Source of the DNA: an uncultured Oligella sp.
GTDB taxonomy: Bacteria; Pseudomonadota; Gammaproteobacteria; Burkholderiales; Burkholderiaceae_B
Assembly (NCBI GenBank): GCA_947632105.1
Contig: CANROD010000002.1
Coordinates: 1-64,000 of the forward strand
Length of the DNA stretch: 64,000 bases
Direction of reading: 5' to 3'
How positions within the stretch are numbered: the first letter of the stretch is position 1; every line of letters starts with the position of its first letter. A program made the translations under genes and the position numbers. Positions 1 through 64,000 of this stretch are shown in pieces. The notes under the pieces were generated by a model. That model had not been told where the DNA came from. It ran no database searches and worked only from the letters and a program-made list of their open reading frames with translations.

Positions 1-1
1 A

Positions 2-73
2 AATTATTTAGACATCCTATTAAAAGAAAAGGATAATCAGCATATTATCCATGCGAATAAAGTTATTATTTAG
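2..73 (+). CDS. 3' end of a CDS entering from the left (partial, unidentified)
   Basis: An open frame runs from the window edge to a TAG stop and ends in a hydrophilic tail (…HIIHANKVII). The stop lies about 35 bases before the next gene, in the same direction, so it could be the last gene of a shared operon. Only 23 codons are visible and no family can be recognised. It may be chance. Confidence 0.3.
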   Translation, partial: NYLDILLKEKDNQHIIHANKVII

Positions 74-108
74 TATTTCTAGTTAAATTCCATAGAGGAG
101 ATGAGTTG

Positions 109-1089
109 ATGAATAATGTTAAGAAAAAATCACTAGCTTTGGTTTTAGGCTTTGCGTTGAGTTTAGGGGTTACTGCTCCTAGCATGGCATTGGCTGATAG
201 CAAATATGTTGCGATTACCTCAATTGTGGAACATCCAGCACTGGATGCTTTTAAAGAGGGAGTGGTTGAGGCTTTGGCAGCTGCTGGCTTTAAAGAAGAC
301 GATAATTTACGTATTAAGTATCAAACAGCCCAAGGTAATACTGGTACGGCAGCACAAATAGCGCGTCAGTATGTTGGTGAAAAACCAGATGCGATTGTAG
401 CCATTGGCACGCCTTCCGCGCAAGCTGTGGTGGCTGCTACTAAATCAATCCCTGTTGTATTTGGTGCGGTGACAGATCCTGTAGCGGCTCAATTGGTTAA
501 AGAACGCGGTCCTTCAGGTACTAATGTGACAGGGATGTCTGATGAGTTACCTCTGGAGGCGTCGCTTGTTTTAATTAAAAAAGCATTGCCGGACGTTCAA
601 AAGGTAGGACTTGTTTATAATCCTGGTGAGATTAACTCTAAAATTGTAGTGGATCAATTAAATAAATTGATGCCTCAATATGATTTGACATTAGTAGAAG
701 CCGCGGCACCCCGTACCGTTGATGTAAGCTCTGCAGCACGTAGTTTAGTGGGCAAGTCGGATATGATTTTCTCAACAACAGATAATAACGTCATTGCTAC
801 TTATGAGTCATTGACTAAGGTTTCTTTGGATTCTAAGTTGCCGCTAATTGCCTCAGACACTGATAGCGTAAGTCGTGGCGCTATTGCTGCATTAGGGGTT
901 AATTATAAGCAGTTAGGTGTGCAGGCGGGCGAGATGGTTGTCCGTATCTTAAACGGTGAACAGCCAGGAGATATCAGTTGGGAGACTTCTAATCGTCTAG
1001 AAACTCATCTTAATACAAAGATGGCTGAGCAGGTTGGTGTGCAGTTCAGCGAGGAATTACTTAACTCTGCAGAAAGAGTGATTGAATAA
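109..1089 (+). CDS. ABC transporter substrate-binding protein (ABC_sub_bind / TrpX-like)
   Basis: This is the periplasmic solute receptor of an ABC importer, 326 aa. Residues 1-30 form a signal peptide (KKK, hydrophobic core, cleavage near SMALA-DSK). The mature part has the features of the COG2984/PF04392 family, including AIGTPSAQAVVAATK and a late SDTDSVSRGAIAALGVNY segment. Known family members bind aromatic amino acids (TrpX, VatD), but the substrate here cannot be read from sequence. The track starts at a TTG at 106; the ATG at 109 is preferred because GAGGAG lies 8 bases upstream. It is followed by its permease (20-base gap) and ATPase, which together make a complete importer. Confidence 0.88.
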   Translation: MNNVKKKSLALVLGFALSLGVTAPSMALADSKYVAITSIVEHPALDAFKEGVVEALAAAGFKEDDNLRIKYQTAQGNTGTAAQIARQYVGEKPDAIVAIGTPSAQAVVAATKSIPVVFGAVTDPVAAQLVKERGPSGTNVTGMSDELPLEASLVLIKKALPDVQKVGLVYNPGEINSKIVVDQLNKLMPQYDLTLVEAAAPRTVDVSSAARSLVGKSDMIFSTTDNNVIATYESLTKVSLDSKLPLIASDTDSVSRGAIAALGVNYKQLGVQAGEMVVRILNGEQPGDISWETSNRLETHLNTKMAEQVGVQFSEELLNSAERVIE

Positions 1090-1109
1090 TTGATAACTGG
1101 TTTTAATTT

Positions 1110-1988
1110 ATGTCTTTTTTAGCCTCTTTAGGTGCGTTGGAGCTTGGCTTTATATATGGCTTAGTCGCTCTAGGCGTTTTTATTTCATTTCGAATTCTTC
1201 GTTTCCCTGATTTGACCGTAGACGGTACTTTTGCTACTGGCGGTGCGGTGGCTGCATTAATGATTAGTCAGGGTTTTGATCCTTTTTTAGCATCACTCTG
1301 TGCTATTTTGGTTGGGTCTTTTGCAGGCGCTATTACAGGTTGGTTAAATACCAAGCTAGGTATCATGGATTTACTCGCTAGTATTTTAATGATGACAGCT
1401 TTGTATTCAATCAATTTACGTATTATGGGTGGCCCTAATATTCCATTGATTTTTAATGACACTATATTTACCGTTACTCAGCCGTTAGTTTTGACCGATT
1501 ACCTCTGGCGTCCGATAATACTTGGGATTGTGGTGGTGTTGGTTTGGGTGTTATCTAATCTTTACTTTTCAACTCGCTCAGGTTTGGCGATGCGAGCTAC
1601 TGGTGCTAATTTACGCATGGCTCGTGCGCAGGGTGTAGCGACTGACCGTTCTGTTGTTGCTGGTATGGCCTTGTCAAACGGTATGGTTGCACTAGGTGGG
1701 GCATTATTTGCGCAGTCACAGGGAGGTGCTGATATTTCTATGGGCATTGGTACTATTGTGATTGGTTTGGCTGCGGTGATTTTAGGTCAAAGCGTGATTC
1801 ATGCTCGTCGTTTTGCTGTTATTTTATTATCAGTTATATTAGGCGCTATTGTTTATCGATTCTTTATTGCACTGGCATTAAATAGTGATTTTATTGGCTT
1901 AAAGGCTCAAGACTTGAACTTGGTCACTGCGTTGTTAGTCACTATTGCTTTGGTGTTACCAAAATTGAAAAAGTTAATTAGAAAATGA
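1110..1988 (+). CDS. ABC transporter permease (COG4120, BPD_transp_2 type)
   Basis: Inner-membrane channel subunit of the importer that starts at 109; 292 aa with about eight hydrophobic segments. The loop ATGANLRMARAQGV resembles the EAA-like coupling loop of branched-chain/sugar-type permeases (PF02653), which contacts the ATPase. It starts 20 bases after the binding protein and ends 7 bases before the ATPase, so the three are surely co-transcribed. No strong Shine-Dalgarno is seen before the ATG, so translation may be coupled. The two '-' ORFs overlapping it are shadows. Confidence 0.88.
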   Translation: MSFLASLGALELGFIYGLVALGVFISFRILRFPDLTVDGTFATGGAVAALMISQGFDPFLASLCAILVGSFAGAITGWLNTKLGIMDLLASILMMTALYSINLRIMGGPNIPLIFNDTIFTVTQPLVLTDYLWRPIILGIVVVLVWVLSNLYFSTRSGLAMRATGANLRMARAQGVATDRSVVAGMALSNGMVALGGALFAQSQGGADISMGIGTIVIGLAAVILGQSVIHARRFAVILLSVILGAIVYRFFIALALNSDFIGLKAQDLNLVTALLVTIALVLPKLKKLIRK

Positions 1989-1995
1989 GATAACC

Positions 1996-2790
1996 ATGCT
2001 TGAAATTAAAGATATTCATATCACGTTTAATCACAATACACCGATTGAAACTAAGGCATTGCGTGGTGCTTCATTAACTATTGATGAAGGACAGTTTGTT
2101 TCGGTGATAGGCTCTAATGGTGCCGGTAAAAGTACTTTATTAAATGCGGTGGCTGGTGAGGCGAGAGTAGATAAAGGTCATGTCTTAATTGATAAGCAAG
2201 ACGTCACACGTTTGCCTGTTTGGGGGCGTGCTAAGGATGTAGCGCGAGTGTTTCAAGACCCAATGGCAGGTACCTGTGAGGATCTCACTATCGAGGAAAA
2301 CTTAGCCTTGGCTTATGGTCGTGGCCATAAGCGTGGATTAAGGGCTGCTATTAAGGCGGATATGCGGTTTTTTTTTCAAGAGCGTTTGGCTATTTTGGGC
2401 TTGGGTTTAGAGCGTCGCTTGAATGACCGCATAGGTTTGCTGTCAGGTGGGCAGCGTCAGGCGGTGAGCTTATTGATGGCTACTTTGCAACCTAGTAAAA
2501 TTTTACTACTTGATGAGCATACTGCTGCATTGGATCCACGGACTGCCGGTTTCATTTTAGAGTTAACTGAGAGGATCGTGCAGGAGCAAAACTTAACCAC
2601 GATGATGGTAACGCACAGTATGAAGCAGGCCTTGGAGCATGGTGACCGTACCGTGATGTTGCATCAAGGTAAGGTAGTATTGGATGTGAGTGGCACAGAG
2701 AGAGAGCAAATGACGGTGACTGATTTGCTACACATGTTTGAAAAGGTGCGTGGTGAGGAAGTAGGGGATGATGCTCTTTTGCTAGATTAA
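1996..2790 (+). CDS. ABC transporter ATP-binding protein (COG1101)
   Basis: Cytoplasmic ATPase driving the importer, 264 aa. Walker A is GSNGAGKST near residue 38, the signature is LLSGGQRQAVSL, Walker B is ILLLDEHTAALD, and the switch His is in MMVTHSM. The H in DEHTAALD, in place of the usual DEPTA, is common in this COG1101 subfamily. It is the last gene of the three-gene operon; the next strong hairpin terminator is at 2937. Confidence 0.9.
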   Translation: MLEIKDIHITFNHNTPIETKALRGASLTIDEGQFVSVIGSNGAGKSTLLNAVAGEARVDKGHVLIDKQDVTRLPVWGRAKDVARVFQDPMAGTCEDLTIEENLALAYGRGHKRGLRAAIKADMRFFFQERLAILGLGLERRLNDRIGLLSGGQRQAVSLLMATLQPSKILLLDEHTAALDPRTAGFILELTERIVQEQNLTTMMVTHSMKQALEHGDRTVMLHQGKVVLDVSGTEREQMTVTDLLHMFEKVRGEEVGDDALLLD

Positions 2791-2816
2791 TAACCTTATA
2801 AAATCATATGTGATGG

Positions 2817-2846
2817 TTGCCTAGGCAGTTAGGTGTGTTGTACAAT
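2817..2846 (+). promoter_or_regulatory. Candidate sigma-70 promoter
   Basis: TTGCCT, an 18-base spacer and TACAAT form a good sigma-70 match in the 260-base gap between the ABC operon and the RND operon. Transcription would start near 2853 and meet the hairpin terminator at 2937-2966. It would therefore give a short RNA of about 110 nt rather than, or in addition to, reading into the pump genes. Confidence 0.4.
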
Positions 2847-2852
2847 AATCCA

Positions 2853-2966
2853 TTCTTTTGTCAAAGATCGTGGGAAAATCATGATTTTCATCGCAAAGAG
2901 ATATAAATAGGTTACTTTTAGTGATACAAGTTACTAGACGATAAAAACTGTTTTTATCGTCTTTTT
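2853..2966 (+). ncRNA. Candidate small RNA or attenuated leader before RND operon
   Basis: The stretch is bounded by a promoter-like element upstream and an intrinsic terminator downstream. It contains a perfect 16-base palindrome, GAAAATCATGATTTTC (2874-2889), which could be an RNA hairpin or a dimeric repressor operator. No convincing ORF is present. The terminator may equally be the normal end of the ABC operon, in which case no separate RNA exists. Confidence 0.3.
2937..2966 (+). terminator. Rho-independent terminator
   Basis: An 11-bp perfect stem (GACGATAAAAA / TTTTTATCGTC) with a 3-base loop is followed by a T-run. It separates the ABC importer operon from the efflux operon. Confidence 0.8.
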
Positions 2967-2984
2967 ATAGTTTTACTGTCCATA

Positions 2985-3013
2985 TTGTCACTTTTTATTT
3001 TTTAACTTATCTT
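2985..3013 (+). promoter_or_regulatory. Candidate promoter of RND efflux operon
   Basis: TTGTCA, a 17-base spacer and TATCTT lie after the terminator and about 40 bases before the adaptor start codon. The position suits an independent promoter for the three pump genes. No adjacent TetR or two-component regulator gene is present in the window. Confidence 0.4.
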
Positions 3014-3050
3014 CCCCAGTTAAGGGTTTAAGATACTAAATAGGTTATCC

Positions 3051-4262
3051 ATGAAAAAAAATCAACATGCCACACGTGGCCTAATGATGTCATTAGGGGT
3101 CACCGCTTTATTGACTTTAGTTGCTTGCTCGCAGGAAGGTGGGGAGCAGCAGGCACCACCACCAATGGCGGTTAGTGTAATGACGGCTGAGACTGAGTCG
3201 GCAAAGTTATATACTACGCTACCAGCTCGTGTTAATGCGTTGCAAGATGCTCAGGTGCTGGCTCGTGTCACTGGTAATATCGAGTCTATTGATTTTAAGC
3301 AAGGTAGTCGAGTTGAAGCAGGTCAGTTACTCTTTAAAATTGATCCTAAGCCATATCAGGCTGCATACAATCAAGCTGCAGCTGCATTAAAGCAGGCAGA
3401 AGCCTCTGCGCAGAGTGCGAATGCTTTGGCTAGACGTTATCGTGGTCTGGTCGGCTCTGCAGCAATTAGTCGCCAAGAATATGATAATGCAGTCGCTTCA
3501 GCTAACTTAGCTAACGCATCAATTGAACAGGCTAAGGCCGCCTTAGAAAACGCTGATATTGAATTGGGCTATACCGATGTGGTATCACCAATTGATGGTA
3601 TTGTTGGTCGTGCTTTAGTGACTGAGGGTGCACTTGTGAGTGCGAATAGTGGTACGCCATTGGCCTTAGTACAGCATTTAGATACAGTTTATGTAGACTT
3701 TAATCAAACAGTATCTGAGCTCAGTAAGTTACGACAAGAGCTAGCTGCCGGCACAATTAAAAGTTTAGGCGAAGGTGTCGCTGAGGTTGAGTTGTTGCTA
3801 GAAGATGGCTCTATTTATCCTGAAAAGGGTGAGTTGTTGTTTACTGGAGTTACTGTTAATCCAGGCACTGGGCAGGTGCAGTTGAGAGCGACTTTTTCTA
3901 ATCCAGACCATGTTTTATTACCGGGCTTGTATGTACGTGTACGCCTTGCACGAGCGTCTGTGGATGATGCTATTTTCGTTCAAAATCAAGCAATTCAACG
4001 CACCTCTGAAGGCGTCAACAAAGTAGTGATTGTTGACAAAGACAATATGGTGGTTGACCGCAATGTTGTACTAGGTCAGGAGTTTGATGGCAGGACGCAG
4101 GTAATCAGTGGTGTTGAAGAGGGCGAGCAAGTTGTCGTTGAGGGCTTTACTAAGATTCGTGCAGGTCAGACAGTTAAGCCTCAAGCCTATGAGGCAAAGC
4201 AGGCCATTTCTGAAGATATAGTCTCGGGTAGTGATGCTCCGGCAGCTAGAGCTGAACAATAG
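3051..4262 (+). CDS. RND efflux periplasmic adaptor (AcrA/MexA family)
   Basis: Membrane-fusion protein, 403 aa, linking the inner-membrane pump to the outer-membrane channel. Residues about 1-26 are a lipoprotein signal with lipobox LVAC. A biotinyl-lipoyl half follows (ARVTGNIESIDFKQGSRVEAGQ), then an Ala/Gln-rich alpha-helical hairpin, the second lipoyl half (DVVSPIDGIVGRAL) and a beta-barrel/membrane-proximal domain. It is the first gene of a complete adaptor - pump - outer-membrane operon with gaps of 11 and 7 bases. The family exports drugs and detergents; the specific substrates are not predictable. Confidence 0.92.
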   Translation: MKKNQHATRGLMMSLGVTALLTLVACSQEGGEQQAPPPMAVSVMTAETESAKLYTTLPARVNALQDAQVLARVTGNIESIDFKQGSRVEAGQLLFKIDPKPYQAAYNQAAAALKQAEASAQSANALARRYRGLVGSAAISRQEYDNAVASANLANASIEQAKAALENADIELGYTDVVSPIDGIVGRALVTEGALVSANSGTPLALVQHLDTVYVDFNQTVSELSKLRQELAAGTIKSLGEGVAEVELLLEDGSIYPEKGELLFTGVTVNPGTGQVQLRATFSNPDHVLLPGLYVRVRLARASVDDAIFVQNQAIQRTSEGVNKVVIVDKDNMVVDRNVVLGQEFDGRTQVISGVEEGEQVVVEGFTKIRAGQTVKPQAYEAKQAISEDIVSGSDAPAARAEQ

Positions 4263-4273
4263 GAGTTTGATTA

Positions 4274-7200
4274 ATGTCTAATTTCTTTATTCATCGCCCA
4301 GTTTTTGCTTGGGTGCTAGCCATCTTGTTTTCATGTGCCGGTCTCATGGCTATTAACAATATGGCGGTTGAACAGTTTCCTGACGTTGCACCACCGGTGA
4401 TTACTATTAGTGCTAATTACCCAGGTGCTTCTGCAGAAGAGGTTTCGCGCTCTGTCATTAGTTTGATTGAGGATGAGTTAAATGGTGCGGATGGTTTGTT
4501 GTATTACTCATCTACGGCTGATGCTAGTGGTAATGCTTCCATTGCAGTTACTTTTGAACCTGGTCGAGACGATGACTTGGCTCAGGTCGATGTACAAAAC
4601 CGGGTCTCCAGTATTGAGTCCTCTTTACCACAAGCGGTTATAGATCAAGGACTTCGTTACTCGAAGGGGATGAGTAACTTTCTACTGATCGTTTCTATGT
4701 ATTCAGAGGATCCGAATGTTTCTGCTGACGCTGTTGCTGACTATATTAGTCGTAATGTCCAAAATACGATTTCACGTATTAAGGGTGTTGGTAATTTTCA
4801 GCTTTTCTCTGCTGATCGTGCGATGCGAATTTGGGTTAATCCCGAAAAACTAACAGGTTATGGTTTAACTGTTTCTGATGTTAATCAGTCTTTGCGTTCG
4901 CAAAATATACCAATTCCTGCAGGTGTTTTAGGTGCACCGCCAACCGCTGAAGCTCTTACTACGACAGCAATTACAACTGTTAATGGTGAGCTTACCAATG
5001 TTGAAGAGTTTGAAAATGTAGTTGTTAAGGCTAATCCAGATGGTTCTGTGGTTTACTTAAAGGATGTTGCAAATATTGAGCTTGGTTCCAGCAGTTATCA
5101 GTTTTCCAGTAAGTTAAATGGCAAACCAGTTGCCACCTTTGCACTTAACCTTGCGACGGGTGCTAACGCACTAGAAACAGCAGAACTCGTTCGTGCTGAG
5201 ATGGAGACAATCTCAGAGTATTTCCCAGAGGGCATTACTTATAGTATTCCTTACGATACGACACCCTATGTACAACAGTCGATTTCAAAGGTATTTCATA
5301 CTTTGATTGAGGCGATTGTTTTAGTCGTGATCGTGATGTTTGTTTTCTTACAAAATTTCCGTTATACGGTGATTCCAGCGCTTGTCGTTGTTATAGCTTT
5401 ATTAGGAACTTTAGCTGTATTGTGGTTTGCGGGCTACTCACTTAATACGATGACGCTATTGGCGATGGTGTTGTCTATCGGTATTCTGGTAGATGATGCG
5501 ATCGTAGTGGTGGAAAATGTCGAACGTATTATGATGGAAGATCGAATACCTCCTCTACAAGCAACGATTAAAGCGATGCCACAGATTGGTGGAGCAATTG
5601 TTGGTATTACTTCCGTATTGGTTGTTGTATTCTTGCCGTTAGCCTTTATGAGTGGTTCGTCTGGCGTTATTTATGAGCAGTTTGCAATGACGATGGTTAT
5701 CTCAATTGCTTTCTCTGGATTTTTCGCTTTAACCTTTACGCCGGCCTTATGTGCGACTTTCTTAAAACCTATTACCAAAGGTGCTCACGAGAAAAAAGGT
5801 TTTTTTGGTTGGTTCAATCGTACTTTTGATCGTTTTACTGAGAGGTATACTGGCACAGTTGCGACATTTGTTAAGCGTGGTGGCCGAATGATGATTATTT
5901 ACTTAATCCTTTCGGTAGGTGCGATTTACTACTTCATCCAACTACCTAGTTCTTTCTTACCCGAAGAGGATCAAGCGATTGTCTTTACTAACGTTGAGCT
6001 AGCGTCAGGTGTAACCGCTGAGCGTACTGAAGCAGCTTTAGATGAGGCGGTGAACTTTCTCACACAGCAAGATGCAGTTGCTGATGTAGTTAGCGTGCGA
6101 GGTTTTAGCTTTAACGGTAACGGTATTAATGCAGGGATTATTTTCTCACCACTTAAAGATTTTAGTGAGCGTACTACCAGTGCTAAAGACGTAGCAGGTA
6201 GTGCTACTGGTGCATTATTATTTGGTGTACCGGATGCGACAATGTTTAGTATCACTCCGCCAGCGATCCCTTCTTTAGGTAATGCAGCAGGTTTTGAAAT
6301 GTATTTACAAGACCGCGGAACCTTGGGGGTGTCTGAATTGCGCGCTCAAGCAGATGAGTTAGTCGCTTTAGCAAATCAAAGTCCAATGCTACAAGATGTT
6401 CGTATTGCTAGTTTAAGTGCCGGACCTTCTTTAGATATTAAGATTGATCGTATTAAGGCCTTGACTTATGGTGTGAACTTCTCCGATATTGCTGCAGTCC
6501 TTTCTACTGCAACAGGTAGTAGCTATGCAGGCAAGTTCCCTAATATGGGACGAATGCAGGATATTTGGGTGCAGGCTGATAATGAGTTCCGCCGTTCACC
6601 GGAAGATATATTACGTTTAAAAGTGCGTAATACCGATGGTGAACTAGTTGAACTTTCTAATTTTATGGATATTCAATGGACCTTAGCGCAGAGCTTAGTT
6701 CAACGTTATAACAGTTATTATGCTGTCAATATCAGTGGTTCTGCAGCACCTGGTTATGCTAATGGTGAAGCGATGGCTGAGATGGAGAAGTTAATCCGTA
6801 ATAGTCTGGCAGCAGATGTCGGTTTTGAATGGACTGGTTTGTCTTATCAAGAGATTCAAGCAGGTAACCAAGGTGCTATCTTGACCATCATTTCACTCTT
6901 TGTTGTGTTCTTAGTATTAGCAGCACTCTATGAGAGTTGGGCAATTCCACTGTCAGCAGTTCTAATCGTACCGCTTGGTTTGTTAGGTTCTGTTAGTTTC
7001 GCTTATCTCTTTAACTTATCTAACGATATCTACTTCCAGGTAGGTTTAGTGACGGTAATTGGTTTAGCCACTAAAAATGCCATTCTGATTGTAGAATTTG
7101 CTAAGGATGCAGTGGCTACCGGTCAGCCATTGTTTGAATCAACGGTTCGTGCAGCGCGTTTACGCTTGCGTCCAATTCTGATGACTTCATTTGCTTTTAT

Positions 7201-7525
7201 TTTGGGTGTTGTACCGTTAATGTTGGCGACTGGTGCAGGTGCTGGTGGTCAAAGTACTTTGGGTACTGGTGTGGTGGGCGGTATGATCGCGGCAACCGTA
7301 TTCTCAATTTTCTTTGTACCCGTTTTCTTTAGTGTGATCTTGAAGCTATTCAAAAGTAAACCTAAACTCATGGGAGCACAGGTTAGTGAACAGGAATCTG
7401 TAGAACGAGATCGTGAGGAGAAGGATATGATTTATAGTGAGGCCTATCCTGAGGTGTTAGCTAAGCAATCGGATTCGGATGGTTCAGAAGAAGTATCAGA
7501 CACCAACAAAAAGAATGAGGAGTAA
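4274..7525 (+). CDS. RND multidrug efflux pump, inner-membrane subunit (HAE1, AcrB/MexB type)
   Basis: Proton-driven trimeric exporter, 1083 aa. The start MSNFFIHRPVFAWVLAI is typical of HAE1 pumps. Proton-relay residues are present: Asp-Asp in GILVDDAIVVVENVER (~406-407), Lys in GLATKNAILIVEF (~933) and Arg in RLRPILMTSFAF (~964). Twelve membrane segments are arranged as 1+5+1+5 around two large periplasmic loops. The protein is about 30-40 residues longer than AcrB because of an acidic, hydrophilic C-terminal tail. The '-' ORF inside is a shadow. Confidence 0.95.
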   Translation: MSNFFIHRPVFAWVLAILFSCAGLMAINNMAVEQFPDVAPPVITISANYPGASAEEVSRSVISLIEDELNGADGLLYYSSTADASGNASIAVTFEPGRDDDLAQVDVQNRVSSIESSLPQAVIDQGLRYSKGMSNFLLIVSMYSEDPNVSADAVADYISRNVQNTISRIKGVGNFQLFSADRAMRIWVNPEKLTGYGLTVSDVNQSLRSQNIPIPAGVLGAPPTAEALTTTAITTVNGELTNVEEFENVVVKANPDGSVVYLKDVANIELGSSSYQFSSKLNGKPVATFALNLATGANALETAELVRAEMETISEYFPEGITYSIPYDTTPYVQQSISKVFHTLIEAIVLVVIVMFVFLQNFRYTVIPALVVVIALLGTLAVLWFAGYSLNTMTLLAMVLSIGILVDDAIVVVENVERIMMEDRIPPLQATIKAMPQIGGAIVGITSVLVVVFLPLAFMSGSSGVIYEQFAMTMVISIAFSGFFALTFTPALCATFLKPITKGAHEKKGFFGWFNRTFDRFTERYTGTVATFVKRGGRMMIIYLILSVGAIYYFIQLPSSFLPEEDQAIVFTNVELASGVTAERTEAALDEAVNFLTQQDAVADVVSVRGFSFNGNGINAGIIFSPLKDFSERTTSAKDVAGSATGALLFGVPDATMFSITPPAIPSLGNAAGFEMYLQDRGTLGVSELRAQADELVALANQSPMLQDVRIASLSAGPSLDIKIDRIKALTYGVNFSDIAAVLSTATGSSYAGKFPNMGRMQDIWVQADNEFRRSPEDILRLKVRNTDGELVELSNFMDIQWTLAQSLVQRYNSYYAVNISGSAAPGYANGEAMAEMEKLIRNSLAADVGFEWTGLSYQEIQAGNQGAILTIISLFVVFLVLAALYESWAIPLSAVLIVPLGLLGSVSFAYLFNLSNDIYFQVGLVTVIGLATKNAILIVEFAKDAVATGQPLFESTVRAARLRLRPILMTSFAFILGVVPLMLATGAGAGGQSTLGTGVVGGMIAATVFSIFFVPVFFSVILKLFKSKPKLMGAQVSEQESVERDREEKDMIYSEAYPEVLAKQSDSDGSEEVSDTNKKNEE

Positions 7526-7532
7526 GTAGCTC

Positions 7533-8990
7533 GTGAAAAAATTATCTATACTTAGTTTAAGTCTGATGTTGGCAGCTTGCTCATTGAATCCTAAATATGA
7601 GCGACCGGATACTCCTGTGCCATCAACTTATAACGCTGCTACATTAGAAGCCAAGGAGGGGCTTCTGAGTGGTGCTGATTTAGGTTGGCGTGAGGTTTTT
7701 CAGGAACCACGTTTACGTGCTCTGATTGACTTGGGTTTAGAAAATAACAGAGATATGTTGATTGCTATTCAGCGTGTCGAGGAGGCTCGTGCGCTGTATG
7801 GTATTCAACGTAGCGATCTTTTACCCCATATTGGTGCTACAGCTGAGCAAAATGCTCAGCGCTTACCACCAGATTTGCGTACTCCCGGTCAGGGCAGTAT
7901 TAATCGAACTTATGTTGCGGGCTTAGGTGTCACAGCTTTTGAATTGGATTTATGGGGTAGAAAGCGCAGTCTAAGTGAGTCTGCTTTTGAGCAGTATTTA
8001 GCGACTGAGGAAGCCCGTAAAAGTATGCAAATTGGCCTGATTGCTCAGATCAGTTCGACTTATTTTGCTTGGCGTACAGCGCAGAGTCATCAGGACTTGG
8101 CAAATAATACGATTGCCTCTTATCAGCGTATTTATGACCTTGTTGATCGACGTTATCAAGCTGGCGTAGCATCCGCTCTAGAGAGCAATCAAGCGCGTAC
8201 AACACTTGAAGGCGCTAAGGCAGCGTTAGCAGCAGCTAACCGTCAGGTTCAGCTAGCTTCTAATGCACTTGATGTCTTGATTGGACAGCCACAGCCTGCG
8301 ACATTGCCGGAAGCAGTACCATTTGGATCTGATAATATAATCAGCGAGATTCCTGCAGGAGTGTCTTCGACCTTGTTAGTGAGACGCCCGGATATCATTG
8401 CAGCCGAGCATAATTTGAAATCAGCTAATGCTCAAATTGGTGCTGCTCGTGCCGCATTTTTTCCGAATATTTCTTTGACAGGTTTGCTAGGTACTCTTAG
8501 TCCGGACTTCAGTGGTTTATTTGACCGACAAACTGAAACTTGGGTGTTTAATCCAACGATATCTGTTCCTATTTTTACAGCAGGTGCATTGAGAAATAGC
8601 TTGGATTTAGCTGAAGTCCGCAAGGAAATCTCGGTATTAGAGTACGAAAAGGCGATTCAAGAAGCGTTTCGTGAAGTCTCAGATGCGTTAAGTGGTGAGC
8701 AAACATATCAGGTTCAACTTGATGCGCTTCGTGAGCAGCAGTCAGCGGCATATCAGACACTGAATCTTTCTGAGCAACGTTACGATGCTGGTATTGATAA
8801 CTTCTTGTCCGTACAGCAGGCACAGATTGATTTGTTTAATGTGCAGCAGAACTTTCTTCAGGTCGGTTTAGAGTCTTTACAAAATCGTTTAGAGCTTTAT
8901 AAAGCATTAGGTGGTGGTTGGACTGAGAAGACAGTGACTGCAGACGAGTCGCAACTAAGCGAAGAAGAACTAAACAGCGAGATTAACTAA
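7533..8990 (+). CDS. RND efflux outer-membrane channel lipoprotein (OprM/NodT family)
   Basis: Outer-membrane factor of the pump, 485 aa. It starts with GTG, supported by GAGGAG in the tail of the preceding gene. Residues 1-16 are a lipoprotein signal with lipobox LAAC. Two repeated OEP domains follow, each with long coiled helices (e.g. RRYQAGVASALESNQARTTL and EQRYDAGIDNFLSVQQAQ), which is the duplicated alpha-hairpin structure of TolC-like channels. NPKYERPDTPVP after the Cys is characteristic of the NodT/OprM group. A strong terminator follows at 9029. Confidence 0.93.
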   Translation: MKKLSILSLSLMLAACSLNPKYERPDTPVPSTYNAATLEAKEGLLSGADLGWREVFQEPRLRALIDLGLENNRDMLIAIQRVEEARALYGIQRSDLLPHIGATAEQNAQRLPPDLRTPGQGSINRTYVAGLGVTAFELDLWGRKRSLSESAFEQYLATEEARKSMQIGLIAQISSTYFAWRTAQSHQDLANNTIASYQRIYDLVDRRYQAGVASALESNQARTTLEGAKAALAAANRQVQLASNALDVLIGQPQPATLPEAVPFGSDNIISEIPAGVSSTLLVRRPDIIAAEHNLKSANAQIGAARAAFFPNISLTGLLGTLSPDFSGLFDRQTETWVFNPTISVPIFTAGALRNSLDLAEVRKEISVLEYEKAIQEAFREVSDALSGEQTYQVQLDALREQQSAAYQTLNLSEQRYDAGIDNFLSVQQAQIDLFNVQQNFLQVGLESLQNRLELYKALGGGWTEKTVTADESQLSEEELNSEIN

Positions 8991-9028
8991 GTTTCTTATT
9001 GGATTTCGTGCATAATATGTAGATACTC

Positions 9029-9064
9029 AAAAGCCTAAGAAAACTTCTTCTTAGGCTTTTCTTA
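9029..9064 (+). terminator. Rho-independent terminator after RND operon
   Basis: A 13-bp stem (AAAAGCCTAAGAA / TTCTTAGGCTTTT) with a 6-base loop is followed by a T-rich tail. Only about 30 bases separate it from the pdxJ start, so pdxJ must use a promoter overlapping this region or rely on read-through. Confidence 0.8.
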
Positions 9065-9092
9065 ATTTGTTATCTTTTTTGTTGGAGTAATA

Positions 9093-9842
9093 ATGGATTT
9101 AGGTGTAAATATTGATCATGTAGCAACGCTGCGTCAGCAGCGTAATGTTGTGTATCCTGACCCTGTTCGTGCTGCTTTATTGGCTGAGCAAGCAGGCGCG
9201 GATGCCATTACGTTGCATTTGCGCTTTGATCGTCGTCATATTCAAGACGCTGATTTATACAAAATCCGCCCACTACTTACAACACGCATGAACTTAGAGT
9301 GTGCGATTACTGACGAAATGCTTAATATTGCCATTGACGTTCAGCCGCAAGATGTGTGTTTAGTACCAGAAAGGGCTGAGGAGTTAACTACGGAGGGTGG
9401 TTTGGATGTGATTAGCCATTTTGATGAGATTAAACATGCTGTTCAGCGCTTAAAGGATACGGGTATTCGAGTTTCACTATTTATTGATCCAGTCGAGCAA
9501 CAAATTGAAGCGGCCGCCAAAACTGGCGCGACAGTTATTGAAATTCATACTGGTAATTATGCTGATGCGACTGACATTACCATAGATAGTGAAAAGGCGT
9601 CAGTTAAAGATGAACTCGTTGCCAAGGAGTTGGAACGAGTTCGTATTGCGATGGTAGCAGGTCTAGGCTTGGGTCTTAGAGTTAATGCAGGTCACAGCTT
9701 AAATTACACAAATGTACAGGATATAGTTGCTTTAGGTGGTTTTAGCGAGCTCAATATTGGTCATGCTATCGTTGCTCAATCAGTTTTTGATGGTTGGGAA
9801 CAAGCGGTGCGTGATATGAAGGCTCTTTTGAGAGTTAAGTAA
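9093..9842 (+). CDS. pdxJ: Pyridoxine 5'-phosphate synthase
   Basis: PdxJ condenses 1-deoxyxylulose 5-phosphate with 3-amino-2-oxopropyl phosphate to make pyridoxine 5'-phosphate, the ring-closing step of DXP-dependent vitamin B6 synthesis. The 249 aa match the usual length. Family motifs are [15 protein letters not shown] at the N-terminus, [16 protein letters not shown], the Glu of [15 protein letters not shown], and [12 protein letters not shown] plus [11 protein letters not shown] near the C-terminus. The ATG has a GGAG Shine-Dalgarno. pdxA is not nearby. A nitroreductase gene follows after 28 bases. Confidence 0.96.
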
Positions 9843-9870
9843 TCGCTAAATAGATTTTTTGGAGGTATTT

Positions 9871-10452
9871 ATGGTTGATTCAACCGCTGCAATTGATTTG
9901 CTTTTAAAGCGTAATTCCATGAAGTTAGTACATGGCCCTGGTCCCTCTGATGAGGACTTAGATAGAATTCTCCGTGCCGCGATGACAGCTCCGGACCATG
10001 GAGCAATTCGGCCTTGGCGTTTTAAAATTATCCGTGGCCAAGAAGCCATTAAGAAGTTTGCAGATTTATCTTATAAGTTTCGCCAAGCTTCGAATAGTCC
10101 TTTTGATGAAGAGAAGCTTAAGTCTTCAAAAGCTTGGCTTTATGAGGTGCCACTTATTATTGCTGTAGCCACTCAAGTCAATCATCAAGTAACACATAAA
10201 ATTGATGAGATAGAGCAGTACTTAGCGACTGGCGCAGCAATGACACAAATTTTAAATGCTAGTCATTTTTTAGGTTATGGTGCTTTCTGGAGTACTGGTA
10301 TCGCGACTTATATCGAGGAGTTTCAAGAAGCACTTGGATTTGATCCTTTGGACTATCGCTTCCAAGGCTTTATTGCAATTGGTACTCCACGCATTTCGAC
10401 GCCACAAAAAGATCGTCCTGATTATCAAGAAGTTAGTCAGTTTTGGCCATAA
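9871..10452 (+). CDS. Nitroreductase family protein (YdjA-like, FMN-dependent)
   Basis: Small flavin oxidoreductase, 193 aa, resembling the short YdjA branch of the nitroreductases. The N-terminal RNSMKLVHGPGPSDEDLDRIL, the FMN-contacting MTAPDHGAIRPWRF and the late GFIAIGTP are typical. The track opens at a TTG (9859), but a textbook GGAGGT at 9861-9866 lies inside that extension and points to the ATG at 9871. It sits directly after pdxJ in the same direction. The physiological substrate is unknown. Confidence 0.85.
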   Translation: MVDSTAAIDLLLKRNSMKLVHGPGPSDEDLDRILRAAMTAPDHGAIRPWRFKIIRGQEAIKKFADLSYKFRQASNSPFDEEKLKSSKAWLYEVPLIIAVATQVNHQVTHKIDEIEQYLATGAAMTQILNASHFLGYGAFWSTGIATYIEEFQEALGFDPLDYRFQGFIAIGTPRISTPQKDRPDYQEVSQFWP

Positions 10453-10582
10453 TTTATCGTTTAGGTCGTCTTTTTAGTGGTTATTACCGAGTGTAATTTC
10501 TTCTATTAGTCAGGTATGCTACTAGTTATTTAAAGTGTTTATTAGTTTAAGCGTAAGTTAACTGGTTGGAGGACGACTTATT

Positions 10583-11707
10583 ATGAGAAAAACTTTCCGT
10601 TTATCAGCATTATTTGCAGCAGCAACATTATCCTTCGGTATAACCACATCAGCACAGGCTGAAGTGGTTAAAATTGGTTTTGTTGGTCCAATTACGGGGC
10701 CACTGACCCAATATGGGGATATGGTGCTTGAGGGTATGACTACCGCAATTGAAACGGTCAATGAAGCAGGTGGTATAAATGGTGATACTTTTGAAATTGT
10801 TCGTGTAGATGATGCCTGTGAACCTAAGCAAGGACCTATCGCTGCCAATAATATCATTAATCAAGATATTGGCTTTGTTATTGGTCCTGTATGTACAGGA
10901 GCCACTGTAGCGGCTGCTAGTATTTTAGATGAACACGGCGTCGTTACAATTACGCCATCAGGTACAGGCCCAGTAATTACTGATGGCAAGGACTTTCACT
11001 TTATTTTCCGTTCAATTGGTCGCGATGATCAACAGGGCCCGGCTGCTGCAGAGTACATAGTTAATGTTGCCAAGCCTGAGCGTTTAGCTGTACTGCATGA
11101 TAAGCAGTCATATGGTCAAGGTATTGCGGCTTCAGTTAGAGATGAGGCTAAAAAAGCGGGGATCAATGTCGTGATGTTTGAGGGCGTTAATGCCGGTGAA
11201 TCTGACTATTCAGCTATTCTTACTAGTTTACGTTCTAGTGATGTTGATTTTGTTTATTTTGGCGGTTATCACCCAGAGATGGGATTATTGTTGCGTCAAG
11301 CTCGAGAGTTAGGTTTTAACGCACCATTTATGGGACCAGAAGGTGTTGGTAATCCTGATGTTAATGCGATTGCTGGTGAGGCTGTAGAAGGTATGTTGGT
11401 TACTTTACCATCAGATTACTCAGCACTTCCTGAGAATGCGGAGATTGTCCAGGCCTTTAAGGATAAGGGTCGAAATCCTTCAGGTGCATTTCAGTTAACC
11501 GCCTATGCTGCGACGCAAGCTATTCTTAAAGGAATTGAACAAACAGATTCTACTGATCCTGAAAAAGTAGCCGATTGGTTACATGAGAATTCAGTGCCTA
11601 CCGTCTTGGGTGATATTAGTTGGACTGAACAAGGTGACCTCACGGAGTTTGTTTTTGATGTCTTTCAATGGCATACAGATGGTTCCAAGACATTGGCAAC
11701 TGAGTAA
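10583..11707 (+). CDS. Branched-chain amino-acid type ABC substrate-binding protein (orphan)
   Basis: Periplasmic receptor of the LivJ/LivK family (PF13458), 374 aa. A signal peptide at residues 1-26 ends TTSAQA-EVV. The mature start VKIGFVGPITGPLTQYGDM, the paired Cys (DDACEPKQG … VIGPVCTG) and the central YGQGIAASVRDEAKKAG are typical. GGAGG precedes the ATG. No permease or ATPase gene flanks it, and a strong terminator follows, so it is a single-gene unit that must share membrane components encoded elsewhere. Confidence 0.88.
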   Translation: MRKTFRLSALFAAATLSFGITTSAQAEVVKIGFVGPITGPLTQYGDMVLEGMTTAIETVNEAGGINGDTFEIVRVDDACEPKQGPIAANNIINQDIGFVIGPVCTGATVAAASILDEHGVVTITPSGTGPVITDGKDFHFIFRSIGRDDQQGPAAAEYIVNVAKPERLAVLHDKQSYGQGIAASVRDEAKKAGINVVMFEGVNAGESDYSAILTSLRSSDVDFVYFGGYHPEMGLLLRQARELGFNAPFMGPEGVGNPDVNAIAGEAVEGMLVTLPSDYSALPENAEIVQAFKDKGRNPSGAFQLTAYAATQAILKGIEQTDSTDPEKVADWLHENSVPTVLGDISWTEQGDLTEFVFDVFQWHTDGSKTLATE

Positions 11708-11736
11708 TTAGTTGATTCTTCCACAATCATTTAATT

Positions 11737-11773
11737 AAGCACTCTAATTGTTTTACAATTAGAGTGCTTTTCT
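11737..11773 (+). terminator. Rho-independent terminator
   Basis: A 14-bp stem (AAGCACTCTAATTG / CAATTAGAGTGCTT) with a TTTTA loop and T-rich tail closes the orphan binding-protein gene. Confidence 0.85.
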
Positions 11774-11797
11774 TTATTTAAAGAAACGATAAAATAC

Positions 11798-13003
11798 TTG
11801 AGTGCTAGTTGCTTGGCTCATGTATTTAATTTATATAATCAATTAAAAATTTTGGATATTAAAGGATTGGTTACAGCTTCTTCATATTTCAAGCGCAGCG
11901 AACAAGCGCGTTTATCCATTACAGGTGATTGGGTTTTAGCAAATTATAAAGATCTTCAACGCATTGAAAATAGCTTGAGTGAAGCGCTTTCAACAACTAA
12001 GAATCTTGACTTTTCTGAGCTAACTCAGATGGATACCAATGGTGCTTACCTCTTAATTAAAATAGTTGGAGATGAGCGCCTTAAGGTGGTGCTCGAGCAG
12101 GATGCCTCCTTACCTTTAGCTTTCCGCAATTTGCTATTGGCGGTATTAGAGAGTTTTGAGGAGTCTAAAAAACAGCAACAACAAAGCAACAAAAAATACA
12201 GCGCTATTGCTTTGTATTTTGACCAATTAGGGCGTCGTGCTATTGATGCTAAAACAGAGGCCATTAGTTGGTTAGCATTTTTTGGTTCGATCATAGAAAA
12301 TATGTTTCTAACCTTGTTGCAGCCTAAGAAGTGGCGTTTAACATCAGTAGTCGCTCATATAGATTCGAGTGGTCTGCAAGCGGTACCTATTATTTTCTTA
12401 TTGAACTTCTTAGTAGGTGCGGTAATTGCCTTCTTGGGGGCAAGCGTGCTAGAGCAATTCGGTGCAACCATATTCACTGTGCATTTAGTTGGTTTTGCCT
12501 TTATGCGTGAGTTTGGTGTGCTTCTTACCGCTATTTTAATTGCGGGACGTACAGCAAGTGCCTTTACTGCTCATATCGGTTCGATGCGTTTAAATGAGGA
12601 AGTCGATGCACTCAAAGTAGGGGGAGTTAATCCATTAAATATGTTAGTGCTGCCTCGCGTTGCTGCGTTAATGATTAGTATGCCACTACTCACTTTTATT
12701 GCTATTGTTGCGGGTATCCTAGGTGGGATGGCAGTCTCGAATTTTATGCTTGATATTTCACCTACATTGTTTATGGATGTTTTGATTGATAAGGTTGGTT
12801 TACATCACTTTATCGTGGGGATCTCAAAGGCTCCTATTTTTGCTGTGATTATTGCAACAACTGGTTGTTTAGAAGGTTTTAGAGTTCAAGGTAGTGCTGA
12901 GTCTTTAGGGCGGCGTACGACAAGTAGTGTGGTCAAGTGTATTTTCTTAGTGATTCTACTTGACGCTATGATGGCAATGTTCTTTATGAAAATGGACTGG
13001 TAG
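11798..13003 (+). CDS. MCE-type lipid ABC transporter permease with N-terminal STAS domain (MlaB-MlaE fusion)
   Basis: Permease of a phospholipid-transport system, up to 401 aa. Residues ~35-125 form a STAS domain (ARLSITGDWVLANYKDLQ … LDFSELTQMDTNGAYLL), equivalent to stand-alone MlaB. Residues ~150-401 are the MlaE permease, with GRTASAFTAHIGSMRLNEEVDALKVGG as the conserved cytoplasmic coupling region. The start is unclear: no in-frame ATG precedes the STAS domain, only TTG codons (11798, 11813, 11852, 11867), none with a good Shine-Dalgarno. The reported start is the track's. It heads the operon with an MlaF-like ATPase, an MlaD-like MCE protein and an auxiliary lipoprotein. Confidence 0.88.
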   Translation: MSASCLAHVFNLYNQLKILDIKGLVTASSYFKRSEQARLSITGDWVLANYKDLQRIENSLSEALSTTKNLDFSELTQMDTNGAYLLIKIVGDERLKVVLEQDASLPLAFRNLLLAVLESFEESKKQQQQSNKKYSAIALYFDQLGRRAIDAKTEAISWLAFFGSIIENMFLTLLQPKKWRLTSVVAHIDSSGLQAVPIIFLLNFLVGAVIAFLGASVLEQFGATIFTVHLVGFAFMREFGVLLTAILIAGRTASAFTAHIGSMRLNEEVDALKVGGVNPLNMLVLPRVAALMISMPLLTFIAIVAGILGGMAVSNFMLDISPTLFMDVLIDKVGLHHFIVGISKAPIFAVIIATTGCLEGFRVQGSAESLGRRTTSSVVKCIFLVILLDAMMAMFFMKMDW

Positions 13004-13005
13004 TT

Positions 13006-13830
13006 ATGAGTAGATCATCAAGTCAGTTGTTAGCTGCTATGCCCTCCGAACGGCAGCATAAGGTGATTATCAAGGTTCGTGGTTTACGTAATCAGTTTGG
13101 TTCGCATGTGGTTCACGATCACTTGGATCTAGATATTTATCAGGGTGATATAGTTGGTGTGGTAGGTGGTTCTGGGACAGGTAAATCGGTCTTGTTACGA
13201 TCTATTGTGGGATTAATCACGCCAGCAGCCGGTGAAATCACGATTTTTGGCAAAACCTTATCCGAGCTATCGAAATCAGAGCGCATAGAGATAGATCGCA
13301 AAATGGGTGTTTTATTCCAACAAGGAGCTCTTTATTCATCACTAACGGTTAAAGAAAATATTGCTTTTCCTTTGATTGAACAGTTGGGCATGCCGAGAGC
13401 TCAAGCTGAGGACTTAGCCATTATGAAGCTTTTTTTAGTTGGGTTGACTGCAGTTGCTGCAGACCGCTATCCTTCTGAACTATCGGGAGGAATGATTAAG
13501 CGTGCAGCTCTAGCGCGTGCTTTAGCCTTAGATCCAGCTATTTTGTTTTTAGATGAACCTACTGCAGGCTTGGACCCTATTGGTGCAGCTAAATTTGATG
13601 AGTTAATTAAAACCTTAAGAGATGCTTTAGGTTTGACTATTTTTTTAGTCACTCATGATATGGATACTTTATATACAGCATGCGATAAGATCGCTGTATT
13701 GTCAGATAAAAAAGTGCTAATTTCTGCACCAATTGAGGAAGTGAAAAAAGTCGATAATGAGTGGATTCAAGAGTATTTCAACGGCCCTCGAGGTCGTGCA
13801 GTATACACTTCGCACACTCCAACTAGATAG
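13006..13830 (+). CDS. MlaF-like ATP-binding protein of MCE lipid transporter
   Basis: ATPase powering lipid transport across the envelope, 274 aa. Walker A is GGSGTGKSVLL near residue 55. The Mla-type signature is ELSGGMIKRAALARALA, Walker B is ILFLDEPTAGLDP, and the switch is LVTHDMDTL. The GGMxKRxALARA signature is specific to the MlaF/Mkl branch. The start lies 2 bases after the permease stop, so translation is probably coupled. Confidence 0.92.
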   Translation: MSRSSSQLLAAMPSERQHKVIIKVRGLRNQFGSHVVHDHLDLDIYQGDIVGVVGGSGTGKSVLLRSIVGLITPAAGEITIFGKTLSELSKSERIEIDRKMGVLFQQGALYSSLTVKENIAFPLIEQLGMPRAQAEDLAIMKLFLVGLTAVAADRYPSELSGGMIKRAALARALALDPAILFLDEPTAGLDPIGAAKFDELIKTLRDALGLTIFLVTHDMDTLYTACDKIAVLSDKKVLISAPIEEVKKVDNEWIQEYFNGPRGRAVYTSHTPTR

Positions 13831-13846
13831 ATTGTAAAGGTAGGGT

Positions 13847-14785
13847 ATGGAGCCAAAAGCAAGACATATTTTAATCGGTTTATTTACCGTAATAGTTAGT
13901 ATAGGTATTGTGGTTGCAGTAATCGTCTTAGGCAAGTTTACTGCCGCATATAACTGGCAATATTATATCGTGCAGTTTGATGAAAGTGTTAGTGGTCTAT
14001 CTAATGGTAGCGCAGTAGATTATAGTGGTTTGAAAATTGGTGAGGTTGAGCGTTTAGAGCTTCAATCTAATCCTAATCTTGTCAATGCCTATATTAGAAT
14101 CCAAGATGGTGTTGATATCCATGAGGATGTTACAGCTATGCTGTCGACTGTTGGTATTACCGGTCAGTCAATAATAGCTCTTTCAGGAGGCACTAAAAAG
14201 TCTAAGATATTAAATGGTACGAGTGACAATAGAGCAATTATTTACGCAACACCCTCGCCGTTGTCACAGCTTTTTTCGGGGGGAGAGGGGATAATCTCTA
14301 GCTTGAGTGAAAGTTTAGTCGGTGTTTCAGACCTTTTAAGTCAAGAAAATATTCAAAATTTTAGTCAAATATTATCGAATGTCGAGATCGTTACTTCGTC
14401 AGTAGCTCAAGAAAGTGATCATATTCAATCCGTTATTCGTGAATCTGAACAGCTGCTTTCTAATGCTAATGATGCTGTTAATTTATTTAAAGATTTTAAT
14501 GTTGATGTAAATAATTTAGTTAATGAACAAGGGGCTAAGGCCCTGGAATCAATGGCGATTGCTCTAGATTCAGTAAAACTGGCAGCTCAAAATATTCAAG
14601 TGTTGATTGATAACTCTCAAGGGCGTCTTTTAACCGGTTTAGATGGTTTAGAGCAGGTTGGTCCAGCGCTCAATGAGTTTAAACGTGGTATGACAACATT
14701 TAACAATCTGCTCAGGAATTTTTCAGAAAGCCCTGGACGCTTTATATTAGAAGGTGAGCCTTTAGAGGAGTATAAACCATGGTAA
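13847..14785 (+). CDS. MlaD family MCE-domain protein
   Basis: Membrane-anchored lipid-binding subunit, 312 aa. One N-terminal transmembrane helix (HILIGLFTVIVSIGIVVAVIVLG) is followed by a single MCE domain (FDESVSGLSNGSAVDYSGLKIGEV … GITGQSIIALSGG). The rest is a long helical region (~150-300), predicted to form the needle/tunnel part seen in longer MCE proteins. Canonical E. coli MlaD is ~183 aa, so this is nearer the extended PqiB/LetB-like or mycobacterial single-MCE type. Its 3' end overlaps the next gene by 7 bases. Confidence 0.9.
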   Translation: MEPKARHILIGLFTVIVSIGIVVAVIVLGKFTAAYNWQYYIVQFDESVSGLSNGSAVDYSGLKIGEVERLELQSNPNLVNAYIRIQDGVDIHEDVTAMLSTVGITGQSIIALSGGTKKSKILNGTSDNRAIIYATPSPLSQLFSGGEGIISSLSESLVGVSDLLSQENIQNFSQILSNVEIVTSSVAQESDHIQSVIRESEQLLSNANDAVNLFKDFNVDVNNLVNEQGAKALESMAIALDSVKLAAQNIQVLIDNSQGRLLTGLDGLEQVGPALNEFKRGMTTFNNLLRNFSESPGRFILEGEPLEEYKPW

Positions 14786-15390
14786 GAAAATCATTTATTA
14801 AGCTTTTGACAGTAAGCTCACTGGTGTTTTTGCTTGGAGCTTGTTCAGTTTTCCCCAAGGCTCCTCAACTGACGGTTTACCCATTACCACAGCGTGATAT
14901 TCAAAGATATAATACCGTAGTTACGCATGATGTATTGAGTGTTGCCACCCCCTATGCGATTAGTTATTTAGATACTAACCGCATAGTTGTTGTAACGCCT
15001 CAGCATAGCTTGGCTGTGATGGAGGGCATTCGTTGGGAGGACTTAGGCCCTATTGTATTTAGGGATAGTCTGATTAGTACCTTGCGTCGAGCGAATATTT
15101 ATAGTGCAGTTATTAATGATAGTGCAGGGGCAGGTGATTATTCATTGCGAAGTGATTTGCAGAGCTTTCAAATGGATTATTCTGTTCAGCCAGCTGAAGC
15201 GGTTATTAGTGTAGATGCTACTTTAATTAACTTAAAGGCAAGCTCTCAAACGTATAAGACAGCAAGTTTTATTGCTCGCGCTGCCTTGTCTGCTGAGTCT
15301 GATGCAGCTGTAGTTAACGCCTTTGCTGATGCTAATCAACAATTGCAACAGCAACTTATACAGTGGCTGAGTATGCAGTTATTGCCATAA
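14779..15390 (+). CDS. ABC-type transport auxiliary lipoprotein (PqiC-like, PF03886)
   Basis: Outer-membrane-directed lipoprotein, 203 aa. The signal peptide ends in lipobox LLGAC (Cys ~22). The conserved domain contains PYAISYLDTNRIVVVTPQHSLAVMEGIRWEDLGP and ends with YSVQPAEAVISVDATLINLKASSQ, typical of the PqiC family that docks MCE assemblies at the outer membrane. Overlap with the MCE gene (ATG inside its last codons) ties it to the same operon. No MlaA or MlaC homologue is present here. Confidence 0.87.
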   Translation: MVRKSFIKLLTVSSLVFLLGACSVFPKAPQLTVYPLPQRDIQRYNTVVTHDVLSVATPYAISYLDTNRIVVVTPQHSLAVMEGIRWEDLGPIVFRDSLISTLRRANIYSAVINDSAGAGDYSLRSDLQSFQMDYSVQPAEAVISVDATLINLKASSQTYKTASFIARAALSAESDAAVVNAFADANQQLQQQLIQWLSMQLLP

Positions 15391-15394
15391 TTTT

Positions 15395-15430
15395 AAAGCG
15401 GTGAGTAAATTTATACTTACCGCTTTTGTT
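15395..15430 (+). terminator. Rho-independent terminator after MCE operon
   Basis: A 13-bp stem (AAAGCGGTGAGTA / TACTTACCGCTTT, one G-U pair) is followed by TTG TTATT. It lies between convergent genes and may also serve the minus-strand lipoprotein gene. Confidence 0.7.
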
Positions 15431-15454
15431 ATTAGGTGCTATGGAGTGAGTTCA

Positions 15455-15712
15455 CTACTGGCAACTAAACGTTATGAAGTATGAGTCATCTGCTGAGCCA
15501 GAGCCGGTCGGTGCATGTTGCCGAAGACTAAGAGCCTTTAGTGGAGAGCAAACTTTATCTGCATTGCTTTGACAAGCCTTCCAGTTAGGGGCTGATGATG
15601 CACCATCAGAGCATTTTAGACCATAGGAGTTATGACTATTTACATCAATTTTGCTTGCACAAGCAGACAATATGACAGGAACTGCGAGTAGTAGTAATTT
15701 TTTTAGTTTCAT
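15455..15712 (-). CDS. Small putative lipoprotein, Cys-rich
   Basis: 85 aa from the ATG at 15712, which has a TAGGA Shine-Dalgarno; the track's longer start (MLRILN…) is less likely. Signal MKLKKLLLLAVPVILSAC has lipobox LSAC. The mature part contains four more Cys (LKCSDG, WKACQSN, DKVCSPL and terminal FSCQ), which suggests two disulfides in the periplasm. Family not recognised. It stands alone, convergent with the MCE operon. Confidence 0.65.
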   Translation of the reverse strand: MKLKKLLLLAVPVILSACASKIDVNSHNSYGLKCSDGASSAPNWKACQSNADKVCSPLKALSLRQHAPTGSGSADDSYFITFSCQ

Positions 15713-15871
15713 ATTTAGAATCCTAAGCATCCTCTAATCAGAATAATAGAATTTTATCAGGAGTACAGCTGAAATCATAGACTAATGCTCAGTAATGAGA
15801 TAATAAGCGTTTATTGAGGGGTTAGATAAGTGTGGTAAGTAACATTTTGTATCACTTGACTGTATGAATTC

Positions 15872-15898
15872 TTGTTAAGATTGATCGAATTGTATAAT
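15872..15898 (+). promoter_or_regulatory. Candidate promoter of secreted 118-aa protein
   Basis: A perfect TATAAT at 15893-15898 has TTGTTA 15 bases upstream (spacer shorter than ideal). It lies 34 bases before the ATG at 15933, which has a strong AAAGGAG. Confidence 0.4.
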
Positions 15899-15932
15899 AA
15901 TTTATCTTTATACTCAGCAAAGGAGTTCTTTT

Positions 15933-16289
15933 ATGAAGAAAGTATTACTTCTAGGATTGTCAGTTATGATGGTGAGCGGTGTTGCAGTAGCTCAAAATGA
16001 TGGGGAAGATTACCGTTCAGCTTGGGCTAAATCTCAGGATATATATATTGAGCCAACGTTACGTATTACTGAAACAACATTTCCAGTGACACCCGAACAG
16101 GCAGCTCAACAACATCTCGCGACTCGCGAAGTTCCTGAGGGTACAGTGCTAAACCAGAGTCAAAGCACAGTTATCGGCCCTAATGGTCAGGTTATTCAGC
16201 AATCGGGTGGATCCGCTATTACGCCATCGTCTACAACTAAGACTCAAGCTGGTGCGCCAGTTGATGATTTATCTCGCTCTGTTCAATAG
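15933..16289 (+). CDS. Hypothetical secreted protein
   Basis: 118 aa. Residues 1-20 are a signal peptide (MKKVLLLGLSVMMVSGVAVA-QND). The mature chain is small, polar and rich in Gln/Thr/Ser, with IGPNGQVIQQSGGS in the middle, and is probably partly disordered. The AAAGGAG ribosome site, near-consensus -10 and a following terminator make a well-formed single-gene unit, so expression is likely. Family not recognised. Confidence 0.7.
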   Translation: MKKVLLLGLSVMMVSGVAVAQNDGEDYRSAWAKSQDIYIEPTLRITETTFPVTPEQAAQQHLATREVPEGTVLNQSQSTVIGPNGQVIQQSGGSAITPSSTTKTQAGAPVDDLSRSVQ

Positions 16290-16336
16290 ATTAGGTAGTT
16301 AGGGGCTCTCCCCCATTAAAGGTCACTTTTTGTTAT

Positions 16337-16371
16337 AAAGCCTGTCAGTAAATACTGACAGGCTTTATTTT
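16337..16371 (+). terminator. Rho-independent terminator
   Basis: A 12-14 bp stem (AAAGCCTGTCAGTA / TACTGACAGGCTTT) with a very short loop is followed by ATTTTTG. It closes the secreted-protein gene. The track's upstream start of the helicase (16371) falls in its tail, which argues against that start. Confidence 0.82.
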
Positions 16372-16472
16372 TGAGCAGGATAATTTTAACCATTTTACGA
16401 CTGAATCGTTTTTTTTGGTTAAGCTGTATTTACTACATTAAATTTTTAGTAGATGTGTCAGTAGTGGGTGAA

Positions 16473-18500
16473 ATGAGTTTAAATATTCAATCCATTAAAA
16501 ATTGCTCAAAGCAAAGCCGAGATATTTTAGAGTCCCTTAGTGAGGAGCAGTTAGTTGCAGCTTCAAGTGACGCTTTGTCGACGCTTGTTTTGGCGGGTGC
16601 TGGTACGGGTAAAACCAGAACCTTAATTGGTCGCTTAGCGTATTTAAAGCAACTAGCAAGCTTTCCGTCATCACGAGTTTTAATGTTAGCTTTTGCTCGC
16701 AAAGCAGCGATAGAGATGCGCGAACGTGTTGATATTTTATTGCCTATGGCGGCTGAGAATATACAGATCAATACATTTCATAGTCTCGGCTTATTTATTG
16801 TTAGTACTGTTAAGGGCACGCTACCTCAGTTGACTGAATTGAGTGACGCTAGTGTGATGGAGCAATTTATACGTCAAGGCTTCTTTAAGCTTTGTCTAAG
16901 TGAACCGGACTATTTAGTGGCTTATTATAAGTGGCTAAGTGTATCAACTATGACCTCAGTAGTGACAGCGACTCACCATGAGTTTTTCCGTAGTTTAAAT
17001 GATGAGTATGTCCAAAACCGTGCAGAGTTAGTTTGCGCTAATTTGTTGTATCAATTGAAAATTGATTATTTATATAAGGTGCATTACCCTAAAGCACATC
17101 GGTGGAGTAAGTCTAAATCATACCAACCATGCTTTTATTTACCACGTCAGGATATTTATCTGGAGATTTATGATTCTGCTGACCGAGTATTATCTGAGGA
17201 ACAGCTTGAATATCGACAAAAGTCTTTGCTGATTCATGAGCAGCACGAAACAAAATGTATAGAGCTATTTTGGGATAGTGATATTGAGAGCTTTTACCAG
17301 CAATCATGTGAGTTATTCAGTAGTTTCCAATGTGCTAACGATGTTAGGACTAAACGTCTTAGGTTGGGCCGTTCTGGTTATCATTGTGAGTTATTTGTAG
17401 AGCAACTTTGTCGTTGGCTATCATTGTCCATGTATGAGCTATCCTGGCCAGATTTAGAGCCCCTGTTGGGATTAGAGGGGAGGTTGCTCAATGTGTTGTT
17501 AGAACCTATATGGAGTCTTTATCAGAAGCACTTACTTAAGTCTGACCGTATTAATTTTGAACAGATGATCATTTTAGCAACAGAATATCTTCGTTCCGGT
17601 CAGTTTAAGGTTCCGTGGGATGAAGTGATGATTGATGAGTTTCAGGATATTTCTTCTCATCGTGCGGCTTTAATTCAGGCGATGAGGTATCAACGACCAA
17701 ATATTCGGCTTTTTTGTGTGGGTGATGACTGGCAGGCTATTTATCGATTTGCGGGCTCAGACTTGCGTTTCACTACGGAGTTTGAGGAGTTTTTTGGTGA
17801 GGTTAAGCGTTATGCTTTAAGTCATACCTTTAGATTTGGCGAGGTGTTAAGTGCGGAGTCTAGTCGCTTTGTATTAGCAAACAGTAGGCAATCCAAAAAG
17901 TCTTTATATGGCTATCAAGGGCATAATAATCCATTAGTTTTATGTCCCTTAGAGCAGATTAAGAAAAAAAAATGGCTTGCCAGTGTATTGGAAGTGATCC
18001 AAAAAGAAACTGCACTATATGCTGAGGATATACAGCAGGATCGAGTTACTGTTTTTATTTTATCGCGCTTTCATCATTTTTTGCTGAATCCTAGTGAGCT
18101 TAAAGCTTATGCCCTTAAATTTCCTGATTTTGATCTTTTACAAGGCACAGTTCATAGTGTTAAGGGTAATGAGGCGGACTATGTACTGTTATTGGAGATG
18201 AATAGTGGAGAGTTTGGTTTCCCTTCCGAAAAGGTTAGTGATAAGTTAGTTGAAAGTTTTTTGCCAATGGCTGAGGACTTTCCTTTTGCTGAGGAGCGGC
18301 GCTTATTTTATGTAGCATTAACAAGAGCGCGAAGACAGGTGTATTTATGTTATAGCGAGACGACAAAGTCAGTCTTTATTGAGGAATTAATTAAGTATCA
18401 TAAGATTCAGTACTTAACTAAGCTGATAGAAAATCAAAAACAAGCTATCGTGCCAAAAAGAAAGCATTGGACTAGACTAAATTATTTTAAATTTAGGTAA
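16473..18500 (+). CDS. UvrD/HelD-like superfamily I DNA helicase
   Basis: ATP-dependent 3'-5' helicase, 675 aa from ATG 16473; the track adds 34 residues read from the preceding terminator. Motifs in order: Q (LSEEQLVAASSD), I (AGAGTGKTRTLI), Ia (ARKAAIEMRERV), Ic (INTFHSLGL), II (DEFQDIS), III (VGDDWQAIYRFAGSD), V (TVHSVKGNEADYV) and VI (EERRLFYVALTRARR). The insert YQPCFYLPRQDIYLEIYDS (~220-240) resembles the nuclease-like YRPDFYLP…IYxE segment of HelD relatives, with the Asp replaced by Cys. It lacks the long N-terminal domain of E. coli HelD. DNA repair is the likely role. Confidence 0.85.
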   Translation: MSLNIQSIKNCSKQSRDILESLSEEQLVAASSDALSTLVLAGAGTGKTRTLIGRLAYLKQLASFPSSRVLMLAFARKAAIEMRERVDILLPMAAENIQINTFHSLGLFIVSTVKGTLPQLTELSDASVMEQFIRQGFFKLCLSEPDYLVAYYKWLSVSTMTSVVTATHHEFFRSLNDEYVQNRAELVCANLLYQLKIDYLYKVHYPKAHRWSKSKSYQPCFYLPRQDIYLEIYDSADRVLSEEQLEYRQKSLLIHEQHETKCIELFWDSDIESFYQQSCELFSSFQCANDVRTKRLRLGRSGYHCELFVEQLCRWLSLSMYELSWPDLEPLLGLEGRLLNVLLEPIWSLYQKHLLKSDRINFEQMIILATEYLRSGQFKVPWDEVMIDEFQDISSHRAALIQAMRYQRPNIRLFCVGDDWQAIYRFAGSDLRFTTEFEEFFGEVKRYALSHTFRFGEVLSAESSRFVLANSRQSKKSLYGYQGHNNPLVLCPLEQIKKKKWLASVLEVIQKETALYAEDIQQDRVTVFILSRFHHFLLNPSELKAYALKFPDFDLLQGTVHSVKGNEADYVLLLEMNSGEFGFPSEKVSDKLVESFLPMAEDFPFAEERRLFYVALTRARRQVYLCYSETTKSVFIEELIKYHKIQYLTKLIENQKQAIVPKRKHWTRLNYFKFR

Positions 18501-18566
18501 AATAAAAGACTTATCTTATTCACCGATGGGTGGATAAATTGTCTATTATAAAATTGTCTGACATTT

Positions 18567-19526
18567 ATGCGTTTTTTTGTTTATTTTTTTGTGTTTTTAT
18601 ATTTTGCGCAAACGTATGATAGTTTTTGGATCGGTTTGTTGGCAGCCATTGCGACTTCTTATTTGTGGCGATATATTAAGCGTCGTAATCAGCAGGTTAG
18701 CTCTCAAGATAAACAGTCTTGGGGTGAGTCTAGTTGGGGTAAAACACGTCAAAGCCGTGCTCATTATGATTTTGCTAAGGGGCATATACGATCGGCTATT
18801 TCTCCTAATGAGGTTTTTACGCCAATTTCATTTTATGTGGCGGCACTATTTTTATGTTTGGGTCGTATAGCTAAAGCTAAAGGTGTAGTAAAAGATAGAG
18901 ATATTGATTTGGCGAATGGAGTAATGAATCAGCTGCGCTTGCCTGAGGCTTTGCGTGTTGAAGCCAGAAAGTATTTTAATCAAGGTAAAGCGGCTGATTT
19001 TTCTATCTCTATTTTAGTTATTGAATTAAAAAAGCAGTTTATTGCTTTCCCAAATTTTCAGCGCATGTTTTTTGATATTTGTTTAGGTGCAGCTATTTTA
19101 GATGGGCGTATCATTGCGTCTGAAAAAGAGATTATTCAAGAGCTATTCACCTTGACCGGTGCGAGGAAGGAGTCTTTCGAGAGTTTTATTGCTCAGTTTG
19201 AACAAAGTAGTAGTTCTAGCGATAGTCATCGGGGGAGTCAACAAAATCACTCTTATCGAAGTGCTTCAGGCCGTCGAGACGGTAGTGGTTGGGGTAGAGC
19301 AACTAAATCTAAGTTAGCGGAGTCTTTGGCTACCTTAGGAGTTACCGAAGATGTTAAACAGGATGAGTTAAAGCAAGTTTATCGAAAGCTTATCAATCAA
19401 TATCATCCCGATAAGTTAGCAGGTCAAAATTTGCCGGAGGGCCTGATTGAAATGGCTAATGAAAAAACACAAGAAATTATTAGTGCTTATAATTACATTA
19501 ATGAGCACAAGGGTTGGTCTCGCTAG
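18567..19526 (+). CDS. djlA: DjlA-like membrane-anchored J-domain co-chaperone
   Basis: 319 aa. One N-terminal transmembrane segment (FFVYFFVFLYFAQTYDSFWIGLLAAIATSYLW) is followed by a TerB-like helical domain (~80-210: FQRMFFDICLGAAILDGRIIASEKEII). A Ser/Gly/Arg-rich linker leads to a C-terminal J domain (~255-319) with the DnaK-stimulating HPD in YRKLINQYHPDKL. This architecture is diagnostic of DjlA, which stimulates DnaK at the inner membrane and influences envelope stress signalling. The gene is single, in line with the upstream helicase. Confidence 0.85.
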   Translation: MRFFVYFFVFLYFAQTYDSFWIGLLAAIATSYLWRYIKRRNQQVSSQDKQSWGESSWGKTRQSRAHYDFAKGHIRSAISPNEVFTPISFYVAALFLCLGRIAKAKGVVKDRDIDLANGVMNQLRLPEALRVEARKYFNQGKAADFSISILVIELKKQFIAFPNFQRMFFDICLGAAILDGRIIASEKEIIQELFTLTGARKESFESFIAQFEQSSSSSDSHRGSQQNHSYRSASGRRDGSGWGRATKSKLAESLATLGVTEDVKQDELKQVYRKLINQYHPDKLAGQNLPEGLIEMANEKTQEIISAYNYINEHKGWSR

Positions 19527-19535
19527 GTGCTGTTC

Positions 19536-19573
19536 GCTATTAGAATTTAGTGTTTATACTAAGCTCTAATAGC
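19536..19573. terminator. Hairpin between convergent genes
   Basis: A 9-bp perfect outer stem (GCTATTAGA / TCTAATAGC) has an inner TAGT/ACTA stem. The T-tail is weak on both sides. It is probably a shared terminator for djlA and the minus-strand 115-aa gene. Confidence 0.45.
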
Positions 19574-19580
19574 AAATTTG

Positions 19581-19928
19581 TTAGTGGTTACTATAAGCGA
19601 GAGACTCTAAAGCGCGTTCAATCACTTCGGTTGAATCACAGAAAAAAATTAAGGTGTCCCCCTCAGTGGCATTACCTAAAATGGTTTCAATCTCATCATT
19701 AATATCAGTGTTTTGAAGTAACTCACTGACGTGAATAGAGCCATTTTCAAAACGCTCCTCAGGTAGTAACTCTGGAATAAGCTCATAATCAGTCGCTGCA
19801 GCGACAAAGCCTAAAAAGACTTGAGTGCCTTCAACGTTGCAGAGTATCTCTATACCAATATTTTCTTTAGACTCGTCATCGACATATTCAAGATAACGAT
19901 TAAAAGTACTAGTTAAGTAGTTTTGCAT
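19581..19928 (-). CDS. Hypothetical acidic cytoplasmic protein
   Basis: 115 aa, strongly acidic, with no signal peptide or membrane segment and predicted mixed alpha/beta structure (GIEILCNVEGTQVFLGFVAAATD … GDTLIFFCDSTEVIERALESLAY). Family not recognised. It begins 9 bases after the stop of a small lipoprotein gene on the same strand, so the two probably form a two-gene operon. Confidence 0.65.
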   Translation of the reverse strand: MQNYLTSTFNRYLEYVDDESKENIGIEILCNVEGTQVFLGFVAAATDYELIPELLPEERFENGSIHVSELLQNTDINDEIETILGNATEGDTLIFFCDSTEVIERALESLAYSNH

Positions 19929-19937
19929 ATGCTGATA

Positions 19938-20084
19938 TTACTCGTTCAAAAGATTGGTCGGTGGTGGGAGATCTTGTGGTTTAGGAGAGGCGGGACCTTG
20001 ATAGCTATCTGGGTGTTGACCGGCGCAAGCAGTTAGAAATGCTGCAGCTGCTAAAATAAAGAGAAGTTGTTTAATTTTACCCAT
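19938..20084 (-). CDS. Small lipoprotein (48 aa), absent from ORF track
   Basis: ATG at 20084 opens a 48-codon frame: MGKIKQLLFILAAAAFLTAC gives a clean lipoprotein signal with lipobox LTAC. A short Pro-rich tail follows (HPDSYQGPASPKPQDLPPP) and the frame ends at TAA 19938. A CGGAG precedes the start. Size and the proline-rich tail after a lipidated Cys recall the small envelope lipoproteins often annotated YifL/LptM, but the GLKGPLY motif is missing, so that name is not supported. It is upstream of, and probably co-transcribed with, the 115-aa gene. Confidence 0.6.
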   Translation of the reverse strand: MGKIKQLLFILAAAAFLTACAGQHPDSYQGPASPKPQDLPPPTNLLNE

Positions 20085-20195
20085 GCACTATACTCCGAAA
20101 GTAGGTCTATTATCTATTAATTGTTAATTAATCAAGATGACTGGTTATTGTAGTGTACTTTTTTATTTATTGCAGTGATGGACTGCTTTGGTACG

Positions 20196-21257
20196 ATGCG
20201 AAAAATTATTCACATTGATATGGACGCGTTTTATGTCTCAGTTGAATTGCAAGATAGACCTGAGCTAAAGGGTCTACCTGTGATAGTTGCTTGGGAAGGA
20301 GAGCGCTCAGTCGTTTGTGCGGCCTCTTATGAAGTGAGGGAGTATGGCGTTCATTCCGCCATGTCAGTGGCTAAGGCTAAACAATTATGTCCATCAGCAC
20401 TTTATTTGGTACCAAACTTCGAAAAGTATCGCACGGTATCAACACACGTGCATAAGATTTTTAAAAAGTATACGGATCAGATTGAACCTCTATCATTAGA
20501 CGAGGCCTATTTAGATGTGACAGATAATAAGCTGAACATACCTATAGCGACAGAGGTTGCACAATTAATTCGTCAAGAGATTTTTCAAGTGACTGGATTG
20601 ACAGCATCGGCTGGTGTGGCGCCTAATAAATTTTTAGCAAAAATTGCTTCAGACTGGAATAAACCGAATGGTATCAAGGTCGTTTCTCCTCAAAAAATGA
20701 TGGAGTTCTTGTTGCCATTGCCTGTACAGAAAATTCCTGGTGTGGGTAAGGTGACTTTGACTAAACTACACCAGTTAAAGGTGTTTACAGTCAGTGATTT
20801 ATCGACTTTAAGCCTAGGAGAGTTGACCCATCATTTTGGTAGTTATGGCTATCGACTTTATCAATTAGCAAAGGGTGTGGATAAGAGACCGGTTAAACCG
20901 AATCGTGAACCTAAGCAGATTTCCTCTGAAAATACCTTTATGCGTGACTTGACGATAAGAGAGGTTGCAGAAGCTTTGCCAATTTTGGCTGAAAAAGTGG
21001 CTTCCTCAGCGCAGCGGAAAGGGCAATTTGGTTGCTGTGTGACCTTGCGCTTAAAAACAGCGGATTTTAGGGTGATGACGCGCTCAATTACATTGTCACA
21101 TGTATTACATGAATCGGATGAGATTTTGAAGCAGGCAGAGAGTTTATTGGAGCAGCTGAGTACCACTGAGAAGTCACAGCTTTATCGCTTAGCAGGTATT
21201 GGCATTAGCCAGTTTTTAAGCAAAGAAGCTGTCGACTCTCAGTTAAACTTGTTTTGA
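20196..21257 (+). CDS. dinB: DNA polymerase IV
   Basis: Y-family translesion polymerase, 353 aa from ATG 20196. MRKIIHIDMDAFYVSVE aligns with the family N-terminus, so the track's GTG at 20175 is less likely. Catalytic carboxylates are in HIDMDAFY and SLDEAYLDV. The thumb helix-hairpin-helix is KIPGVGKVTLTKLHQL, and the little-finger region ends with IGISQF. The extreme C-terminus SQLNLF fits a beta-clamp-binding motif (QLxLF). No CTGT-N8-ACAG LexA box is visible upstream. Its stop is 2 bases from the convergent yqeY stop. Confidence 0.93.
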   Translation: MRKIIHIDMDAFYVSVELQDRPELKGLPVIVAWEGERSVVCAASYEVREYGVHSAMSVAKAKQLCPSALYLVPNFEKYRTVSTHVHKIFKKYTDQIEPLSLDEAYLDVTDNKLNIPIATEVAQLIRQEIFQVTGLTASAGVAPNKFLAKIASDWNKPNGIKVVSPQKMMEFLLPLPVQKIPGVGKVTLTKLHQLKVFTVSDLSTLSLGELTHHFGSYGYRLYQLAKGVDKRPVKPNREPKQISSENTFMRDLTIREVAEALPILAEKVASSAQRKGQFGCCVTLRLKTADFRVMTRSITLSHVLHESDEILKQAESLLEQLSTTEKSQLYRLAGIGISQFLSKEAVDSQLNLF

Positions 21258-21259
21258 GT

Positions 21260-21721
21260 TTAAGGCATCAATTTTTCTTTTAGAAGCTTAGAGACTTGAG
21301 CCATATCGGCACGACCGGCTAGTTTAGGTTTAACGATACCCATCGCCTTGCCCATGGCTGCACCACCAGTCATTCCGTTAGTGCTTAACTGAGCTAGTAC
21401 CTCATCGATTAAAGCTGATATCTCTTCGGCGCTAGCTTGTTCAGGCATAAACTCAATTAATACATTTATTTCAGCTTGTTCTGCAGCAGCAGTATCAGCA
21501 CGACCTGCACTTTCATAAGCTTGGATAGATTCCTTGCGCTGCTTAATTTGTTTATCGATAATAGCTACTACGTCCTCATCGATAAGTTCGATGCGCTCAT
21601 CAACCTCACGTTGTTTGATCGCTGCTTGCAATAAACGCAATGTGCTTAAACGAGCCGAATCACGAGCTCTCATAGCGTCTTTAGTAGCGTTAGAAATCTT
21701 ATCTTTTAAACTGTCAGACAT
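21260..21721 (-). CDS. yqeY: GatB/YqeY domain-containing protein
   Basis: 153 aa, the normal length for YqeY. This helical protein resembles the tRNA-binding tail of GatB; a role in tRNA-dependent amidation is inferred for the family but not proven. Motifs: MSDSLKDKISNATKDAMRARDSARLSTLRLLQAAIKQREVDE at the start and GGAAMGKAMGIVKPKLAGRADMAQVSKLLKEKL at the end. The usual rpsU-yqeY-dnaG arrangement is not seen here; the gene stands between dinB and a divergent gene. Confidence 0.92.
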   Translation of the reverse strand: MSDSLKDKISNATKDAMRARDSARLSTLRLLQAAIKQREVDERIELIDEDVVAIIDKQIKQRKESIQAYESAGRADTAAAEQAEINVLIEFMPEQASAEEISALIDEVLAQLSTNGMTGGAAMGKAMGIVKPKLAGRADMAQVSKLLKEKLMP

Positions 21722-21817
21722 TGTGTATCCTAAAAATTGAGTTGAATTTTAGCGTAATAACCTTATTATATAGCTGTTATTCCAAAAAATTATCACTACA
21801 GGATAGAAATTAAGTCG

Positions 21818-22483
21818 ATGGCAAAATTTATCATTAACAAAAAGTACCAGCCAAAACAACAGGCTAATATTGCTCAACTTTTTATTGTCTTAGCTCGCTC
21901 AGCTAAAGCAGAGGATATTGAGGCTGCTGATGAAGTGCTAAAGGTGTTGTCAGCTCGATTTCCTCATGCTGTATTGATGACAACCAGTTTATTAGAAGCG
22001 CAACCACTGACCGAGGATTTATCCGAATCAGAGCAGCAGGCATGGTTAAAAGCTGTCCAACCTAGTTGGATTCGCTTTATTCAAGAGCAGCAGAAAGAGT
22101 TTTTAATTGAGCCTGCAGCGACAGCTTTAGTGGGGGTAGGGAGTGTAGGCTCATTGGTGCTAGAGCTGTCTAAGCAGGGTTCCCCCTTGGCTGGTCGCTT
22201 AATGGCTTTTGGTAGCCGTTTTATTAGCCTACCAGAGAAGCCTATTTCATTAGAGCAGACGTTGCATCTTTTTCATGCAGCAAGTGATATGCAGGTTGAT
22301 GCTAAGCATAGTCATATCGCTCAGTTAGCCATTGAAAATATTGATGGTGATTGTACTATCGATCTAGTTCAAGGATTAGATGACTCATTAGACCCAAGCC
22401 TCATTACACAAATGCGTGTGCGTTTAGAAACCTGTATTCCATTACGCATTTTAAGAGAGGTTCAGGCTGTTAACGGTAAATAA
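21818..22483 (+). CDS. YpfH-type alpha/beta-hydrolase fold protein, catalytically degenerate
   Basis: 221 aa. The C-terminal half follows the YpfH carboxylesterase plan: ATALVGVGSVGSLVLEL where family members have the GFSQG nucleophile elbow; RLMAFGSRFISLPEKP; HLFHAASDMQVDAKHSHIAQ (acid region); then IDLVQGLDDSLDPSLI where the catalytic His (GHxID) should be. The Ser lies in V-G-S-V-G rather than G-x-S-x-G, the His is replaced, and the N-terminal HG oxyanion motif (LLFHGxG) reads LFIVLARSA. The fold is probably kept and esterase activity lost. The motif comparison rests on recalled YpfH features, without an alignment. Confidence 0.7.
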   Translation: MAKFIINKKYQPKQQANIAQLFIVLARSAKAEDIEAADEVLKVLSARFPHAVLMTTSLLEAQPLTEDLSESEQQAWLKAVQPSWIRFIQEQQKEFLIEPAATALVGVGSVGSLVLELSKQGSPLAGRLMAFGSRFISLPEKPISLEQTLHLFHAASDMQVDAKHSHIAQLAIENIDGDCTIDLVQGLDDSLDPSLITQMRVRLETCIPLRILREVQAVNGK

Positions 22484-22525
22484 AAGGTAAATAGAAGAGG
22501 GGCGTATTAGGCCATTGGCTTAAAT

Positions 22526-23539
22526 TTAAGTTATAGACTTTTCAGACACTATTTCTTCGGGCTCCAATGGACGTTGTCCTAGTTTTTTGGCGATGACTGC
22601 GCAGACCATTAATTGAAGTTGATGAAAAATCATCAATGGTAAGATAATCGAGCCAATAGGCATGCCGGCAAAAATAACTTGAGCCATGGGTAAGCCACTT
22701 GCCAAACTTTTCTTAGAACCACAAAACAAAATCGTAATTCGATCGGCTAGGTTAAAACCTAGTGCTTTAGCTATGACAAGACTAGCTCCCAGTGCGATGG
22801 TGAGTATCAGTGCACTAACCAAAAATACGGCAATAAGTGCTGATAGAGGAGTATCGCGCCATAGACCCTCATTGACAGCATGTGAAAAGGCTGCGTAAAC
22901 AACCAATAAAATTGAGCCTTGATCCACTATTTTGACAAGAACTTTATTTCTTAATAAGAACTCACCCAAGTAAGGGCGCAGTAAATGACCAATAATAAAA
23001 GGCACGAACAGTTGGAAAATAATTTTAACGACTGACATTAGATTAATACTCGGAATCTGATTGCTAAAGTCAGTCAAGATTAATGCTACTAATAGGGGAG
23101 TGATAAAAATTCCGACCATGCTTGAGGCAGAAGCATTGCAAATAGCAGCTGCTAAATTACCTCTAGCCATTGAGGTAAAGGCAATTGCTGATTGTACAGT
23201 TCCTGGGAGCATGCACAGGTATAAAAATCCTAAATAGAGTGTCGGTGTCATTAGCGGTTCAAGTACTGGGCGCAGTAAGATGCCAATGAGTGGAAAGATA
23301 ATAAATGTAATACAAAAGATGACAAGGTGAATTTTCCAATGCATGATGCCTTGGAAAATAGCTTGTCTGGACAGTCGTGCACCATGTAAGAAAAATAATA
23401 GTGCGATTGCTATTTTACTGAACCAGTCAACTGCAACCTCTCCTTGGCCCTGGGCTGGTAGGAGAGTTGCAAAAACAACAACTAAGGTTAGTAAAATAGT
23501 AAATTGATCAGGAATTAATCGTTTGTAATTAAATTGCAT
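22526..23539 (-). CDS. Bile acid:sodium symporter family protein (YfeH-like, SBF-like)
   Basis: Inner-membrane transporter, 337 aa with about ten hydrophobic helices. The N-terminal FLHGARLSRQAIFQGIMHWKIHL and the later CMLPGTVQSAIAFTSMARGNLAAAICNASASS are hallmark regions of the SBF-like PF13593 group; the crossover region around FCGSKKSLASGLPMAQ is also typical. Substrate unknown; annotation as a bile-acid transporter only reflects family name. Single gene upstream of PhoH on the same strand (in transcription order it follows PhoH). Confidence 0.87.
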   Translation of the reverse strand: MQFNYKRLIPDQFTILLTLVVVFATLLPAQGQGEVAVDWFSKIAIALLFFLHGARLSRQAIFQGIMHWKIHLVIFCITFIIFPLIGILLRPVLEPLMTPTLYLGFLYLCMLPGTVQSAIAFTSMARGNLAAAICNASASSMVGIFITPLLVALILTDFSNQIPSINLMSVVKIIFQLFVPFIIGHLLRPYLGEFLLRNKVLVKIVDQGSILLVVYAAFSHAVNEGLWRDTPLSALIAVFLVSALILTIALGASLVIAKALGFNLADRITILFCGSKKSLASGLPMAQVIFAGMPIGSIILPLMIFHQLQLMVCAVIAKKLGQRPLEPEEIVSEKSIT

Positions 23540-23612
23540 TTTTAGTTTATGTTCAATTAATCTACAGACGACTTGTAATTTAATTTATGGCGTCTGACGT
23601 CTCACTTTAGCC

Positions 23613-25379
23613 TTATAGTACATCAGAAGCGTAGTCAGCAAGTCGCGAACGCTCGCCTTTTTGTAGCGTGACGTGTCCTGAGTGCGGCCAACTTTTGAAT
23701 CTATCCACGACATAGGTTAGTCCCGAGCTGCCTTCGGTGAGATAAGGTGTATCAATTTGAGCTATATTACCTAAACAGATAATTTTGGTGCCAGGTCCTG
23801 CACGAGTGATCAGGGTCTTCATTTGCTTAGGCGTCAGGTTTTGAGCTTCATCAATGATGACAAATTTATTTAAGAAGGTCCTGCCCCGCATAAAGTTTAA
23901 GGAACGAACTTTAATGTGCGAGTTAATCAGCTCTTTACTGGCACTACGTCCCCACTCCTGCAGGTTTTCGTTATTGTTACCTGAATGTAAGAACTCTAGG
24001 TTATCCTCAAGTGCCCCCATCCATGGTTGCATTTTCTCTTCCTCGGTACCTGGTAAGAAACCAATGTCTTCACCAACTGACACAGTGACACGGGTCATGA
24101 TGATCTCTGAATAACGCTTAGTTTCAAGTACTTGAGTTAGGCCTGCTGCTAGGGCTAACAGTGTTTTACCTGTGCCGGCTTGACCCAATAAAGAAACGAA
24201 ATCAACTTCTGGACTCATTAATAGGTTTAGCGCAAAGTTTTGCTCTCTATTGCGAGCTGTCACTCCCCAAACATTGTTCTTTTTGTGAGTGTAGTCACGG
24301 ACAGTTGCCAGTATGGCTGTTTTTCCGGTAATTTCTTTAACTTGGGCAAATAGCGGGGTATCACCCTCTAGATAAACAAATTGATTAACAAGGAAGTTTG
24401 CGCATAGCGGACCCTTTATCTTATAGTAAGTGGTGCCGCCTTGTATCCATGACTCGATATCCTTACCATGACGGAGCCAGAAGTCATCAGGTAGTTGTGT
24501 AACACCATCATAAACTAAGTCGGAGTCTTCTAAGGAGTGATCATTTAAGTAGTCCTCGGAGGCAAGGCCAAGTGCTTTGGCCTTTAAACGCATGTTGATG
24601 TCTTTGGATACTAAAATAACCTCATGGTCCTGCACTGTTTGTTGCAAGGTTTGCACAACATTTAAGATGATATTATCAGGCTTGTCAGCTTCTATTTGTT
24701 GTTGATTTAGTTGTTCGAACTTTTGTGTTTCAAAAAACAATTGTCCAGTCGCTTCTTTGTTGCCAAGACTGTTGAGAGGGATGCCTTGGCTTAAATCCTC
24801 ATGATCATTGACTAGAGAATCAAGTGTGCGGCTTACTTGACGAGCATTGCGTGCGACCTCTGTCAAGCCCTTTTTGTTGTGATCAAGCTCTTCTAGTGCC
24901 ATCATGGGTAAGAAGATATTATGTTCTTGGAAACGGAATAAGCAGGTTGGGTCATGGAGCATCACATTAGTATCTAAAATGAATAGCTTGTGAGCTTCGT
25001 CTGCCTTAGTATTTACAGATTTTCGTTGAGAGGATTTCTTAGCTACAGTATGCACAGCTTTAACAGCTGTTTTGGAGGCTATATTGCTTGCTACTTCGGT
25101 GATTTCTTTTATGGCTATTTTTTTGGCAACAACCTTTTTCTCTTGAGGCTCTTCTTGGTCGGATAATGCCATTGAACTCGCTGTTGTAGTAGATGCCGTT
25201 ATTACTTTAGTGGGTACTACTGCTTCTTCGCTTTGAGTTGAAGATACCTCAGATACCATTTCGTTAACTGCTGTTGTTGCTTTAGCGACAGTTTTGCGGG
25301 CACGGCGAACCTTTGGTGTCGGAATTTCATTCATATCAAGACGAGTTGCCGGCTTAAGGGGAGGTTTAGGAAGAGCCAT
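23613..25379 (-). CDS. PhoH family protein with PIN domain (PhoH2-like)
   Basis: 588 aa. Residues ~1-145 are an Ala/Lys/Val-rich, low-complexity extension, probably disordered. Residues ~150-290 are a PIN domain (KLFILDTNVMLHDP … ALEELDHNKKG … VILVSKDINMRLKA) with the acidic residues for RNase activity. The rest is the PhoH ATPase, with Walker A GQAGTGKTLLALAAG and Walker B FVIIDEAQNL. PIN-PhoH proteins act as RNA helicase/RNases. First gene of a minus-strand cluster oppositely placed to alaC; Betaproteobacteria often keep PhoH - bcp - Mth938 together. Confidence 0.9.
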   Translation of the reverse strand: MALPKPPLKPATRLDMNEIPTPKVRRARKTVAKATTAVNEMVSEVSSTQSEEAVVPTKVITASTTTASSMALSDQEEPQEKKVVAKKIAIKEITEVASNIASKTAVKAVHTVAKKSSQRKSVNTKADEAHKLFILDTNVMLHDPTCLFRFQEHNIFLPMMALEELDHNKKGLTEVARNARQVSRTLDSLVNDHEDLSQGIPLNSLGNKEATGQLFFETQKFEQLNQQQIEADKPDNIILNVVQTLQQTVQDHEVILVSKDINMRLKAKALGLASEDYLNDHSLEDSDLVYDGVTQLPDDFWLRHGKDIESWIQGGTTYYKIKGPLCANFLVNQFVYLEGDTPLFAQVKEITGKTAILATVRDYTHKKNNVWGVTARNREQNFALNLLMSPEVDFVSLLGQAGTGKTLLALAAGLTQVLETKRYSEIIMTRVTVSVGEDIGFLPGTEEEKMQPWMGALEDNLEFLHSGNNNENLQEWGRSASKELINSHIKVRSLNFMRGRTFLNKFVIIDEAQNLTPKQMKTLITRAGPGTKIICLGNIAQIDTPYLTEGSSGLTYVVDRFKSWPHSGHVTLQKGERSRLADYASDVL

Positions 25380-25429
25380 AATTAATACACCAAAAATTTA
25401 AGAAGAAAGGGGGTAAACCTAAAAATAAG

Positions 25430-25900
25430 TTACTGCAACTCTTTTAACGTTGTAAATACTTCATTAGCATGGCCGTCTACTTTTACCTTACGCCATTCGG
25501 CGATTAAAACACCCTTTGGGTTAATTAGAAAAGTGCTGCGTTCAATACCACGACCAATTTTTCCAAACATGTTTTTGTCTTTAATAACGTCGAACTGGTT
25601 ACAAAGAGATTCCTCAGTATCGGCTATAAGCTCGAAAGGTAGTTCGTGCTTATCAATAAAGTTCTGATGTGACTTTAAAGAATCACGAGAAACGCCGACA
25701 ATCTCGGCATTGAGTGATTTAAAGCCCTCGTATTGATCGCGAAAGTCTTTTGACTCATTTGTGCAGCCAGGAGTATTGTCTTTAGGATAAAAGTAAAGTA
25801 CTAAGTACTTACCACTAAAATCACTTAAAGAAATTGTGCCGTCATTAGTTTCGGCCGTAAAGTCATTTATTTTTTTATTAAGTTCTACTGTTGTGCTCAT
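25430..25900 (-). CDS. bcp: Thioredoxin-dependent thiol peroxidase (peroxiredoxin Q/BCP)
   Basis: Reduces H2O2 and organic hydroperoxides using thioredoxin; 156 aa, the typical length. The peroxidatic Cys sits in FYPKDNTPGCTNESKDF (~46). The resolving Cys that E. coli Bcp carries five residues later is missing here (ESK); the only other Cys is in TEESLCNQF (~97), which matches the alternative alpha-3 resolving position or a 1-Cys mechanism. The gene follows the Mth938-like gene by 45 bases on the same strand. Confidence 0.93.
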   Translation of the reverse strand: MSTTVELNKKINDFTAETNDGTISLSDFSGKYLVLYFYPKDNTPGCTNESKDFRDQYEGFKSLNAEIVGVSRDSLKSHQNFIDKHELPFELIADTEESLCNQFDVIKDKNMFGKIGRGIERSTFLINPKGVLIAEWRKVKVDGHANEVFTTLKELQ

Positions 25901-25945
25901 GTCTTTAACTCCAAAAATTATTGAATTATTTTAAATTATGAATAG

Positions 25946-26434
25946 TCAATCTAACCCATCTAATAATAGTGCTGCAACCACTTGACGGTTTTCGTTCATC
26001 AGTACATTGTAGGTGCGTGCAGCAGCTTGGGTGTCCATACACTCGACACCGATACGGTTAGCTAAGAGGGGGTGTAGTATGGCAGGGGAAATAAATTTTT
26101 GCTTTTTACCCGTACCAATAATGATTAACTCTGGTACGTTACCATAAGAGGGGCTGATATTCTCACCATTTAAAAAAGCCATCGGATCTACTTTTTTTTC
26201 AATTAATCCTGCAGCTTTTATAAGTGCGTCAAGCGTGACCTCCTCAATGTGGTTGACTTCCCAGGCACTAACCTCTCCTTCAGGACGAAAGAAAACAGCA
26301 TGGTGATACTTGATTTCGTTGATTTCTATGTAATCATTACCATATCCGGTGACTGTATTAGAAATTTTTGACGATTGTAATTGAAGTTCCACTATATCTC
26401 CTTTTCTAGCAATCTTAGAATTCAATTGTGACAT
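25946..26434 (-). CDS. Mth938-like domain-containing protein
   Basis: 162 aa from the internal ATG (26434); a longer start at 26464 (MWHVQLIFIN…) is possible, and neither has a clear Shine-Dalgarno. Core features of the Mth938/NDUFAF3-like fold: GYGNDYIEINEIKYHHAVFFRPEG, ELIIIGTGKKQKFISP and GVECMDTQAAARTYNVL. Members are linked to respiratory complex I assembly in eukaryotes; the bacterial role is uncertain. It is divergent from alaC and upstream of bcp. Confidence 0.85.
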   Translation of the reverse strand: MSQLNSKIARKGDIVELQLQSSKISNTVTGYGNDYIEINEIKYHHAVFFRPEGEVSAWEVNHIEEVTLDALIKAAGLIEKKVDPMAFLNGENISPSYGNVPELIIIGTGKKQKFISPAILHPLLANRIGVECMDTQAAARTYNVLMNENRQVVAALLLDGLD

Positions 26435-26573
26435 GTTAATGAAAATAAGTTGCACATGCCACATCTTTAATAGATAAAAATTACACTTTTTTCCTAAATT
26501 AATTGCCCGTTAATGCTAGATAGGATAGATTAAATAGTTTGTCAATAATTTTTTATTTATTAGTGGTGTGTCT

Positions 26574-27764
26574 ATGAGATCTTTTCCGCGCATAGAGCGT
26601 TTACCTCCGTATGTGTTTAATATTACCGGCGAGCTGAAAATGGCTGCACGAGCACGTGGTGAGGATATTATCGATCTTTCTATGGGTAACCCTGATGGTC
26701 CGACGCCGCAGCATATCGTTGATAAGTTAGTTGAGTCAGCGCAAAAGCCTCATACACATGGCTATTCAGTCTCTAAGGGTATTTTTCGTCTTCGTAAGTC
26801 GATCGCAGACTGGTATGAGCGCCGTTATGATGTGCAATTAAATCCGGATACAGAAGCGATTGTTACTATTGGCTCCAAGGAGGGCTTGGCACACTTGATG
26901 TTGGCTACCTTAGCTGAGGGAGATACCGTTTTAGTACCCAATCCAAGTTACCCGATCCATATTTATGGTGCAGTGATTGCTGGTGCCAATATTCGTTCTG
27001 TACCGATGATTCCGGACAGTGACTTTTTTGCCGAGATTGAAAAGGCAGTTAGTGAGTGTATCCCTAAGCCGAAGATGTTGATTATCGGTTTCCCGAGTAA
27101 TCCAACTGCCCAGTGTGTTGATCTAGAGTTTTTTGAACGTATCGTTGAGCTAGCTAAAACGCATAATATGATCGTTGTACATGACTTAGCATACGCTGAT
27201 ATGAACTTTGATGGTTATGTAGCACCGTCAATTATGCAAGTACCTGGTGCTAAAGACGTTGCAGTTGAGTTTTTTACCCTCAGTAAAAGCTATAATATGG
27301 CGGGTTGGCGAGTCGGCTTCATGGTCGGTAATGAAGAGGTAGTTAGTGCGTTGGCTCGTATTAAGAGCTACCATGACTATGGTATGTTTACACCGATTCA
27401 GGTGGCTGCGATTGCTGCGCTAGATGGCCCGCAGGATAGTGTGACTGAGCAGGTAGCGATTTATCAAAAGCGACGTGATGTATTGGCTAAAGGTTTACAT
27501 GATATTGGCTGGATGGTTGATATACCTAAGGCATCGATGTATATCTGGGCTAAGATTCCAGAGTTTTATAAGGACTTAGGTTCGCTCGAGTTTTCTAAAA
27601 AACTGTTAGCTGACGCTAAGGTAGCAATCTCTCCGGGGATTGGCTTTGGCGAGTATGGTGACGATTATGTCCGCTTTGCCTTAATTGAAAATGAACAGCG
27701 TATTCGCCAAGCAGTAAGAGGGATTAAAGAGATGTTTAAAAGGGATGGTGCTTTCAGTGAATGA
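26574..27764 (+). CDS. alaC: Alanine transaminase-type class I aminotransferase
   Basis: PLP-dependent aminotransferase, 396 aa, cytosolic. [39 protein letters not shown] is the AlaC/YfdZ signature. The PLP Lys lies in [16 protein letters not shown] (~240) and the terminal Arg region is [15 protein letters not shown]. The track starts at GTG 26568; ATG 26574 is as likely. Position before hom and thrC, conserved in Betaproteobacteria, suggests a role in pyruvate/alanine or aspartate-family nitrogen balance. Its last 20 bases overlap hom. Confidence 0.92.
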
Positions 27765-29070
27765 TTTGAAACCGGTTAAGGTCGGTCTACTTGGTTTTGG
27801 AGTAGTTGGTAGTGGAACTTGGGCTGTGCTCAACCGCAATGCGGATGAGATTGCTCGTCGTGCAGGTTGCCGTATTGAGATTGTGCGCATTGCGACGCGT
27901 AACCCGTCAAAGATTACTGATGTGCCAGGGCATGTTCTTGTGGATGATGACTTAATGGCTTTGGTCAAAGACCCAGAGATTGATATTATCGTTGAGTTAA
28001 TTGGTGGTTCAACCTTAGCGAGAGAGTTAATTCTTGCGGCGATTGCTGAGGGCAAACATGTGGTGACAGCTAATAAAGCCTTGTTAGCTCTACATGGTAA
28101 TGAGATTTTTGCTGAAGCGAGTGCTAAGGGGGTGATGGTTGCTTTTGAGGCTGCAGTGGCTGGCGGTATCCCAATTATTAAGTCAATTCGAGAGGGCCTC
28201 ACTGCTAATCGTATCCAGTGGCTTGCTGGTATTATTAACGGTACAACTAATTTTATCCTATCAGAAATGCGTCGCCGCAATTTGGATTTTGTAACCGCAT
28301 TACAGGAAGCTCAAGACTTTGGATATGCCGAGGCAGATCCTACCTTCGATATTGAGGGTGTTGATGCTGCGCACAAACTTGCGTTGTTGGCTTCGATTGC
28401 TTTTGGTATTCAAATTCAATTTGATAGCGTATATGTTGAGGGTATTAGCCATCTTACCCAAGAGGACTTTACCCATGCGCATAAACTTGGCTACCGAATT
28501 AAGCTATTGGCTATCGCCAGACATCGTAAAGAGGGTATTGAGTTACGAGTACATCCAACTTTGATCAAGGAAAATGAGCTTTTATCCAACGTTGAAGGTT
28601 CAATGAATGCTGTTTTAGTCTGTGGTGATGCTGTTGGTGAAACCCTTTACTATGGTCCGGGTGCTGGTTCAGAGCCAACCGCTTCATCTGTTATTGCTGA
28701 CTTAGTTGACGTGACACGCATGCACTATACTGACCCTGAAAATCGTGTGCCACATTTAGCATTTCAAGCTGACGCCTTGGCGGATTATCCGATTTTACCG
28801 ATTGAAGACACTGAGACTTCCTACTACTTACGTTTGTTAGTAGACGATCAATCAGGTGTTATGGCAGAGATTACTCGTGTCCTAGCCGAGGACGATATTT
28901 CTATTGATTCGATGATTCAAGAGCAGGATAATGACGGTAAAGCGACCATCATTTTCCTAACTCATAAGAGCCGAGAAGGTGCTATTGAGAAGGCGATTGA
29001 GCAAATTGAACAAATGTCGTTTGTACATTCTAAAGTGACCCGCATCCGTTTGGAGCAATTAGAGAAATGA
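27745..29070 (+). CDS. hom: Homoserine dehydrogenase
   Basis: Reduces aspartate semialdehyde to homoserine with NAD(P)H for threonine and methionine synthesis; 441 aa. Order: N-terminal Rossmann domain ([16 protein letters not shown]), catalytic domain ([36 protein letters not shown] with the catalytic Lys) and C-terminal ACT domain ([21 protein letters not shown]) for threonine feedback. No aspartokinase is fused. The true start may be GTG 27757, since the AAAAGGG site abuts ATG 27745. Overlaps alaC before it and thrC (ATGA) after it. Confidence 0.95.
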
Positions 29071-30476
29071 AATACGTTTCGACCCGTGGTGGTTTAAGCC
29101 CAACTGAATTTAGTGACATCCTATTAGAGGGTTTAGCCCCTGATGGTGGTCTATGTGTGCCTTCTATTTTGCCGCGCATTGATACCTCGACTTTAGAGGT
29201 TTGGCGTCGTTTAAATTACGCTGAATTGGCCACTGAAATATTGAGTTTGTTTATCACTGATATCCCTAAAAGCGTTATTCGTGAGCTGTGTGCCAAAAGT
29301 TATAATACAGATACCTTTAATAGCGATGATATCGTTCCGCTTAAAAAGGTCAATGATAAAATCACTTTAGTTGGCTTATCCGAAGGGCCTACGTTAGCCT
29401 TTAAAGATCTGGCTATGCAGTTCTTGGGTAATATTTTTGAGTATGTATTGACTGAGCGTGATAGCACTTTAAATATTTTAGGAGCTACATCTGGCGATAC
29501 TGGTTCTGCTGCTGAGTATGCACTTCGTGGAAAAAGAGGTGTGCAAGTTTTTATGCTTTCGCCGTATGGCCGCATGAGCGATTTCCAACGTGCGCAGATG
29601 TTTTCTCTGGATGATGAAAATATTCATAATATTACTGTTAAAGGTGTTTTTGACGATTGTCAGGATATTGTTAAGACCCTGTCTAACGATCTTGAGTTTA
29701 AAGAAAAATATCATCTAGGTGCCGTTAATTCGATTAACTTTGGTCGTATTGCTGCTCAGGTTGTTTATTATTTCTGGGCCTGGTTGCGTGCGACAGAAGA
29801 AGGTGCGCAGCGCATTTCAATTACTGTGCCTTCGGGTAACTTTGGTAATATTCTTGCCGGACATCTTGCTCGTCAGATGGGGCTGCCGCTTAAGCGACTC
29901 GTGCTTGCGACTAACGAAAATAACGTCTTGGAAGAGTTTTTCCGTACTGGGATTTATCGTCCCCGCGTTTCTGAACAAACTTACAAAACCTCCAGTCCGT
30001 CTATGGATATTTCCAAGGCTTCAAACTTTGAGCGTTTTGTCTATGATTTAATGCATCAAGATGGTGCCAAGGTAAAAGCGCTCTGGTCTCAATTAGCTGA
30101 AGATGGTTATTTTGACCTCTCTGAGGAGAAACAACGCTTTGAGGCAGAGTTCGGTTTCTTATCAGGTTCGAGTAGCCATCAAGATCGTTTAGAAACCATT
30201 AAGTCAGTATATGAGGAAAGTGGTTTAGTTATTGATCCTCATACGGCAGATGGTGTGAAGGTAGCACTTGACAATCTTCATGATGGTGTGCCGATGCTAG
30301 TTTTAGAAACAGCTTTGCCGTTAAAGTTTGCAGAAACGATTCAGGAAGCGATTGGTATTGAGATGAAATTACCTGAACACTTAGCTAACTTGATGGATTT
30401 GTCACAGCATGTCGAGCAGATGGATAATGATGTGGAGCAGGTGAGAAATTATCTGCAGGAAAACATCCAGCTTTAA
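29067..30476 (+). CDS. thrC: Threonine synthase
   Basis: Converts O-phosphohomoserine to threonine with PLP, the last step of threonine synthesis; 469 aa, in the range of the long bacterial class. N-terminus [28 protein letters not shown] is characteristic, the PLP Lys is in GPTLAFKDLAMQF, and GATSGDTGSAAEYALRGK binds the phosphate. The start overlaps the hom stop as ATGA, so the two are translationally coupled in alaC-hom-thrC. Confidence 0.96.
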   Translation: MKYVSTRGGLSPTEFSDILLEGLAPDGGLCVPSILPRIDTSTLEVWRRLNYAELATEILSLFITDIPKSVIRELCAKSYNTDTFNSDDIVPLKKVNDKITLVGLSEGPTLAFKDLAMQFLGNIFEYVLTERDSTLNILGATSGDTGSAAEYALRGKRGVQVFMLSPYGRMSDFQRAQMFSLDDENIHNITVKGVFDDCQDIVKTLSNDLEFKEKYHLGAVNSINFGRIAAQVVYYFWAWLRATEEGAQRISITVPSGNFGNILAGHLARQMGLPLKRLVLATNENNVLEEFFRTGIYRPRVSEQTYKTSSPSMDISKASNFERFVYDLMHQDGAKVKALWSQLAEDGYFDLSEEKQRFEAEFGFLSGSSSHQDRLETIKSVYEESGLVIDPHTADGVKVALDNLHDGVPMLVLETALPLKFAETIQEAIGIEMKLPEHLANLMDLSQHVEQMDNDVEQVRNYLQENIQL

Positions 30477-30558
30477 TATTTTAGAGCTAACACTTCTTAT
30501 GGAGTAGGGGTTTGTTGAGGACTTATTAGTAGTTCAGAACCAAACTCCTTTATTAAAA

Positions 30559-30975
30559 ATGAAGCATAGTTATTTATTTTATTTTCTACAGTTTGCAAAA
30601 TCCATTCTTTTACTGAGCTTTATTTTTAGCTTTAGTCGTTTCTATGGTTTTTCAAGCGGTGATGGGGCTCAGTTAAGTTTGTTAGGTAGTTTTGGTTTTG
30701 CGGTGTTTGGGATGATTGTGACAAGCATGCTTTATGCTGTACCTGCCTTGATTTCGCCATTTGCTTATCAATATTTTTATAATAAACGTCTGATTGCTGC
30801 TGCCATTAGCTTTGTTATTTTTTTGGCTTATCATTACTTATTTATTAGTCATGTTTCGGATGAGTTTGAAGACCTGTCTCATCAGTTTCCAAGTTTGTTT
30901 TGGTTAATGTTTTTAGCGATTGTTGCACTAACAGAGTTTTTCATTTGGCGAAAGGAAAAACGCTTGTCAAATTAA
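30559..30975 (+). CDS. Hypothetical four-helix membrane protein
   Basis: 138 aa with about four transmembrane segments (residues ~5-25, ~42-68, ~78-96 and ~110-128) and a basic C-terminus (WRKEKRLSN). No family recognised. It lies 82 bases after thrC and 29 before the flavin reductase gene, all on the same strand. The gap to thrC carries only a weak GC-poor hairpin (30506-30549). Confidence 0.65.
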   Translation: MKHSYLFYFLQFAKSILLLSFIFSFSRFYGFSSGDGAQLSLLGSFGFAVFGMIVTSMLYAVPALISPFAYQYFYNKRLIAAAISFVIFLAYHYLFISHVSDEFEDLSHQFPSLFWLMFLAIVALTEFFIWRKEKRLSN

Positions 30976-31004
30976 AGATAAGTTTAGCTGTGTGAGGTTT
31001 TTTT

Positions 31005-31640
31005 ATGCAACAAGATATTTATTCCTATAATCCTAATGAGGGACATGGCTTAGCTCATGACCCGCTGAATGCCATTGTGGGGCCCCGCCCAATCGGTTGG
31101 ATAGGTACTAAGAGTAAGAAGGGTAAGTTAAATTTAGCTCCTTTTTCCTTTTTTAATCTTCTCAATTACAACCCACCTGTTTTAATTTTTTCCGGTACTC
31201 GTTCTAAAAAAGACACCATCCAAAATGTACAGGATACGGGAGTTTTTACATGGAACTTGGTGACTCGTGAACTGGCAGAGCAAATGAATTTAACGAGTAC
31301 CGATGACGATGTGGATGAGTTTGATTTTGCTAAGCTGACGCCTTTAAGTGGTGAGTTAGTTGACGCACCACGAGTGGCTGAAAGCTTGGTAAGCATGGAG
31401 TGTAAGCTCCTATCTTGCAATCAACTAGTAGACATTGATGGAGTAGAGCATCCGACTTGGCTCGCCATGGGGCAGGTGGTGCGTGTGCATATCGCACGTT
31501 CGATGATTGATGAGGATAATATTTTTCAAGCACACCGAGCACGTAGAGTACTACGCGCTGGCGGCCCGGCAAATTATTATGAAATTACCGAAGATACTTT
31601 ATTTCAAATGTATCGACCAGAGGCTCAAGTGCCTAAGTAG
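31005..31640 (+). CDS. Flavin reductase family protein (flavoredoxin-like)
   Basis: FMN-binding split-barrel protein of the PF01613 group, 211 aa. Motifs: NAIVGPRPIGWIGTKSKKGKLNLAPFSFF (flavin-binding start), PPVLIFSGTRSKKDTIQNVQDTGVFTWNLVT and the late YYEITEDTLFQMYRP. Members reduce flavin for a partner or act on small molecules. The partner cannot be deduced here, as no monooxygenase lies alongside. Confidence 0.88.
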   Translation: MQQDIYSYNPNEGHGLAHDPLNAIVGPRPIGWIGTKSKKGKLNLAPFSFFNLLNYNPPVLIFSGTRSKKDTIQNVQDTGVFTWNLVTRELAEQMNLTSTDDDVDEFDFAKLTPLSGELVDAPRVAESLVSMECKLLSCNQLVDIDGVEHPTWLAMGQVVRVHIARSMIDEDNIFQAHRARRVLRAGGPANYYEITEDTLFQMYRPEAQVPK

Positions 31641-31647
31641 GCTCAGG

Positions 31648-32538
31648 CTAGATTTTATTAAAAGAAAATTTATGTTTTTGAGCAATTAAGGCCTTACGCA
31701 GTGGGCTAAGGCTTAGACGATGCTCAAAAACATCCTGAGAGTTCTTCAGAGTCTTTTGGAGAAGCTCTTTGTACATGGTGCCAAGGCTGAGGAGAGGACG
31801 TAGTTCACGTATACTCTCTTTAGGTAGTTTGTCTAGCTCAGTTTGAGCCGTATCGAAAAATGACATGGCTCGCTGAGCCTCGAACTCAAGTAGTGATTTG
31901 AAGTTGTCACCGTACTGTCGTTCCTTTATCTGATGCGCCGTGACATTGAATTGACGCAGATCTGACATGGGGATATAAATCCTCCCTTGCATGCTATGTA
32001 AGCCTACATCACGAATCACGATAGTTAAAGCAATTGCTTTAGCTAGGCTTTCAGAGAAAGTTTGTAGTTTTTTTGGCGTATAGTCTTTGCCCAGCAATTG
32101 CCATAGTAGTAGTTTTGTTAGTGAGCCTGCATTTAGTACGAGATAGTTTTCTAGATTGGGCCAATCCAAATATCGCCCTTGGCTAAGATCTATTTCAGTT
32201 GCTTCAATCAGCTCAGAAAAAATTTGATACAGTGCAGCTGAAGTTTGTTTGTCGCTACGAAGCTGTTCAATTAACCCGCCGTCTATTGATAGGGCCTGGG
32301 TGATTGGATGGTTAGGGCTGCCATCCAAACTATGCTCGAGCTCTGAACGCCACCACGATAGCTTAATTCGCGCAACTGAGCTTTCCTTACACTCAATCAA
32401 TACCTCGCTAATTTCTCTATGAAGAGCAAGAATGGCAGTTAAGTGCTTACGTTGCTCCGTCGTACAGGTGAGAAGGGCATAATATATGCTGCTGGCTGGA
32501 CGGTTAATTTTATCTTCGCAATAGGCTAATGGTGTCAT
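31648..32538 (-). CDS. Squalene/phytoene synthase-fold protein, NDUFAF6-like, active site degenerate
   Basis: 296 aa from ATG 32538 (the track begins at TTG 32571). Family core: ARIKLSWWRSEL, WPNLENYLVLNAGSLTKLLLW and VIRDVGLHSMQGRIYIP. Both Mg-binding Asp-rich motifs of true synthases are missing: the first reads HREISEVLIE instead of DDxxDE-like, and the second reads RDVGLHSMQG instead of RDVxED. It is therefore unlikely to make a C30/C40 isoprenoid and resembles the NDUFAF6 pseudo-enzyme branch, linked to complex I assembly in mitochondria. No isoprenoid genes are nearby. It is convergent with the flavin reductase gene. Confidence 0.8.
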   Translation of the reverse strand: MTPLAYCEDKINRPASSIYYALLTCTTEQRKHLTAILALHREISEVLIECKESSVARIKLSWWRSELEHSLDGSPNHPITQALSIDGGLIEQLRSDKQTSAALYQIFSELIEATEIDLSQGRYLDWPNLENYLVLNAGSLTKLLLWQLLGKDYTPKKLQTFSESLAKAIALTIVIRDVGLHSMQGRIYIPMSDLRQFNVTAHQIKERQYGDNFKSLLEFEAQRAMSFFDTAQTELDKLPKESIRELRPLLSLGTMYKELLQKTLKNSQDVFEHRLSLSPLRKALIAQKHKFSFNKI

Positions 32539-32757
32539 AAAAAGAGAATAACGACTTAATGATGGGAACAAAATAGTATTTTAGCAATAGTCTACGTGAT
32601 AAGCCTTTTTATCGTAGTGAAAGCAGTTTTCATATATGGGTATTAAGTATTTTCAAGTACTGCAGAATCTCTCAAAAGGCGTACAATGATGTTTAGGTTA
32701 ATAGCTATTTATTTTAGCTTTAAAGTTTTTATATAAACTTTTCATAGGGTTGATATC

Positions 32758-33918
32758 TTGCCTCGTCCAATCATAGCAACTATTTCTACTTCAGCAATGG
32801 CCCATAATTTGGATATCGTTCAGCAGCGACTTGAAAAACAAGTGGGTTCTCAGCGTTTTCAGCAGAGTAAAACTATTGCTATTGCCAAAGCAAATGCTTA
32901 TGGGCATAGCATTCAAGCTGCCGTTCGAGGCTTTGCTGCAGCCGATGGTATTGGCGTTATTGAAACTGAGAAGTTGTTCCAACTTCGTGAGCTTGGTTGG
33001 GATAAAGACCTACTGCTGCTAGAGGGTTTTTTTGAGGAGGCTGATTTAGAAATTTTAGAAGCCACTCAAAGCATTACTGTTATTCATAGTCAAGAGCAGT
33101 TAGACGCGTTGCGTATACTGCCCGAGGGGGCAGGGCTTAGGATGATGCTTAAGCTAAATACTGGCATGAACCGTTTAGGTTTTAGACCTGCAGCGTTAGC
33201 CGATGTTTTACCACAACTCGAGCGGCTAAGAGCACAGCGTAAAGTTGCTGAGGTTACTATGATGATGCACTTTGCCGATGCGGATGCACCGGACCGCGCA
33301 TCTTTTGACTATGCTTGGAACGAGATGCGACAGGCGCTTGTACGGTTTACTCCAGCGCTCAAGCAACTTGCAGTTAATAGTTTGAGCGTTTGTAATTCGG
33401 CGGCTACTTTACGTTATGCGGATGAGTTGTTTTTACCCAATTATCAAAACATCGCTCGTCCTGGACTTTGTTTGTATGGAGCGTCTCCGATGGGTAATAT
33501 AGAGGGGCAGGGCTCGCTAGATTTTGAGTTGCGACCGGTGATGACTTTAAAGGCAAAGATTATAGCGATACAGGATATGAAAGCAGGTGAAACAGTAGGC
33601 TACGGCAGTCGCTTTAAGGCGGTAGAAGCAACACGTATTGCAGTAGTGGCTTGTGGCTATGCAGATGGCTATCCACGTTGGGCTGACAGTTCTACAATCG
33701 TGGTGGTAAATGGTAAAGAGACACATCTCGCTGGTCGGGTGTCTATGGATATGATGACCATTAATTTAAACCATATCCCTGAGGCGCAAGTCGGTGATTG
33801 GGTCACTTTGTGGGGTGAGGGTGGTCCAAGCATCGATCAGGTTACCGCCTGTGCCGGAATGGGTTCTTACGAGACTTTTTGTAATTTAAATCAACGAGTA
33901 AATAAGCAAATTATTTAG
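32758..33918 (+). CDS. alr: Alanine racemase
   Basis: Makes D-alanine for peptidoglycan using PLP; 386 aa. The start is TTG, supported by the AGGG at 32746-32749 and by MPRPIIATI matching the family N-terminus. The PLP Lys is in IAIAKANAYGHSI, the catalytic Tyr region is KAGETVGYGSRF, and VSMDMMTINLNH lies near the C-terminus. radA follows after 7 bases, an arrangement common in Betaproteobacteria. Confidence 0.94.
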   Translation: MPRPIIATISTSAMAHNLDIVQQRLEKQVGSQRFQQSKTIAIAKANAYGHSIQAAVRGFAAADGIGVIETEKLFQLRELGWDKDLLLLEGFFEEADLEILEATQSITVIHSQEQLDALRILPEGAGLRMMLKLNTGMNRLGFRPAALADVLPQLERLRAQRKVAEVTMMMHFADADAPDRASFDYAWNEMRQALVRFTPALKQLAVNSLSVCNSAATLRYADELFLPNYQNIARPGLCLYGASPMGNIEGQGSLDFELRPVMTLKAKIIAIQDMKAGETVGYGSRFKAVEATRIAVVACGYADGYPRWADSSTIVVVNGKETHLAGRVSMDMMTINLNHIPEAQVGDWVTLWGEGGPSIDQVTACAGMGSYETFCNLNQRVNKQII

Positions 33919-33925
33919 TAGTGAC

Positions 33926-35296
33926 ATGGCCAAAGCGAAAACAATATTTACTTGCCAATCATGTGGTGGTACCACACTGAGATGGCAAGGGCAGTGTCCT
34001 CATTGCCAAGAGTGGAATACCTTAGAAGAAACGGTTGAGCAGCAGGTTTCTAAAAAAGTGGTGGTTAATCGATTTAATCATTTAGCAGCGACCACTCCGG
34101 TGCGTCGACTGGCTGATGTGCAAATGCAGGAGATACCACGAATGAGTACCGGTTCAGAGGAGTTTGACCGTGTGCTTGGAGGTGGTTTGGTGCCGGGCTC
34201 TGTAGTGTTGATTGGAGGTGATCCTGGGATTGGTAAGTCGACTCTATTGTTGCAGGTCTTAACCAGTCTTTCGACGACTGAGGATGTTCTTTACGTGACC
34301 GGTGAGGAGTCGGATCAGCAGGTAGCCTTGCGTGCTAAGCGTTTGGAGTTAAATACCGAGTCTGTACAGTTATTGGCAGAGATTCAGTTAGAGTCAATTC
34401 AGCAAGCAGTTCAGGAATTAAATCCTAAAGTAGTGGTGATTGATTCGATTCAAACAATGTTTTCAGGTGAGTTAACAGCTGCCCCTGGTTCAGTGTCACA
34501 GGTTAGAGAGTGTGCGGCGCAACTTACTCGCATGGCTAAGCAAAGTGGTATCTCACTCGTGATGATTGGCCATGTAACCAAAGATGGTAGCTTGGCAGGA
34601 CCACGAGTGCTTGAGCATATTGTTGATACAGTATTATATTTTGAGGGAGATAATCACTCCTCACATCGTTTGATTCGAGCCTTCAAAAATCGCTTTGGTG
34701 CAGTTAATGAGTTGGGTGTGTTTGCCATGACTGACAAGGGCCTCAGAGGGATTAGTAACCCTTCAGCTATCTTCCTTTCGCAGCACTCGACTGATATTGC
34801 AGGTTCGTGTGTTATGGCTACTCAGGAGGGGACTCGACCTTTATTGGTAGAAATTCAGGCCTTGGCTGATGCTGCTCATGTACCAAACCCCAGACGCCTA
34901 AGCATTGGCTTGGAAGGAAGTCGTTTAGCCATGTTGCTAGCGGTTCTACATCGTCATGGTGGTATTCCTAGTTTTGACCATGACGTATTTATTAATGCGG
35001 TAGGGGGCGTGAGAATTACTGAAACTGCCTCTGATTTACCTGTGTTATTGGCAATTATTTCTTCAATGCGCGATAAGCCATTGCCGAAGGGTTTTTTTGC
35101 TTTTGGTGAGGTGGGCTTGGCAGGCGAAATTAGGCCTGCAACTCGTGGTCAAGAGCGCTTAAAAGAAGCCGCTAAATTGGGTTTTGAGGTGGCAATGGTG
35201 CCGAAGCACAATGTCCCCAAACAAAAAATAGCGGGTTTAACCATTTGGCCTGTGTCACGTTTGGCCGATATATTTGATTTTTTGAGAAGAGACTAG
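33926..35296 (+). CDS. radA: DNA repair protein RadA
   Basis: RecA-like ATPase that promotes branch migration in recombinational repair; 456 aa. Order: N-terminal zinc finger (CQSCGGTTLRWQGQCPHC), RecA-fold ATPase with Walker A GGDPGIGKSTLL, the KNRFG motif specific to RadA (KNRFGAVNELG) and a C-terminal Lon-protease-like domain (FFAFGEVGLAGEIRPATRGQERLKEA). Likely co-transcribed with alr and the TauE/SafE gene (gap 4 bases). Confidence 0.96.
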   Translation: MAKAKTIFTCQSCGGTTLRWQGQCPHCQEWNTLEETVEQQVSKKVVVNRFNHLAATTPVRRLADVQMQEIPRMSTGSEEFDRVLGGGLVPGSVVLIGGDPGIGKSTLLLQVLTSLSTTEDVLYVTGEESDQQVALRAKRLELNTESVQLLAEIQLESIQQAVQELNPKVVVIDSIQTMFSGELTAAPGSVSQVRECAAQLTRMAKQSGISLVMIGHVTKDGSLAGPRVLEHIVDTVLYFEGDNHSSHRLIRAFKNRFGAVNELGVFAMTDKGLRGISNPSAIFLSQHSTDIAGSCVMATQEGTRPLLVEIQALADAAHVPNPRRLSIGLEGSRLAMLLAVLHRHGGIPSFDHDVFINAVGGVRITETASDLPVLLAIISSMRDKPLPKGFFAFGEVGLAGEIRPATRGQERLKEAAKLGFEVAMVPKHNVPKQKIAGLTIWPVSRLADIFDFLRRD

Positions 35297-35300
35297 AGCC

Positions 35301-36071
35301 GTGGAAGTTGTATTAAGCTTTGCCTTGTTTGTGGCTTTAGGCGCTATTATTGGCTTTGTTGGTGCTTTAGTAGGCATTGGCGGTGGCATTGTTGCGATTC
35401 CTATGTTGGCTATTGTCTTTGATATGCCACAGCAACTAGCTCAAGGTACGGGGATGGTGATGATTGTTGCCAATGTTTTTCTTGCCGTGTATGGCTACAA
35501 TAAAAACAATAAAATTGACTTTAAGGGCGTAAGTCTTGCAATTATTGTCAATGTGGTTGTGACTAATTTTTCATCGCTGTTAGCGCAAGGGGTTGATCCT
35601 CTGCTGTTGAGACGTCTCTTTGCTATCCTGCTTTTTATTCTCTCATTATTGTATTTTTGGCAAACTCGTCCGCGCAAAAATATTGATATGACTAAGGTAT
35701 CGCCGGAGCCGAAAAAAATGAGTCAAGTTGGCTTTTTGGGACTGGGTGTTGCAGCAGGTTTGGTAGGTGGTTTTTTTGGTGTGGGTGGTTCTTTGGTGGC
35801 AGTGCCTATCCTGACGATGATTTACGGATATAGACAGGTTGTGGCTCAGGGTATTGGTTTAGCCTTAGTTTTACCCGGTGTAAGCATGGCTTTAATTACC
35901 TATAGTTGGCATGGAAATACGGACTGGACTGTAGGCATTGCCTTGGCGATTGGTGGTGTTATGCTAGTTAAGCAGGGGATACAATTAGCTGTGCGCTTAT
36001 CCGAGATCTTTTTAAAAAGACTGTTTGCGGTAGTGCTACTGTTGACCGTTGTGCTCATGCTTTTCAAGTAG
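35301..36071 (+). CDS. TauE/SafE family sulfite/sulfur-compound permease
   Basis: Inner-membrane protein, 256 aa, with eight or so hydrophobic segments in two similar halves. Each half carries the Gly-rich motif of the family (GALVGIGGGIVAIPML and GGFFGVGGSLVAVPIL). Starts with GTG 4 bases after radA. Members export sulfite, sulfoacetate or similar anions or import C2 acids; the substrate here is unknown and no sulfur-metabolism gene is adjacent. Confidence 0.87.
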   Translation: MEVVLSFALFVALGAIIGFVGALVGIGGGIVAIPMLAIVFDMPQQLAQGTGMVMIVANVFLAVYGYNKNNKIDFKGVSLAIIVNVVVTNFSSLLAQGVDPLLLRRLFAILLFILSLLYFWQTRPRKNIDMTKVSPEPKKMSQVGFLGLGVAAGLVGGFFGVGGSLVAVPILTMIYGYRQVVAQGIGLALVLPGVSMALITYSWHGNTDWTVGIALAIGGVMLVKQGIQLAVRLSEIFLKRLFAVVLLLTVVLMLFK

Positions 36072-36127
36072 CAACCAAATCATATTAATATTTTACGGCC
36101 TTAAAGACTTTATCGGAACGACTGTTT

Positions 36128-36886
36128 ATGGATACTAAAGCTACTTTCCAAGGGGATGATTGGGGCGTTCAACTTCATACTGATTGGCAAGAGGCTCTCC
36201 TTAAAAGTGGGGTAGAGCTTAAGGATGCCCTTAGCCCAGCACTTTTCACGGCTGAGTATTATCAGTCGCAAGCACAAAGAGTTAGTGCGGGCGGACGTAA
36301 TGCTGCTTGGTATATTCCTACCCCAATCGGTTCTGCTGTATTAAGACAGTACCGACGTGGGGGGGTAGTTGGTCGATTTAATCAATCTAAGTATATTTTT
36401 AGTAGTCCTCAGAAAACACGCTCTTTCCAAGAGTTTGCCATTATTAATTACTTATATAATGCTGGACTAACAGTACCTAAAGCACTTGCTGCTTATTATC
36501 ACAAAAAAGGGCTATTTTGTGAGATGGCATTAATTACCAGTCTGATAGAAGATACTATACCGCTAGCTGTGATTTGTCAGCAATTTATAAATAAGGAAAT
36601 TAGCAAGGAGCAAGCGGTAAGCTATGCCCATGTCACCGCACAAAAAATAAGACAAATGCACGATTTAGACGTGTGGCATGCGGATTTAAATGCGTACAAT
36701 ATTCTCTGTGCTCAGGCTACGTCGGATGCCTATTTGATTGATTTTGATAAAGCGCAAAAGATAAAGTTAAGCGATAGTCAAAGACAGCAAAATTTAGCTC
36801 GTCTGCAACGCTCACTATTAAAGGTCTGTGGTGAGCAAAGTATTGTATTTATGGAACAATTGTCACAATTTTATTATAAAATCTGA
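36128..36886 (+). CDS. kdkA: 3-deoxy-D-manno-octulosonic acid (Kdo) kinase
   Basis: ATP-dependent kinase adding phosphate to the Kdo residue of the LPS inner core, at the cytoplasmic face; 252 aa. Eukaryotic-like kinase features are visible: RRGGVVGRFNQSKYIF (nucleotide loop), HVTAQKIRQMHDLDVWHADLNAYNILC (catalytic HxDLNxxN) and AYLIDFDKAQ (metal-binding D). This matches PF06293/KdkA. Other LPS genes are not nearby. A strongly AT-rich gap separates it from potF. Confidence 0.88.
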   Translation: MDTKATFQGDDWGVQLHTDWQEALLKSGVELKDALSPALFTAEYYQSQAQRVSAGGRNAAWYIPTPIGSAVLRQYRRGGVVGRFNQSKYIFSSPQKTRSFQEFAIINYLYNAGLTVPKALAAYYHKKGLFCEMALITSLIEDTIPLAVICQQFINKEISKEQAVSYAHVTAQKIRQMHDLDVWHADLNAYNILCAQATSDAYLIDFDKAQKIKLSDSQRQQNLARLQRSLLKVCGEQSIVFMEQLSQFYYKI

Positions 36887-36963
36887 CAAAGTTGACCATT
36901 TTTTTTATATTTATCTATATTATTAGTTTTTTGTTTTAGTTTTTGTATTAGGGGATTGTTCTG

Positions 36964-38061
36964 ATGAAATTGAAGTCTATTGCTCTCTCTTTAATGGCAT
37001 ATGCACTTGTTGCAGGTGTTGCTACAGCCGAAGATAGTAGTGTGGTGAATGTCTATAATTGGGCAGAGTACACGGCTCCCGATACGATTCCTGGTTTTGA
37101 GCGTGAGACGGGTATTAAAGTTCGTTATGACACCTATGATACAAATGATATTCTCCAAGCCAAGCTATTAACTGGTAACTCGGGCTATGATGTTGTCGTT
37201 CCTGCAACTCATTATGCTGCACGTCAAATTGAAGCTGGTCTATTGCAAAAGCTCGATAAATCTCAAATCCCTAATTGGGAACATTTAGACTCTGAGATTA
37301 TGGCTGTTGTTGCTCAGGTTGACCCAAATAATGAGTACTTAATTCCTTGGGGATATGGTACTAACGGCCTTGGTTATAACCTCACTAAGGTTAAAGAGAT
37401 CATGGGCGAGGACTATGATTTCAGTGATTGGTCTAACTTGTTTGATCCCGCTAAGGTTGAAAAGTTACGTAGTTGTGGAGTGTCCATTTTAGATGAAGCT
37501 GCCCAAGTTTTCCCTGCCGTGCTGCATTATTTAGGCAAGGATCCAAATAGCTCCGACGAGGCTGATTATCGTGAAGCGATTGAGGTACTTAAAAGCATTC
37601 GACCCTATGTTCGTCAGTTTAGTTCTTCAGGTTATATTGATGAGTTAGCTTCTGGAGATTTATGCTTTGTCTATGGTTTTAGTGGTGATGTGATGATTGC
37701 AGCAGATCGCGCCAAAGAGGCTAATCGCGAGTTTGAAGTTGTTTACGTTACGCCGAATGACGGTGCGCCAGTTTGGTTTGATACAATGGCGGTTCCTAAA
37801 GATGCGCCTAACTTCGATAATGCAATGAAGTTTATTAACTACATTGAGACACCGGAAGTACATGCAGCTATTACCAATGAAATGTTTTTTACTAACGCCA
37901 ACAAATCGGCACGTAAGCATGTTTTACCAGAGCTTGCAGCAAATGAAGAGTTGTATCCTAGTCCAGAAAAAGCTAAGACTTTGTTTGTAATTAAGCCACA
38001 ACCGATGAAAATTCTTCGATTGCAAACTCGTTTATGGGCAGAGTTAAAAGCAGGTCGTTAG
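36964..38061 (+). CDS. potF: Polyamine (putrescine/spermidine) ABC transporter substrate-binding protein
   Basis: Periplasmic polyamine receptor, 365 aa. The signal peptide (1-22) ends AGVATA-EDS. VVNVYNWAEYTAPDTIPGFERETGI is the classic PotD/PotF start, followed by YDVVVPATHYAARQIEAGLLQKLDKSQIPNW and a late ITNEMFFTNANKSA. It is the first gene of potFGHI. A strong hairpin without a U-tail lies between it and potG, which likely gives more receptor than ATPase/permease. Confidence 0.93.
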   Translation: MKLKSIALSLMAYALVAGVATAEDSSVVNVYNWAEYTAPDTIPGFERETGIKVRYDTYDTNDILQAKLLTGNSGYDVVVPATHYAARQIEAGLLQKLDKSQIPNWEHLDSEIMAVVAQVDPNNEYLIPWGYGTNGLGYNLTKVKEIMGEDYDFSDWSNLFDPAKVEKLRSCGVSILDEAAQVFPAVLHYLGKDPNSSDEADYREAIEVLKSIRPYVRQFSSSGYIDELASGDLCFVYGFSGDVMIAADRAKEANREFEVVYVTPNDGAPVWFDTMAVPKDAPNFDNAMKFINYIETPEVHAAITNEMFFTNANKSARKHVLPELAANEELYPSPEKAKTLFVIKPQPMKILRLQTRLWAELKAGR

Positions 38062-38096
38062 TTACTAGACATTAACTAGCTAGTTTTAGTTTATAA

Positions 38097-38140
38097 AATG
38101 GCCCGTATCGATTGAGTTTTTGCTTAGTCTACGGGCCATT
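38097..38140 (+). promoter_or_regulatory. Intercistronic hairpin between potF and potG
   Basis: An 11-bp perfect GC-rich stem (AATGGCCCGTA / TACGGGCCATT) is followed by TATCAATTTATC rather than a T-run. It is more likely an mRNA 3'-end stabiliser or partial attenuator than a full terminator, because the transporter genes continue 24 bases later. A 12-base perfect palindrome (AACTAGCTAGTT, 38074-38085) lies just upstream. Confidence 0.6.
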
Positions 38141-38163
38141 TATCAATTTATCAAATAGGGATC

Positions 38164-39294
38164 GTGAGCGAAATGACAGAAGGGCGTATAGCAACACATG
38201 CTACAACTGATGATGAGTTTTTAAAACTTGTCGATTTAAAAAAAATTTTTGGTGACGTAGTTGCAGTTAAAGGTGTTGACCTGACGGTTAAGCGTAATGA
38301 GATATTTGCTCTATTAGGGAGTTCGGGCTGTGGTAAGTCGACGTTATTACGTATGTTGGCAGGTTTTGAAAGGCCTACTTCTGGACAAATCTTTCTTGAC
38401 GGTGAGGATATTGCTAATGTGCCACCTTATAAGCGTCCGGTAAATATGATGTTTCAATCCTATGCGTTATTCCCGCACATGACGGTGGAGGCTAATGTAG
38501 CCTTTGGATTAAAGCAGGAAGGTGTGGATAAGCAGGAAATACAGCAGCGAGTCTTTGATGCTTTAGATTTGGTCCAGATGGCAGGTTATGCGCGTCGCAA
38601 ACCTTCACAATTATCGGGTGGTCAGCAGCAACGTGTTGCCTTAGCGCGTAGCTTAGTTAAGCGTCCTAAGCTATTGCTATTGGATGAACCGATGTCAGCT
38701 TTAGATAAGCAAATTCGTCAAAAAACACAAATTGAGCTGAGTAAAATTATTGAACAGGTTGGTGTAACTTGTATTATGGTGACTCATGATCAGGAAGAGG
38801 CGATGACGATGGCTAACCGTTTAGCAGTGATGACGGCTGGTGAAATTATTCAACACGGTACACCCGAAGAGGTTTATAACTTTCCTAATTCGCAATTTGT
38901 TGCCAGTTTTATTGGTAATACTAATATCTTTAAAGGTCGTATTGTTGTAGACGAACCCGATCACGTATTAATTGAGTCAGAGGATTTAGAGGATCCACTT
39001 TACGTCAATCACGGGGTGAATGAACCGTTAGGTATGGAGGTTTATGTGTCAGTGCGTCCTGAGCAAATTCGCATATTACTAGAAAAGCCAGACGATTCGG
39101 TCAATGTAGCCCATGGTGTAGTTACGCACGTCGCTTGGATGGGTAGCTATATGCTGTATCAAATTGAATTGGAGTCGGGCAAGGTAGTGGATGTTAGTAT
39201 GTCTGCACTCACTGAGTTAGAAGATAATCCGAGTATTGATGACGAGGTTTACATCACTTGGGCAGCAGATAGCGGAACGGTATTACCATCATGA
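38164..39294 (+). CDS. potG: Polyamine ABC transporter ATP-binding protein
   Basis: ATPase of the polyamine importer, 376 aa. Walker A GSSGCGKSTLLRMLAG, signature QLSGGQQQRVALARSL, Walker B LLLLDEPMSALD, switch IMVTHDQEEAM and a C-terminal TOBE domain (VSVRPEQIRIL). The start may be GTG 38164 (AGGG just upstream) or ATG 38173. Its stop overlaps the potH start (ATGA). Confidence 0.94.
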   Translation: MSEMTEGRIATHATTDDEFLKLVDLKKIFGDVVAVKGVDLTVKRNEIFALLGSSGCGKSTLLRMLAGFERPTSGQIFLDGEDIANVPPYKRPVNMMFQSYALFPHMTVEANVAFGLKQEGVDKQEIQQRVFDALDLVQMAGYARRKPSQLSGGQQQRVALARSLVKRPKLLLLDEPMSALDKQIRQKTQIELSKIIEQVGVTCIMVTHDQEEAMTMANRLAVMTAGEIIQHGTPEEVYNFPNSQFVASFIGNTNIFKGRIVVDEPDHVLIESEDLEDPLYVNHGVNEPLGMEVYVSVRPEQIRILLEKPDDSVNVAHGVVTHVAWMGSYMLYQIELESGKVVDVSMSALTELEDNPSIDDEVYITWAADSGTVLPS

Positions 39295-40202
39295 CGAAAT
39301 CTACTAACTTACTTTCTCGTTTATTGAATCGTGAGTATTTAAGTATTGTACCTCCCTATGCGTGGTTAGTTTTAACACTTTTAGTACCTTTTCTAATTGT
39401 TTTAAAAATTAGTTTCGCTGAGTCAATTTTTGGACAACCTCCGTATTCTCAACTTTTGGAATACAAAGATGGTGTATTAAGAATAGCTTTATATTTAGAG
39501 AGCTATATTTCCTTATTTACTGATTCACTTTTTGTGGATGCCTATTTACGATCAATCAAGATGGCGGCTATCTCAACGTTATTTTGTATTTTGATTGGTT
39601 ATCCGATGGCGTATTTTATTGCACAGTCCAACCCTAAAGTACGAAATTTGTTGTTACTAGGTGTGATTTTGCCTCTTTGGACGTCACTTCTTTTACGCGT
39701 TTATGCGTGGGCGGGTATCTTGCGTAATGAGGGACTTTTAAATAACTTTTTAATGTGGACAGGACTTATTAGTGAGCCTATTGAACTCTACAGAACGGAT
39801 GTTGCAGTGTATATAGGTTTGATTTACACTTATTTGCCATTTTTTATCTTGCCTCTTTATACCAATCTATTAAAGCATGATCAGCGTCTCTTGGATGCTG
39901 CTTATGATCTTGGCGCAAAGCCATTCAAAGCATTTTTAACCATTACATTGCCATTGTCTGCTTCTGGGGTTATCGCCGGAGCGATGTTAGTATTTATTCC
40001 TACAGTAGGGGAGTACGTTATTCCGGAGTTGTTAGGTGGTACAAATACATATATGATTGGTCGTGTAATGTGGGATCAATACTTTACTAACTCAAACTGG
40101 CCGATGGCTGCTGCAATTGCGGTGGTAATGCTGATGATTTTATTAATTCCACTGGTATTGTTCCAAATTAACCAAGCGAAGCAATTTAAGGAGCAAGACT
40201 AA
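39291..40202 (+). CDS. potH: Polyamine ABC transporter permease PotH
   Basis: Inner-membrane permease, 303 aa with about six helices. The EAA coupling loop is AAYDLGAKPFKAFLTITLPLSASGVIAGAML. The N-terminus (YAWLVLTLLVPFLIVLKISFAE) and FIPTVGEYVIPELLGG are typical of PotB/PotH. Start overlaps potG (ATGA) and stop overlaps potI (TAATG), so translation is coupled. Confidence 0.93.
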   Translation: MTKSTNLLSRLLNREYLSIVPPYAWLVLTLLVPFLIVLKISFAESIFGQPPYSQLLEYKDGVLRIALYLESYISLFTDSLFVDAYLRSIKMAAISTLFCILIGYPMAYFIAQSNPKVRNLLLLGVILPLWTSLLLRVYAWAGILRNEGLLNNFLMWTGLISEPIELYRTDVAVYIGLIYTYLPFFILPLYTNLLKHDQRLLDAAYDLGAKPFKAFLTITLPLSASGVIAGAMLVFIPTVGEYVIPELLGGTNTYMIGRVMWDQYFTNSNWPMAAAIAVVMLMILLIPLVLFQINQAKQFKEQD

Positions 40203-40996
40203 TGAGAGTAGGAACTTGCTTTAAATATTTAGTGTTTATTTTAGGTTTCGGTTTTTTATATTTACCGATAGTTTCACTGGTTGTTTTTTCTTTTAATGAC
40301 TCAGCATTGCAATCAACTTGGACTGGTTTTTCTTTCCGTTGGTACCAAAAGTTATTTGAGGATACAAACCTTTTAAGAGCGGCATGGTTGTCGATCAAAA
40401 TTGCTGTGTTATCCGCTACGGCAGCGGTTGTTATTGGGACGTGGGCAGCTTATATTATGGTTCGTAAGGGACCATTTTTAGGGTTTTCACTCTTTATTGG
40501 TATGTTAAATGCGCCATTGGTTATTCCTGAAGTTATTTTGGGAGTGTCGGTCTTATTGATGATTATTGAGTTTAGGTCGAGTATTGGTTTTCCTGCTGAA
40601 AATGGTATTTTCACAATTTGGGTCGGCCACGTAGTACTCTGCGTGGCTTATGTAGCAATCGTTGTAGCATCTCGTATTCGTGAGCTTGACCGTTCATTAG
40701 AAGAGGCAGCTCTGGATTTAGGTGCAACGCCATTAAAGGTGTTTTTTAGTATTGTCTTGCCACTTATCGTGCCGTCAATGATCGCTGCATGGCTGCTAGC
40801 CTTTACATTATCCATGGATGATGTGGTAATTTCCTCTTTTTTAAATGGACCAGGTTATACCACCTTACCGGTTGAGGTTTTTTCACGGGTGAGATTGGGT
40901 ATTAAACCAGAGGTGAATGCATTAGCGACTATTATGATTTTCATTGTTGGCGTTTGTGTCATAATCGGCAATCGCTTACAGTTTAGAAAGAAGTGA
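40202..40996 (+). CDS. potI: Polyamine ABC transporter permease PotI
   Basis: Second permease subunit, 264 aa, about six helices. FGFLYLPIVSLVVFSFNDSA at the N-terminus, EEAALDLGATPLKVFFSIVLPLIVPSMIAAWLLAFTLSMDDVVISSFLNGPG (EAA loop plus the PotC/PotI signature) and a C-terminal helix. Last gene of potFGHI. Confidence 0.93.
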   Translation: MRVGTCFKYLVFILGFGFLYLPIVSLVVFSFNDSALQSTWTGFSFRWYQKLFEDTNLLRAAWLSIKIAVLSATAAVVIGTWAAYIMVRKGPFLGFSLFIGMLNAPLVIPEVILGVSVLLMIIEFRSSIGFPAENGIFTIWVGHVVLCVAYVAIVVASRIRELDRSLEEAALDLGATPLKVFFSIVLPLIVPSMIAAWLLAFTLSMDDVVISSFLNGPGYTTLPVEVFSRVRLGIKPEVNALATIMIFIVGVCVIIGNRLQFRKK

Positions 40997-41049
40997 GTGC
41001 TAAGTGCTTTGTCTGTTCTATCAGTAGCCTAAATTAATTAAGGTGTATT

Positions 41050-41397
41050 ATGTCTTTTACAATATTCGGTTTAAAGCGCTGTAGTACTTGCGTTAAAGCT
41101 AAAAAGTTTCTAGAAACTCAGGGTTATCAGGTTGAGATGGTTGATGTTCGTGAGCAGGTGCCAAGCACTGAGCAATTAAGTCAATGGGCAGATGCTTTGG
41201 GCTGGGATAAGTTAATTAACAAAGCATCTCAAACATGGCGTCAGTTAGACGAGGCGTCAAAAGATCTTGATTCTGATGAGGAGCGCATCACTTTGATTCA
41301 AGCGAATCCTAGTGTGATGAAACGACCATTGCTTGTCTATCCTGAGGGGTTTAAACTGGGTTTTTCAGAAAAACTGTATCAGGAGTTTGTGGTATGA
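41050..41397 (+). CDS. ArsC/Spx/MgsR family protein (YffB-like)
   Basis: Thioredoxin-fold protein of the arsenate-reductase-related group, 115 aa. The N-terminal FGLKRCSTCVKAKKFLE carries a CxxC; IQANPSVMKRPLLVYPEGFKLGF carries the conserved Pro and Arg. True arsenate reductases use a single Cys with CX5R; this one looks like YffB, a glutathione-dependent thiol reductase of unknown substrate. Its stop overlaps the rpiA start (ATGA). Confidence 0.87.
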   Translation: MSFTIFGLKRCSTCVKAKKFLETQGYQVEMVDVREQVPSTEQLSQWADALGWDKLINKASQTWRQLDEASKDLDSDEERITLIQANPSVMKRPLLVYPEGFKLGFSEKLYQEFVV

Positions 41398-42074
41398 CGT
41401 TAGATCAAAATCAGCTTAAACAGCAAGTAGCTGTTGCAGCAGTAGAGTATATCAGTGGGTTTTTTACTCCTGATGTGGTGATTGGTGTTGGCACTGGTTC
41501 GACAGCAGATTTATTTATTGATGCCTTAGCTGAGTACAAGGATCGATTCAAAGGTGCCGTTGCGAGTTCTGAGCGTAGTGCTGCACGTTTAGCTAGCCAT
41601 GGGATTGAGGTGTTTGATCTTAATGATATTGATACAATGCCAGTATATGTCGATGGTGCAGATGAGGTTAACCCTAAACTGCAAATGATCAAGGGTGGGG
41701 GCGGTGCATTAACTCGCGAGAAAATTGTTGCTTCAGTGGCGGAGCGATTTGTATGCATTATCGATGACTCAAAGTGGGTTGAGTTTTTAGGCAATTTTAA
41801 AATTCCAGTAGAAGTAATTAGCATTGCTTTAAATGCTGTTTCTCATCAGCTTAAGGCACTAGGTGCTAGGGAAGTAGTAGAGCGTACTGGTTTTTTGACG
41901 GATAATGGGCATCCTATTTTAGATGTTGCAGGCTTTCAATTAAAAGATGCAGTTAGTTTAGAGCAACAAATTAATCATATTCCTGGTGTCGTTACTTGTG
42001 GAATTTTTGCGCTTGCACCCGCTAGCGTTGTATTAATAGCTAGTCAAGAGGGTGTTAAGTCAATAACAGCCTAA
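41394..42074 (+). CDS. rpiA: Ribose-5-phosphate isomerase A
   Basis: Interconverts ribose 5-phosphate and ribulose 5-phosphate in the pentose phosphate pathway; 226 aa. Motifs VIGVGTGSTADLFIDAL (phosphate loop), VDGADEVNPKLQMIKGGGGALTREKI (catalytic D/E/K) and CIIDDSKWVEFLG match the family. Starts inside the stop of the ArsC-like gene. Confidence 0.96.
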   Translation: MTLDQNQLKQQVAVAAVEYISGFFTPDVVIGVGTGSTADLFIDALAEYKDRFKGAVASSERSAARLASHGIEVFDLNDIDTMPVYVDGADEVNPKLQMIKGGGGALTREKIVASVAERFVCIIDDSKWVEFLGNFKIPVEVISIALNAVSHQLKALGAREVVERTGFLTDNGHPILDVAGFQLKDAVSLEQQINHIPGVVTCGIFALAPASVVLIASQEGVKSITA

Positions 42075-42134
42075 TGTCATTGAGTAGTAATAAATACCTT
42101 TTACAATTAAATAATTTTCATTATGGAGTGTCAG

Positions 42135-42899
42135 ATGTTTGAAGAACATACAAGTAGCCGTTATGGTGAATCACTAGAGGAAATTCGCTCCCAATTTCTA
42201 CGTATGGGTGGTTTAGTTGAGTCTATGATTATTGACTCAGTTGAGTCACTCAATACTGGTGACATCGATTTAGTTGAACGAGTTGAAGCTTATGAGCTTG
42301 AAGTCAATAGACTAGAGGTTGAGATCGACTCCCTAATTACACAGGTTATTGCTCGTCAGCAACCAGCTGCGATCGATTTGCGTCTGCTTCTGTCTGTAAC
42401 AAAAATGATTACTGATTTAGAACGATGTGGTGATGAGTCCGAAAAAATTGCTCGAACCGCACGACGACTCCATGAACAAGACGTACGTTTTGAGCCAATT
42501 GTAGATTTAAGCTACATGGGCAACCTAGTAGCTACAAATTTACGTGACGTACTTGATGCATTTGCTCGCTTTGACCCAGTGGCTGCAGCTAAAGTTGTTC
42601 GCGCTGATAAAAAGGTTAATAAGGCATGGCGTAGCATTTTACGTGAAACAAGCAGTTTTGTGATCGAAGATCCCCGTACTCTCAGCTATACAATGGAAGC
42701 GATATTTATGGCACGAGCCTTAGAACGTATCGGTGACCATGCTTCTAATCTGGCAGAGCGTGTTATTTATACTGTTCAGGGCGAGGATGTGCGGCATACT
42801 GGTAATAAGAATATTTTAAAAGTTGCTAGTAGAGGTAGCATCTATGACCAAGTTGAAGACGAGGGTGAGTCCGAAGATTCAGATGAGTCTAAAGATTAG
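42135..42899 (+). CDS. phoU: Phosphate signalling protein PhoU
   Basis: Negative regulator of PhoR/PhoB and the Pst transporter, acting at the inner membrane; 254 aa. Two PhoU repeats: a first with RMGGLVESMIIDSVESL and VTKMITDLERCGDESEKIARTARR, a second with YTMEAIFMARALERIGDHASNLAERVIY; E/D-xxx-D metal-binding motifs are present in each. ATG 42135 is preferred to the track's 42123 because GGAG lies 7 bases before it. No pst or phoBR genes are adjacent. The tail is acidic (EDEGESEDSDES). Confidence 0.93.
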   Translation: MFEEHTSSRYGESLEEIRSQFLRMGGLVESMIIDSVESLNTGDIDLVERVEAYELEVNRLEVEIDSLITQVIARQQPAAIDLRLLLSVTKMITDLERCGDESEKIARTARRLHEQDVRFEPIVDLSYMGNLVATNLRDVLDAFARFDPVAAAKVVRADKKVNKAWRSILRETSSFVIEDPRTLSYTMEAIFMARALERIGDHASNLAERVIYTVQGEDVRHTGNKNILKVASRGSIYDQVEDEGESEDSDESKD

Positions 42900-42942
42900 T
42901 AATGAGTTATAGTTAATCTATTGCTTACGCTTTCAAGAAGAG

Positions 42943-42977
42943 AAGCCCGCATATTGTTTCATATGCGGGCTTTATTG
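42943..42977. terminator. Rho-independent terminator between phoU and fds operon
   Basis: A 12-bp perfect stem (AAGCCCGCATAT / ATATGCGGGCTT) with a 6-base loop and TATTGTTA tail on the plus strand. It lies between convergent transcription units, so it may work for both. Confidence 0.8.
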
Positions 42978-42994
42978 TTAGTTATTAAGAAAAA

Positions 42995-43234
42995 CTACGA
43001 GAGGTTTTTTAGCATATAGTGATAGGCTTTTAGAGAGAAGTCTGACATTTCACCTTCGCTGCTTTTGCCATCTGTATGATTTTCTAAATAAGTTTTTACT
43101 TCATCGCGCATTCTTGGGTCCCAAAAAGATCGAATATGCTTAGCCATATTTTCTATTGCTTTTGCTGTGTCAGGCATAGTTTGATAAAAAGCAGCAATAT
43201 CATTAAGCATTTTGATTAGAGAGTGCATGTCCAT
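42995..43234 (-). CDS. fdsD: Formate dehydrogenase subunit delta
   Basis: 79 aa, small helical subunit needed for maturation of the FdsABG formate dehydrogenase in relatives. Motifs: LIKMLNDIAAFYQTMPDTAKAIENMAKHIRSFWDPRMRDEV is the full-family hallmark. The ATG at 43234 with AAAGGA is preferred to the GTG one codon earlier. It follows fdsA by 18 bases; fdsC, which often lies between them, is absent. Confidence 0.88.
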   Translation of the reverse strand: MDMHSLIKMLNDIAAFYQTMPDTAKAIENMAKHIRSFWDPRMRDEVKTYLENHTDGKSSEGEMSDFSLKAYHYMLKNLS

Positions 43235-43252
43235 CACATAGTCCTTTAATTG

Positions 43253-46117
43253 CTAGTTTTCTTCGCTAACGGCGATAAACTCACGTTGCTTTTTGTCTTG
43301 TGCTTGCCAGTTATCTTGCCAAGCGGAAGATTTTGCTTCAACTTTATCGACTGCCACAGCGGTAACCTTATACTCTGGACAGTTAGTCGCCCAATCTGAG
43401 TTTTCGGTCGTGATCACGTTAGCACCAGAAATAGGGTGGTGAAAGGTGGTATAAACCACACCAGGCTGCATACGAGTTGACACCTTAGCTCGCAGAGTAG
43501 TGGTACCAGAACGACTTGATAGTTGGACGAAATCACCGTCCTTAATACCTCGTTCAGAGGCATCATGTGGGTGAATCTCTAACAGATCTTCAGCATGCCA
43601 TAAGAAATTACTTGTGCGGCGAGTTTGTGCGCCGACATTGTATTGACTGAGGATTCGTCCGGTAGTTAATAATAACGGGAAACGTTTGTTAACGCGTTCA
43701 GAGGTTGGGATATAGCTAGTTGGTATAAACTTTCCCTTGCCGTTGTCATGTGCGAAGCTATCAGTATGCATAATTGGTGAACCTTCGGGGTAGTTATTAC
43801 TGCATGGCCATTGTACGCTACCACCTAATTTATCAATTAGCTCATAGCTGACATTAGCAAAGGTAGGGGTGAGGCGGGCAATTTCATCCATAATCTCTCG
43901 CGGATGCTCATATCTCATCTCATAGCTTAAAGCTTTTGAAAAAGCCATTGTAATTTCCCAATCAGCAAGACCTGAAGGAGACTGAGTGATCTTACGGATG
44001 CGCGAGATTCGACGCTCAGCATTAGTAAAGGTACCGTCTTTTTCCAGAAAAGAGGAGCCTGGTAAAAATACATGTGCAAATTTAGCTGTTTCATTAAGGA
44101 ATAAGTCCTGTACGATGACACACTCCATGGCACTTAGTGCTGCTTCGACATGCTGTGTATTTGGATCAGATTGCAGAATATCCTCGCCTTGGCAGTACAG
44201 TGCTTTAAAGCTACCGCTTAATGCCGCACTAAACATATTAGGAATTCTAAGACCGGGCTCAGAGTTTATGCTGACACCCCAAGCTTGTTCAAATGTTGTT
44301 CGCACTTCGTCATTAGCAACATGTCGATATCCTGGCAGTTCGTGAGGGAAGGAACCCATATCGCAGGAGCCTTGAACATTGTTTTGCCCACGTAGGGGGT
44401 TTATACCTACCCCTTGTTTGCCAATATTGCCGGTTAGCATCGCCAAGTTAGCGATAGCCATTACCGCTGTGGAGCCTTGAGCATGTTCAGTGACGCCCAG
44501 TCCGTAGTAAATGGCCGCATTACCACCGGTCGCATAGAGTCTTGCCGCAGCGCGAATATCATTAGCATCGACGCCGGTATGCTCAGCGACGGCTTCAGGC
44601 GAGTTTTCTTCTTGTTGAATAAAGCTTAACCAATCATTAAAGGTTGCCGCCTCACACCGTTGCTCTATAAAGGTTTGGTCGTAAAGCCTTTCTTTAGCTA
44701 TGACATGAGCAAAGGCATTTAGCATAGCCACGTTAGTGCCAGGCTTTAGCGGTAAATGAAAATCTGCTTTGATGTGTGCTGAAGAGACTAAGTTAATCGC
44801 TCGTGGATCAATGATAATGAGTTTTGCACCTTCACGAATTCGACGTTTCATACGAGAGGCAAAAACCGGATGGGCATCACTGGGATTGGCACCCATCACG
44901 ACAATTACATCGCTATGAGCGACTGACTCAAATGTTTGAGTACCGGCTGATTCACCTATTGTTTGCTTTAAGCCAAAGCCAGTAGGTGAGTGACACACAC
45001 GAGCACAGGTATCGACGTTGTTATTGCCAAAGGCGGCACGAACTAATTTTTGTACTAAATAGGTTTCTTCATTGCTGCAGCGCGATGAGGTAATCCCACC
45101 AACTGAGTCAATACCATACTTTGCTTGAATGCGTTTTATTTCAGCAGCGGCATAACTCAGTGCCTCCTCCCAACTGACCTGTTTCCATGGTTCATTAGTG
45201 TTACGGCGAATCATGGGGCTAGTGATACGGTCAGGGTGATCAGTATAGCCCCAAGCAAAGCGACCTTTAACACAGGTATGTCCATCATTAGCTTTGCCAT
45301 CTTTCCAGGGAGTCATGCGAACAACTGTGTTGCCTTTAAGCTCTGCTTTGAGGCCACAGCCGACACCGCAATAGGCACAGGTGGTAACGACTGCATGAGT
45401 CGGTTGACCCATGTCAATTACTGTGTTTTCTATGAGAGCACCGGTAGGGCAGTCATTCACGCAGGCACCACAGGAAACGCAATCACTGTTTAAAAAATCA
45501 TTGTCTGAGCCAACGCTGATAACCGAATTGAAGCCTCGGTTTTCAACTGTTAAAGCAAAAGTACCTTGTGTTTCTTCACAGGCTCTTACGCAGCGACTGC
45601 AGACAATACATAAACTAGGGTCAAAGCTGAAATAGGGGTTTGAGGTGTCTTTTATTGATTGATTATGATTGGCATCATTAAAACCGTAACGAACCTCACG
45701 TAAGCCTAGCTGTCCTGTGGTGTCCTGTAGTTCGCAGTTACCATTAGCAGGGCATGTTAAGCAGTCTAAAGGGTGATCAGAAATATATAGCTCAATCACA
45801 TTACGCCGTAGAGCATTTAGCCGTTTGTTTTCGGTAATAACCACCATGCCTTCGGTAACTGGTGTGGTACAGGAGGCCGGAAAGCCTCGCATACCCTCAA
45901 TCTGTACTAAGCAGACACGACAGGAACCAAAGGCCTCAAGTGAGTCTGTGGCACAAAGCTTTGGGATAGTAATCCCTGCTAACATGGCAGCACGCATTAC
46001 GGATGTGCCAGCTGGGACTTGAACTGGATGACCATCAATGCTGAGGCTAACTTGGAGTTCATTTTTGACCTCTAGGGTTCCAAAATCGCGTTCACGGATT
46101 AATACTGTTTCTAGCAT
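43253..46117 (-). CDS. fdsA: NAD-dependent formate dehydrogenase, catalytic alpha subunit
   Basis: Mo-bis-MGD subunit oxidising formate to CO2 in the cytoplasm, 954 aa. Order: plant-type [2Fe-2S] domain (LEAFGSCRVCLVQIEGMRGFPASC), His/Cys [4Fe-4S] motif (HPLDCLTCPANGNC), a double [4Fe-4S] ferredoxin domain (CIVCSRCVRAC, CVSCGACVNDCP), the FDH [4Fe-4S] site (CAYCGVGCGL) and the molybdopterin domain. The Mo ligand is Cys, in CARVCHSPTGFG, not selenocysteine. The start overlaps fdsB by 7 bases. Active enzyme requires Mo cofactor and a sulfurtransferase encoded elsewhere. Confidence 0.96.
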   Translation of the reverse strand: MLETVLIRERDFGTLEVKNELQVSLSIDGHPVQVPAGTSVMRAAMLAGITIPKLCATDSLEAFGSCRVCLVQIEGMRGFPASCTTPVTEGMVVITENKRLNALRRNVIELYISDHPLDCLTCPANGNCELQDTTGQLGLREVRYGFNDANHNQSIKDTSNPYFSFDPSLCIVCSRCVRACEETQGTFALTVENRGFNSVISVGSDNDFLNSDCVSCGACVNDCPTGALIENTVIDMGQPTHAVVTTCAYCGVGCGLKAELKGNTVVRMTPWKDGKANDGHTCVKGRFAWGYTDHPDRITSPMIRRNTNEPWKQVSWEEALSYAAAEIKRIQAKYGIDSVGGITSSRCSNEETYLVQKLVRAAFGNNNVDTCARVCHSPTGFGLKQTIGESAGTQTFESVAHSDVIVVMGANPSDAHPVFASRMKRRIREGAKLIIIDPRAINLVSSAHIKADFHLPLKPGTNVAMLNAFAHVIAKERLYDQTFIEQRCEAATFNDWLSFIQQEENSPEAVAEHTGVDANDIRAAARLYATGGNAAIYYGLGVTEHAQGSTAVMAIANLAMLTGNIGKQGVGINPLRGQNNVQGSCDMGSFPHELPGYRHVANDEVRTTFEQAWGVSINSEPGLRIPNMFSAALSGSFKALYCQGEDILQSDPNTQHVEAALSAMECVIVQDLFLNETAKFAHVFLPGSSFLEKDGTFTNAERRISRIRKITQSPSGLADWEITMAFSKALSYEMRYEHPREIMDEIARLTPTFANVSYELIDKLGGSVQWPCSNNYPEGSPIMHTDSFAHDNGKGKFIPTSYIPTSERVNKRFPLLLTTGRILSQYNVGAQTRRTSNFLWHAEDLLEIHPHDASERGIKDGDFVQLSSRSGTTTLRAKVSTRMQPGVVYTTFHHPISGANVITTENSDWATNCPEYKVTAVAVDKVEAKSSAWQDNWQAQDKKQREFIAVSEEN

Positions 46118-47691
46118 GATTCTGCACCTATTTCTTTGTGTGTGTTTTTGGCATGATGTGCCGTAAAGTCATCTGGGAATTTCTTTAAAGCTGACAAGAC
46201 AGGTAGGGGAGTTAGACCTCCTAAGGCGCATAATGAAGCAGCAGTCATGGTGTCGCAGAGATCGTGAAGCAGCTCAGTATTAGCATCAGTATCGATGTTT
46301 TGACGAATTTTTTGAATAACCTCAACACCACGAGTAGAACCGATTCGACAGGGAGTGCATTTGCCACAAGACTCAATAGCGCAGAACTCCATGGCATACT
46401 CGGCCATTTGTGACATATCGACTGTCTCGTCAAAAGCCACAATACCGCCGTGTCCAACCATCGATTCGATGGTAGCGTAAGCCTCATAGTCTAAGGGAGT
46501 ATCCCATTCCTCAGCGGATAGATAAGAGCCAAGAGGCCCCCCGACTTGTACGCTTTTAAGGGCTAAGCCACTAGCACTGCCGCCACCAAAATCGTAAAGT
46601 AAGGACTGTAGACTGATGCCAAAAGCTTTTTCTACCAAACCACCTTGCTTGATGTTGCCACTTAGCTGAAAAGCCAAGGTACCCCGTGAGCGGCCCATGC
46701 CGTAATGTTGATAGAATTCTGCGCCTTTACTTAAAATAATTGGCACAGAAGCTAGGGAAACTACATTGTTAACTACTGTTGGTTTATTCATAAACCCTTG
46801 GATAGCCGGTAGGGGAGGTTTAGAGCGAATGGTACCGCGTTTACCTTCTAGGCTATTTAATAAAGAAGTCTCTTCGCCACAAATATATGCTCCAGCGCCC
46901 ATACGAACTTCTAGATTGAAGAGATTGTCAGTGCCAAGAATGTTTTGACCCAGATAGCCTTCTTGATAAGCTTTGTTAATTGCTTCCTCAAGTACTTCGA
47001 AGGCGAGGGGGTATTCGGAGCGGACATATATATAGCCTTGGGTTGCACCAACGGCTAAACCAGCGATAATCATGCCCTCAATCAAACAGAAGGGGTCACC
47101 CTCCATAAGGATGCGGTCAGAGAAGGTGCCAGAGTCTCCTTCATCGGCATTGCAGATGATATATTTTTGAGAGGCTGCGGCTTTTCTAACTGTATCCCAC
47201 TTAATTCCAGTGGGGAAAGCTGCTCCACCGCGACCACGTAGACCAGAATTGCTTATCTGCTTGACGATGCTTTCTTGATCTAAACTTAAGGCATTTTTCA
47301 AACCATTCCAGCCATCGTGCTTTGTATAGTCGTCTAGGCTGAGAGGATCAATGAGGCCGACCTTAGCGAAGGTTAGACGTTCTTGATTTTTTAAATAGGG
47401 AATTTCATCGGTTAAACCATGACATAAAGGGTGCTGAGCACCGTGGAGCCAGTCCGCGTCAAATAAACTGTCTAAATCCTCTTCTAAAATTGGTCCGTAG
47501 GCGATGCGGCCATTGTCAGTAAGTACCTCGATTAGTGGTTCCAGCCAGAGCAAACCGCGCGTGCCATTACGGATAATAGTGAGGTCAAGATCTTGCTTTT
47601 TTGCTTTCAAACGAATAGGTTCAAGGATCTCCTCAACTCCCATTGCGAGAGCCGCTGTATCTCTAGGAATATAAATAGTCACTTGATTCAT
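46111..47691 (-). CDS. fdsB: NAD-dependent formate dehydrogenase, beta (NuoF-like) subunit
   Basis: Diaphorase subunit passing electrons from the Fe-S chain to NAD+ through FMN, 526 aa. An N-terminal thioredoxin-like part is followed by the NuoF domain: SNSGLRGRGGAAFPTGIKW (NAD/FMN loop), NADEGDSGTFSDR, MGAGAYICGEETSLLNSLEGKRG and the [4Fe-4S] site ESCGKCTPCRIGS. Starts within the fdsG stop (ATGA) and overlaps fdsA. Confidence 0.95.
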   Translation of the reverse strand: MNQVTIYIPRDTAALAMGVEEILEPIRLKAKKQDLDLTIIRNGTRGLLWLEPLIEVLTDNGRIAYGPILEEDLDSLFDADWLHGAQHPLCHGLTDEIPYLKNQERLTFAKVGLIDPLSLDDYTKHDGWNGLKNALSLDQESIVKQISNSGLRGRGGAAFPTGIKWDTVRKAAASQKYIICNADEGDSGTFSDRILMEGDPFCLIEGMIIAGLAVGATQGYIYVRSEYPLAFEVLEEAINKAYQEGYLGQNILGTDNLFNLEVRMGAGAYICGEETSLLNSLEGKRGTIRSKPPLPAIQGFMNKPTVVNNVVSLASVPIILSKGAEFYQHYGMGRSRGTLAFQLSGNIKQGGLVEKAFGISLQSLLYDFGGGSASGLALKSVQVGGPLGSYLSAEEWDTPLDYEAYATIESMVGHGGIVAFDETVDMSQMAEYAMEFCAIESCGKCTPCRIGSTRGVEVIQKIRQNIDTDANTELLHDLCDTMTAASLCALGGLTPLPVLSALKKFPDDFTAHHAKNTHKEIGAESC

Positions 47692-48158
47692 GCTAAAGTC
47701 CTCTCCAGTGATGTTTTTATTTTATTAAGTGTGAGTTTAGCAATAGCCTTGTTGTTAATAGCAGCTGCAGGACTTTGTGCACAAAGGCCAAGACAGTACA
47801 CATTTTCTACAGCCACGTCGTAATTGTTTTCTTGTAAGTGCTGCAAAAGCTCATTTTTTAATTGAAGTGCGCCCATCGATTGACAGGATTCAGCCTGACA
47901 AATTTCGATGACGATTTTTTTTGGGGTGCTGGTTTTGAAGTGGCTGTAGAAAGAAATGACCCCATGAATCTCTGCGGATGATAGGTTTAAAGCATCAGCT
48001 AAAGGAGAGATCAAGGATTGGGGAATAAAGCCTATCTTATCTTGAAGACTATGCAAAATAGGCAAAAGATTACCTTCCTTGCTTAAATGCTCGGCTAGCA
48101 CCTTTTTTAATAAGGGTTTATAGTTTTTGTGAAAGCTAAGTGGTTGATTTTTATGCAT
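47688..48158 (-). CDS. fdsG: NAD-dependent formate dehydrogenase, gamma (NuoE-like) subunit
   Basis: [2Fe-2S] thioredoxin-fold subunit, 156 aa, first gene of fdsGBAD. Four Cys ligands appear as CQAESCQSMGA and YCLGLCAQSPA; the second site has C-x3-C, normal for NuoE. GFIPQSLISPLADALNLSSAEIHGVISFYSHF is the NuoE helical start. Its promoter region lies in the 48.2-48.7 kb non-coding stretch, where a 19-base palindrome sits over the expected -35. Confidence 0.93.
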   Translation of the reverse strand: MHKNQPLSFHKNYKPLLKKVLAEHLSKEGNLLPILHSLQDKIGFIPQSLISPLADALNLSSAEIHGVISFYSHFKTSTPKKIVIEICQAESCQSMGALQLKNELLQHLQENNYDVAVENVYCLGLCAQSPAAAINNKAIAKLTLNKIKTSLERTLA

Positions 48159-48185
48159 ATTTATAGGTTATGAAAAATAAATTGA

Positions 48186-48218
48186 ATCATACAGAATATG
48201 ATAGCTTAGTAAGCTATC
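48186..48218 (-). promoter_or_regulatory. Candidate fds promoter with palindromic operator
   Basis: On the minus strand a TATGAT -10 (48186-48191) lies 28 bases before the fdsG start. A near-perfect palindrome GATAGCTTA-C-TAAGCTATC (48200-48218) covers the expected -35, which itself is poor. That layout fits an activator- or repressor-controlled promoter; fds operons in relatives are controlled by a LysR-type protein (FdsR), and none is encoded in this window. Confidence 0.45.
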
Positions 48219-48219
48219 T

Positions 48220-48391
48220 TGGCATTTAGGAGAAAACCCTAGAACGTAGGTGCTAAAACTCACGTAATAATGAGTTTTTCTCATCTCTTTAGTGAGTTTA
48301 GGAATAAGGCTTTAAGCCTTGTGCAAATATTTCATTTTGATTAATACCTCATCAAAAATAATTAATCGTTATTAATCAAGGCGATAAGATA
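48220..48391. other. Palindrome-rich non-coding stretch
   Basis: No ORF is supported. Inverted repeats are close together: AAAACTCA/TGAGTTTT (48255-48278), with a competing partner GTGAGTTT at 48292-48299; a 15-base palindrome AAGGCTTTAAGCCTT (48306-48320); and TTGATTAATA/TATTAATCAA (48338-48379). Some may be RNA hairpins in an fds leader, others protein sites. Function not recognised. Confidence 0.5.
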
Positions 48392-48441
48392 TATTCATCA
48401 CACTGTGCACAGAGTTACCCACAATTTCTGTGGATAACTGT
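48392..48441. repeat. Copy 1 of ~50-bp repeat with inverted DnaA-box pair
   Basis: Begins TATTCATCA. Holds TTACCCACA (48415-48423; one mismatch to TTATCCACA) and TGTGGATAA (48429-48437; perfect consensus on the minus strand), 5 bases apart in inverted orientation. Copy 2 starts 179 bases downstream with the same layout. Confidence 0.6.
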
Positions 48442-48570
48442 AATGGTTAATACTAAGTCTGCAGTTTTTTGGGATTAATTCTCTTAAAGCCAATTATTTT
48501 GCTCTTTTGAGTGATTTGATTAATCTATCATCAGTTATGACTAAGTATTATGAATCAATTAGATAGCGTT

Positions 48571-48620
48571 TATTCATCAGACTACGCACAACGTTTTCCA
48601 CATAATCAGTGGATAACTTA
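48571..48620. repeat. Copy 2 of ~50-bp repeat with inverted DnaA-box pair
   Basis: Begins TATTCATCA. Holds TTTTCCACA (48594-48602) and AGTGGATAA (48608-48616; reverse complement TTATCCACT), each one mismatch from the DnaA box, again 5 bases apart and inverted. The ~130 bases between the copies are AT-rich, with GATTAAT motifs and an inverted TAATACTAAGT/ACTAAGTATTA pair. Confidence 0.6.
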
Positions 48621-48643
48621 TTATTGTCATTATTTGGTTATAT

Positions 48644-48677
48644 GAAAAAGCCCACATTCATAAAATGAGTGTGGGCT
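48644..48677 (-). terminator. Rho-independent terminator of aceA-glcB
   Basis: Read on the minus strand, AGCCCACACTCAT / ATGAATGTGGGCT form a 13-bp stem with one wobble and a short loop, followed by TTTTTC. It lies about 25 bases after the glcB stop. Confidence 0.8.
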
Positions 48678-48702
48678 GAGAGTGATTACCTCGACAGGCT
48701 TG

Positions 48703-50877
48703 TTAGCGCTTTTTAACTTCTTGGCGCCAGTGATGCAGTAAAGGCTCAGTGTAGCCATTTGGCTGCTCTTTACCCTTAAAGATTAAGTCTCTAGCCGCTT
48801 GGAAGGCAGCAGAGTTTTGCTCATTACCAGCCATTTTTTGATAGAGTGGATCGCCGTCGTTTTGACCATCTACGATAACGGCCATGCGTGATAAAGCGGC
48901 TTCAACTTCCTCTTGACTCACAATCCCATGCTCTAACCAGTTGCAAATATGCTGGCTGGAAATACGCAAGGTCGCTCGGTCTTCCATTAGACCAATATTG
49001 TGAATGTCCAATACCTTTGAGCAGCCTACGCCTTGATCGACCCAACGGACGACATAGCCCAAAATACCTTGGCAGTTATTATCTAACTCCTCTTGCTTTT
49101 CGGCATCTGTCCATGACGTATCGGTGGCGACAGGAATAGTTAAGATATCATCAAGATAGTTACTCTTATCCTGAGCTTTTTCTTTTTGAATATCAAAGAC
49201 ATTGACTTGATGGTAATGCAGACTATGAAGTGTTGCACCGGTTGGGGAGGGGACCCAAGCGGTGGTTGCACCTGATTTAGGGTGAGCAATTTTTTGCTCA
49301 AGCATGTCTTTCATTAAATCAGGCATTGCCCACATACCCTTACCAATTTGCGCTTTACCAGCTAAGCCACACGCTAAGCCAACTTGGACGTTATTTGCCT
49401 CATATGCCTTAATCCAAGGTAATCCCTTCATGTCGCCTTTACGCACCATAGGGCCAGCGAGCATAGAGGTATGCATTTCGTCACCTGTACGATCTAAGAA
49501 GCCAGTGTTAATAAATACGCAACGCTCTTTTGCTTCGTTAATACACGCTTTAAGGTTGACTGAAGTACGCCTCTCCTCATCCATAATACCCATTTTTAAG
49601 GTGTTTTTAGGTAACTTGCTTAGTACTTCTGCAGCGGTAAATAGCTCATTAGCAAAGGCTACCTCTTCTGGTCCGTGCATTTTAGGCTTAACAATATAGA
49701 CACTACCTGTGCGACTATTTTGATTGCTTCCTCTACTTTGATCATAAGCAGCAATTAGGGCAGTAACGACTGCATCTAAAATACCTTCAGGGATCATATT
49801 GCCTGCGTCATCCAGTACCGCAGGAGTAGTCATTAAATGACCTACATTACGGCAAAATAATAATGAACGACCAGGTAGTTTGATAGGCTGTTGATCTGTA
49901 ATTGATAAATATTCGCGATCGGGGTTTAGACGACGGGTAAAAATTTTGCCGTCTTTAGCTACTTCTTCACTCAACTCACCATTCATTAAACCTAACCAGT
50001 TGCTATAAACTAAGGCTTTGTCCTCACCATCAACTGCAGCAACTGAGTCCTCTAAGTCAAAAATAGATGTTAAGGCCGCTTCCATCACAATATCTTTGAC
50101 GCCAGCTAAATCTTGACTACCGATAGGATGGTTTTTGTCGATTAAAATATCAAAGTGGAGACCATTGTGGAGAAAGAGGATTGAGTTTGGTGCGTCAGGT
50201 GAGCCGTTAAATCCAATCAATAGCTCGTTCTGTTGTAGCGTAGCTTCACTGCCATTACGTAGTTTAACTTTTAGTGTGCCGTTATCGATCGTATATTGGA
50301 TGGCATCACTATGCGAACCCTCAGTTAATGGAATACTTTGATCTAAGAAGTCACGTCCGAAAGCAATGACTGCGGCACCTCGCTTTGGGTTGTATTCACC
50401 AGTGTGAGCTAAATCGCCATTTTGAGCGATGGCATCTGTACCATAAAGTGCGTCATATAAGCTGCCCCAGCGCGCATTGGCAGCGTTTAATACGTAACGA
50501 GCATTGGTCGCAGGTACAACTAATTGTGGACCAGCTTGTTCGGCAATTTCACGATCGACATTTTCTGTGGCGATTTCAAAATCTCCCGGTTCATCAACTA
50601 AATAGCCAATCTCTTTTAGAAAGGCTTTATAAGGAGCCATATCTTGGATAGGACCGGGATTGGCTTTATGCCATTGATCTATTTTTGCTTGTAACTCATC
50701 ACGTTTGGCCAGTAGAGCTTGATTTTTTGGAGCAAACTCATTGATTAATGCTGAAAAGTTTTTCCAAAACTCGTCACTATCTAATTTTTGTGGGTGATTG
50801 GCGAGGATTTCATCATTAATCAACTTAAATAGCGTTTCTTCTACCTGAAGAGATTCGATTTTCTTATATGTTGTCAT
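48703..50877 (-). CDS. glcB: Malate synthase G
   Basis: Condenses glyoxylate with acetyl-CoA to malate, cytosolic; 724 aa, the normal length for isoform G. Motifs: [19 protein letters not shown], the substrate/Mg region [58 protein letters not shown] and [14 protein letters not shown]; the catalytic-base segment reads [17 protein letters not shown]. An AGGAG precedes the ATG. It follows aceA on the same strand, so both glyoxylate-bypass enzymes are probably co-transcribed. Confidence 0.96.
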
Positions 50878-50902
50878 AACATACTCCTGGAACTGTTTAA
50901 GC

Positions 50903-50932
50903 TAAATTGGCTTGCCAAAGCAAGCCAATTTA
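50903..50932 (-). promoter_or_regulatory. Intercistronic hairpin between aceA and glcB
   Basis: A 12-bp perfect stem (TAAATTGGCTTG / CAAGCCAATTTA) with a 6-base loop lies in the 99-base gap. No T-run follows on the minus strand, so it probably protects or partially attenuates the aceA message rather than stopping transcription. Confidence 0.6.
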
Positions 50933-50976
50933 AAGACATGAAGCTATTCGATATACTAATTGATATTAAGGTTATC

Positions 50977-52581
50977 TTAGAAATCGAATTGATTCATGGT
51001 GTTGTCTTCACCAGAGGCTTTAAGCGCAGCATCACCTGCAAAATACTCTTTATGATTATCACCAATGTCGGAACCAGCCATGTTTTGGTGCTTAACGCAA
51101 GCAATACCTTGACGGATTTCTTCACGCTGTACACCCTTAACATAAGCAAGCATCGCCTCTTCTCGAGAGAAGTAACCTTTTGCCAAGTTATCAGTTGATA
51201 GGGCGGTCGTGTGATAGGTTGGTAAAGTAATTAGGTGATGGAAAATACCGGCATGAGCAGAAGCATCCTGTTGGAAGCTGCTGATTAGCTTATCAGCTTC
51301 ATTGCTTAGCTCTGTACCATCGTAATTCACACTCATTAAATCATCACGGTTGTAAGCAGAAACGTCCTTACCTTCTTCAGTCCACTTGTCAAATACCTGT
51401 TGGCGGAAGTTAAGCGTCCAGTTGAATGATGGGCTGTTGTTGTAAACAAGCTTGGCATTAGGAACAACCTCACGAATACGGTCAACCATTCCTTTAATTT
51501 GTCCAACGTGAGGCTTTTCAGTCTCAATCCAGATCATGTCAGCACCGTTTTGTAGTGAGGTAATGCAGTCTAACACTACGCGATCTTCACCTGTACCTGC
51601 ACGGAATTGGAAGAGGTTGCTTGGTAAGCGCTTAGGACGCAATAACTTGCCTTCGCGTTTGATGATAACGTCACCATTACCTAATTGGTCTGCTGAAATT
51701 TCTTCGCAGTCTAAGTAGCTATTGTATTGGTCACCTAAATCACCGGGTTCGTTAGTTACAGCAATTTGCTTGGTTAAACCAGCGCCTAGAGAGTCAGTAC
51801 GAGCAACAATAATACCGTTAGGAATACCGAGCTCTAAGAAAGCATAACGTACCGCGTTAATCTTGGCTAAGAAGTCGCTATGAGGTACTGTTACCTTACC
51901 ATCTTGGTGGCCACATTGCTTTTCATCTGATACCTGGTTTTCGATTTGAATCGCACAAGCACCAGCTTCAATCATTTTTTTAGCTAACAAATAAGTCGCT
52001 TCTGCGTTACCGAAACCGGCATCGATGTCAGCAATAATAGGTACTACGTGTGTTTGGTGATTATTGATTTGATCTAAAATCTCTGCTTCTTTGCTTTTGT
52101 CACCAGCGGCGCGGGCGTTATCAAGTGCTGTGAATAATAAATCTAGCTCACGAGCGTCAGCTTGGCGCAAGAAGGTATATAGCTCTTCAATAACATCTGA
52201 AACCGTAGTTTTTTCATGCATTGATTGGTCAGGTAAAGGGCCAAACTTAGAGCGTAAAGCAGCGATCATCCAGCCTGATAAGTAGAGATACTTTTTATCA
52301 GTAGTTTTGAAGTGCTTTTTGATTGAAATTAATTTTTGCTGTGCTACAAAACCATGCCAGCAGCCTAAAGATTGAGTGTACTTAGATGGGTCAGCATCGT
52401 ACTCCTCCATGTCTTTACGCATAATGTCTGCGGTGTACTGAGCGATTTCTAAACCATTTTGAAAGCGGTTCATTAAACGCATGCGAGCCACTTCCTCAGC
52501 ACCGATAGCATGCCAACCGGCACCGCCTTGATTGATTTCCTCTTGAGCTTGTTGAACTACTGATTGATAAGTTTGAGACAT
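50977..52581 (-). CDS. aceA: Isocitrate lyase
   Basis: Splits isocitrate into succinate and glyoxylate, first step of the glyoxylate bypass; 534 aa from ATG 52581, chosen because GGAGAG lies 4 bases before it (the track adds 20 residues). This is the ~530-aa subclass found in Pseudomonas-like bacteria: QVSDEKQCGHQDGKVTVPH holds the catalytic Cys loop (KQCGH), DIDAGFGNAEATYLLAKKMIEAGA binds metal, and it ends NTMNQFDF. Confidence 0.95.
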   Translation of the reverse strand: MSQTYQSVVQQAQEEINQGGAGWHAIGAEEVARMRLMNRFQNGLEIAQYTADIMRKDMEEYDADPSKYTQSLGCWHGFVAQQKLISIKKHFKTTDKKYLYLSGWMIAALRSKFGPLPDQSMHEKTTVSDVIEELYTFLRQADARELDLLFTALDNARAAGDKSKEAEILDQINNHQTHVVPIIADIDAGFGNAEATYLLAKKMIEAGACAIQIENQVSDEKQCGHQDGKVTVPHSDFLAKINAVRYAFLELGIPNGIIVARTDSLGAGLTKQIAVTNEPGDLGDQYNSYLDCEEISADQLGNGDVIIKREGKLLRPKRLPSNLFQFRAGTGEDRVVLDCITSLQNGADMIWIETEKPHVGQIKGMVDRIREVVPNAKLVYNNSPSFNWTLNFRQQVFDKWTEEGKDVSAYNRDDLMSVNYDGTELSNEADKLISSFQQDASAHAGIFHHLITLPTYHTTALSTDNLAKGYFSREEAMLAYVKGVQREEIRQGIACVKHQNMAGSDIGDNHKEYFAGDAALKASGEDNTMNQFDF

Positions 52582-52656
52582 AGTACTCTCCATTTTTATA
52601 AAAGAAAAAATTGTTGCATGGCAATTTATAATGTCTGTCAAGTCAGCTTATTTTTT

Positions 52657-52722
52657 GTCTTATACAAGACTAAAGTCATTGATTTTACTGCTATTTAACA
52701 AGTCTTATATAAAACACAAGAC
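52657..52722 (-). promoter_or_regulatory. Candidate operator sites upstream of aceA
   Basis: GTCTTATACAAGAC (52657-52670) is a near-palindrome; GTCTTATA recurs at 52702, with AAGAC completing a wider dyad (52702-52722). Both lie 75-140 bases before the aceA start. The copies spaced 45 bases apart suggest binding of a dimeric regulator, identity unknown. Confidence 0.4.
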
Positions 52723-52940
52723 ATCATTGGTGCATAGCAATAAATTAGCTCAATCTGATTCAGTTGTAAATAGTAATAACCCTAGAGATTGTTTAATCGG
52801 GGGTAAACACCTAGGAAGGAGAAAAAGTCGATGAAGAAGAGAAAAGGGACTGGCTTGCAGTAGAATGGAAATTGATGATGATCTGGTGTGGATTTTATGG
52901 TGTTAAATAAATTTACACTACTTAAGAGTTATTAAAAGTA
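52723..52940. other. Non-coding stretch between aceA operators and the tRNA terminator
   Basis: No gene of normal size is supported; the 67-aa track ORF overlapping it looks like chance. The only translation signal is a strong AGGAAGGAG (52813-52821) before a 10-codon frame (ATG 52831, MKKRKGTGLQ, stop 52863), of unknown meaning. Confidence 0.4.
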
Positions 52941-52976
52941 AAAAGCCTTCATAATAAGAATATTATGAAGGCTTTT
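52941..52976 (-). terminator. Rho-independent terminator of tRNA-Arg
   Basis: A 16-bp perfect stem (AAAAGCCTTCATAATA / TATTATGAAGGCTTTT) with a 4-base loop; on the minus strand it is followed by TACTTTTAAT. It lies 5 bases after the tRNA 3' end. Confidence 0.85.
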
Positions 52977-52981
52977 AAATG

Positions 52982-53059
52982 TGGCGCGCCCGGCAGGATT
53001 TGAACCCACGACCCCTTGGTTCGTAGCCAAGTACTCTAATCCAACTGAGCTACGGGCGC
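52982..53059 (-). tRNA. tRNA-Arg (anticodon ACG)
   Basis: Read on the minus strand: acceptor stem GCGCCCG pairs with CGGGCGC; D arm AGCTCAGTTGGATTAGAGT; anticodon stem CTTGG/CCAAG with loop CTACGAA, giving anticodon ACG (A34 normally edited to inosine); T arm GTGGGTTCAAATCC; discriminator G and encoded CCA. Single tRNA gene with its own terminator; no integrase or attachment-site duplication is visible next to it. Confidence 0.95.
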
Positions 53060-53201
53060 TGAATTCATTACTATATAGTAATACTTATACTTTGGGAAGC
53101 TTTTTTATTTAAAATTGAGAAATAAATTATATATCGTTGTTTTTATTGTTCATGATGTGACTGTTGATGTGGTTATATTCGTATATTCTATATTGATAAT
53201 A

Positions 53202-53217
53202 CATCATATTTATGATG
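53202..53217. promoter_or_regulatory. Inverted repeat in copA promoter region
   Basis: CATCATA-TT-TATGATG, a perfect 7-bp inverted repeat, lies 25 bases before the copA start and next to -10-like sequences. It does not look like a CueR dyad. Candidate repressor site or 5'-UTR hairpin. Confidence 0.3.
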
Positions 53218-53242
53218 AATTGAATTTCAATAAGGATTATTA

Positions 53243-55534
53243 ATGGCGAAGCATATAAACATGAGTGTTGGTGGCATGACGTGTGCCTCTTGTGTTGCAC
53301 GAGTAGAGCGTTTTGTCGGTCGTATGGATGGCGTCAGTTCTGTAGCAGTTAACCTAGCAACTGAAAGAGCTGATGTTACTTTTGAGCCTGATACTGCTAC
53401 GACTGTTGATGATGTCATTGCTGTGATTAAAAAAGCCGGTTTTGAAGCAAATCCAATTAAGCAGCCTCAACAGGCAACGCCATCAGGTGCTGCAGATGAC
53501 TCATGGGTTGCTGAGTTATCAAAGCGTAAGGAGAAAGAAGAGGAGGTATTAAAGCGTGACTTGAGTATTGCTGCGGTGTTAACTATACCAGTCTTTATCT
53601 TAGAAATGGGCTCTCATATGATTCCAATGATGCATCATTGGGTAGTTAGCAATATAGGTTTGCAAAATAGTTGGTATTTTCAATTTTTGTTAACAAGCTT
53701 AGTGTTACTCTTTCCTGGTAGACGTTTCTATGAGGCAGGAATCCCAGCTTTATTACGTTTAGGACCTGATATGAACTCGTTGGTGGCAGTTGGTACGCTG
53801 GCGGCTTATGGTTATTCCGTGGTGGCTACATTTTTCGCTTTCTTGCTACCCGATGCCTCTGTCCATGTGTATTATGAATCGGCTGCAGTCATTGTGACAT
53901 TGATATTATTTGGTCGTTACTTAGAGGCAAAGGCTAAGGGGCGTACTTCTGAAGCGATTAAGCGTTTGGTCGGTTTACAACCTAAAGAGGCCCGAGTTCA
54001 ACGCAATGGTGAGTGGCTGCAAATTACTATCCGCGAGGTGCAAGAGGGTGATATCGTTCAGGTGCGTCCCGGTGAGCGTGTTGCTGTTGATGGTGTTGTT
54101 TTGGAGGGACAGAGCTTTATTGATGAATCAATGATTAGTGGTGAGCCTATTCCAGTCGAAAAGTCGGCAGATAGTGAGGTCATTGGTGGTACGGTTAACC
54201 AGCAAGGAGCCTTTACCTTTAGAGCAACTGCGGTTGGTGACAAAACGGTTCTTTCATTGATTATTAATTTGGTTGAGCAGGCTCAAGGCTCTAAGCTACC
54301 AATTCAGTCGGTGGTTAATAAAGTTACTTACTGGTTTGTTCCAACAGTCATTCTGCTTGCAATAGTGACTTTTATCGTATGGTTGATTTTTGGTCCAAGC
54401 CCTGCTTTAACCTTAGCTTTGGTTAGTGCTGTTTCTGTGCTGATTATTGCTTGTCCTTGTGCGATGGGGTTGGCGACACCGACTTCTATTATGGTCGGTA
54501 CCGGTCGTGGCGCAGAGATGGGCGTATTATTTCGTAAGGGTGAAGCCTTGCAAACATTGCGTGACGCTAAAGTGGTGGCGGTTGATAAGACAGGAACCTT
54601 AACCTTGGGTCGTCCAGTAATGACCGATTTGGAGCTTAGTGAGGGTGTCGACCGTAATGCTGTTTTAGGCTTAGTGGCAGCTGCAGAGCAGCAGTCTGAG
54701 CACCCTATTGCTCGCGCGATTGTTCAAGCTGCGATTGAGGAGGGTATAGATGTACCTGTAGTAGAGCAGTTTGAGTCTATTACCGGTATGGGTATTAGAG
54801 CGGTTATTAATGGTACTAAGGTAGAAGTTGGTGCTGACCGCTTTGTGATCTCATTAGGTCTAGATCCTAGTCAGTTTGATGAAATAGCTTTACGGCTAGC
54901 AGATGAAGGCAAGTCGCCGATGTATGCGGTGATCGATAGCAAGCTTGCAGCGATTATTGCGGTTTCGGATCCTATCAAAGAAAGTACACCTGAGGCGATT
55001 AATGCACTGCATAATTTAGGTATCAAGGTTGTGATGATTACCGGTGATAAGCGACAGACGGCGGAGGCTATTGCTAAGTTCTTAGGCATTGATGAGGTGA
55101 TTGCCGAGGTAATGCCTGATGGTAAATTAGATCAAATTAAAGTGTTACGCAAGAAATACGGCCTAGTTGCTTTTGTGGGTGATGGTATTAATGATGCACC
55201 GGCCTTGGCGGAAGCTGACGTTGGGATTGCTATAGGTACTGGTACAGATGTAGCCATGGAAGCGGCAGATGTAGTGTTAATGTCAGGTAGCCTAAAGGGC
55301 GTGCCTAATGCAATTGCCCTATCTAAGGCTACAATTAAAAATATTCATCAAAACTTGTTTTGGGCCTTCGCCTACAATACAGCCTTGGTACCTGTCGCAG
55401 CAGGGGCGCTGTACCCAGCCTATGGCATACTGCTATCACCGATGTTTGCAGCAGGTGCGATGGCCTTGTCTAGTGTCTTTGTATTGAGTAATGCGTTGCG
55501 TTTAAAAACATTTAGCGTGCCAATGGCTGAATAA
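53243..55534 (+). CDS. copA: Cu(+)-exporting P1B-type ATPase
   Basis: ATP-driven efflux of monovalent copper (or silver) across the inner membrane, 763 aa. One N-terminal heavy-metal domain ([16 protein letters not shown]); eight-helix P1B layout; A-domain SGEP; membrane CPC motif [13 protein letters not shown] that sets Cu+/Ag+ selectivity; phosphorylation site [11 protein letters not shown] motif [34 protein letters not shown] precedes the ATG. Neither a CueR-type regulator nor a copper chaperone gene is adjacent. Confidence 0.95.
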
Positions 55535-55549
55535 TACTGACTATTAATT

Positions 55550-55585
55550 AGGGGTAAGAGCTCTGAGAGTTTTACCCCTATAGGC
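55550..55585. terminator. Terminator between convergent copA and lexA
   Basis: Stem AGGGGTAA / TTACCCCT, extended by wobble pairs, is followed on the plus strand by ATAGGCTTTTT. It lies between the two stop codons 54 bases apart, probably shared. Confidence 0.6.
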
Positions 55586-55588
55586 TTT

Positions 55589-56254
55589 TTAATTTAAGCT
55601 TCTGATGAGGCCGACTGCTAGGCCCTCAATCGCAAAATCATCCTGTGGTGTCACGATGATTGGTTCAAAGCTTTGGTTCTCAGCGATTAAGGAAATGCTT
55701 TTGCTGCCTTTCTCAAAACGTTTAACAGTCACCTCGTTGTTGATACGAGCAACAACAATTTGGCCATTGTGAGCCGACTCAGTTCTTTTGACAGCTAGTA
55801 AATCACCGTCATAAATCCCAATATCAATCATTGACTCACCACGGACACGCAGTAGATAATCGGCCTTGTCCTCGAACATAGCGTGATCAACGGGAATTTC
55901 TTTTTCGATGTGCTCTTGGGCTAGTATCGGGCTACCTGCTGCTACACGACCAATCAGGGGGAGTATAGTGATATGGTCAAAATTAGCAGCTGAGGTGCTG
56001 CCAATAATATTAGTTTCACCCTGACTTGAATCGACTAACTCTGGGTTGAGGCGTATACCGCGCGACGTGCCTGGCGTTAGAAAAATCGCTCCCTTTTTAG
56101 CGAGTGCTTTTAAATGATCTTCTGCTGCATTGACAGATCGAAAACCCAAGCTCTTGGCAATTTCGGCGCGTGTAGGTGGAATGCCATTACGACGAATAGT
56201 GTGTTTGATAAGGTCGAAGACTTCTTGCTGTCTGGCGGTGAGTTTAATGCTCAT
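55589..56254 (-). CDS. lexA: LexA repressor
   Basis: SOS repressor with self-cleaving protease domain, 221 aa from ATG 56254 (GGAG 7 bases upstream; the track's extra 18 residues run across the LexA box). N-terminal winged helix [40 protein letters not shown]; cleavage site Ala-Gly in VAAGSPIL; catalytic Ser in [16 protein letters not shown] and Lys in LLAVKRTE. A perfect LexA box precedes it, so it autoregulates. It lies downstream of tyrB on the same strand. Confidence 0.97.
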
Positions 56255-56278
56255 AATCACTCCAGGATAAAAAAATGA

Positions 56279-56294
56279 CTGTACTTGTGTACAG
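56279..56294. promoter_or_regulatory. LexA box (SOS operator) of lexA
   Basis: CTGTACTTGTGTACAG is a perfect CTGT-N8-ACAG site, extended to a longer dyad by flanking GA/TC. It lies 25 bases before the lexA ATG. Confidence 0.88.
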
Positions 56295-56332
56295 TCATTC
56301 TCTATCATAATAGCAATAATAGCAAGCTATAT

Positions 56333-57538
56333 TTAAGCTGAGAGCACAGCGGCAATTGACTTAGCGACATAATCGACGTTTTTGGAGTTAAGTGCAGCCA
56401 CGCAAATGCGGCCTGAGTTTACTGCATAAATAGCATACTCCTCACGTAAGCGATTTACTTGCTCTTTTGTGAGGCCGGAGAAGGAGAACATGCCGTTTTG
56501 ATTCAGCACAAAGCTAAAGTCTTGCTCAACACCGGCTGCTTTAATTTTCTCAACGAGTTGCTCGCGCATGGAGTGAATGCGGACACGCATTTCGCTAAGC
56601 TCATCTTCCCATGCTTTGAATAGTTCAGGAGAGTTAAGCACGGCAGAAACAATGGTTGCACCATGGGTAGGTGGGTTTGAGTAGTTAGAGCGAATGACTG
56701 ACCTTACTTGAGTAAATGCTTTTTCAGCTGACTCTTTGGTTTCTGTGGTGAAAGTTAAAGCACCGACACGTTCACCGTAGAGTGAAAATGACTTTGAAAA
56801 AGACGAGCTGACAAACATCTCAACACCAGCTTCGGCAAATAAACGGACTGCTTGAGCATCTTCTTCTAAGCCTGCGCCAAAGCCCTGATAAGCGATGTCT
56901 AGGAAAGGTATTAAGTCACGATCTTTAACAATAGCTAAGACCTCTTGCCATTGTTCAAGCGTTGGATCAATGCCAGTAGGGTTGTGACAGCAAGCATGTA
57001 AAATAATGATGCTTTTAGGGTCTAAAGTCTTTAAATGAGCCGTCATTGCAGCAAAGTCTAAGCCGTGGCTTTCTGCTGAATAATAAGGATAGGTTTCTAC
57101 CGTAAAACCGGCATCTTCAAAGATTGATTCGTGGTTTTGCCAAGTTGGATTACTAACGTAAACCTTAGAGTTTGGTGTGAGTTTTTTTAAAAAATCTGCA
57201 CCAATTTTAAGGGCACCAGTGCCACCAATGGTTTCTACCGTGACTGCACGGCCCTGCTCGATGACAGAAGAGTCCTGACCTAATAATAAAGTTTGGGCTG
57301 CTTTGTTATAAGAAGCAATACCCTCGATAGGTAGGTAGCCACGAGGACTAGCGCTTTCAAAATGCTGTTGCTCTGCCACACGTACAGCTTTGAGCAATGG
57401 TAATTGACCGTCATCGTTACTATAAACACCAATGCCTAAATTAACCTTGTCGGTACGGCTATCAGCATTAAACAGTTCGTTAAGACCTAAAATCGGATCG
57501 TGTGGGGCCATTTCCACATTTTGGTAGAGACTACTCAT
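56333..57538 (-). CDS. tyrB: Aromatic/aspartate aminotransferase
   Basis: PLP-dependent transaminase for Tyr, Phe and Asp, cytosolic; 401 aa from ATG 57538 (the track's first 22 residues are unlikely). MAPHDPILGLNELFNADSRTDKVNLGIGVYSNDDG is the AspC/TyrB signature; the PLP Lys is in VSSSFSKSFSLYGERVGAL; HACCHNPTGIDPTLEQW and RSNYSNPPTHGATIV are also conserved. AspC cannot be excluded. Next to uvrB, divergent, as in many Betaproteobacteria. Confidence 0.9.
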   Translation of the reverse strand: MSSLYQNVEMAPHDPILGLNELFNADSRTDKVNLGIGVYSNDDGQLPLLKAVRVAEQQHFESASPRGYLPIEGIASYNKAAQTLLLGQDSSVIEQGRAVTVETIGGTGALKIGADFLKKLTPNSKVYVSNPTWQNHESIFEDAGFTVETYPYYSAESHGLDFAAMTAHLKTLDPKSIIILHACCHNPTGIDPTLEQWQEVLAIVKDRDLIPFLDIAYQGFGAGLEEDAQAVRLFAEAGVEMFVSSSFSKSFSLYGERVGALTFTTETKESAEKAFTQVRSVIRSNYSNPPTHGATIVSAVLNSPELFKAWEDELSEMRVRIHSMREQLVEKIKAAGVEQDFSFVLNQNGMFSFSGLTKEQVNRLREEYAIYAVNSGRICVAALNSKNVDYVAKSIAAVLSA

Positions 57539-57624
57539 CGTATGTATGCACCTGATTTTTTGAAAAAATAGAAAATAAAAGCGATAATGAAAGATTCGTT
57601 TCACGCATCAATAGATTATAACAA

Positions 57625-59652
57625 ATGAACCAAGCAACATTCATAGAATTTCCTAATAGCCCTTTTCAGCTCCGTCAACCATTTCCTCCTGCAGGAGATC
57701 AGCCTGCAGCGATTGATGCCTTGGTCGAGGGAATCGATGATGGTTTAATGTTTCAGACCTTGTTGGGTGTAACTGGTTCGGGTAAGACCTATACGATGGC
57801 TAATACCATCGCTAGAACGGGGCGGCCTGCCTTAGTCTTAGCGCCAAATAAAACATTAGCAGCCCAGCTTTATTCTGAGATGCGTGAGTTTTTTCCGCGT
57901 AACGCAGTTGAGTATTTTGTGTCTTACTATGATTATTATCAACCAGAGGCTTATGTGCCGTCGCGGGATTTGTTTATTGAAAAGGACTCTTCTGTTAATG
58001 AGCATATTGAGCAAATGCGTCTATCCGCAACTAAAAGTTTGCTCGAAAGACGTGACACGATAGTGGTTGGTACAGTCTCAACGATTTATGGTATTGGTAA
58101 CCAAAGTGATTACCATGCCATGATTTTATTACTCAGAAGAGGTGATGAGGTACCTCGTAATGAGCTATTAGCGCGCTTAGTAGCGATGCAATATGAGCGC
58201 AATGATATGGAGTTTAGTCGTGGTACCTTTAGAGTGCGTGGTGATGTGATTGATGTGTTTCCCTCGGAGAATGCGGAGTTAGCTGTTCGTTTGAGTATGT
58301 TTGACGATGAAATTGAGAGTATTGAGTTATTTGATCCTTTAACGGGCAAGGTGCGCCAGGCAATTCCACGTTTTACGATTTATCCGAGTTCTCACTTTGT
58401 GACACCAAGAGAGACAATTGTAAGAGCGATGGAGACGATTAAAGAGGAGCTTCGTGAGCGTAAGCAGTATTACTATGATCAAGGGATGTTAGTAGAAGCG
58501 CAGCGCATCGAGCAACGTACTTTATTTGATCTGGAAATGATGCAGGAGCTAGGTTTTTGTAAGGGTATTGAGAATTACTCAAGGCACCTATCAGGTGCAG
58601 CACCTGGTGAACCGCCAGCGACCCTAATCGATTACTTGCCGCAAGATGCGTTGATGTTTTTTGATGAGAGCCATGTCATGATGGGGCAGTTACGCGGCAT
58701 GTATCGAGGTGATCGTTCTCGTAAGGAAACTTTAGTACAGTTTGGTTTTAGATTGCCTTCAGCGCTTGATAATAGACCACTTAAAATAGATGAGTTTGAG
58801 CACAGAATGCGTCAAAGTGTTTTTGTTTCTGCGACACCAGCAGATTACGAGCATGAGCGTTCAGATCAGGTGGTGGAACAGGTGGTACGGCCAACAGGTT
58901 TGGTTGACCCAGTGATTGAGGTTCGCTCTGCATTAACGCAAGTTGATGATTTGTTGGGTGAGGCTAAAGAGCGTATTGCTGTAGGTGATCGTGTTCTAGT
59001 GACGACTTTAACTAAGCGTATGGCTGAGGATTTAACTGAGTATTTAGAAGAAAATGGGCTGAAAGTTCGTTATTTACACTCGGATATTGACACAGTAGAG
59101 CGAGTAGAAATTATTCGTGATTTGCGTTTAGGGACCTTTGATGTCTTGGTGGGGATTAACTTGCTGCGAGAGGGGTTAGATATTCCAGAGGTGTCTTTAG
59201 TAGCTATTTTAGACGCAGACAAGGAGGGCTTTTTGCGTTCAGATCGTAGTTTGATTCAAACTATCGGTCGCGCTGCTCGTAACCTTAACGGTAAGGCTAT
59301 TTTATATGCTGATCGTATAACAGACTCGATGGCTCGTGCTATGGATGAGACTGAACGTCGTCGCCTTAAGCAAATGAGCTTTAATAAAGAGCATGGAATC
59401 ACGCCGGTTGGGGTTAAAAAGGAAGTCAAAGAAATGATTGATGGTGTGATGGCACCGATTAATGAGCTATCTACTAGCTTTGAATCAGAGGACTTAAAGC
59501 GTTTTGTCAATGATGAAAAAGCCCTTAGTCGAGAGTTAAAACGCTTGGAAAAAGCCATGATGGATCATGCTAAAAACTTAGAGTTCGAGCAAGCAGCCGC
59601 AGTTCGAGATAAGTTGCAGAGGCTTAAGCAACAAGTTTTGTTAAACTCATAA
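57625..59652 (+). CDS. uvrB: Excinuclease ABC subunit B
   Basis: Damage-verification helicase of nucleotide-excision repair, 675 aa. Walker [16 protein letters not shown], beta-hairpin [23 protein letters not shown], Walker [11 protein letters not shown], motif [20 protein letters not shown] and a C-terminal UVR domain ([27 protein letters not shown]) that contacts UvrC. No CTGT-N8-ACAG box is seen in the 86 bases upstream. Divergent from tyrB. Confidence 0.97.
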
Positions 59653-59722
59653 GAACCGTCTAATGGCATGGCGTTAATCCATGTATGATTAGTTTTTTAA
59701 TAGATTTAAGAATGTTGGACCA

Positions 59723-60268
59723 ATGCGTATTACGTCGCTTTCAAAGAAAATAATTGTTGTTATCATCGCTGTCACTTTTGCCTTAGTTGCACTAGTAGGA
59801 TTATTGCATCAGGATGAAAAGCTACCAGAGATTGTGCCTGATGCACCTGCAGAGATTGTAGATACTGAAGCATTAAATAAGCAAAAACAAGAAGAGGCTT
59901 TAATCCGCTCCTTGACCAATTTCTCTCATGACATTGATAGCTATCTATTAGATGAGGGTGAGGTACTTTACACTGGGTATATAAAGGGTGCGGGAAACGC
60001 TATTTTCTATTTTAATGCGCAGGAAGGGCAGCAGTTAGAGGTTGAATTAGCGGATCAAGAGAGTCAGCTATTTGAAATGCTGCTATTTAATAATTTTAAT
60101 AGTAGTGTATTTACTTTAATTAGTGGTGAGTCATTTATGATTCCGAGTAATGGTCTATATGAGTTACGCATAGTTTATCGTAGCCATATTGAGGTGACTC
60201 AGGCAGTAGAGGATGAAAATCATCAAGCGGTGCCTCAAGCATTTAATTTAACGTTGAAGCTACAGTAG
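59723..60268 (+). CDS. Hypothetical membrane-anchored periplasmic beta-sandwich protein
   Basis: 181 aa. Residues ~9-28 form a transmembrane helix or uncleaved signal, followed by a Pro/Glu-rich linker and a periplasmic domain (~85-181): EVLYTGYIKGAGNAIFYFNAQEGQQLEVELADQ … FMIPSNGLYELRIVYRS … FNLTLKLQ. The spacing of beta strands (GYIKG, GQxLxVxL, GxYxLRI, FxLxLxL) resembles pre-peptidase C-terminal-like domains and periplasmic lysozyme inhibitors (PliG/PliI), but this is fold-level guesswork. It precedes the DUF2478 gene by 19 bases. Confidence 0.65.
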   Translation: MRITSLSKKIIVVIIAVTFALVALVGLLHQDEKLPEIVPDAPAEIVDTEALNKQKQEEALIRSLTNFSHDIDSYLLDEGEVLYTGYIKGAGNAIFYFNAQEGQQLEVELADQESQLFEMLLFNNFNSSVFTLISGESFMIPSNGLYELRIVYRSHIEVTQAVEDENHQAVPQAFNLTLKLQ

Positions 60269-60287
60269 TTTTTTAGAGGGATAAGGC

Positions 60288-60815
60288 ATGGAAAATAAGC
60301 CATTAGCAGTTATCGTTTTTGAAGATGATGGTAACGAAGCAGTACAAACACTTTGGTCTGCTGTTGAGCAGCTCCAAGAAAAGGGTCTTAAGGTAGGTGG
60401 TTTGCTCAACAAAAAGGATGGTCAAGGTGGCTATATTGGTGAGGTTATTTGTTCAGTCAGTGACGATCGCGAATATCGAATTTTAGTTGACCGAGGAACA
60501 GGTGCTAGTGGTTGTCGATTGGATAGCATAGCTTTAGCAGAGTCCAGTGAGGTGCCAAGACAAGTGTTGGACCAAGGTGTTGACATCCTCGTCATCAATA
60601 AGTTTGGCATTGCTGAAGCTGAAGGTTTAGGCTTAGTCGCAGAAATCAGTCGTGCTGTTAGTGATGGCGTACCAGTGCTCTCTACGGTGCATGATAAGTA
60701 TGCGGAACAGTGGCGTAGCTTTAGCGGTGACTTAGGCGTAGAGCTTTTTCCTGTGGTTGAAGAGGTAATGGCTTGGCTGAAGACGCAATTAAAAGAGCCG
60801 GCAAGCGCTCAGTAG
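60288..60815 (+). CDS. DUF2478 family protein (molybdate-linked NTPase-like)
   Basis: 175 aa. Resembles DUF2478 (PF10649), which is related to THEP1-type NTPases and is often encoded beside molybdate transporters. Features: LAVIVFEDDGNEAVQTLW, GLLNKKDGQGG, ILVDRGTGASGCRLDSIALAES and DILVINKFGIAEAEGLGLVAEISRAV. The canonical Walker A Gly-rich loop is not apparent. No mod genes are adjacent, but the organism makes a Mo formate dehydrogenase (fdsA), so a Mo link is plausible. Confidence 0.75.
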   Translation: MENKPLAVIVFEDDGNEAVQTLWSAVEQLQEKGLKVGGLLNKKDGQGGYIGEVICSVSDDREYRILVDRGTGASGCRLDSIALAESSEVPRQVLDQGVDILVINKFGIAEAEGLGLVAEISRAVSDGVPVLSTVHDKYAEQWRSFSGDLGVELFPVVEEVMAWLKTQLKEPASAQ

Positions 60816-60871
60816 ATATAAACAGTGCGCTTACCAGAGAGATTTCCGCTTTTAAAATGGCAGGTAGGGTA

Positions 60872-61768
60872 TCACTTCTTCTCACCACCCAGGGCTACTG
60901 TTAGGTCCTCTAGAAAAGCTGAGAACTCCTTACACATCAAGGTCATATCTGCCTCAAAGCGCTCTATATCATCTGCGCCGGTTGGATTGCGCTGTTCATC
61001 TAAAATTTCTAAGGCTTGAATACGCTTAATTTCTAAGGTGTCATGCAGGACAAAACTTACACGATCACGCCAAGTGAGCCCTAGCTTAGTGACCACCTTA
61101 CCACTTTCAATGTGCTTAGATACTTCCTCTTGGCTTGGGATAACATTAGTAAAGCGGACAGTGGCACGGTCTTCTTGAGTGGACTTGAATTCTGTCTGTG
61201 GTTCAATATTAAAGCCTTCTGTTGCTTCATCACTGAAGATCCATTCGGTCATCGCGGTACTAGGAGAAACTTCCGTCATAAAGGATTGGATAGGGACTGG
61301 ATCTAGTGCTTTAACCAGCAAAGAAATTACTTCATCTGCTTTAGATGCACTACCGGCATCAATATAGAGCCAGTGGTTTTCTAAGTCTAAGCAGACACGG
61401 GTTTGACGGAAAATGCTAAACGCCTTAGGAATTAGCGTGTCTGTTACCATCTCCTTAATTTCTTTCATTTGCTTGCGACCTGGTTTGTAGCCTTGCTGCT
61501 CTTCAGTTTCAATGGCTTTTTCACGGGCAAACTGGTTAATGACGCTGGCAGGTAATAGTTTTTTCTCAGCCTGTAGAGTCAAAAAGTAATATTGTCCAAG
61601 TTCATAAACTAGGCCACTGTGCTCAAGTGGACTAACCCAGCCCAGCTTGGTTTCCTGACCAGGGCTGCCCTCAATAAAAGCATTGACTTGGAGCTTTTCC
61701 TCTAAGTCCTGTGCTGTTATTGTCCAGTCGGGGTTAAGACGGAATAGTTTAAGATTTTTGAACCACAT
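60872..61768 (-). CDS. rdgC: Recombination-associated protein RdgC
   Basis: Ring-forming DNA-binding protein that limits RecA-mediated strand exchange; 298 aa from ATG 61768, where MWFKNLKLFRLNPDW matches the family N-terminus (the track's extra 30 residues lie in the recA promoter). FIEGSPGQETKLGWVSPLE, ETEEQQGYKPGRKQMKEIKE and LEIKRIQALEILDEQ are typical. It is divergent from recA, sharing a region with a LexA box. Confidence 0.94.
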   Translation of the reverse strand: MWFKNLKLFRLNPDWTITAQDLEEKLQVNAFIEGSPGQETKLGWVSPLEHSGLVYELGQYYFLTLQAEKKLLPASVINQFAREKAIETEEQQGYKPGRKQMKEIKEMVTDTLIPKAFSIFRQTRVCLDLENHWLYIDAGSASKADEVISLLVKALDPVPIQSFMTEVSPSTAMTEWIFSDEATEGFNIEPQTEFKSTQEDRATVRFTNVIPSQEEVSKHIESGKVVTKLGLTWRDRVSFVLHDTLEIKRIQALEILDEQRNPTGADDIERFEADMTLMCKEFSAFLEDLTVALGGEKK

Positions 61769-61857
61769 GTTTTTTCCAAAATTTTCCAAAAGGCTAAGTG
61801 TAGCATTTTGCGAATAAGTCGCAAGAAAAACACAACAGGAGGATAAAACTAGCAACA

Positions 61858-61879
61858 CTGTTCAAGCATACAGTATAAT
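61858..61879. promoter_or_regulatory. LexA box and -10 of recA, between rdgC and recA
   Basis: CTGTTCAAGCATACAG (61858-61873) is a perfect CTGT-N8-ACAG SOS box, immediately followed by a perfect TATAAT (61874-61879) reading toward recA. A repressor here would block that promoter; rdgC, 90 bases away on the other strand, could be affected too. The -35 is poor. A 12-base palindrome TACTACGTAGTA (61895-61906) lies in the recA leader. Confidence 0.85.
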
Positions 61880-61954
61880 CAATGGCATAATATTTACTAC
61901 GTAGTATGGCAATACTTGCTACGCTAGGATCAGATTTTTACAAGGAAACTTTGC

Positions 61955-63031
61955 ATGAGTACAAAAGCAAATAAAGCAGCTAATGATGAGCGTTCAAAGG
62001 CCCTATCGGCGGCCTTATCACAAATTGAAAAGCAATTTGGTAAGGGTTCCGTGATGCGCTACGGGGACAATGAGATCCAGCATGACATTAAAGTTGTATC
62101 GACAGGTTCTTTAGGTTTAGATATTGCCCTAGGAGTAGGTGGATTGCCACGTGGTCGTGTAATTGAGGTTTATGGTCCTGAGTCTTCAGGTAAGACTACC
62201 TTGACTTTACAAGTGATTGCAGAGATGCAGAAAACGGGTGGTACTTGTGCTTTTATTGATGCTGAGCATGCCCTAGATGTTCAGTATGCTAGTCGTTTGG
62301 GGGTTAATCTTGAGGATTTATTAATTTCACAGCCTGATACAGGTGAGCAGGCCCTAGAAATTACTGATGCCTTAGTACGTTCAGGTTCTGTTGATTTAAT
62401 TGTTATCGACTCTGTTGCCGCATTAACTCCTCGTGCAGAGATTGAGGGTGATATGGGTGATAATTTACCTGGCCTACAGGCTCGTTTAATGAGTCAAGCC
62501 TTACGTAAATTGACAGCTTCTATTAAGCGGACAAATTGCATGGTTATCTTCATTAACCAGATTCGCATGAAAATTGGTGTTATGTTTGGTAGCCCTGAGA
62601 CTACTACCGGTGGTAATGCCTTAAAGTTTTATTCTTCTGTGCGTTTAGATATTCGTCGTATTGGCTCTATTAAAAAGGGTGATGAGATTGTTGGTAATGA
62701 GACCCGCGTTAAGGTTGTGAAAAATAAAATTGCTCCTCCATTTAAGCAGGCTGAATTCGATATCATGTACGGTACTGGTATTTCACGTGAGGGTGAGATC
62801 ATTGACCTAGGTGTTAAAGCAGATATTGTTGATAAGGCTGGTGCTTGGTATAGCTATAGCGGTACTCGTATTGGTCAAGGTAAGGATAATGTTCGTGAGT
62901 ATTTACGCGAAAATTCAGCGATGGCAGTAGATATCGAAAATAAGATTCGTGAAAACCTTGGCCTTATAGAGCGAGCTATTACCATTGAGCCGGTTGAGGG
63001 TGCAGATGTAGACTCACCCGATGAGGTATAG
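61955..63031 (+). CDS. recA: Recombinase RecA
   Basis: Strand-exchange ATPase and LexA co-protease, 358 aa. [16 protein letters not shown] start, Walker [36 protein letters not shown] (Walker B and loop L1), [35 protein letters not shown] (L2) and an acidic C-terminal tail. AAGGA precedes the ATG; a perfect LexA box lies at 61858. recX follows 29 bases later. Confidence 0.98.
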
Positions 63032-63060
63032 TTCAACTTATTGATTAACTTGGTTTGTAG

Positions 63061-63672
63061 ATGAGTTTTAGAGATAGTAGTAATGGAAAATACGATTCTT
63101 TAGCTGAGGAACTAGCAGCTAAAGCAGTAGATAGCAGCCGACAAAAGTCAGAGGTTAACCTTTTGTCCAAGGCTGTTGCTATTCTCTCTGCTCGTGAATA
63201 CTCTGAAAAAGAACTGAGGCAGAGGCTCAAGCGTTATAGCGATAATGAAGCGGCGATTGATGAGGTTGTCACTAGGCTGCAGCGTGAAAACTGGCAGTCT
63301 GATGAGCGCTTTGTAGAGACCTTTGTTCAGAGCAGGGAGCAACGTTGGGGTAACCAAAAGATTCTTCAGGCTTTATCGCAGCATGATCTTGATAGTGAGC
63401 AATTAAGCACTCTTAAAGAAGGGCTTAGTGATTCAGAATATCAGAGAGCGCGCGAAGTATGGATTAAGCGCTTTGGAGTTAAGTATGGTGTTGGTCTTTA
63501 TGATTCTTACGCTCTTAATGATTATGAGTCTGTAGAAGAGGTTGAGAAACAGGATTTTCAAGAACAGGCTAAGGATAAGGCCAAGCAGATTCGTTTTTTA
63601 GCTTCTAGAGGTTTTAGTGCGGATGTTGTTTATAGAGTTGTTAATTCTCGAGGGGCTCTAGAAGAGGATTAA
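63061..63672 (+). CDS. recX: Regulatory protein RecX
   Basis: RecA inhibitor built of three-helix repeats, 203 aa (E. coli RecX is 166). AVAILSAREYSEKELRQRLKRYSDNEAAIDEVVTRLQRENWQSDERFVETFVQSREQRWG is the family core; the C-terminal repeat contains KQIRFLASRGFSADVVYRVVN. A ~50-residue polar insert with many acidic residues (~145-180) makes it longer than usual. Co-transcribed with recA, so damage-inducible. Confidence 0.93.
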   Translation: MSFRDSSNGKYDSLAEELAAKAVDSSRQKSEVNLLSKAVAILSAREYSEKELRQRLKRYSDNEAAIDEVVTRLQRENWQSDERFVETFVQSREQRWGNQKILQALSQHDLDSEQLSTLKEGLSDSEYQRAREVWIKRFGVKYGVGLYDSYALNDYESVEEVEKQDFQEQAKDKAKQIRFLASRGFSADVVYRVVNSRGALEED

Positions 63673-63695
63673 TACTCGTTTTATTAATTGGCATT

Positions 63696-63729
63696 AAAAA
63701 AGCTGAGAAATCATTTTTCTCAGCTTTTT
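63696..63729. terminator. Bidirectional terminator between recX and argH
   Basis: A 14-bp perfect stem (AAAAAGCTGAGAAA / TTTCTCAGCTTTTT) with A-run before and T-run after works in both directions; it serves convergent recX and argH. Confidence 0.88.
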
Positions 63730-63750
63730 AGGGTTTTTTAAAACGTACTC

Positions 63751-64000
63751 TTATTGCTTGTTAAGAATGCGCTTAGCTTCTGCTTTAACACGAGCGGGAG
63801 CTGTGCCACCAATGTGATTACGGGCATTGATGGATCCTTCTAAAGTTAGGACTTCAAATACATCTTCTTCAATACGATCATCAAATTCTTTTAGTTGCGC
63901 CAAGTCTAAGTCAGCAAGGTCACATCCTATGTCCTCACACTTTCGTACGGCAAGCGCGACAACTTCATGAGCATCACGGAAAGGTAGGCCTTTTTTGACC
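63751..64000 (-). CDS. argH: Argininosuccinate lyase, C-terminal part (partial at window edge)
   Basis: The final 82 or so codons are present, running off the right edge; the track misses it for lack of a start. Minus-strand reading gives [19 protein letters not shown] (the conserved ArgH C-terminal GxPFRxAHexV), followed by [28 protein letters not shown] and the stop after ILNKQ. ArgH releases arginine and fumarate from argininosuccinate in arginine synthesis. Confidence 0.93.

Follow-up and report, generated by a model that had tools for sequence, protein, structure and literature searches.

The window analysed here, a 64,000-nt stretch from an uncultured Oligella sp., contains an intergenic gap flanked by glcB and by an fdsG-like gene that opens the fds (formate dehydrogenase) operon (Table 1). 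The original prediction placed in this gap a duplicated module, each copy with an inverted pair of DnaA-box-like 9-mers, and this description was reproduced in full: TATTCATCA begins at 48392 and again at 48571 (a step of 179 bp), the four 9-mers (TTACCCACA and TGTGGATAA in the first copy, TTTTCCACA and AGTGGATAA in the second) lie where they were placed, and 5 bp separate the inverted 9-mers in both copies. Reading each copy as a pair was nonetheless incomplete, since a third box per copy (CTGTGCACA and CTACGCACA, each 3 bp from the adjacent box) had been overlooked. On the minus strand, each module is ordered as box I, 5 bp, an inverted box II, 3 bp, and box III, giving TTATCCACA-gaaat-TGTGGGTAA-ctc-TGTGCACAG in module A and TTATCCACT-gatta-TGTGGAAAA-cgt-TGTGCGTAG in module B. 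Boxes I and II have at most one mismatch to the DnaA consensus in both copies, and box III is weak in both, with three mismatches and only the TGTG core (E. coli box III has two). Single DnaA-like 9-mers occur in the window at chance level (17 observed versus 16.8 expected), so that it is the layout of the boxes that carries the signal.

Table 1. Features of the fdsG-glcB gap and its flanking genes, in window coordinates
Feature	Position	Strand	Details
fdsG-like gene	47688..48158	-	156 aa; start of fds (formate dehydrogenase) operon
Intergenic gap	48159-48702		between fdsG-like gene (-) and glcB (-)
glcB	48703..50877	-	malate synthase G
Whole module A	48328..48437	-	core, TGATGA, TTGATT and ATTAATCA blocks; from three-species and copy-to-copy alignment
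Module A, DARS-like core	48403..48437	-	box I TTATCCACA, box II TGTGGGTAA, box III TGTGCACAG
Module A boxes	I 48429-48437, II 48415-48423, III 48403-48411	-	
Candidate IHF-like half site TTGATT, module A	48374..48379	-	23 nt past box III
Whole module B	48507..48616	-	block order as in module A; from three-species and copy-to-copy alignment
Module B, DARS-like core	48582..48616	-	box I TTATCCACT, box II TGTGGAAAA, box III TGTGCGTAG
Module B boxes	I 48608-48616, II 48594-48602, III 48582-48590	-	
Candidate IHF-like half site TTGATT, module B	48553..48558	-	23 nt past box III

DARS sites (DnaA-reactivating sequences) strip ADP from DnaA, which is then reloaded with ATP. In E. coli K-12, DARS1 in the bioD-uvrB gap reads TTATCCACT-attcc-TGTGGATAA-cca-TGTGTATTA and DARS2, in the region before mutH, reads TTATTCACC-ttttc-TGTGGATAG-agt-TGTGAAGAA; the window modules are identical to both in their 9-5-9-3-9 geometry and box orientations. 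The DARS core has been defined as three boxes, equally spaced at the two sites, with box I opposed to boxes II and III (PMC5742627), and both window modules have this core, including the opposed box I and the 5- and 3-bp spacers. E. coli carries 52 similarly arranged box pairs and just two loci identified as DARS (PMC5835720), however, and geometry is therefore no proof of activity. A reading of the repeats as transcription-factor palindromes was abandoned when a third box came to light and the modules proved to match the E. coli sites.

The array recurs downstream of glcB in six species of the genus, with two modules in the window's own genome, G001, G002 and G006, and four in G003 and G007; G002 carries an extra third module whose box III is displaced by one base. 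Successive modules are 179 bp apart in the window and in G001, 180 bp in G006, 292 bp in G002, 179, 233 and 221 bp in G003, and 295, 295 and 303 bp in G007, so that the step varies from 179 to 303 bp across the six species while the internal box spacing stays fixed. An alignment of the gap among relatives, proposed earlier as a check, showed the boxes and their internal spacing to be kept and the flanks to have diverged. In the three-species alignment, 31 of 36 positions in boxes I and II were invariant versus 141 of 325 outside the modules, counts that are not independent because the module copies share descent. The six bases TTGATT were invariant in both modules, and a TTGAT starts at exactly +23 from box III in 19 of the 22 non-xseA modules of the genus. 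Together with its preceding bases, the TTGAT of module B agrees with eight of the nine fixed positions of the IHF consensus WATCAANNNNTTR by manual count. Further along the flank, xseA-linked loci (L003, L023, L157, L160 and others) have a recurrent TTGC, at +39 after box III in the genus and at +48/49 in other Burkholderiales; E. coli DARS1 has TTGC at +38. This motif possibly marks a second protein site.

While glcB is the constant neighbor of the array in all six species, the gene on the other side varies and is not always fds. A match to fds lies beside the array in the window's genome, G001 and G006, but none was found in the available stretches flanking the array in G007 and G002, and the G003 contig terminates just past the array. 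In G007, the array lies between glcB and a gene resembling, by its sequence, that of a universal stress protein. These neighborhoods bear on the earlier suggestion of DnaA-linked control of fds, and on the broader possibility that the gap is a promoter region through which DnaA controls fds or glcB. In favor of such control, the modules are 230-460 bp upstream of fdsG, and E. coli DARS1 and DARS2 themselves precede uvrB and mutH. However, the array lies on the downstream side of glcB, past a hairpin, it persists in G007 beside a neighbor that is not fds, and the identical core geometry occurs by xseA, priA and other genes elsewhere; we therefore consider promoter control very unlikely. Between the modules and fdsG, window positions 48159-48300 hold a hairpin (ACTCAT...TGAGT) and a conserved block around TTCTAGGGTTT, a stretch kept in the window's genome, G001 and G006 and seen also at the G003 contig end. 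No Rfam family fitted this stretch, and its reading as an RNA element was rejected after the search returned just two sub-threshold chance hits.

We searched for the core with the pattern TTATCCACNNNNNNTGTGGATAANNNTGTG (21 fixed positions, at most two mismatches), using the reversed pattern as a control. Both window copies have one mismatch in the 21 fixed positions. In an enteric 4.95-Mb contig (G692), matches were confined to two loci, by uvrB/bioD and by mutH/rppH, which, judged by their neighbors, are DARS1 and DARS2; two matches in G707 likewise have uvrB and mutH/rppH as neighbors. The oriC region of E. coli lacks the pattern, even when five mismatches are allowed. At least one match was detected in 245 of 300 genomes from Burkholderiales, in 186 of 229 from the class Gammaproteobacteria and in 111 of 200 from a phylum sample, and the reversed pattern gave no match in any of the Burkholderiales, class and phylum genomes scanned. 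Outside the class, the phylum sample included many near-complete genomes with no match (none in families f230, f237, f240 and f243, and one in f247), and families f231, f235 and f239, also outside the class, were often matched. When both gaps were allowed to vary in a scan of 150 genomes, the exact DARS spacing was recovered in 28 of 35 distinct matches, out of 100 possible gap combinations. At glcB, the core appears particular to the genus: there was no match at up to four mismatches in 769 kb of other, comparable glcB loci, and a search of the remaining named glcB loci outside the genus, at three mismatches, was likewise empty. The chance frequency of single 9-mers in the window would fit a fortuitous or functionless repeat, but the empty reversed-pattern control, the lack of matches in the comparable glcB loci and the conservation of boxes amid divergent flanks make this explanation almost certainly wrong.

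Reviews have described DARS-like sequences as conserved in many proteobacterial species (2023; PMC10380432) and have mentioned DARS in beta- and gammaproteobacteria proximal to E. coli (2017), so the wide spread of DARS was already known in outline. In the literature, of which our coverage was incomplete, we found no paper on DARS at xseA or priA-hemE, nor on tandem arrays.

The loci fetched for closer inspection were best matches plus hand picks and are thus not an unbiased sample; among them, 23 genomes from nine Burkholderiales families have a core next to xseA, in most cases in the lpxK-xseA interval, and several Burkholderiales genomes have one between priA and hemE. Tandem cores 117-503 bp apart were also seen in another Burkholderiales family, f7 (G024:C1, G074:C1, G284:C9 and G312:C1), located, for example, at xseA and priA-hemE. 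At another locus (L164; G222:C10:1187500-1194500), a core match adjoins a TrwC-type relaxase gene; a plasmid or integrated element there may have been equipped with a DARS-like site, as is the case for ColE1.

A secondary or relocated replication origin, which had also been proposed for the locus, would be in keeping with the AT-rich flanks and the DnaA boxes. Nonetheless, the GC skew stays positive or close to zero throughout the window and shows no lasting change of sign; it falls to roughly zero between 44 and 52 kb, where the genes are on the minus strand. Moreover, dnaA is located on another contig (C9) with an ordinary box cluster of its own upstream, before a short ORF whose sequence reads as rpmH. 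In the nine genomes whose main contig carries dnaA, cores are at least ~90 kb away from that gene, so these matches are not oriC. An origin at this locus is thus highly improbable, and the original view that the gap is not the standard oriC is upheld, neither a skew switch nor a dnaA neighborhood being present. Like DARS, the array has a position outside oriC that is conserved among relatives, beside glcB in six species and not at dnaA.

Within the genus, the lpxK-xseA core is retained, there too as two modules. No core was found near hemE in seven genus genomes (flanks of ~1.5 kb, six mismatches allowed), and in G002, which is 99% complete, the pattern matches solely the glcB and xseA places, from which we infer that the glcB array replaces the priA-hemE site. 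Unlike its relatives, G005 of the same genus (1.9 Mb, 100% complete) lacks the core pattern throughout its genome. The window's own genome has a third locus (L158; G000:C16:500-9500) with three core-like modules at C16:3276, 8512 and 8724; two of them are near-identical, an inverted repeat follows each, and genes for a TetR regulator and an FMO-like oxidase are nearby.

The DnaA of the window's genome shares 45% identity with its E. coli counterpart and retains D269, R285, L290, R334 and R399, among them the DARS-used residues D269 and L290, although R227 of AID-1 is not kept. In the genus, IHF/HU-family genes number two to three per genome, a gene for a Fis-sized HTH_8 protein is present, and a 230-aa DnaA-like protein, which we take to be Hda, occurs in G001 and G007 and was not seen in the incomplete genome of the window.

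Among the options raised in the original prediction, that of a DnaA-reactivating locus is strongly supported by box geometry and phylogeny, and the two modules are quite probably DARS-type sites. The best reading of the array is a lineage-specific, multi-module DARS locus at which nucleotide exchange would take place. At E. coli DARS, the ADP-releasing step is the head-to-head contact of DnaA on boxes I and II (PMC5742627; PMC8682772). In the modules, DnaA-ADP on box I and on the oppositely facing box II would pair head to head in this way, while box III would hold a third DnaA; IHF, binding ~23 nt past box III, would bend the flanking DNA onto the complex. The contact would release ADP, and apo-DnaA would depart and take up ATP, raising initiation competence. 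DnaA binding, IHF occupancy, nucleotide exchange and an effect on initiation timing are thus predicted for the modules by analogy with E. coli. This reading is weakened by the weak box III, by R227 not being kept, by the IHF-like site lying at +23, compared with +74 for the best IHF-consensus match in the flank of E. coli DARS2, and by the absence of a match in G005.

It is possible, and we propose it tentatively, that DARS is ancestral in beta- and gammaproteobacteria, where it often occupies two sites near genes of DNA repair or replication, namely uvrB and mutH in enterics and xseA and priA in Burkholderiales. Under this proposal, the second of these sites would have relocated to glcB in the window's genus and given rise to a tunable array, whose number of modules (two to four, each with an IHF-like site of its own) would set the strength of DnaA recharging. 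DARS have been studied almost only in E. coli, and we found no map across proteobacteria in the literature covered. Here, one 21-position pattern yields candidate DARS sites across the class at named places (lpxK-xseA, priA-hemE and the glcB array), and because module number differs naturally among the arrays, they can be used to ask how DnaA recharging sets initiation timing.

Among known systems, E. coli datA resembles the modules in combining DnaA boxes with an IHF site, but it has the opposite effect on DnaA. A titration or datA-like site, another of the original options, would lower initiation, either by sequestering DnaA on its tandem high-affinity boxes or by promoting ATP hydrolysis together with IHF. 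Several strong boxes with an IHF-like site at a fixed distance are consistent with this role, and every DARS locus titrates DnaA as well. However, titration alone does not require exact 5- and 3-bp spacers, and datA fails the geometry test: it has no head-to-head 5-bp pair, and the three-box core is absent from it at up to four mismatches, its one match having five. We therefore regard a titration site as unlikely, and DARS-type modules as the preferred reading.

The double DnaA boxes of Stringer et al. 2024 (PMC11317965) share the box II-box III pair with its 3-bp spacing, but the definition of that class includes no inverted box I, which every module here has. The lpxK-xseA and priA-hemE cores of Burkholderiales share the core geometry of the glcB modules and occur across families of the order, whereas the glcB array was observed in the window's genus only. 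E. coli DARS1 (bioD-uvrB) shares the three boxes, their order and orientation and both spacers, and its box I, TTATCCACT, is also that of module B; it differs in having a single core and a flank without the fixed TTGAT. DARS1 is independent of IHF, and DARS2 requires it; Fis sites, too, are defined at DARS2. DARS2 (rppH-mutH) has the same core as the modules, and its best match to the IHF consensus in a flank scan lies ~74 nt past box III, compared with +23 in the window. As a further resemblance, a second core-like arrangement, though degenerate, follows 316 bp further on in DARS2; in the window's genus, the cores repeat two to four times at similar quality.
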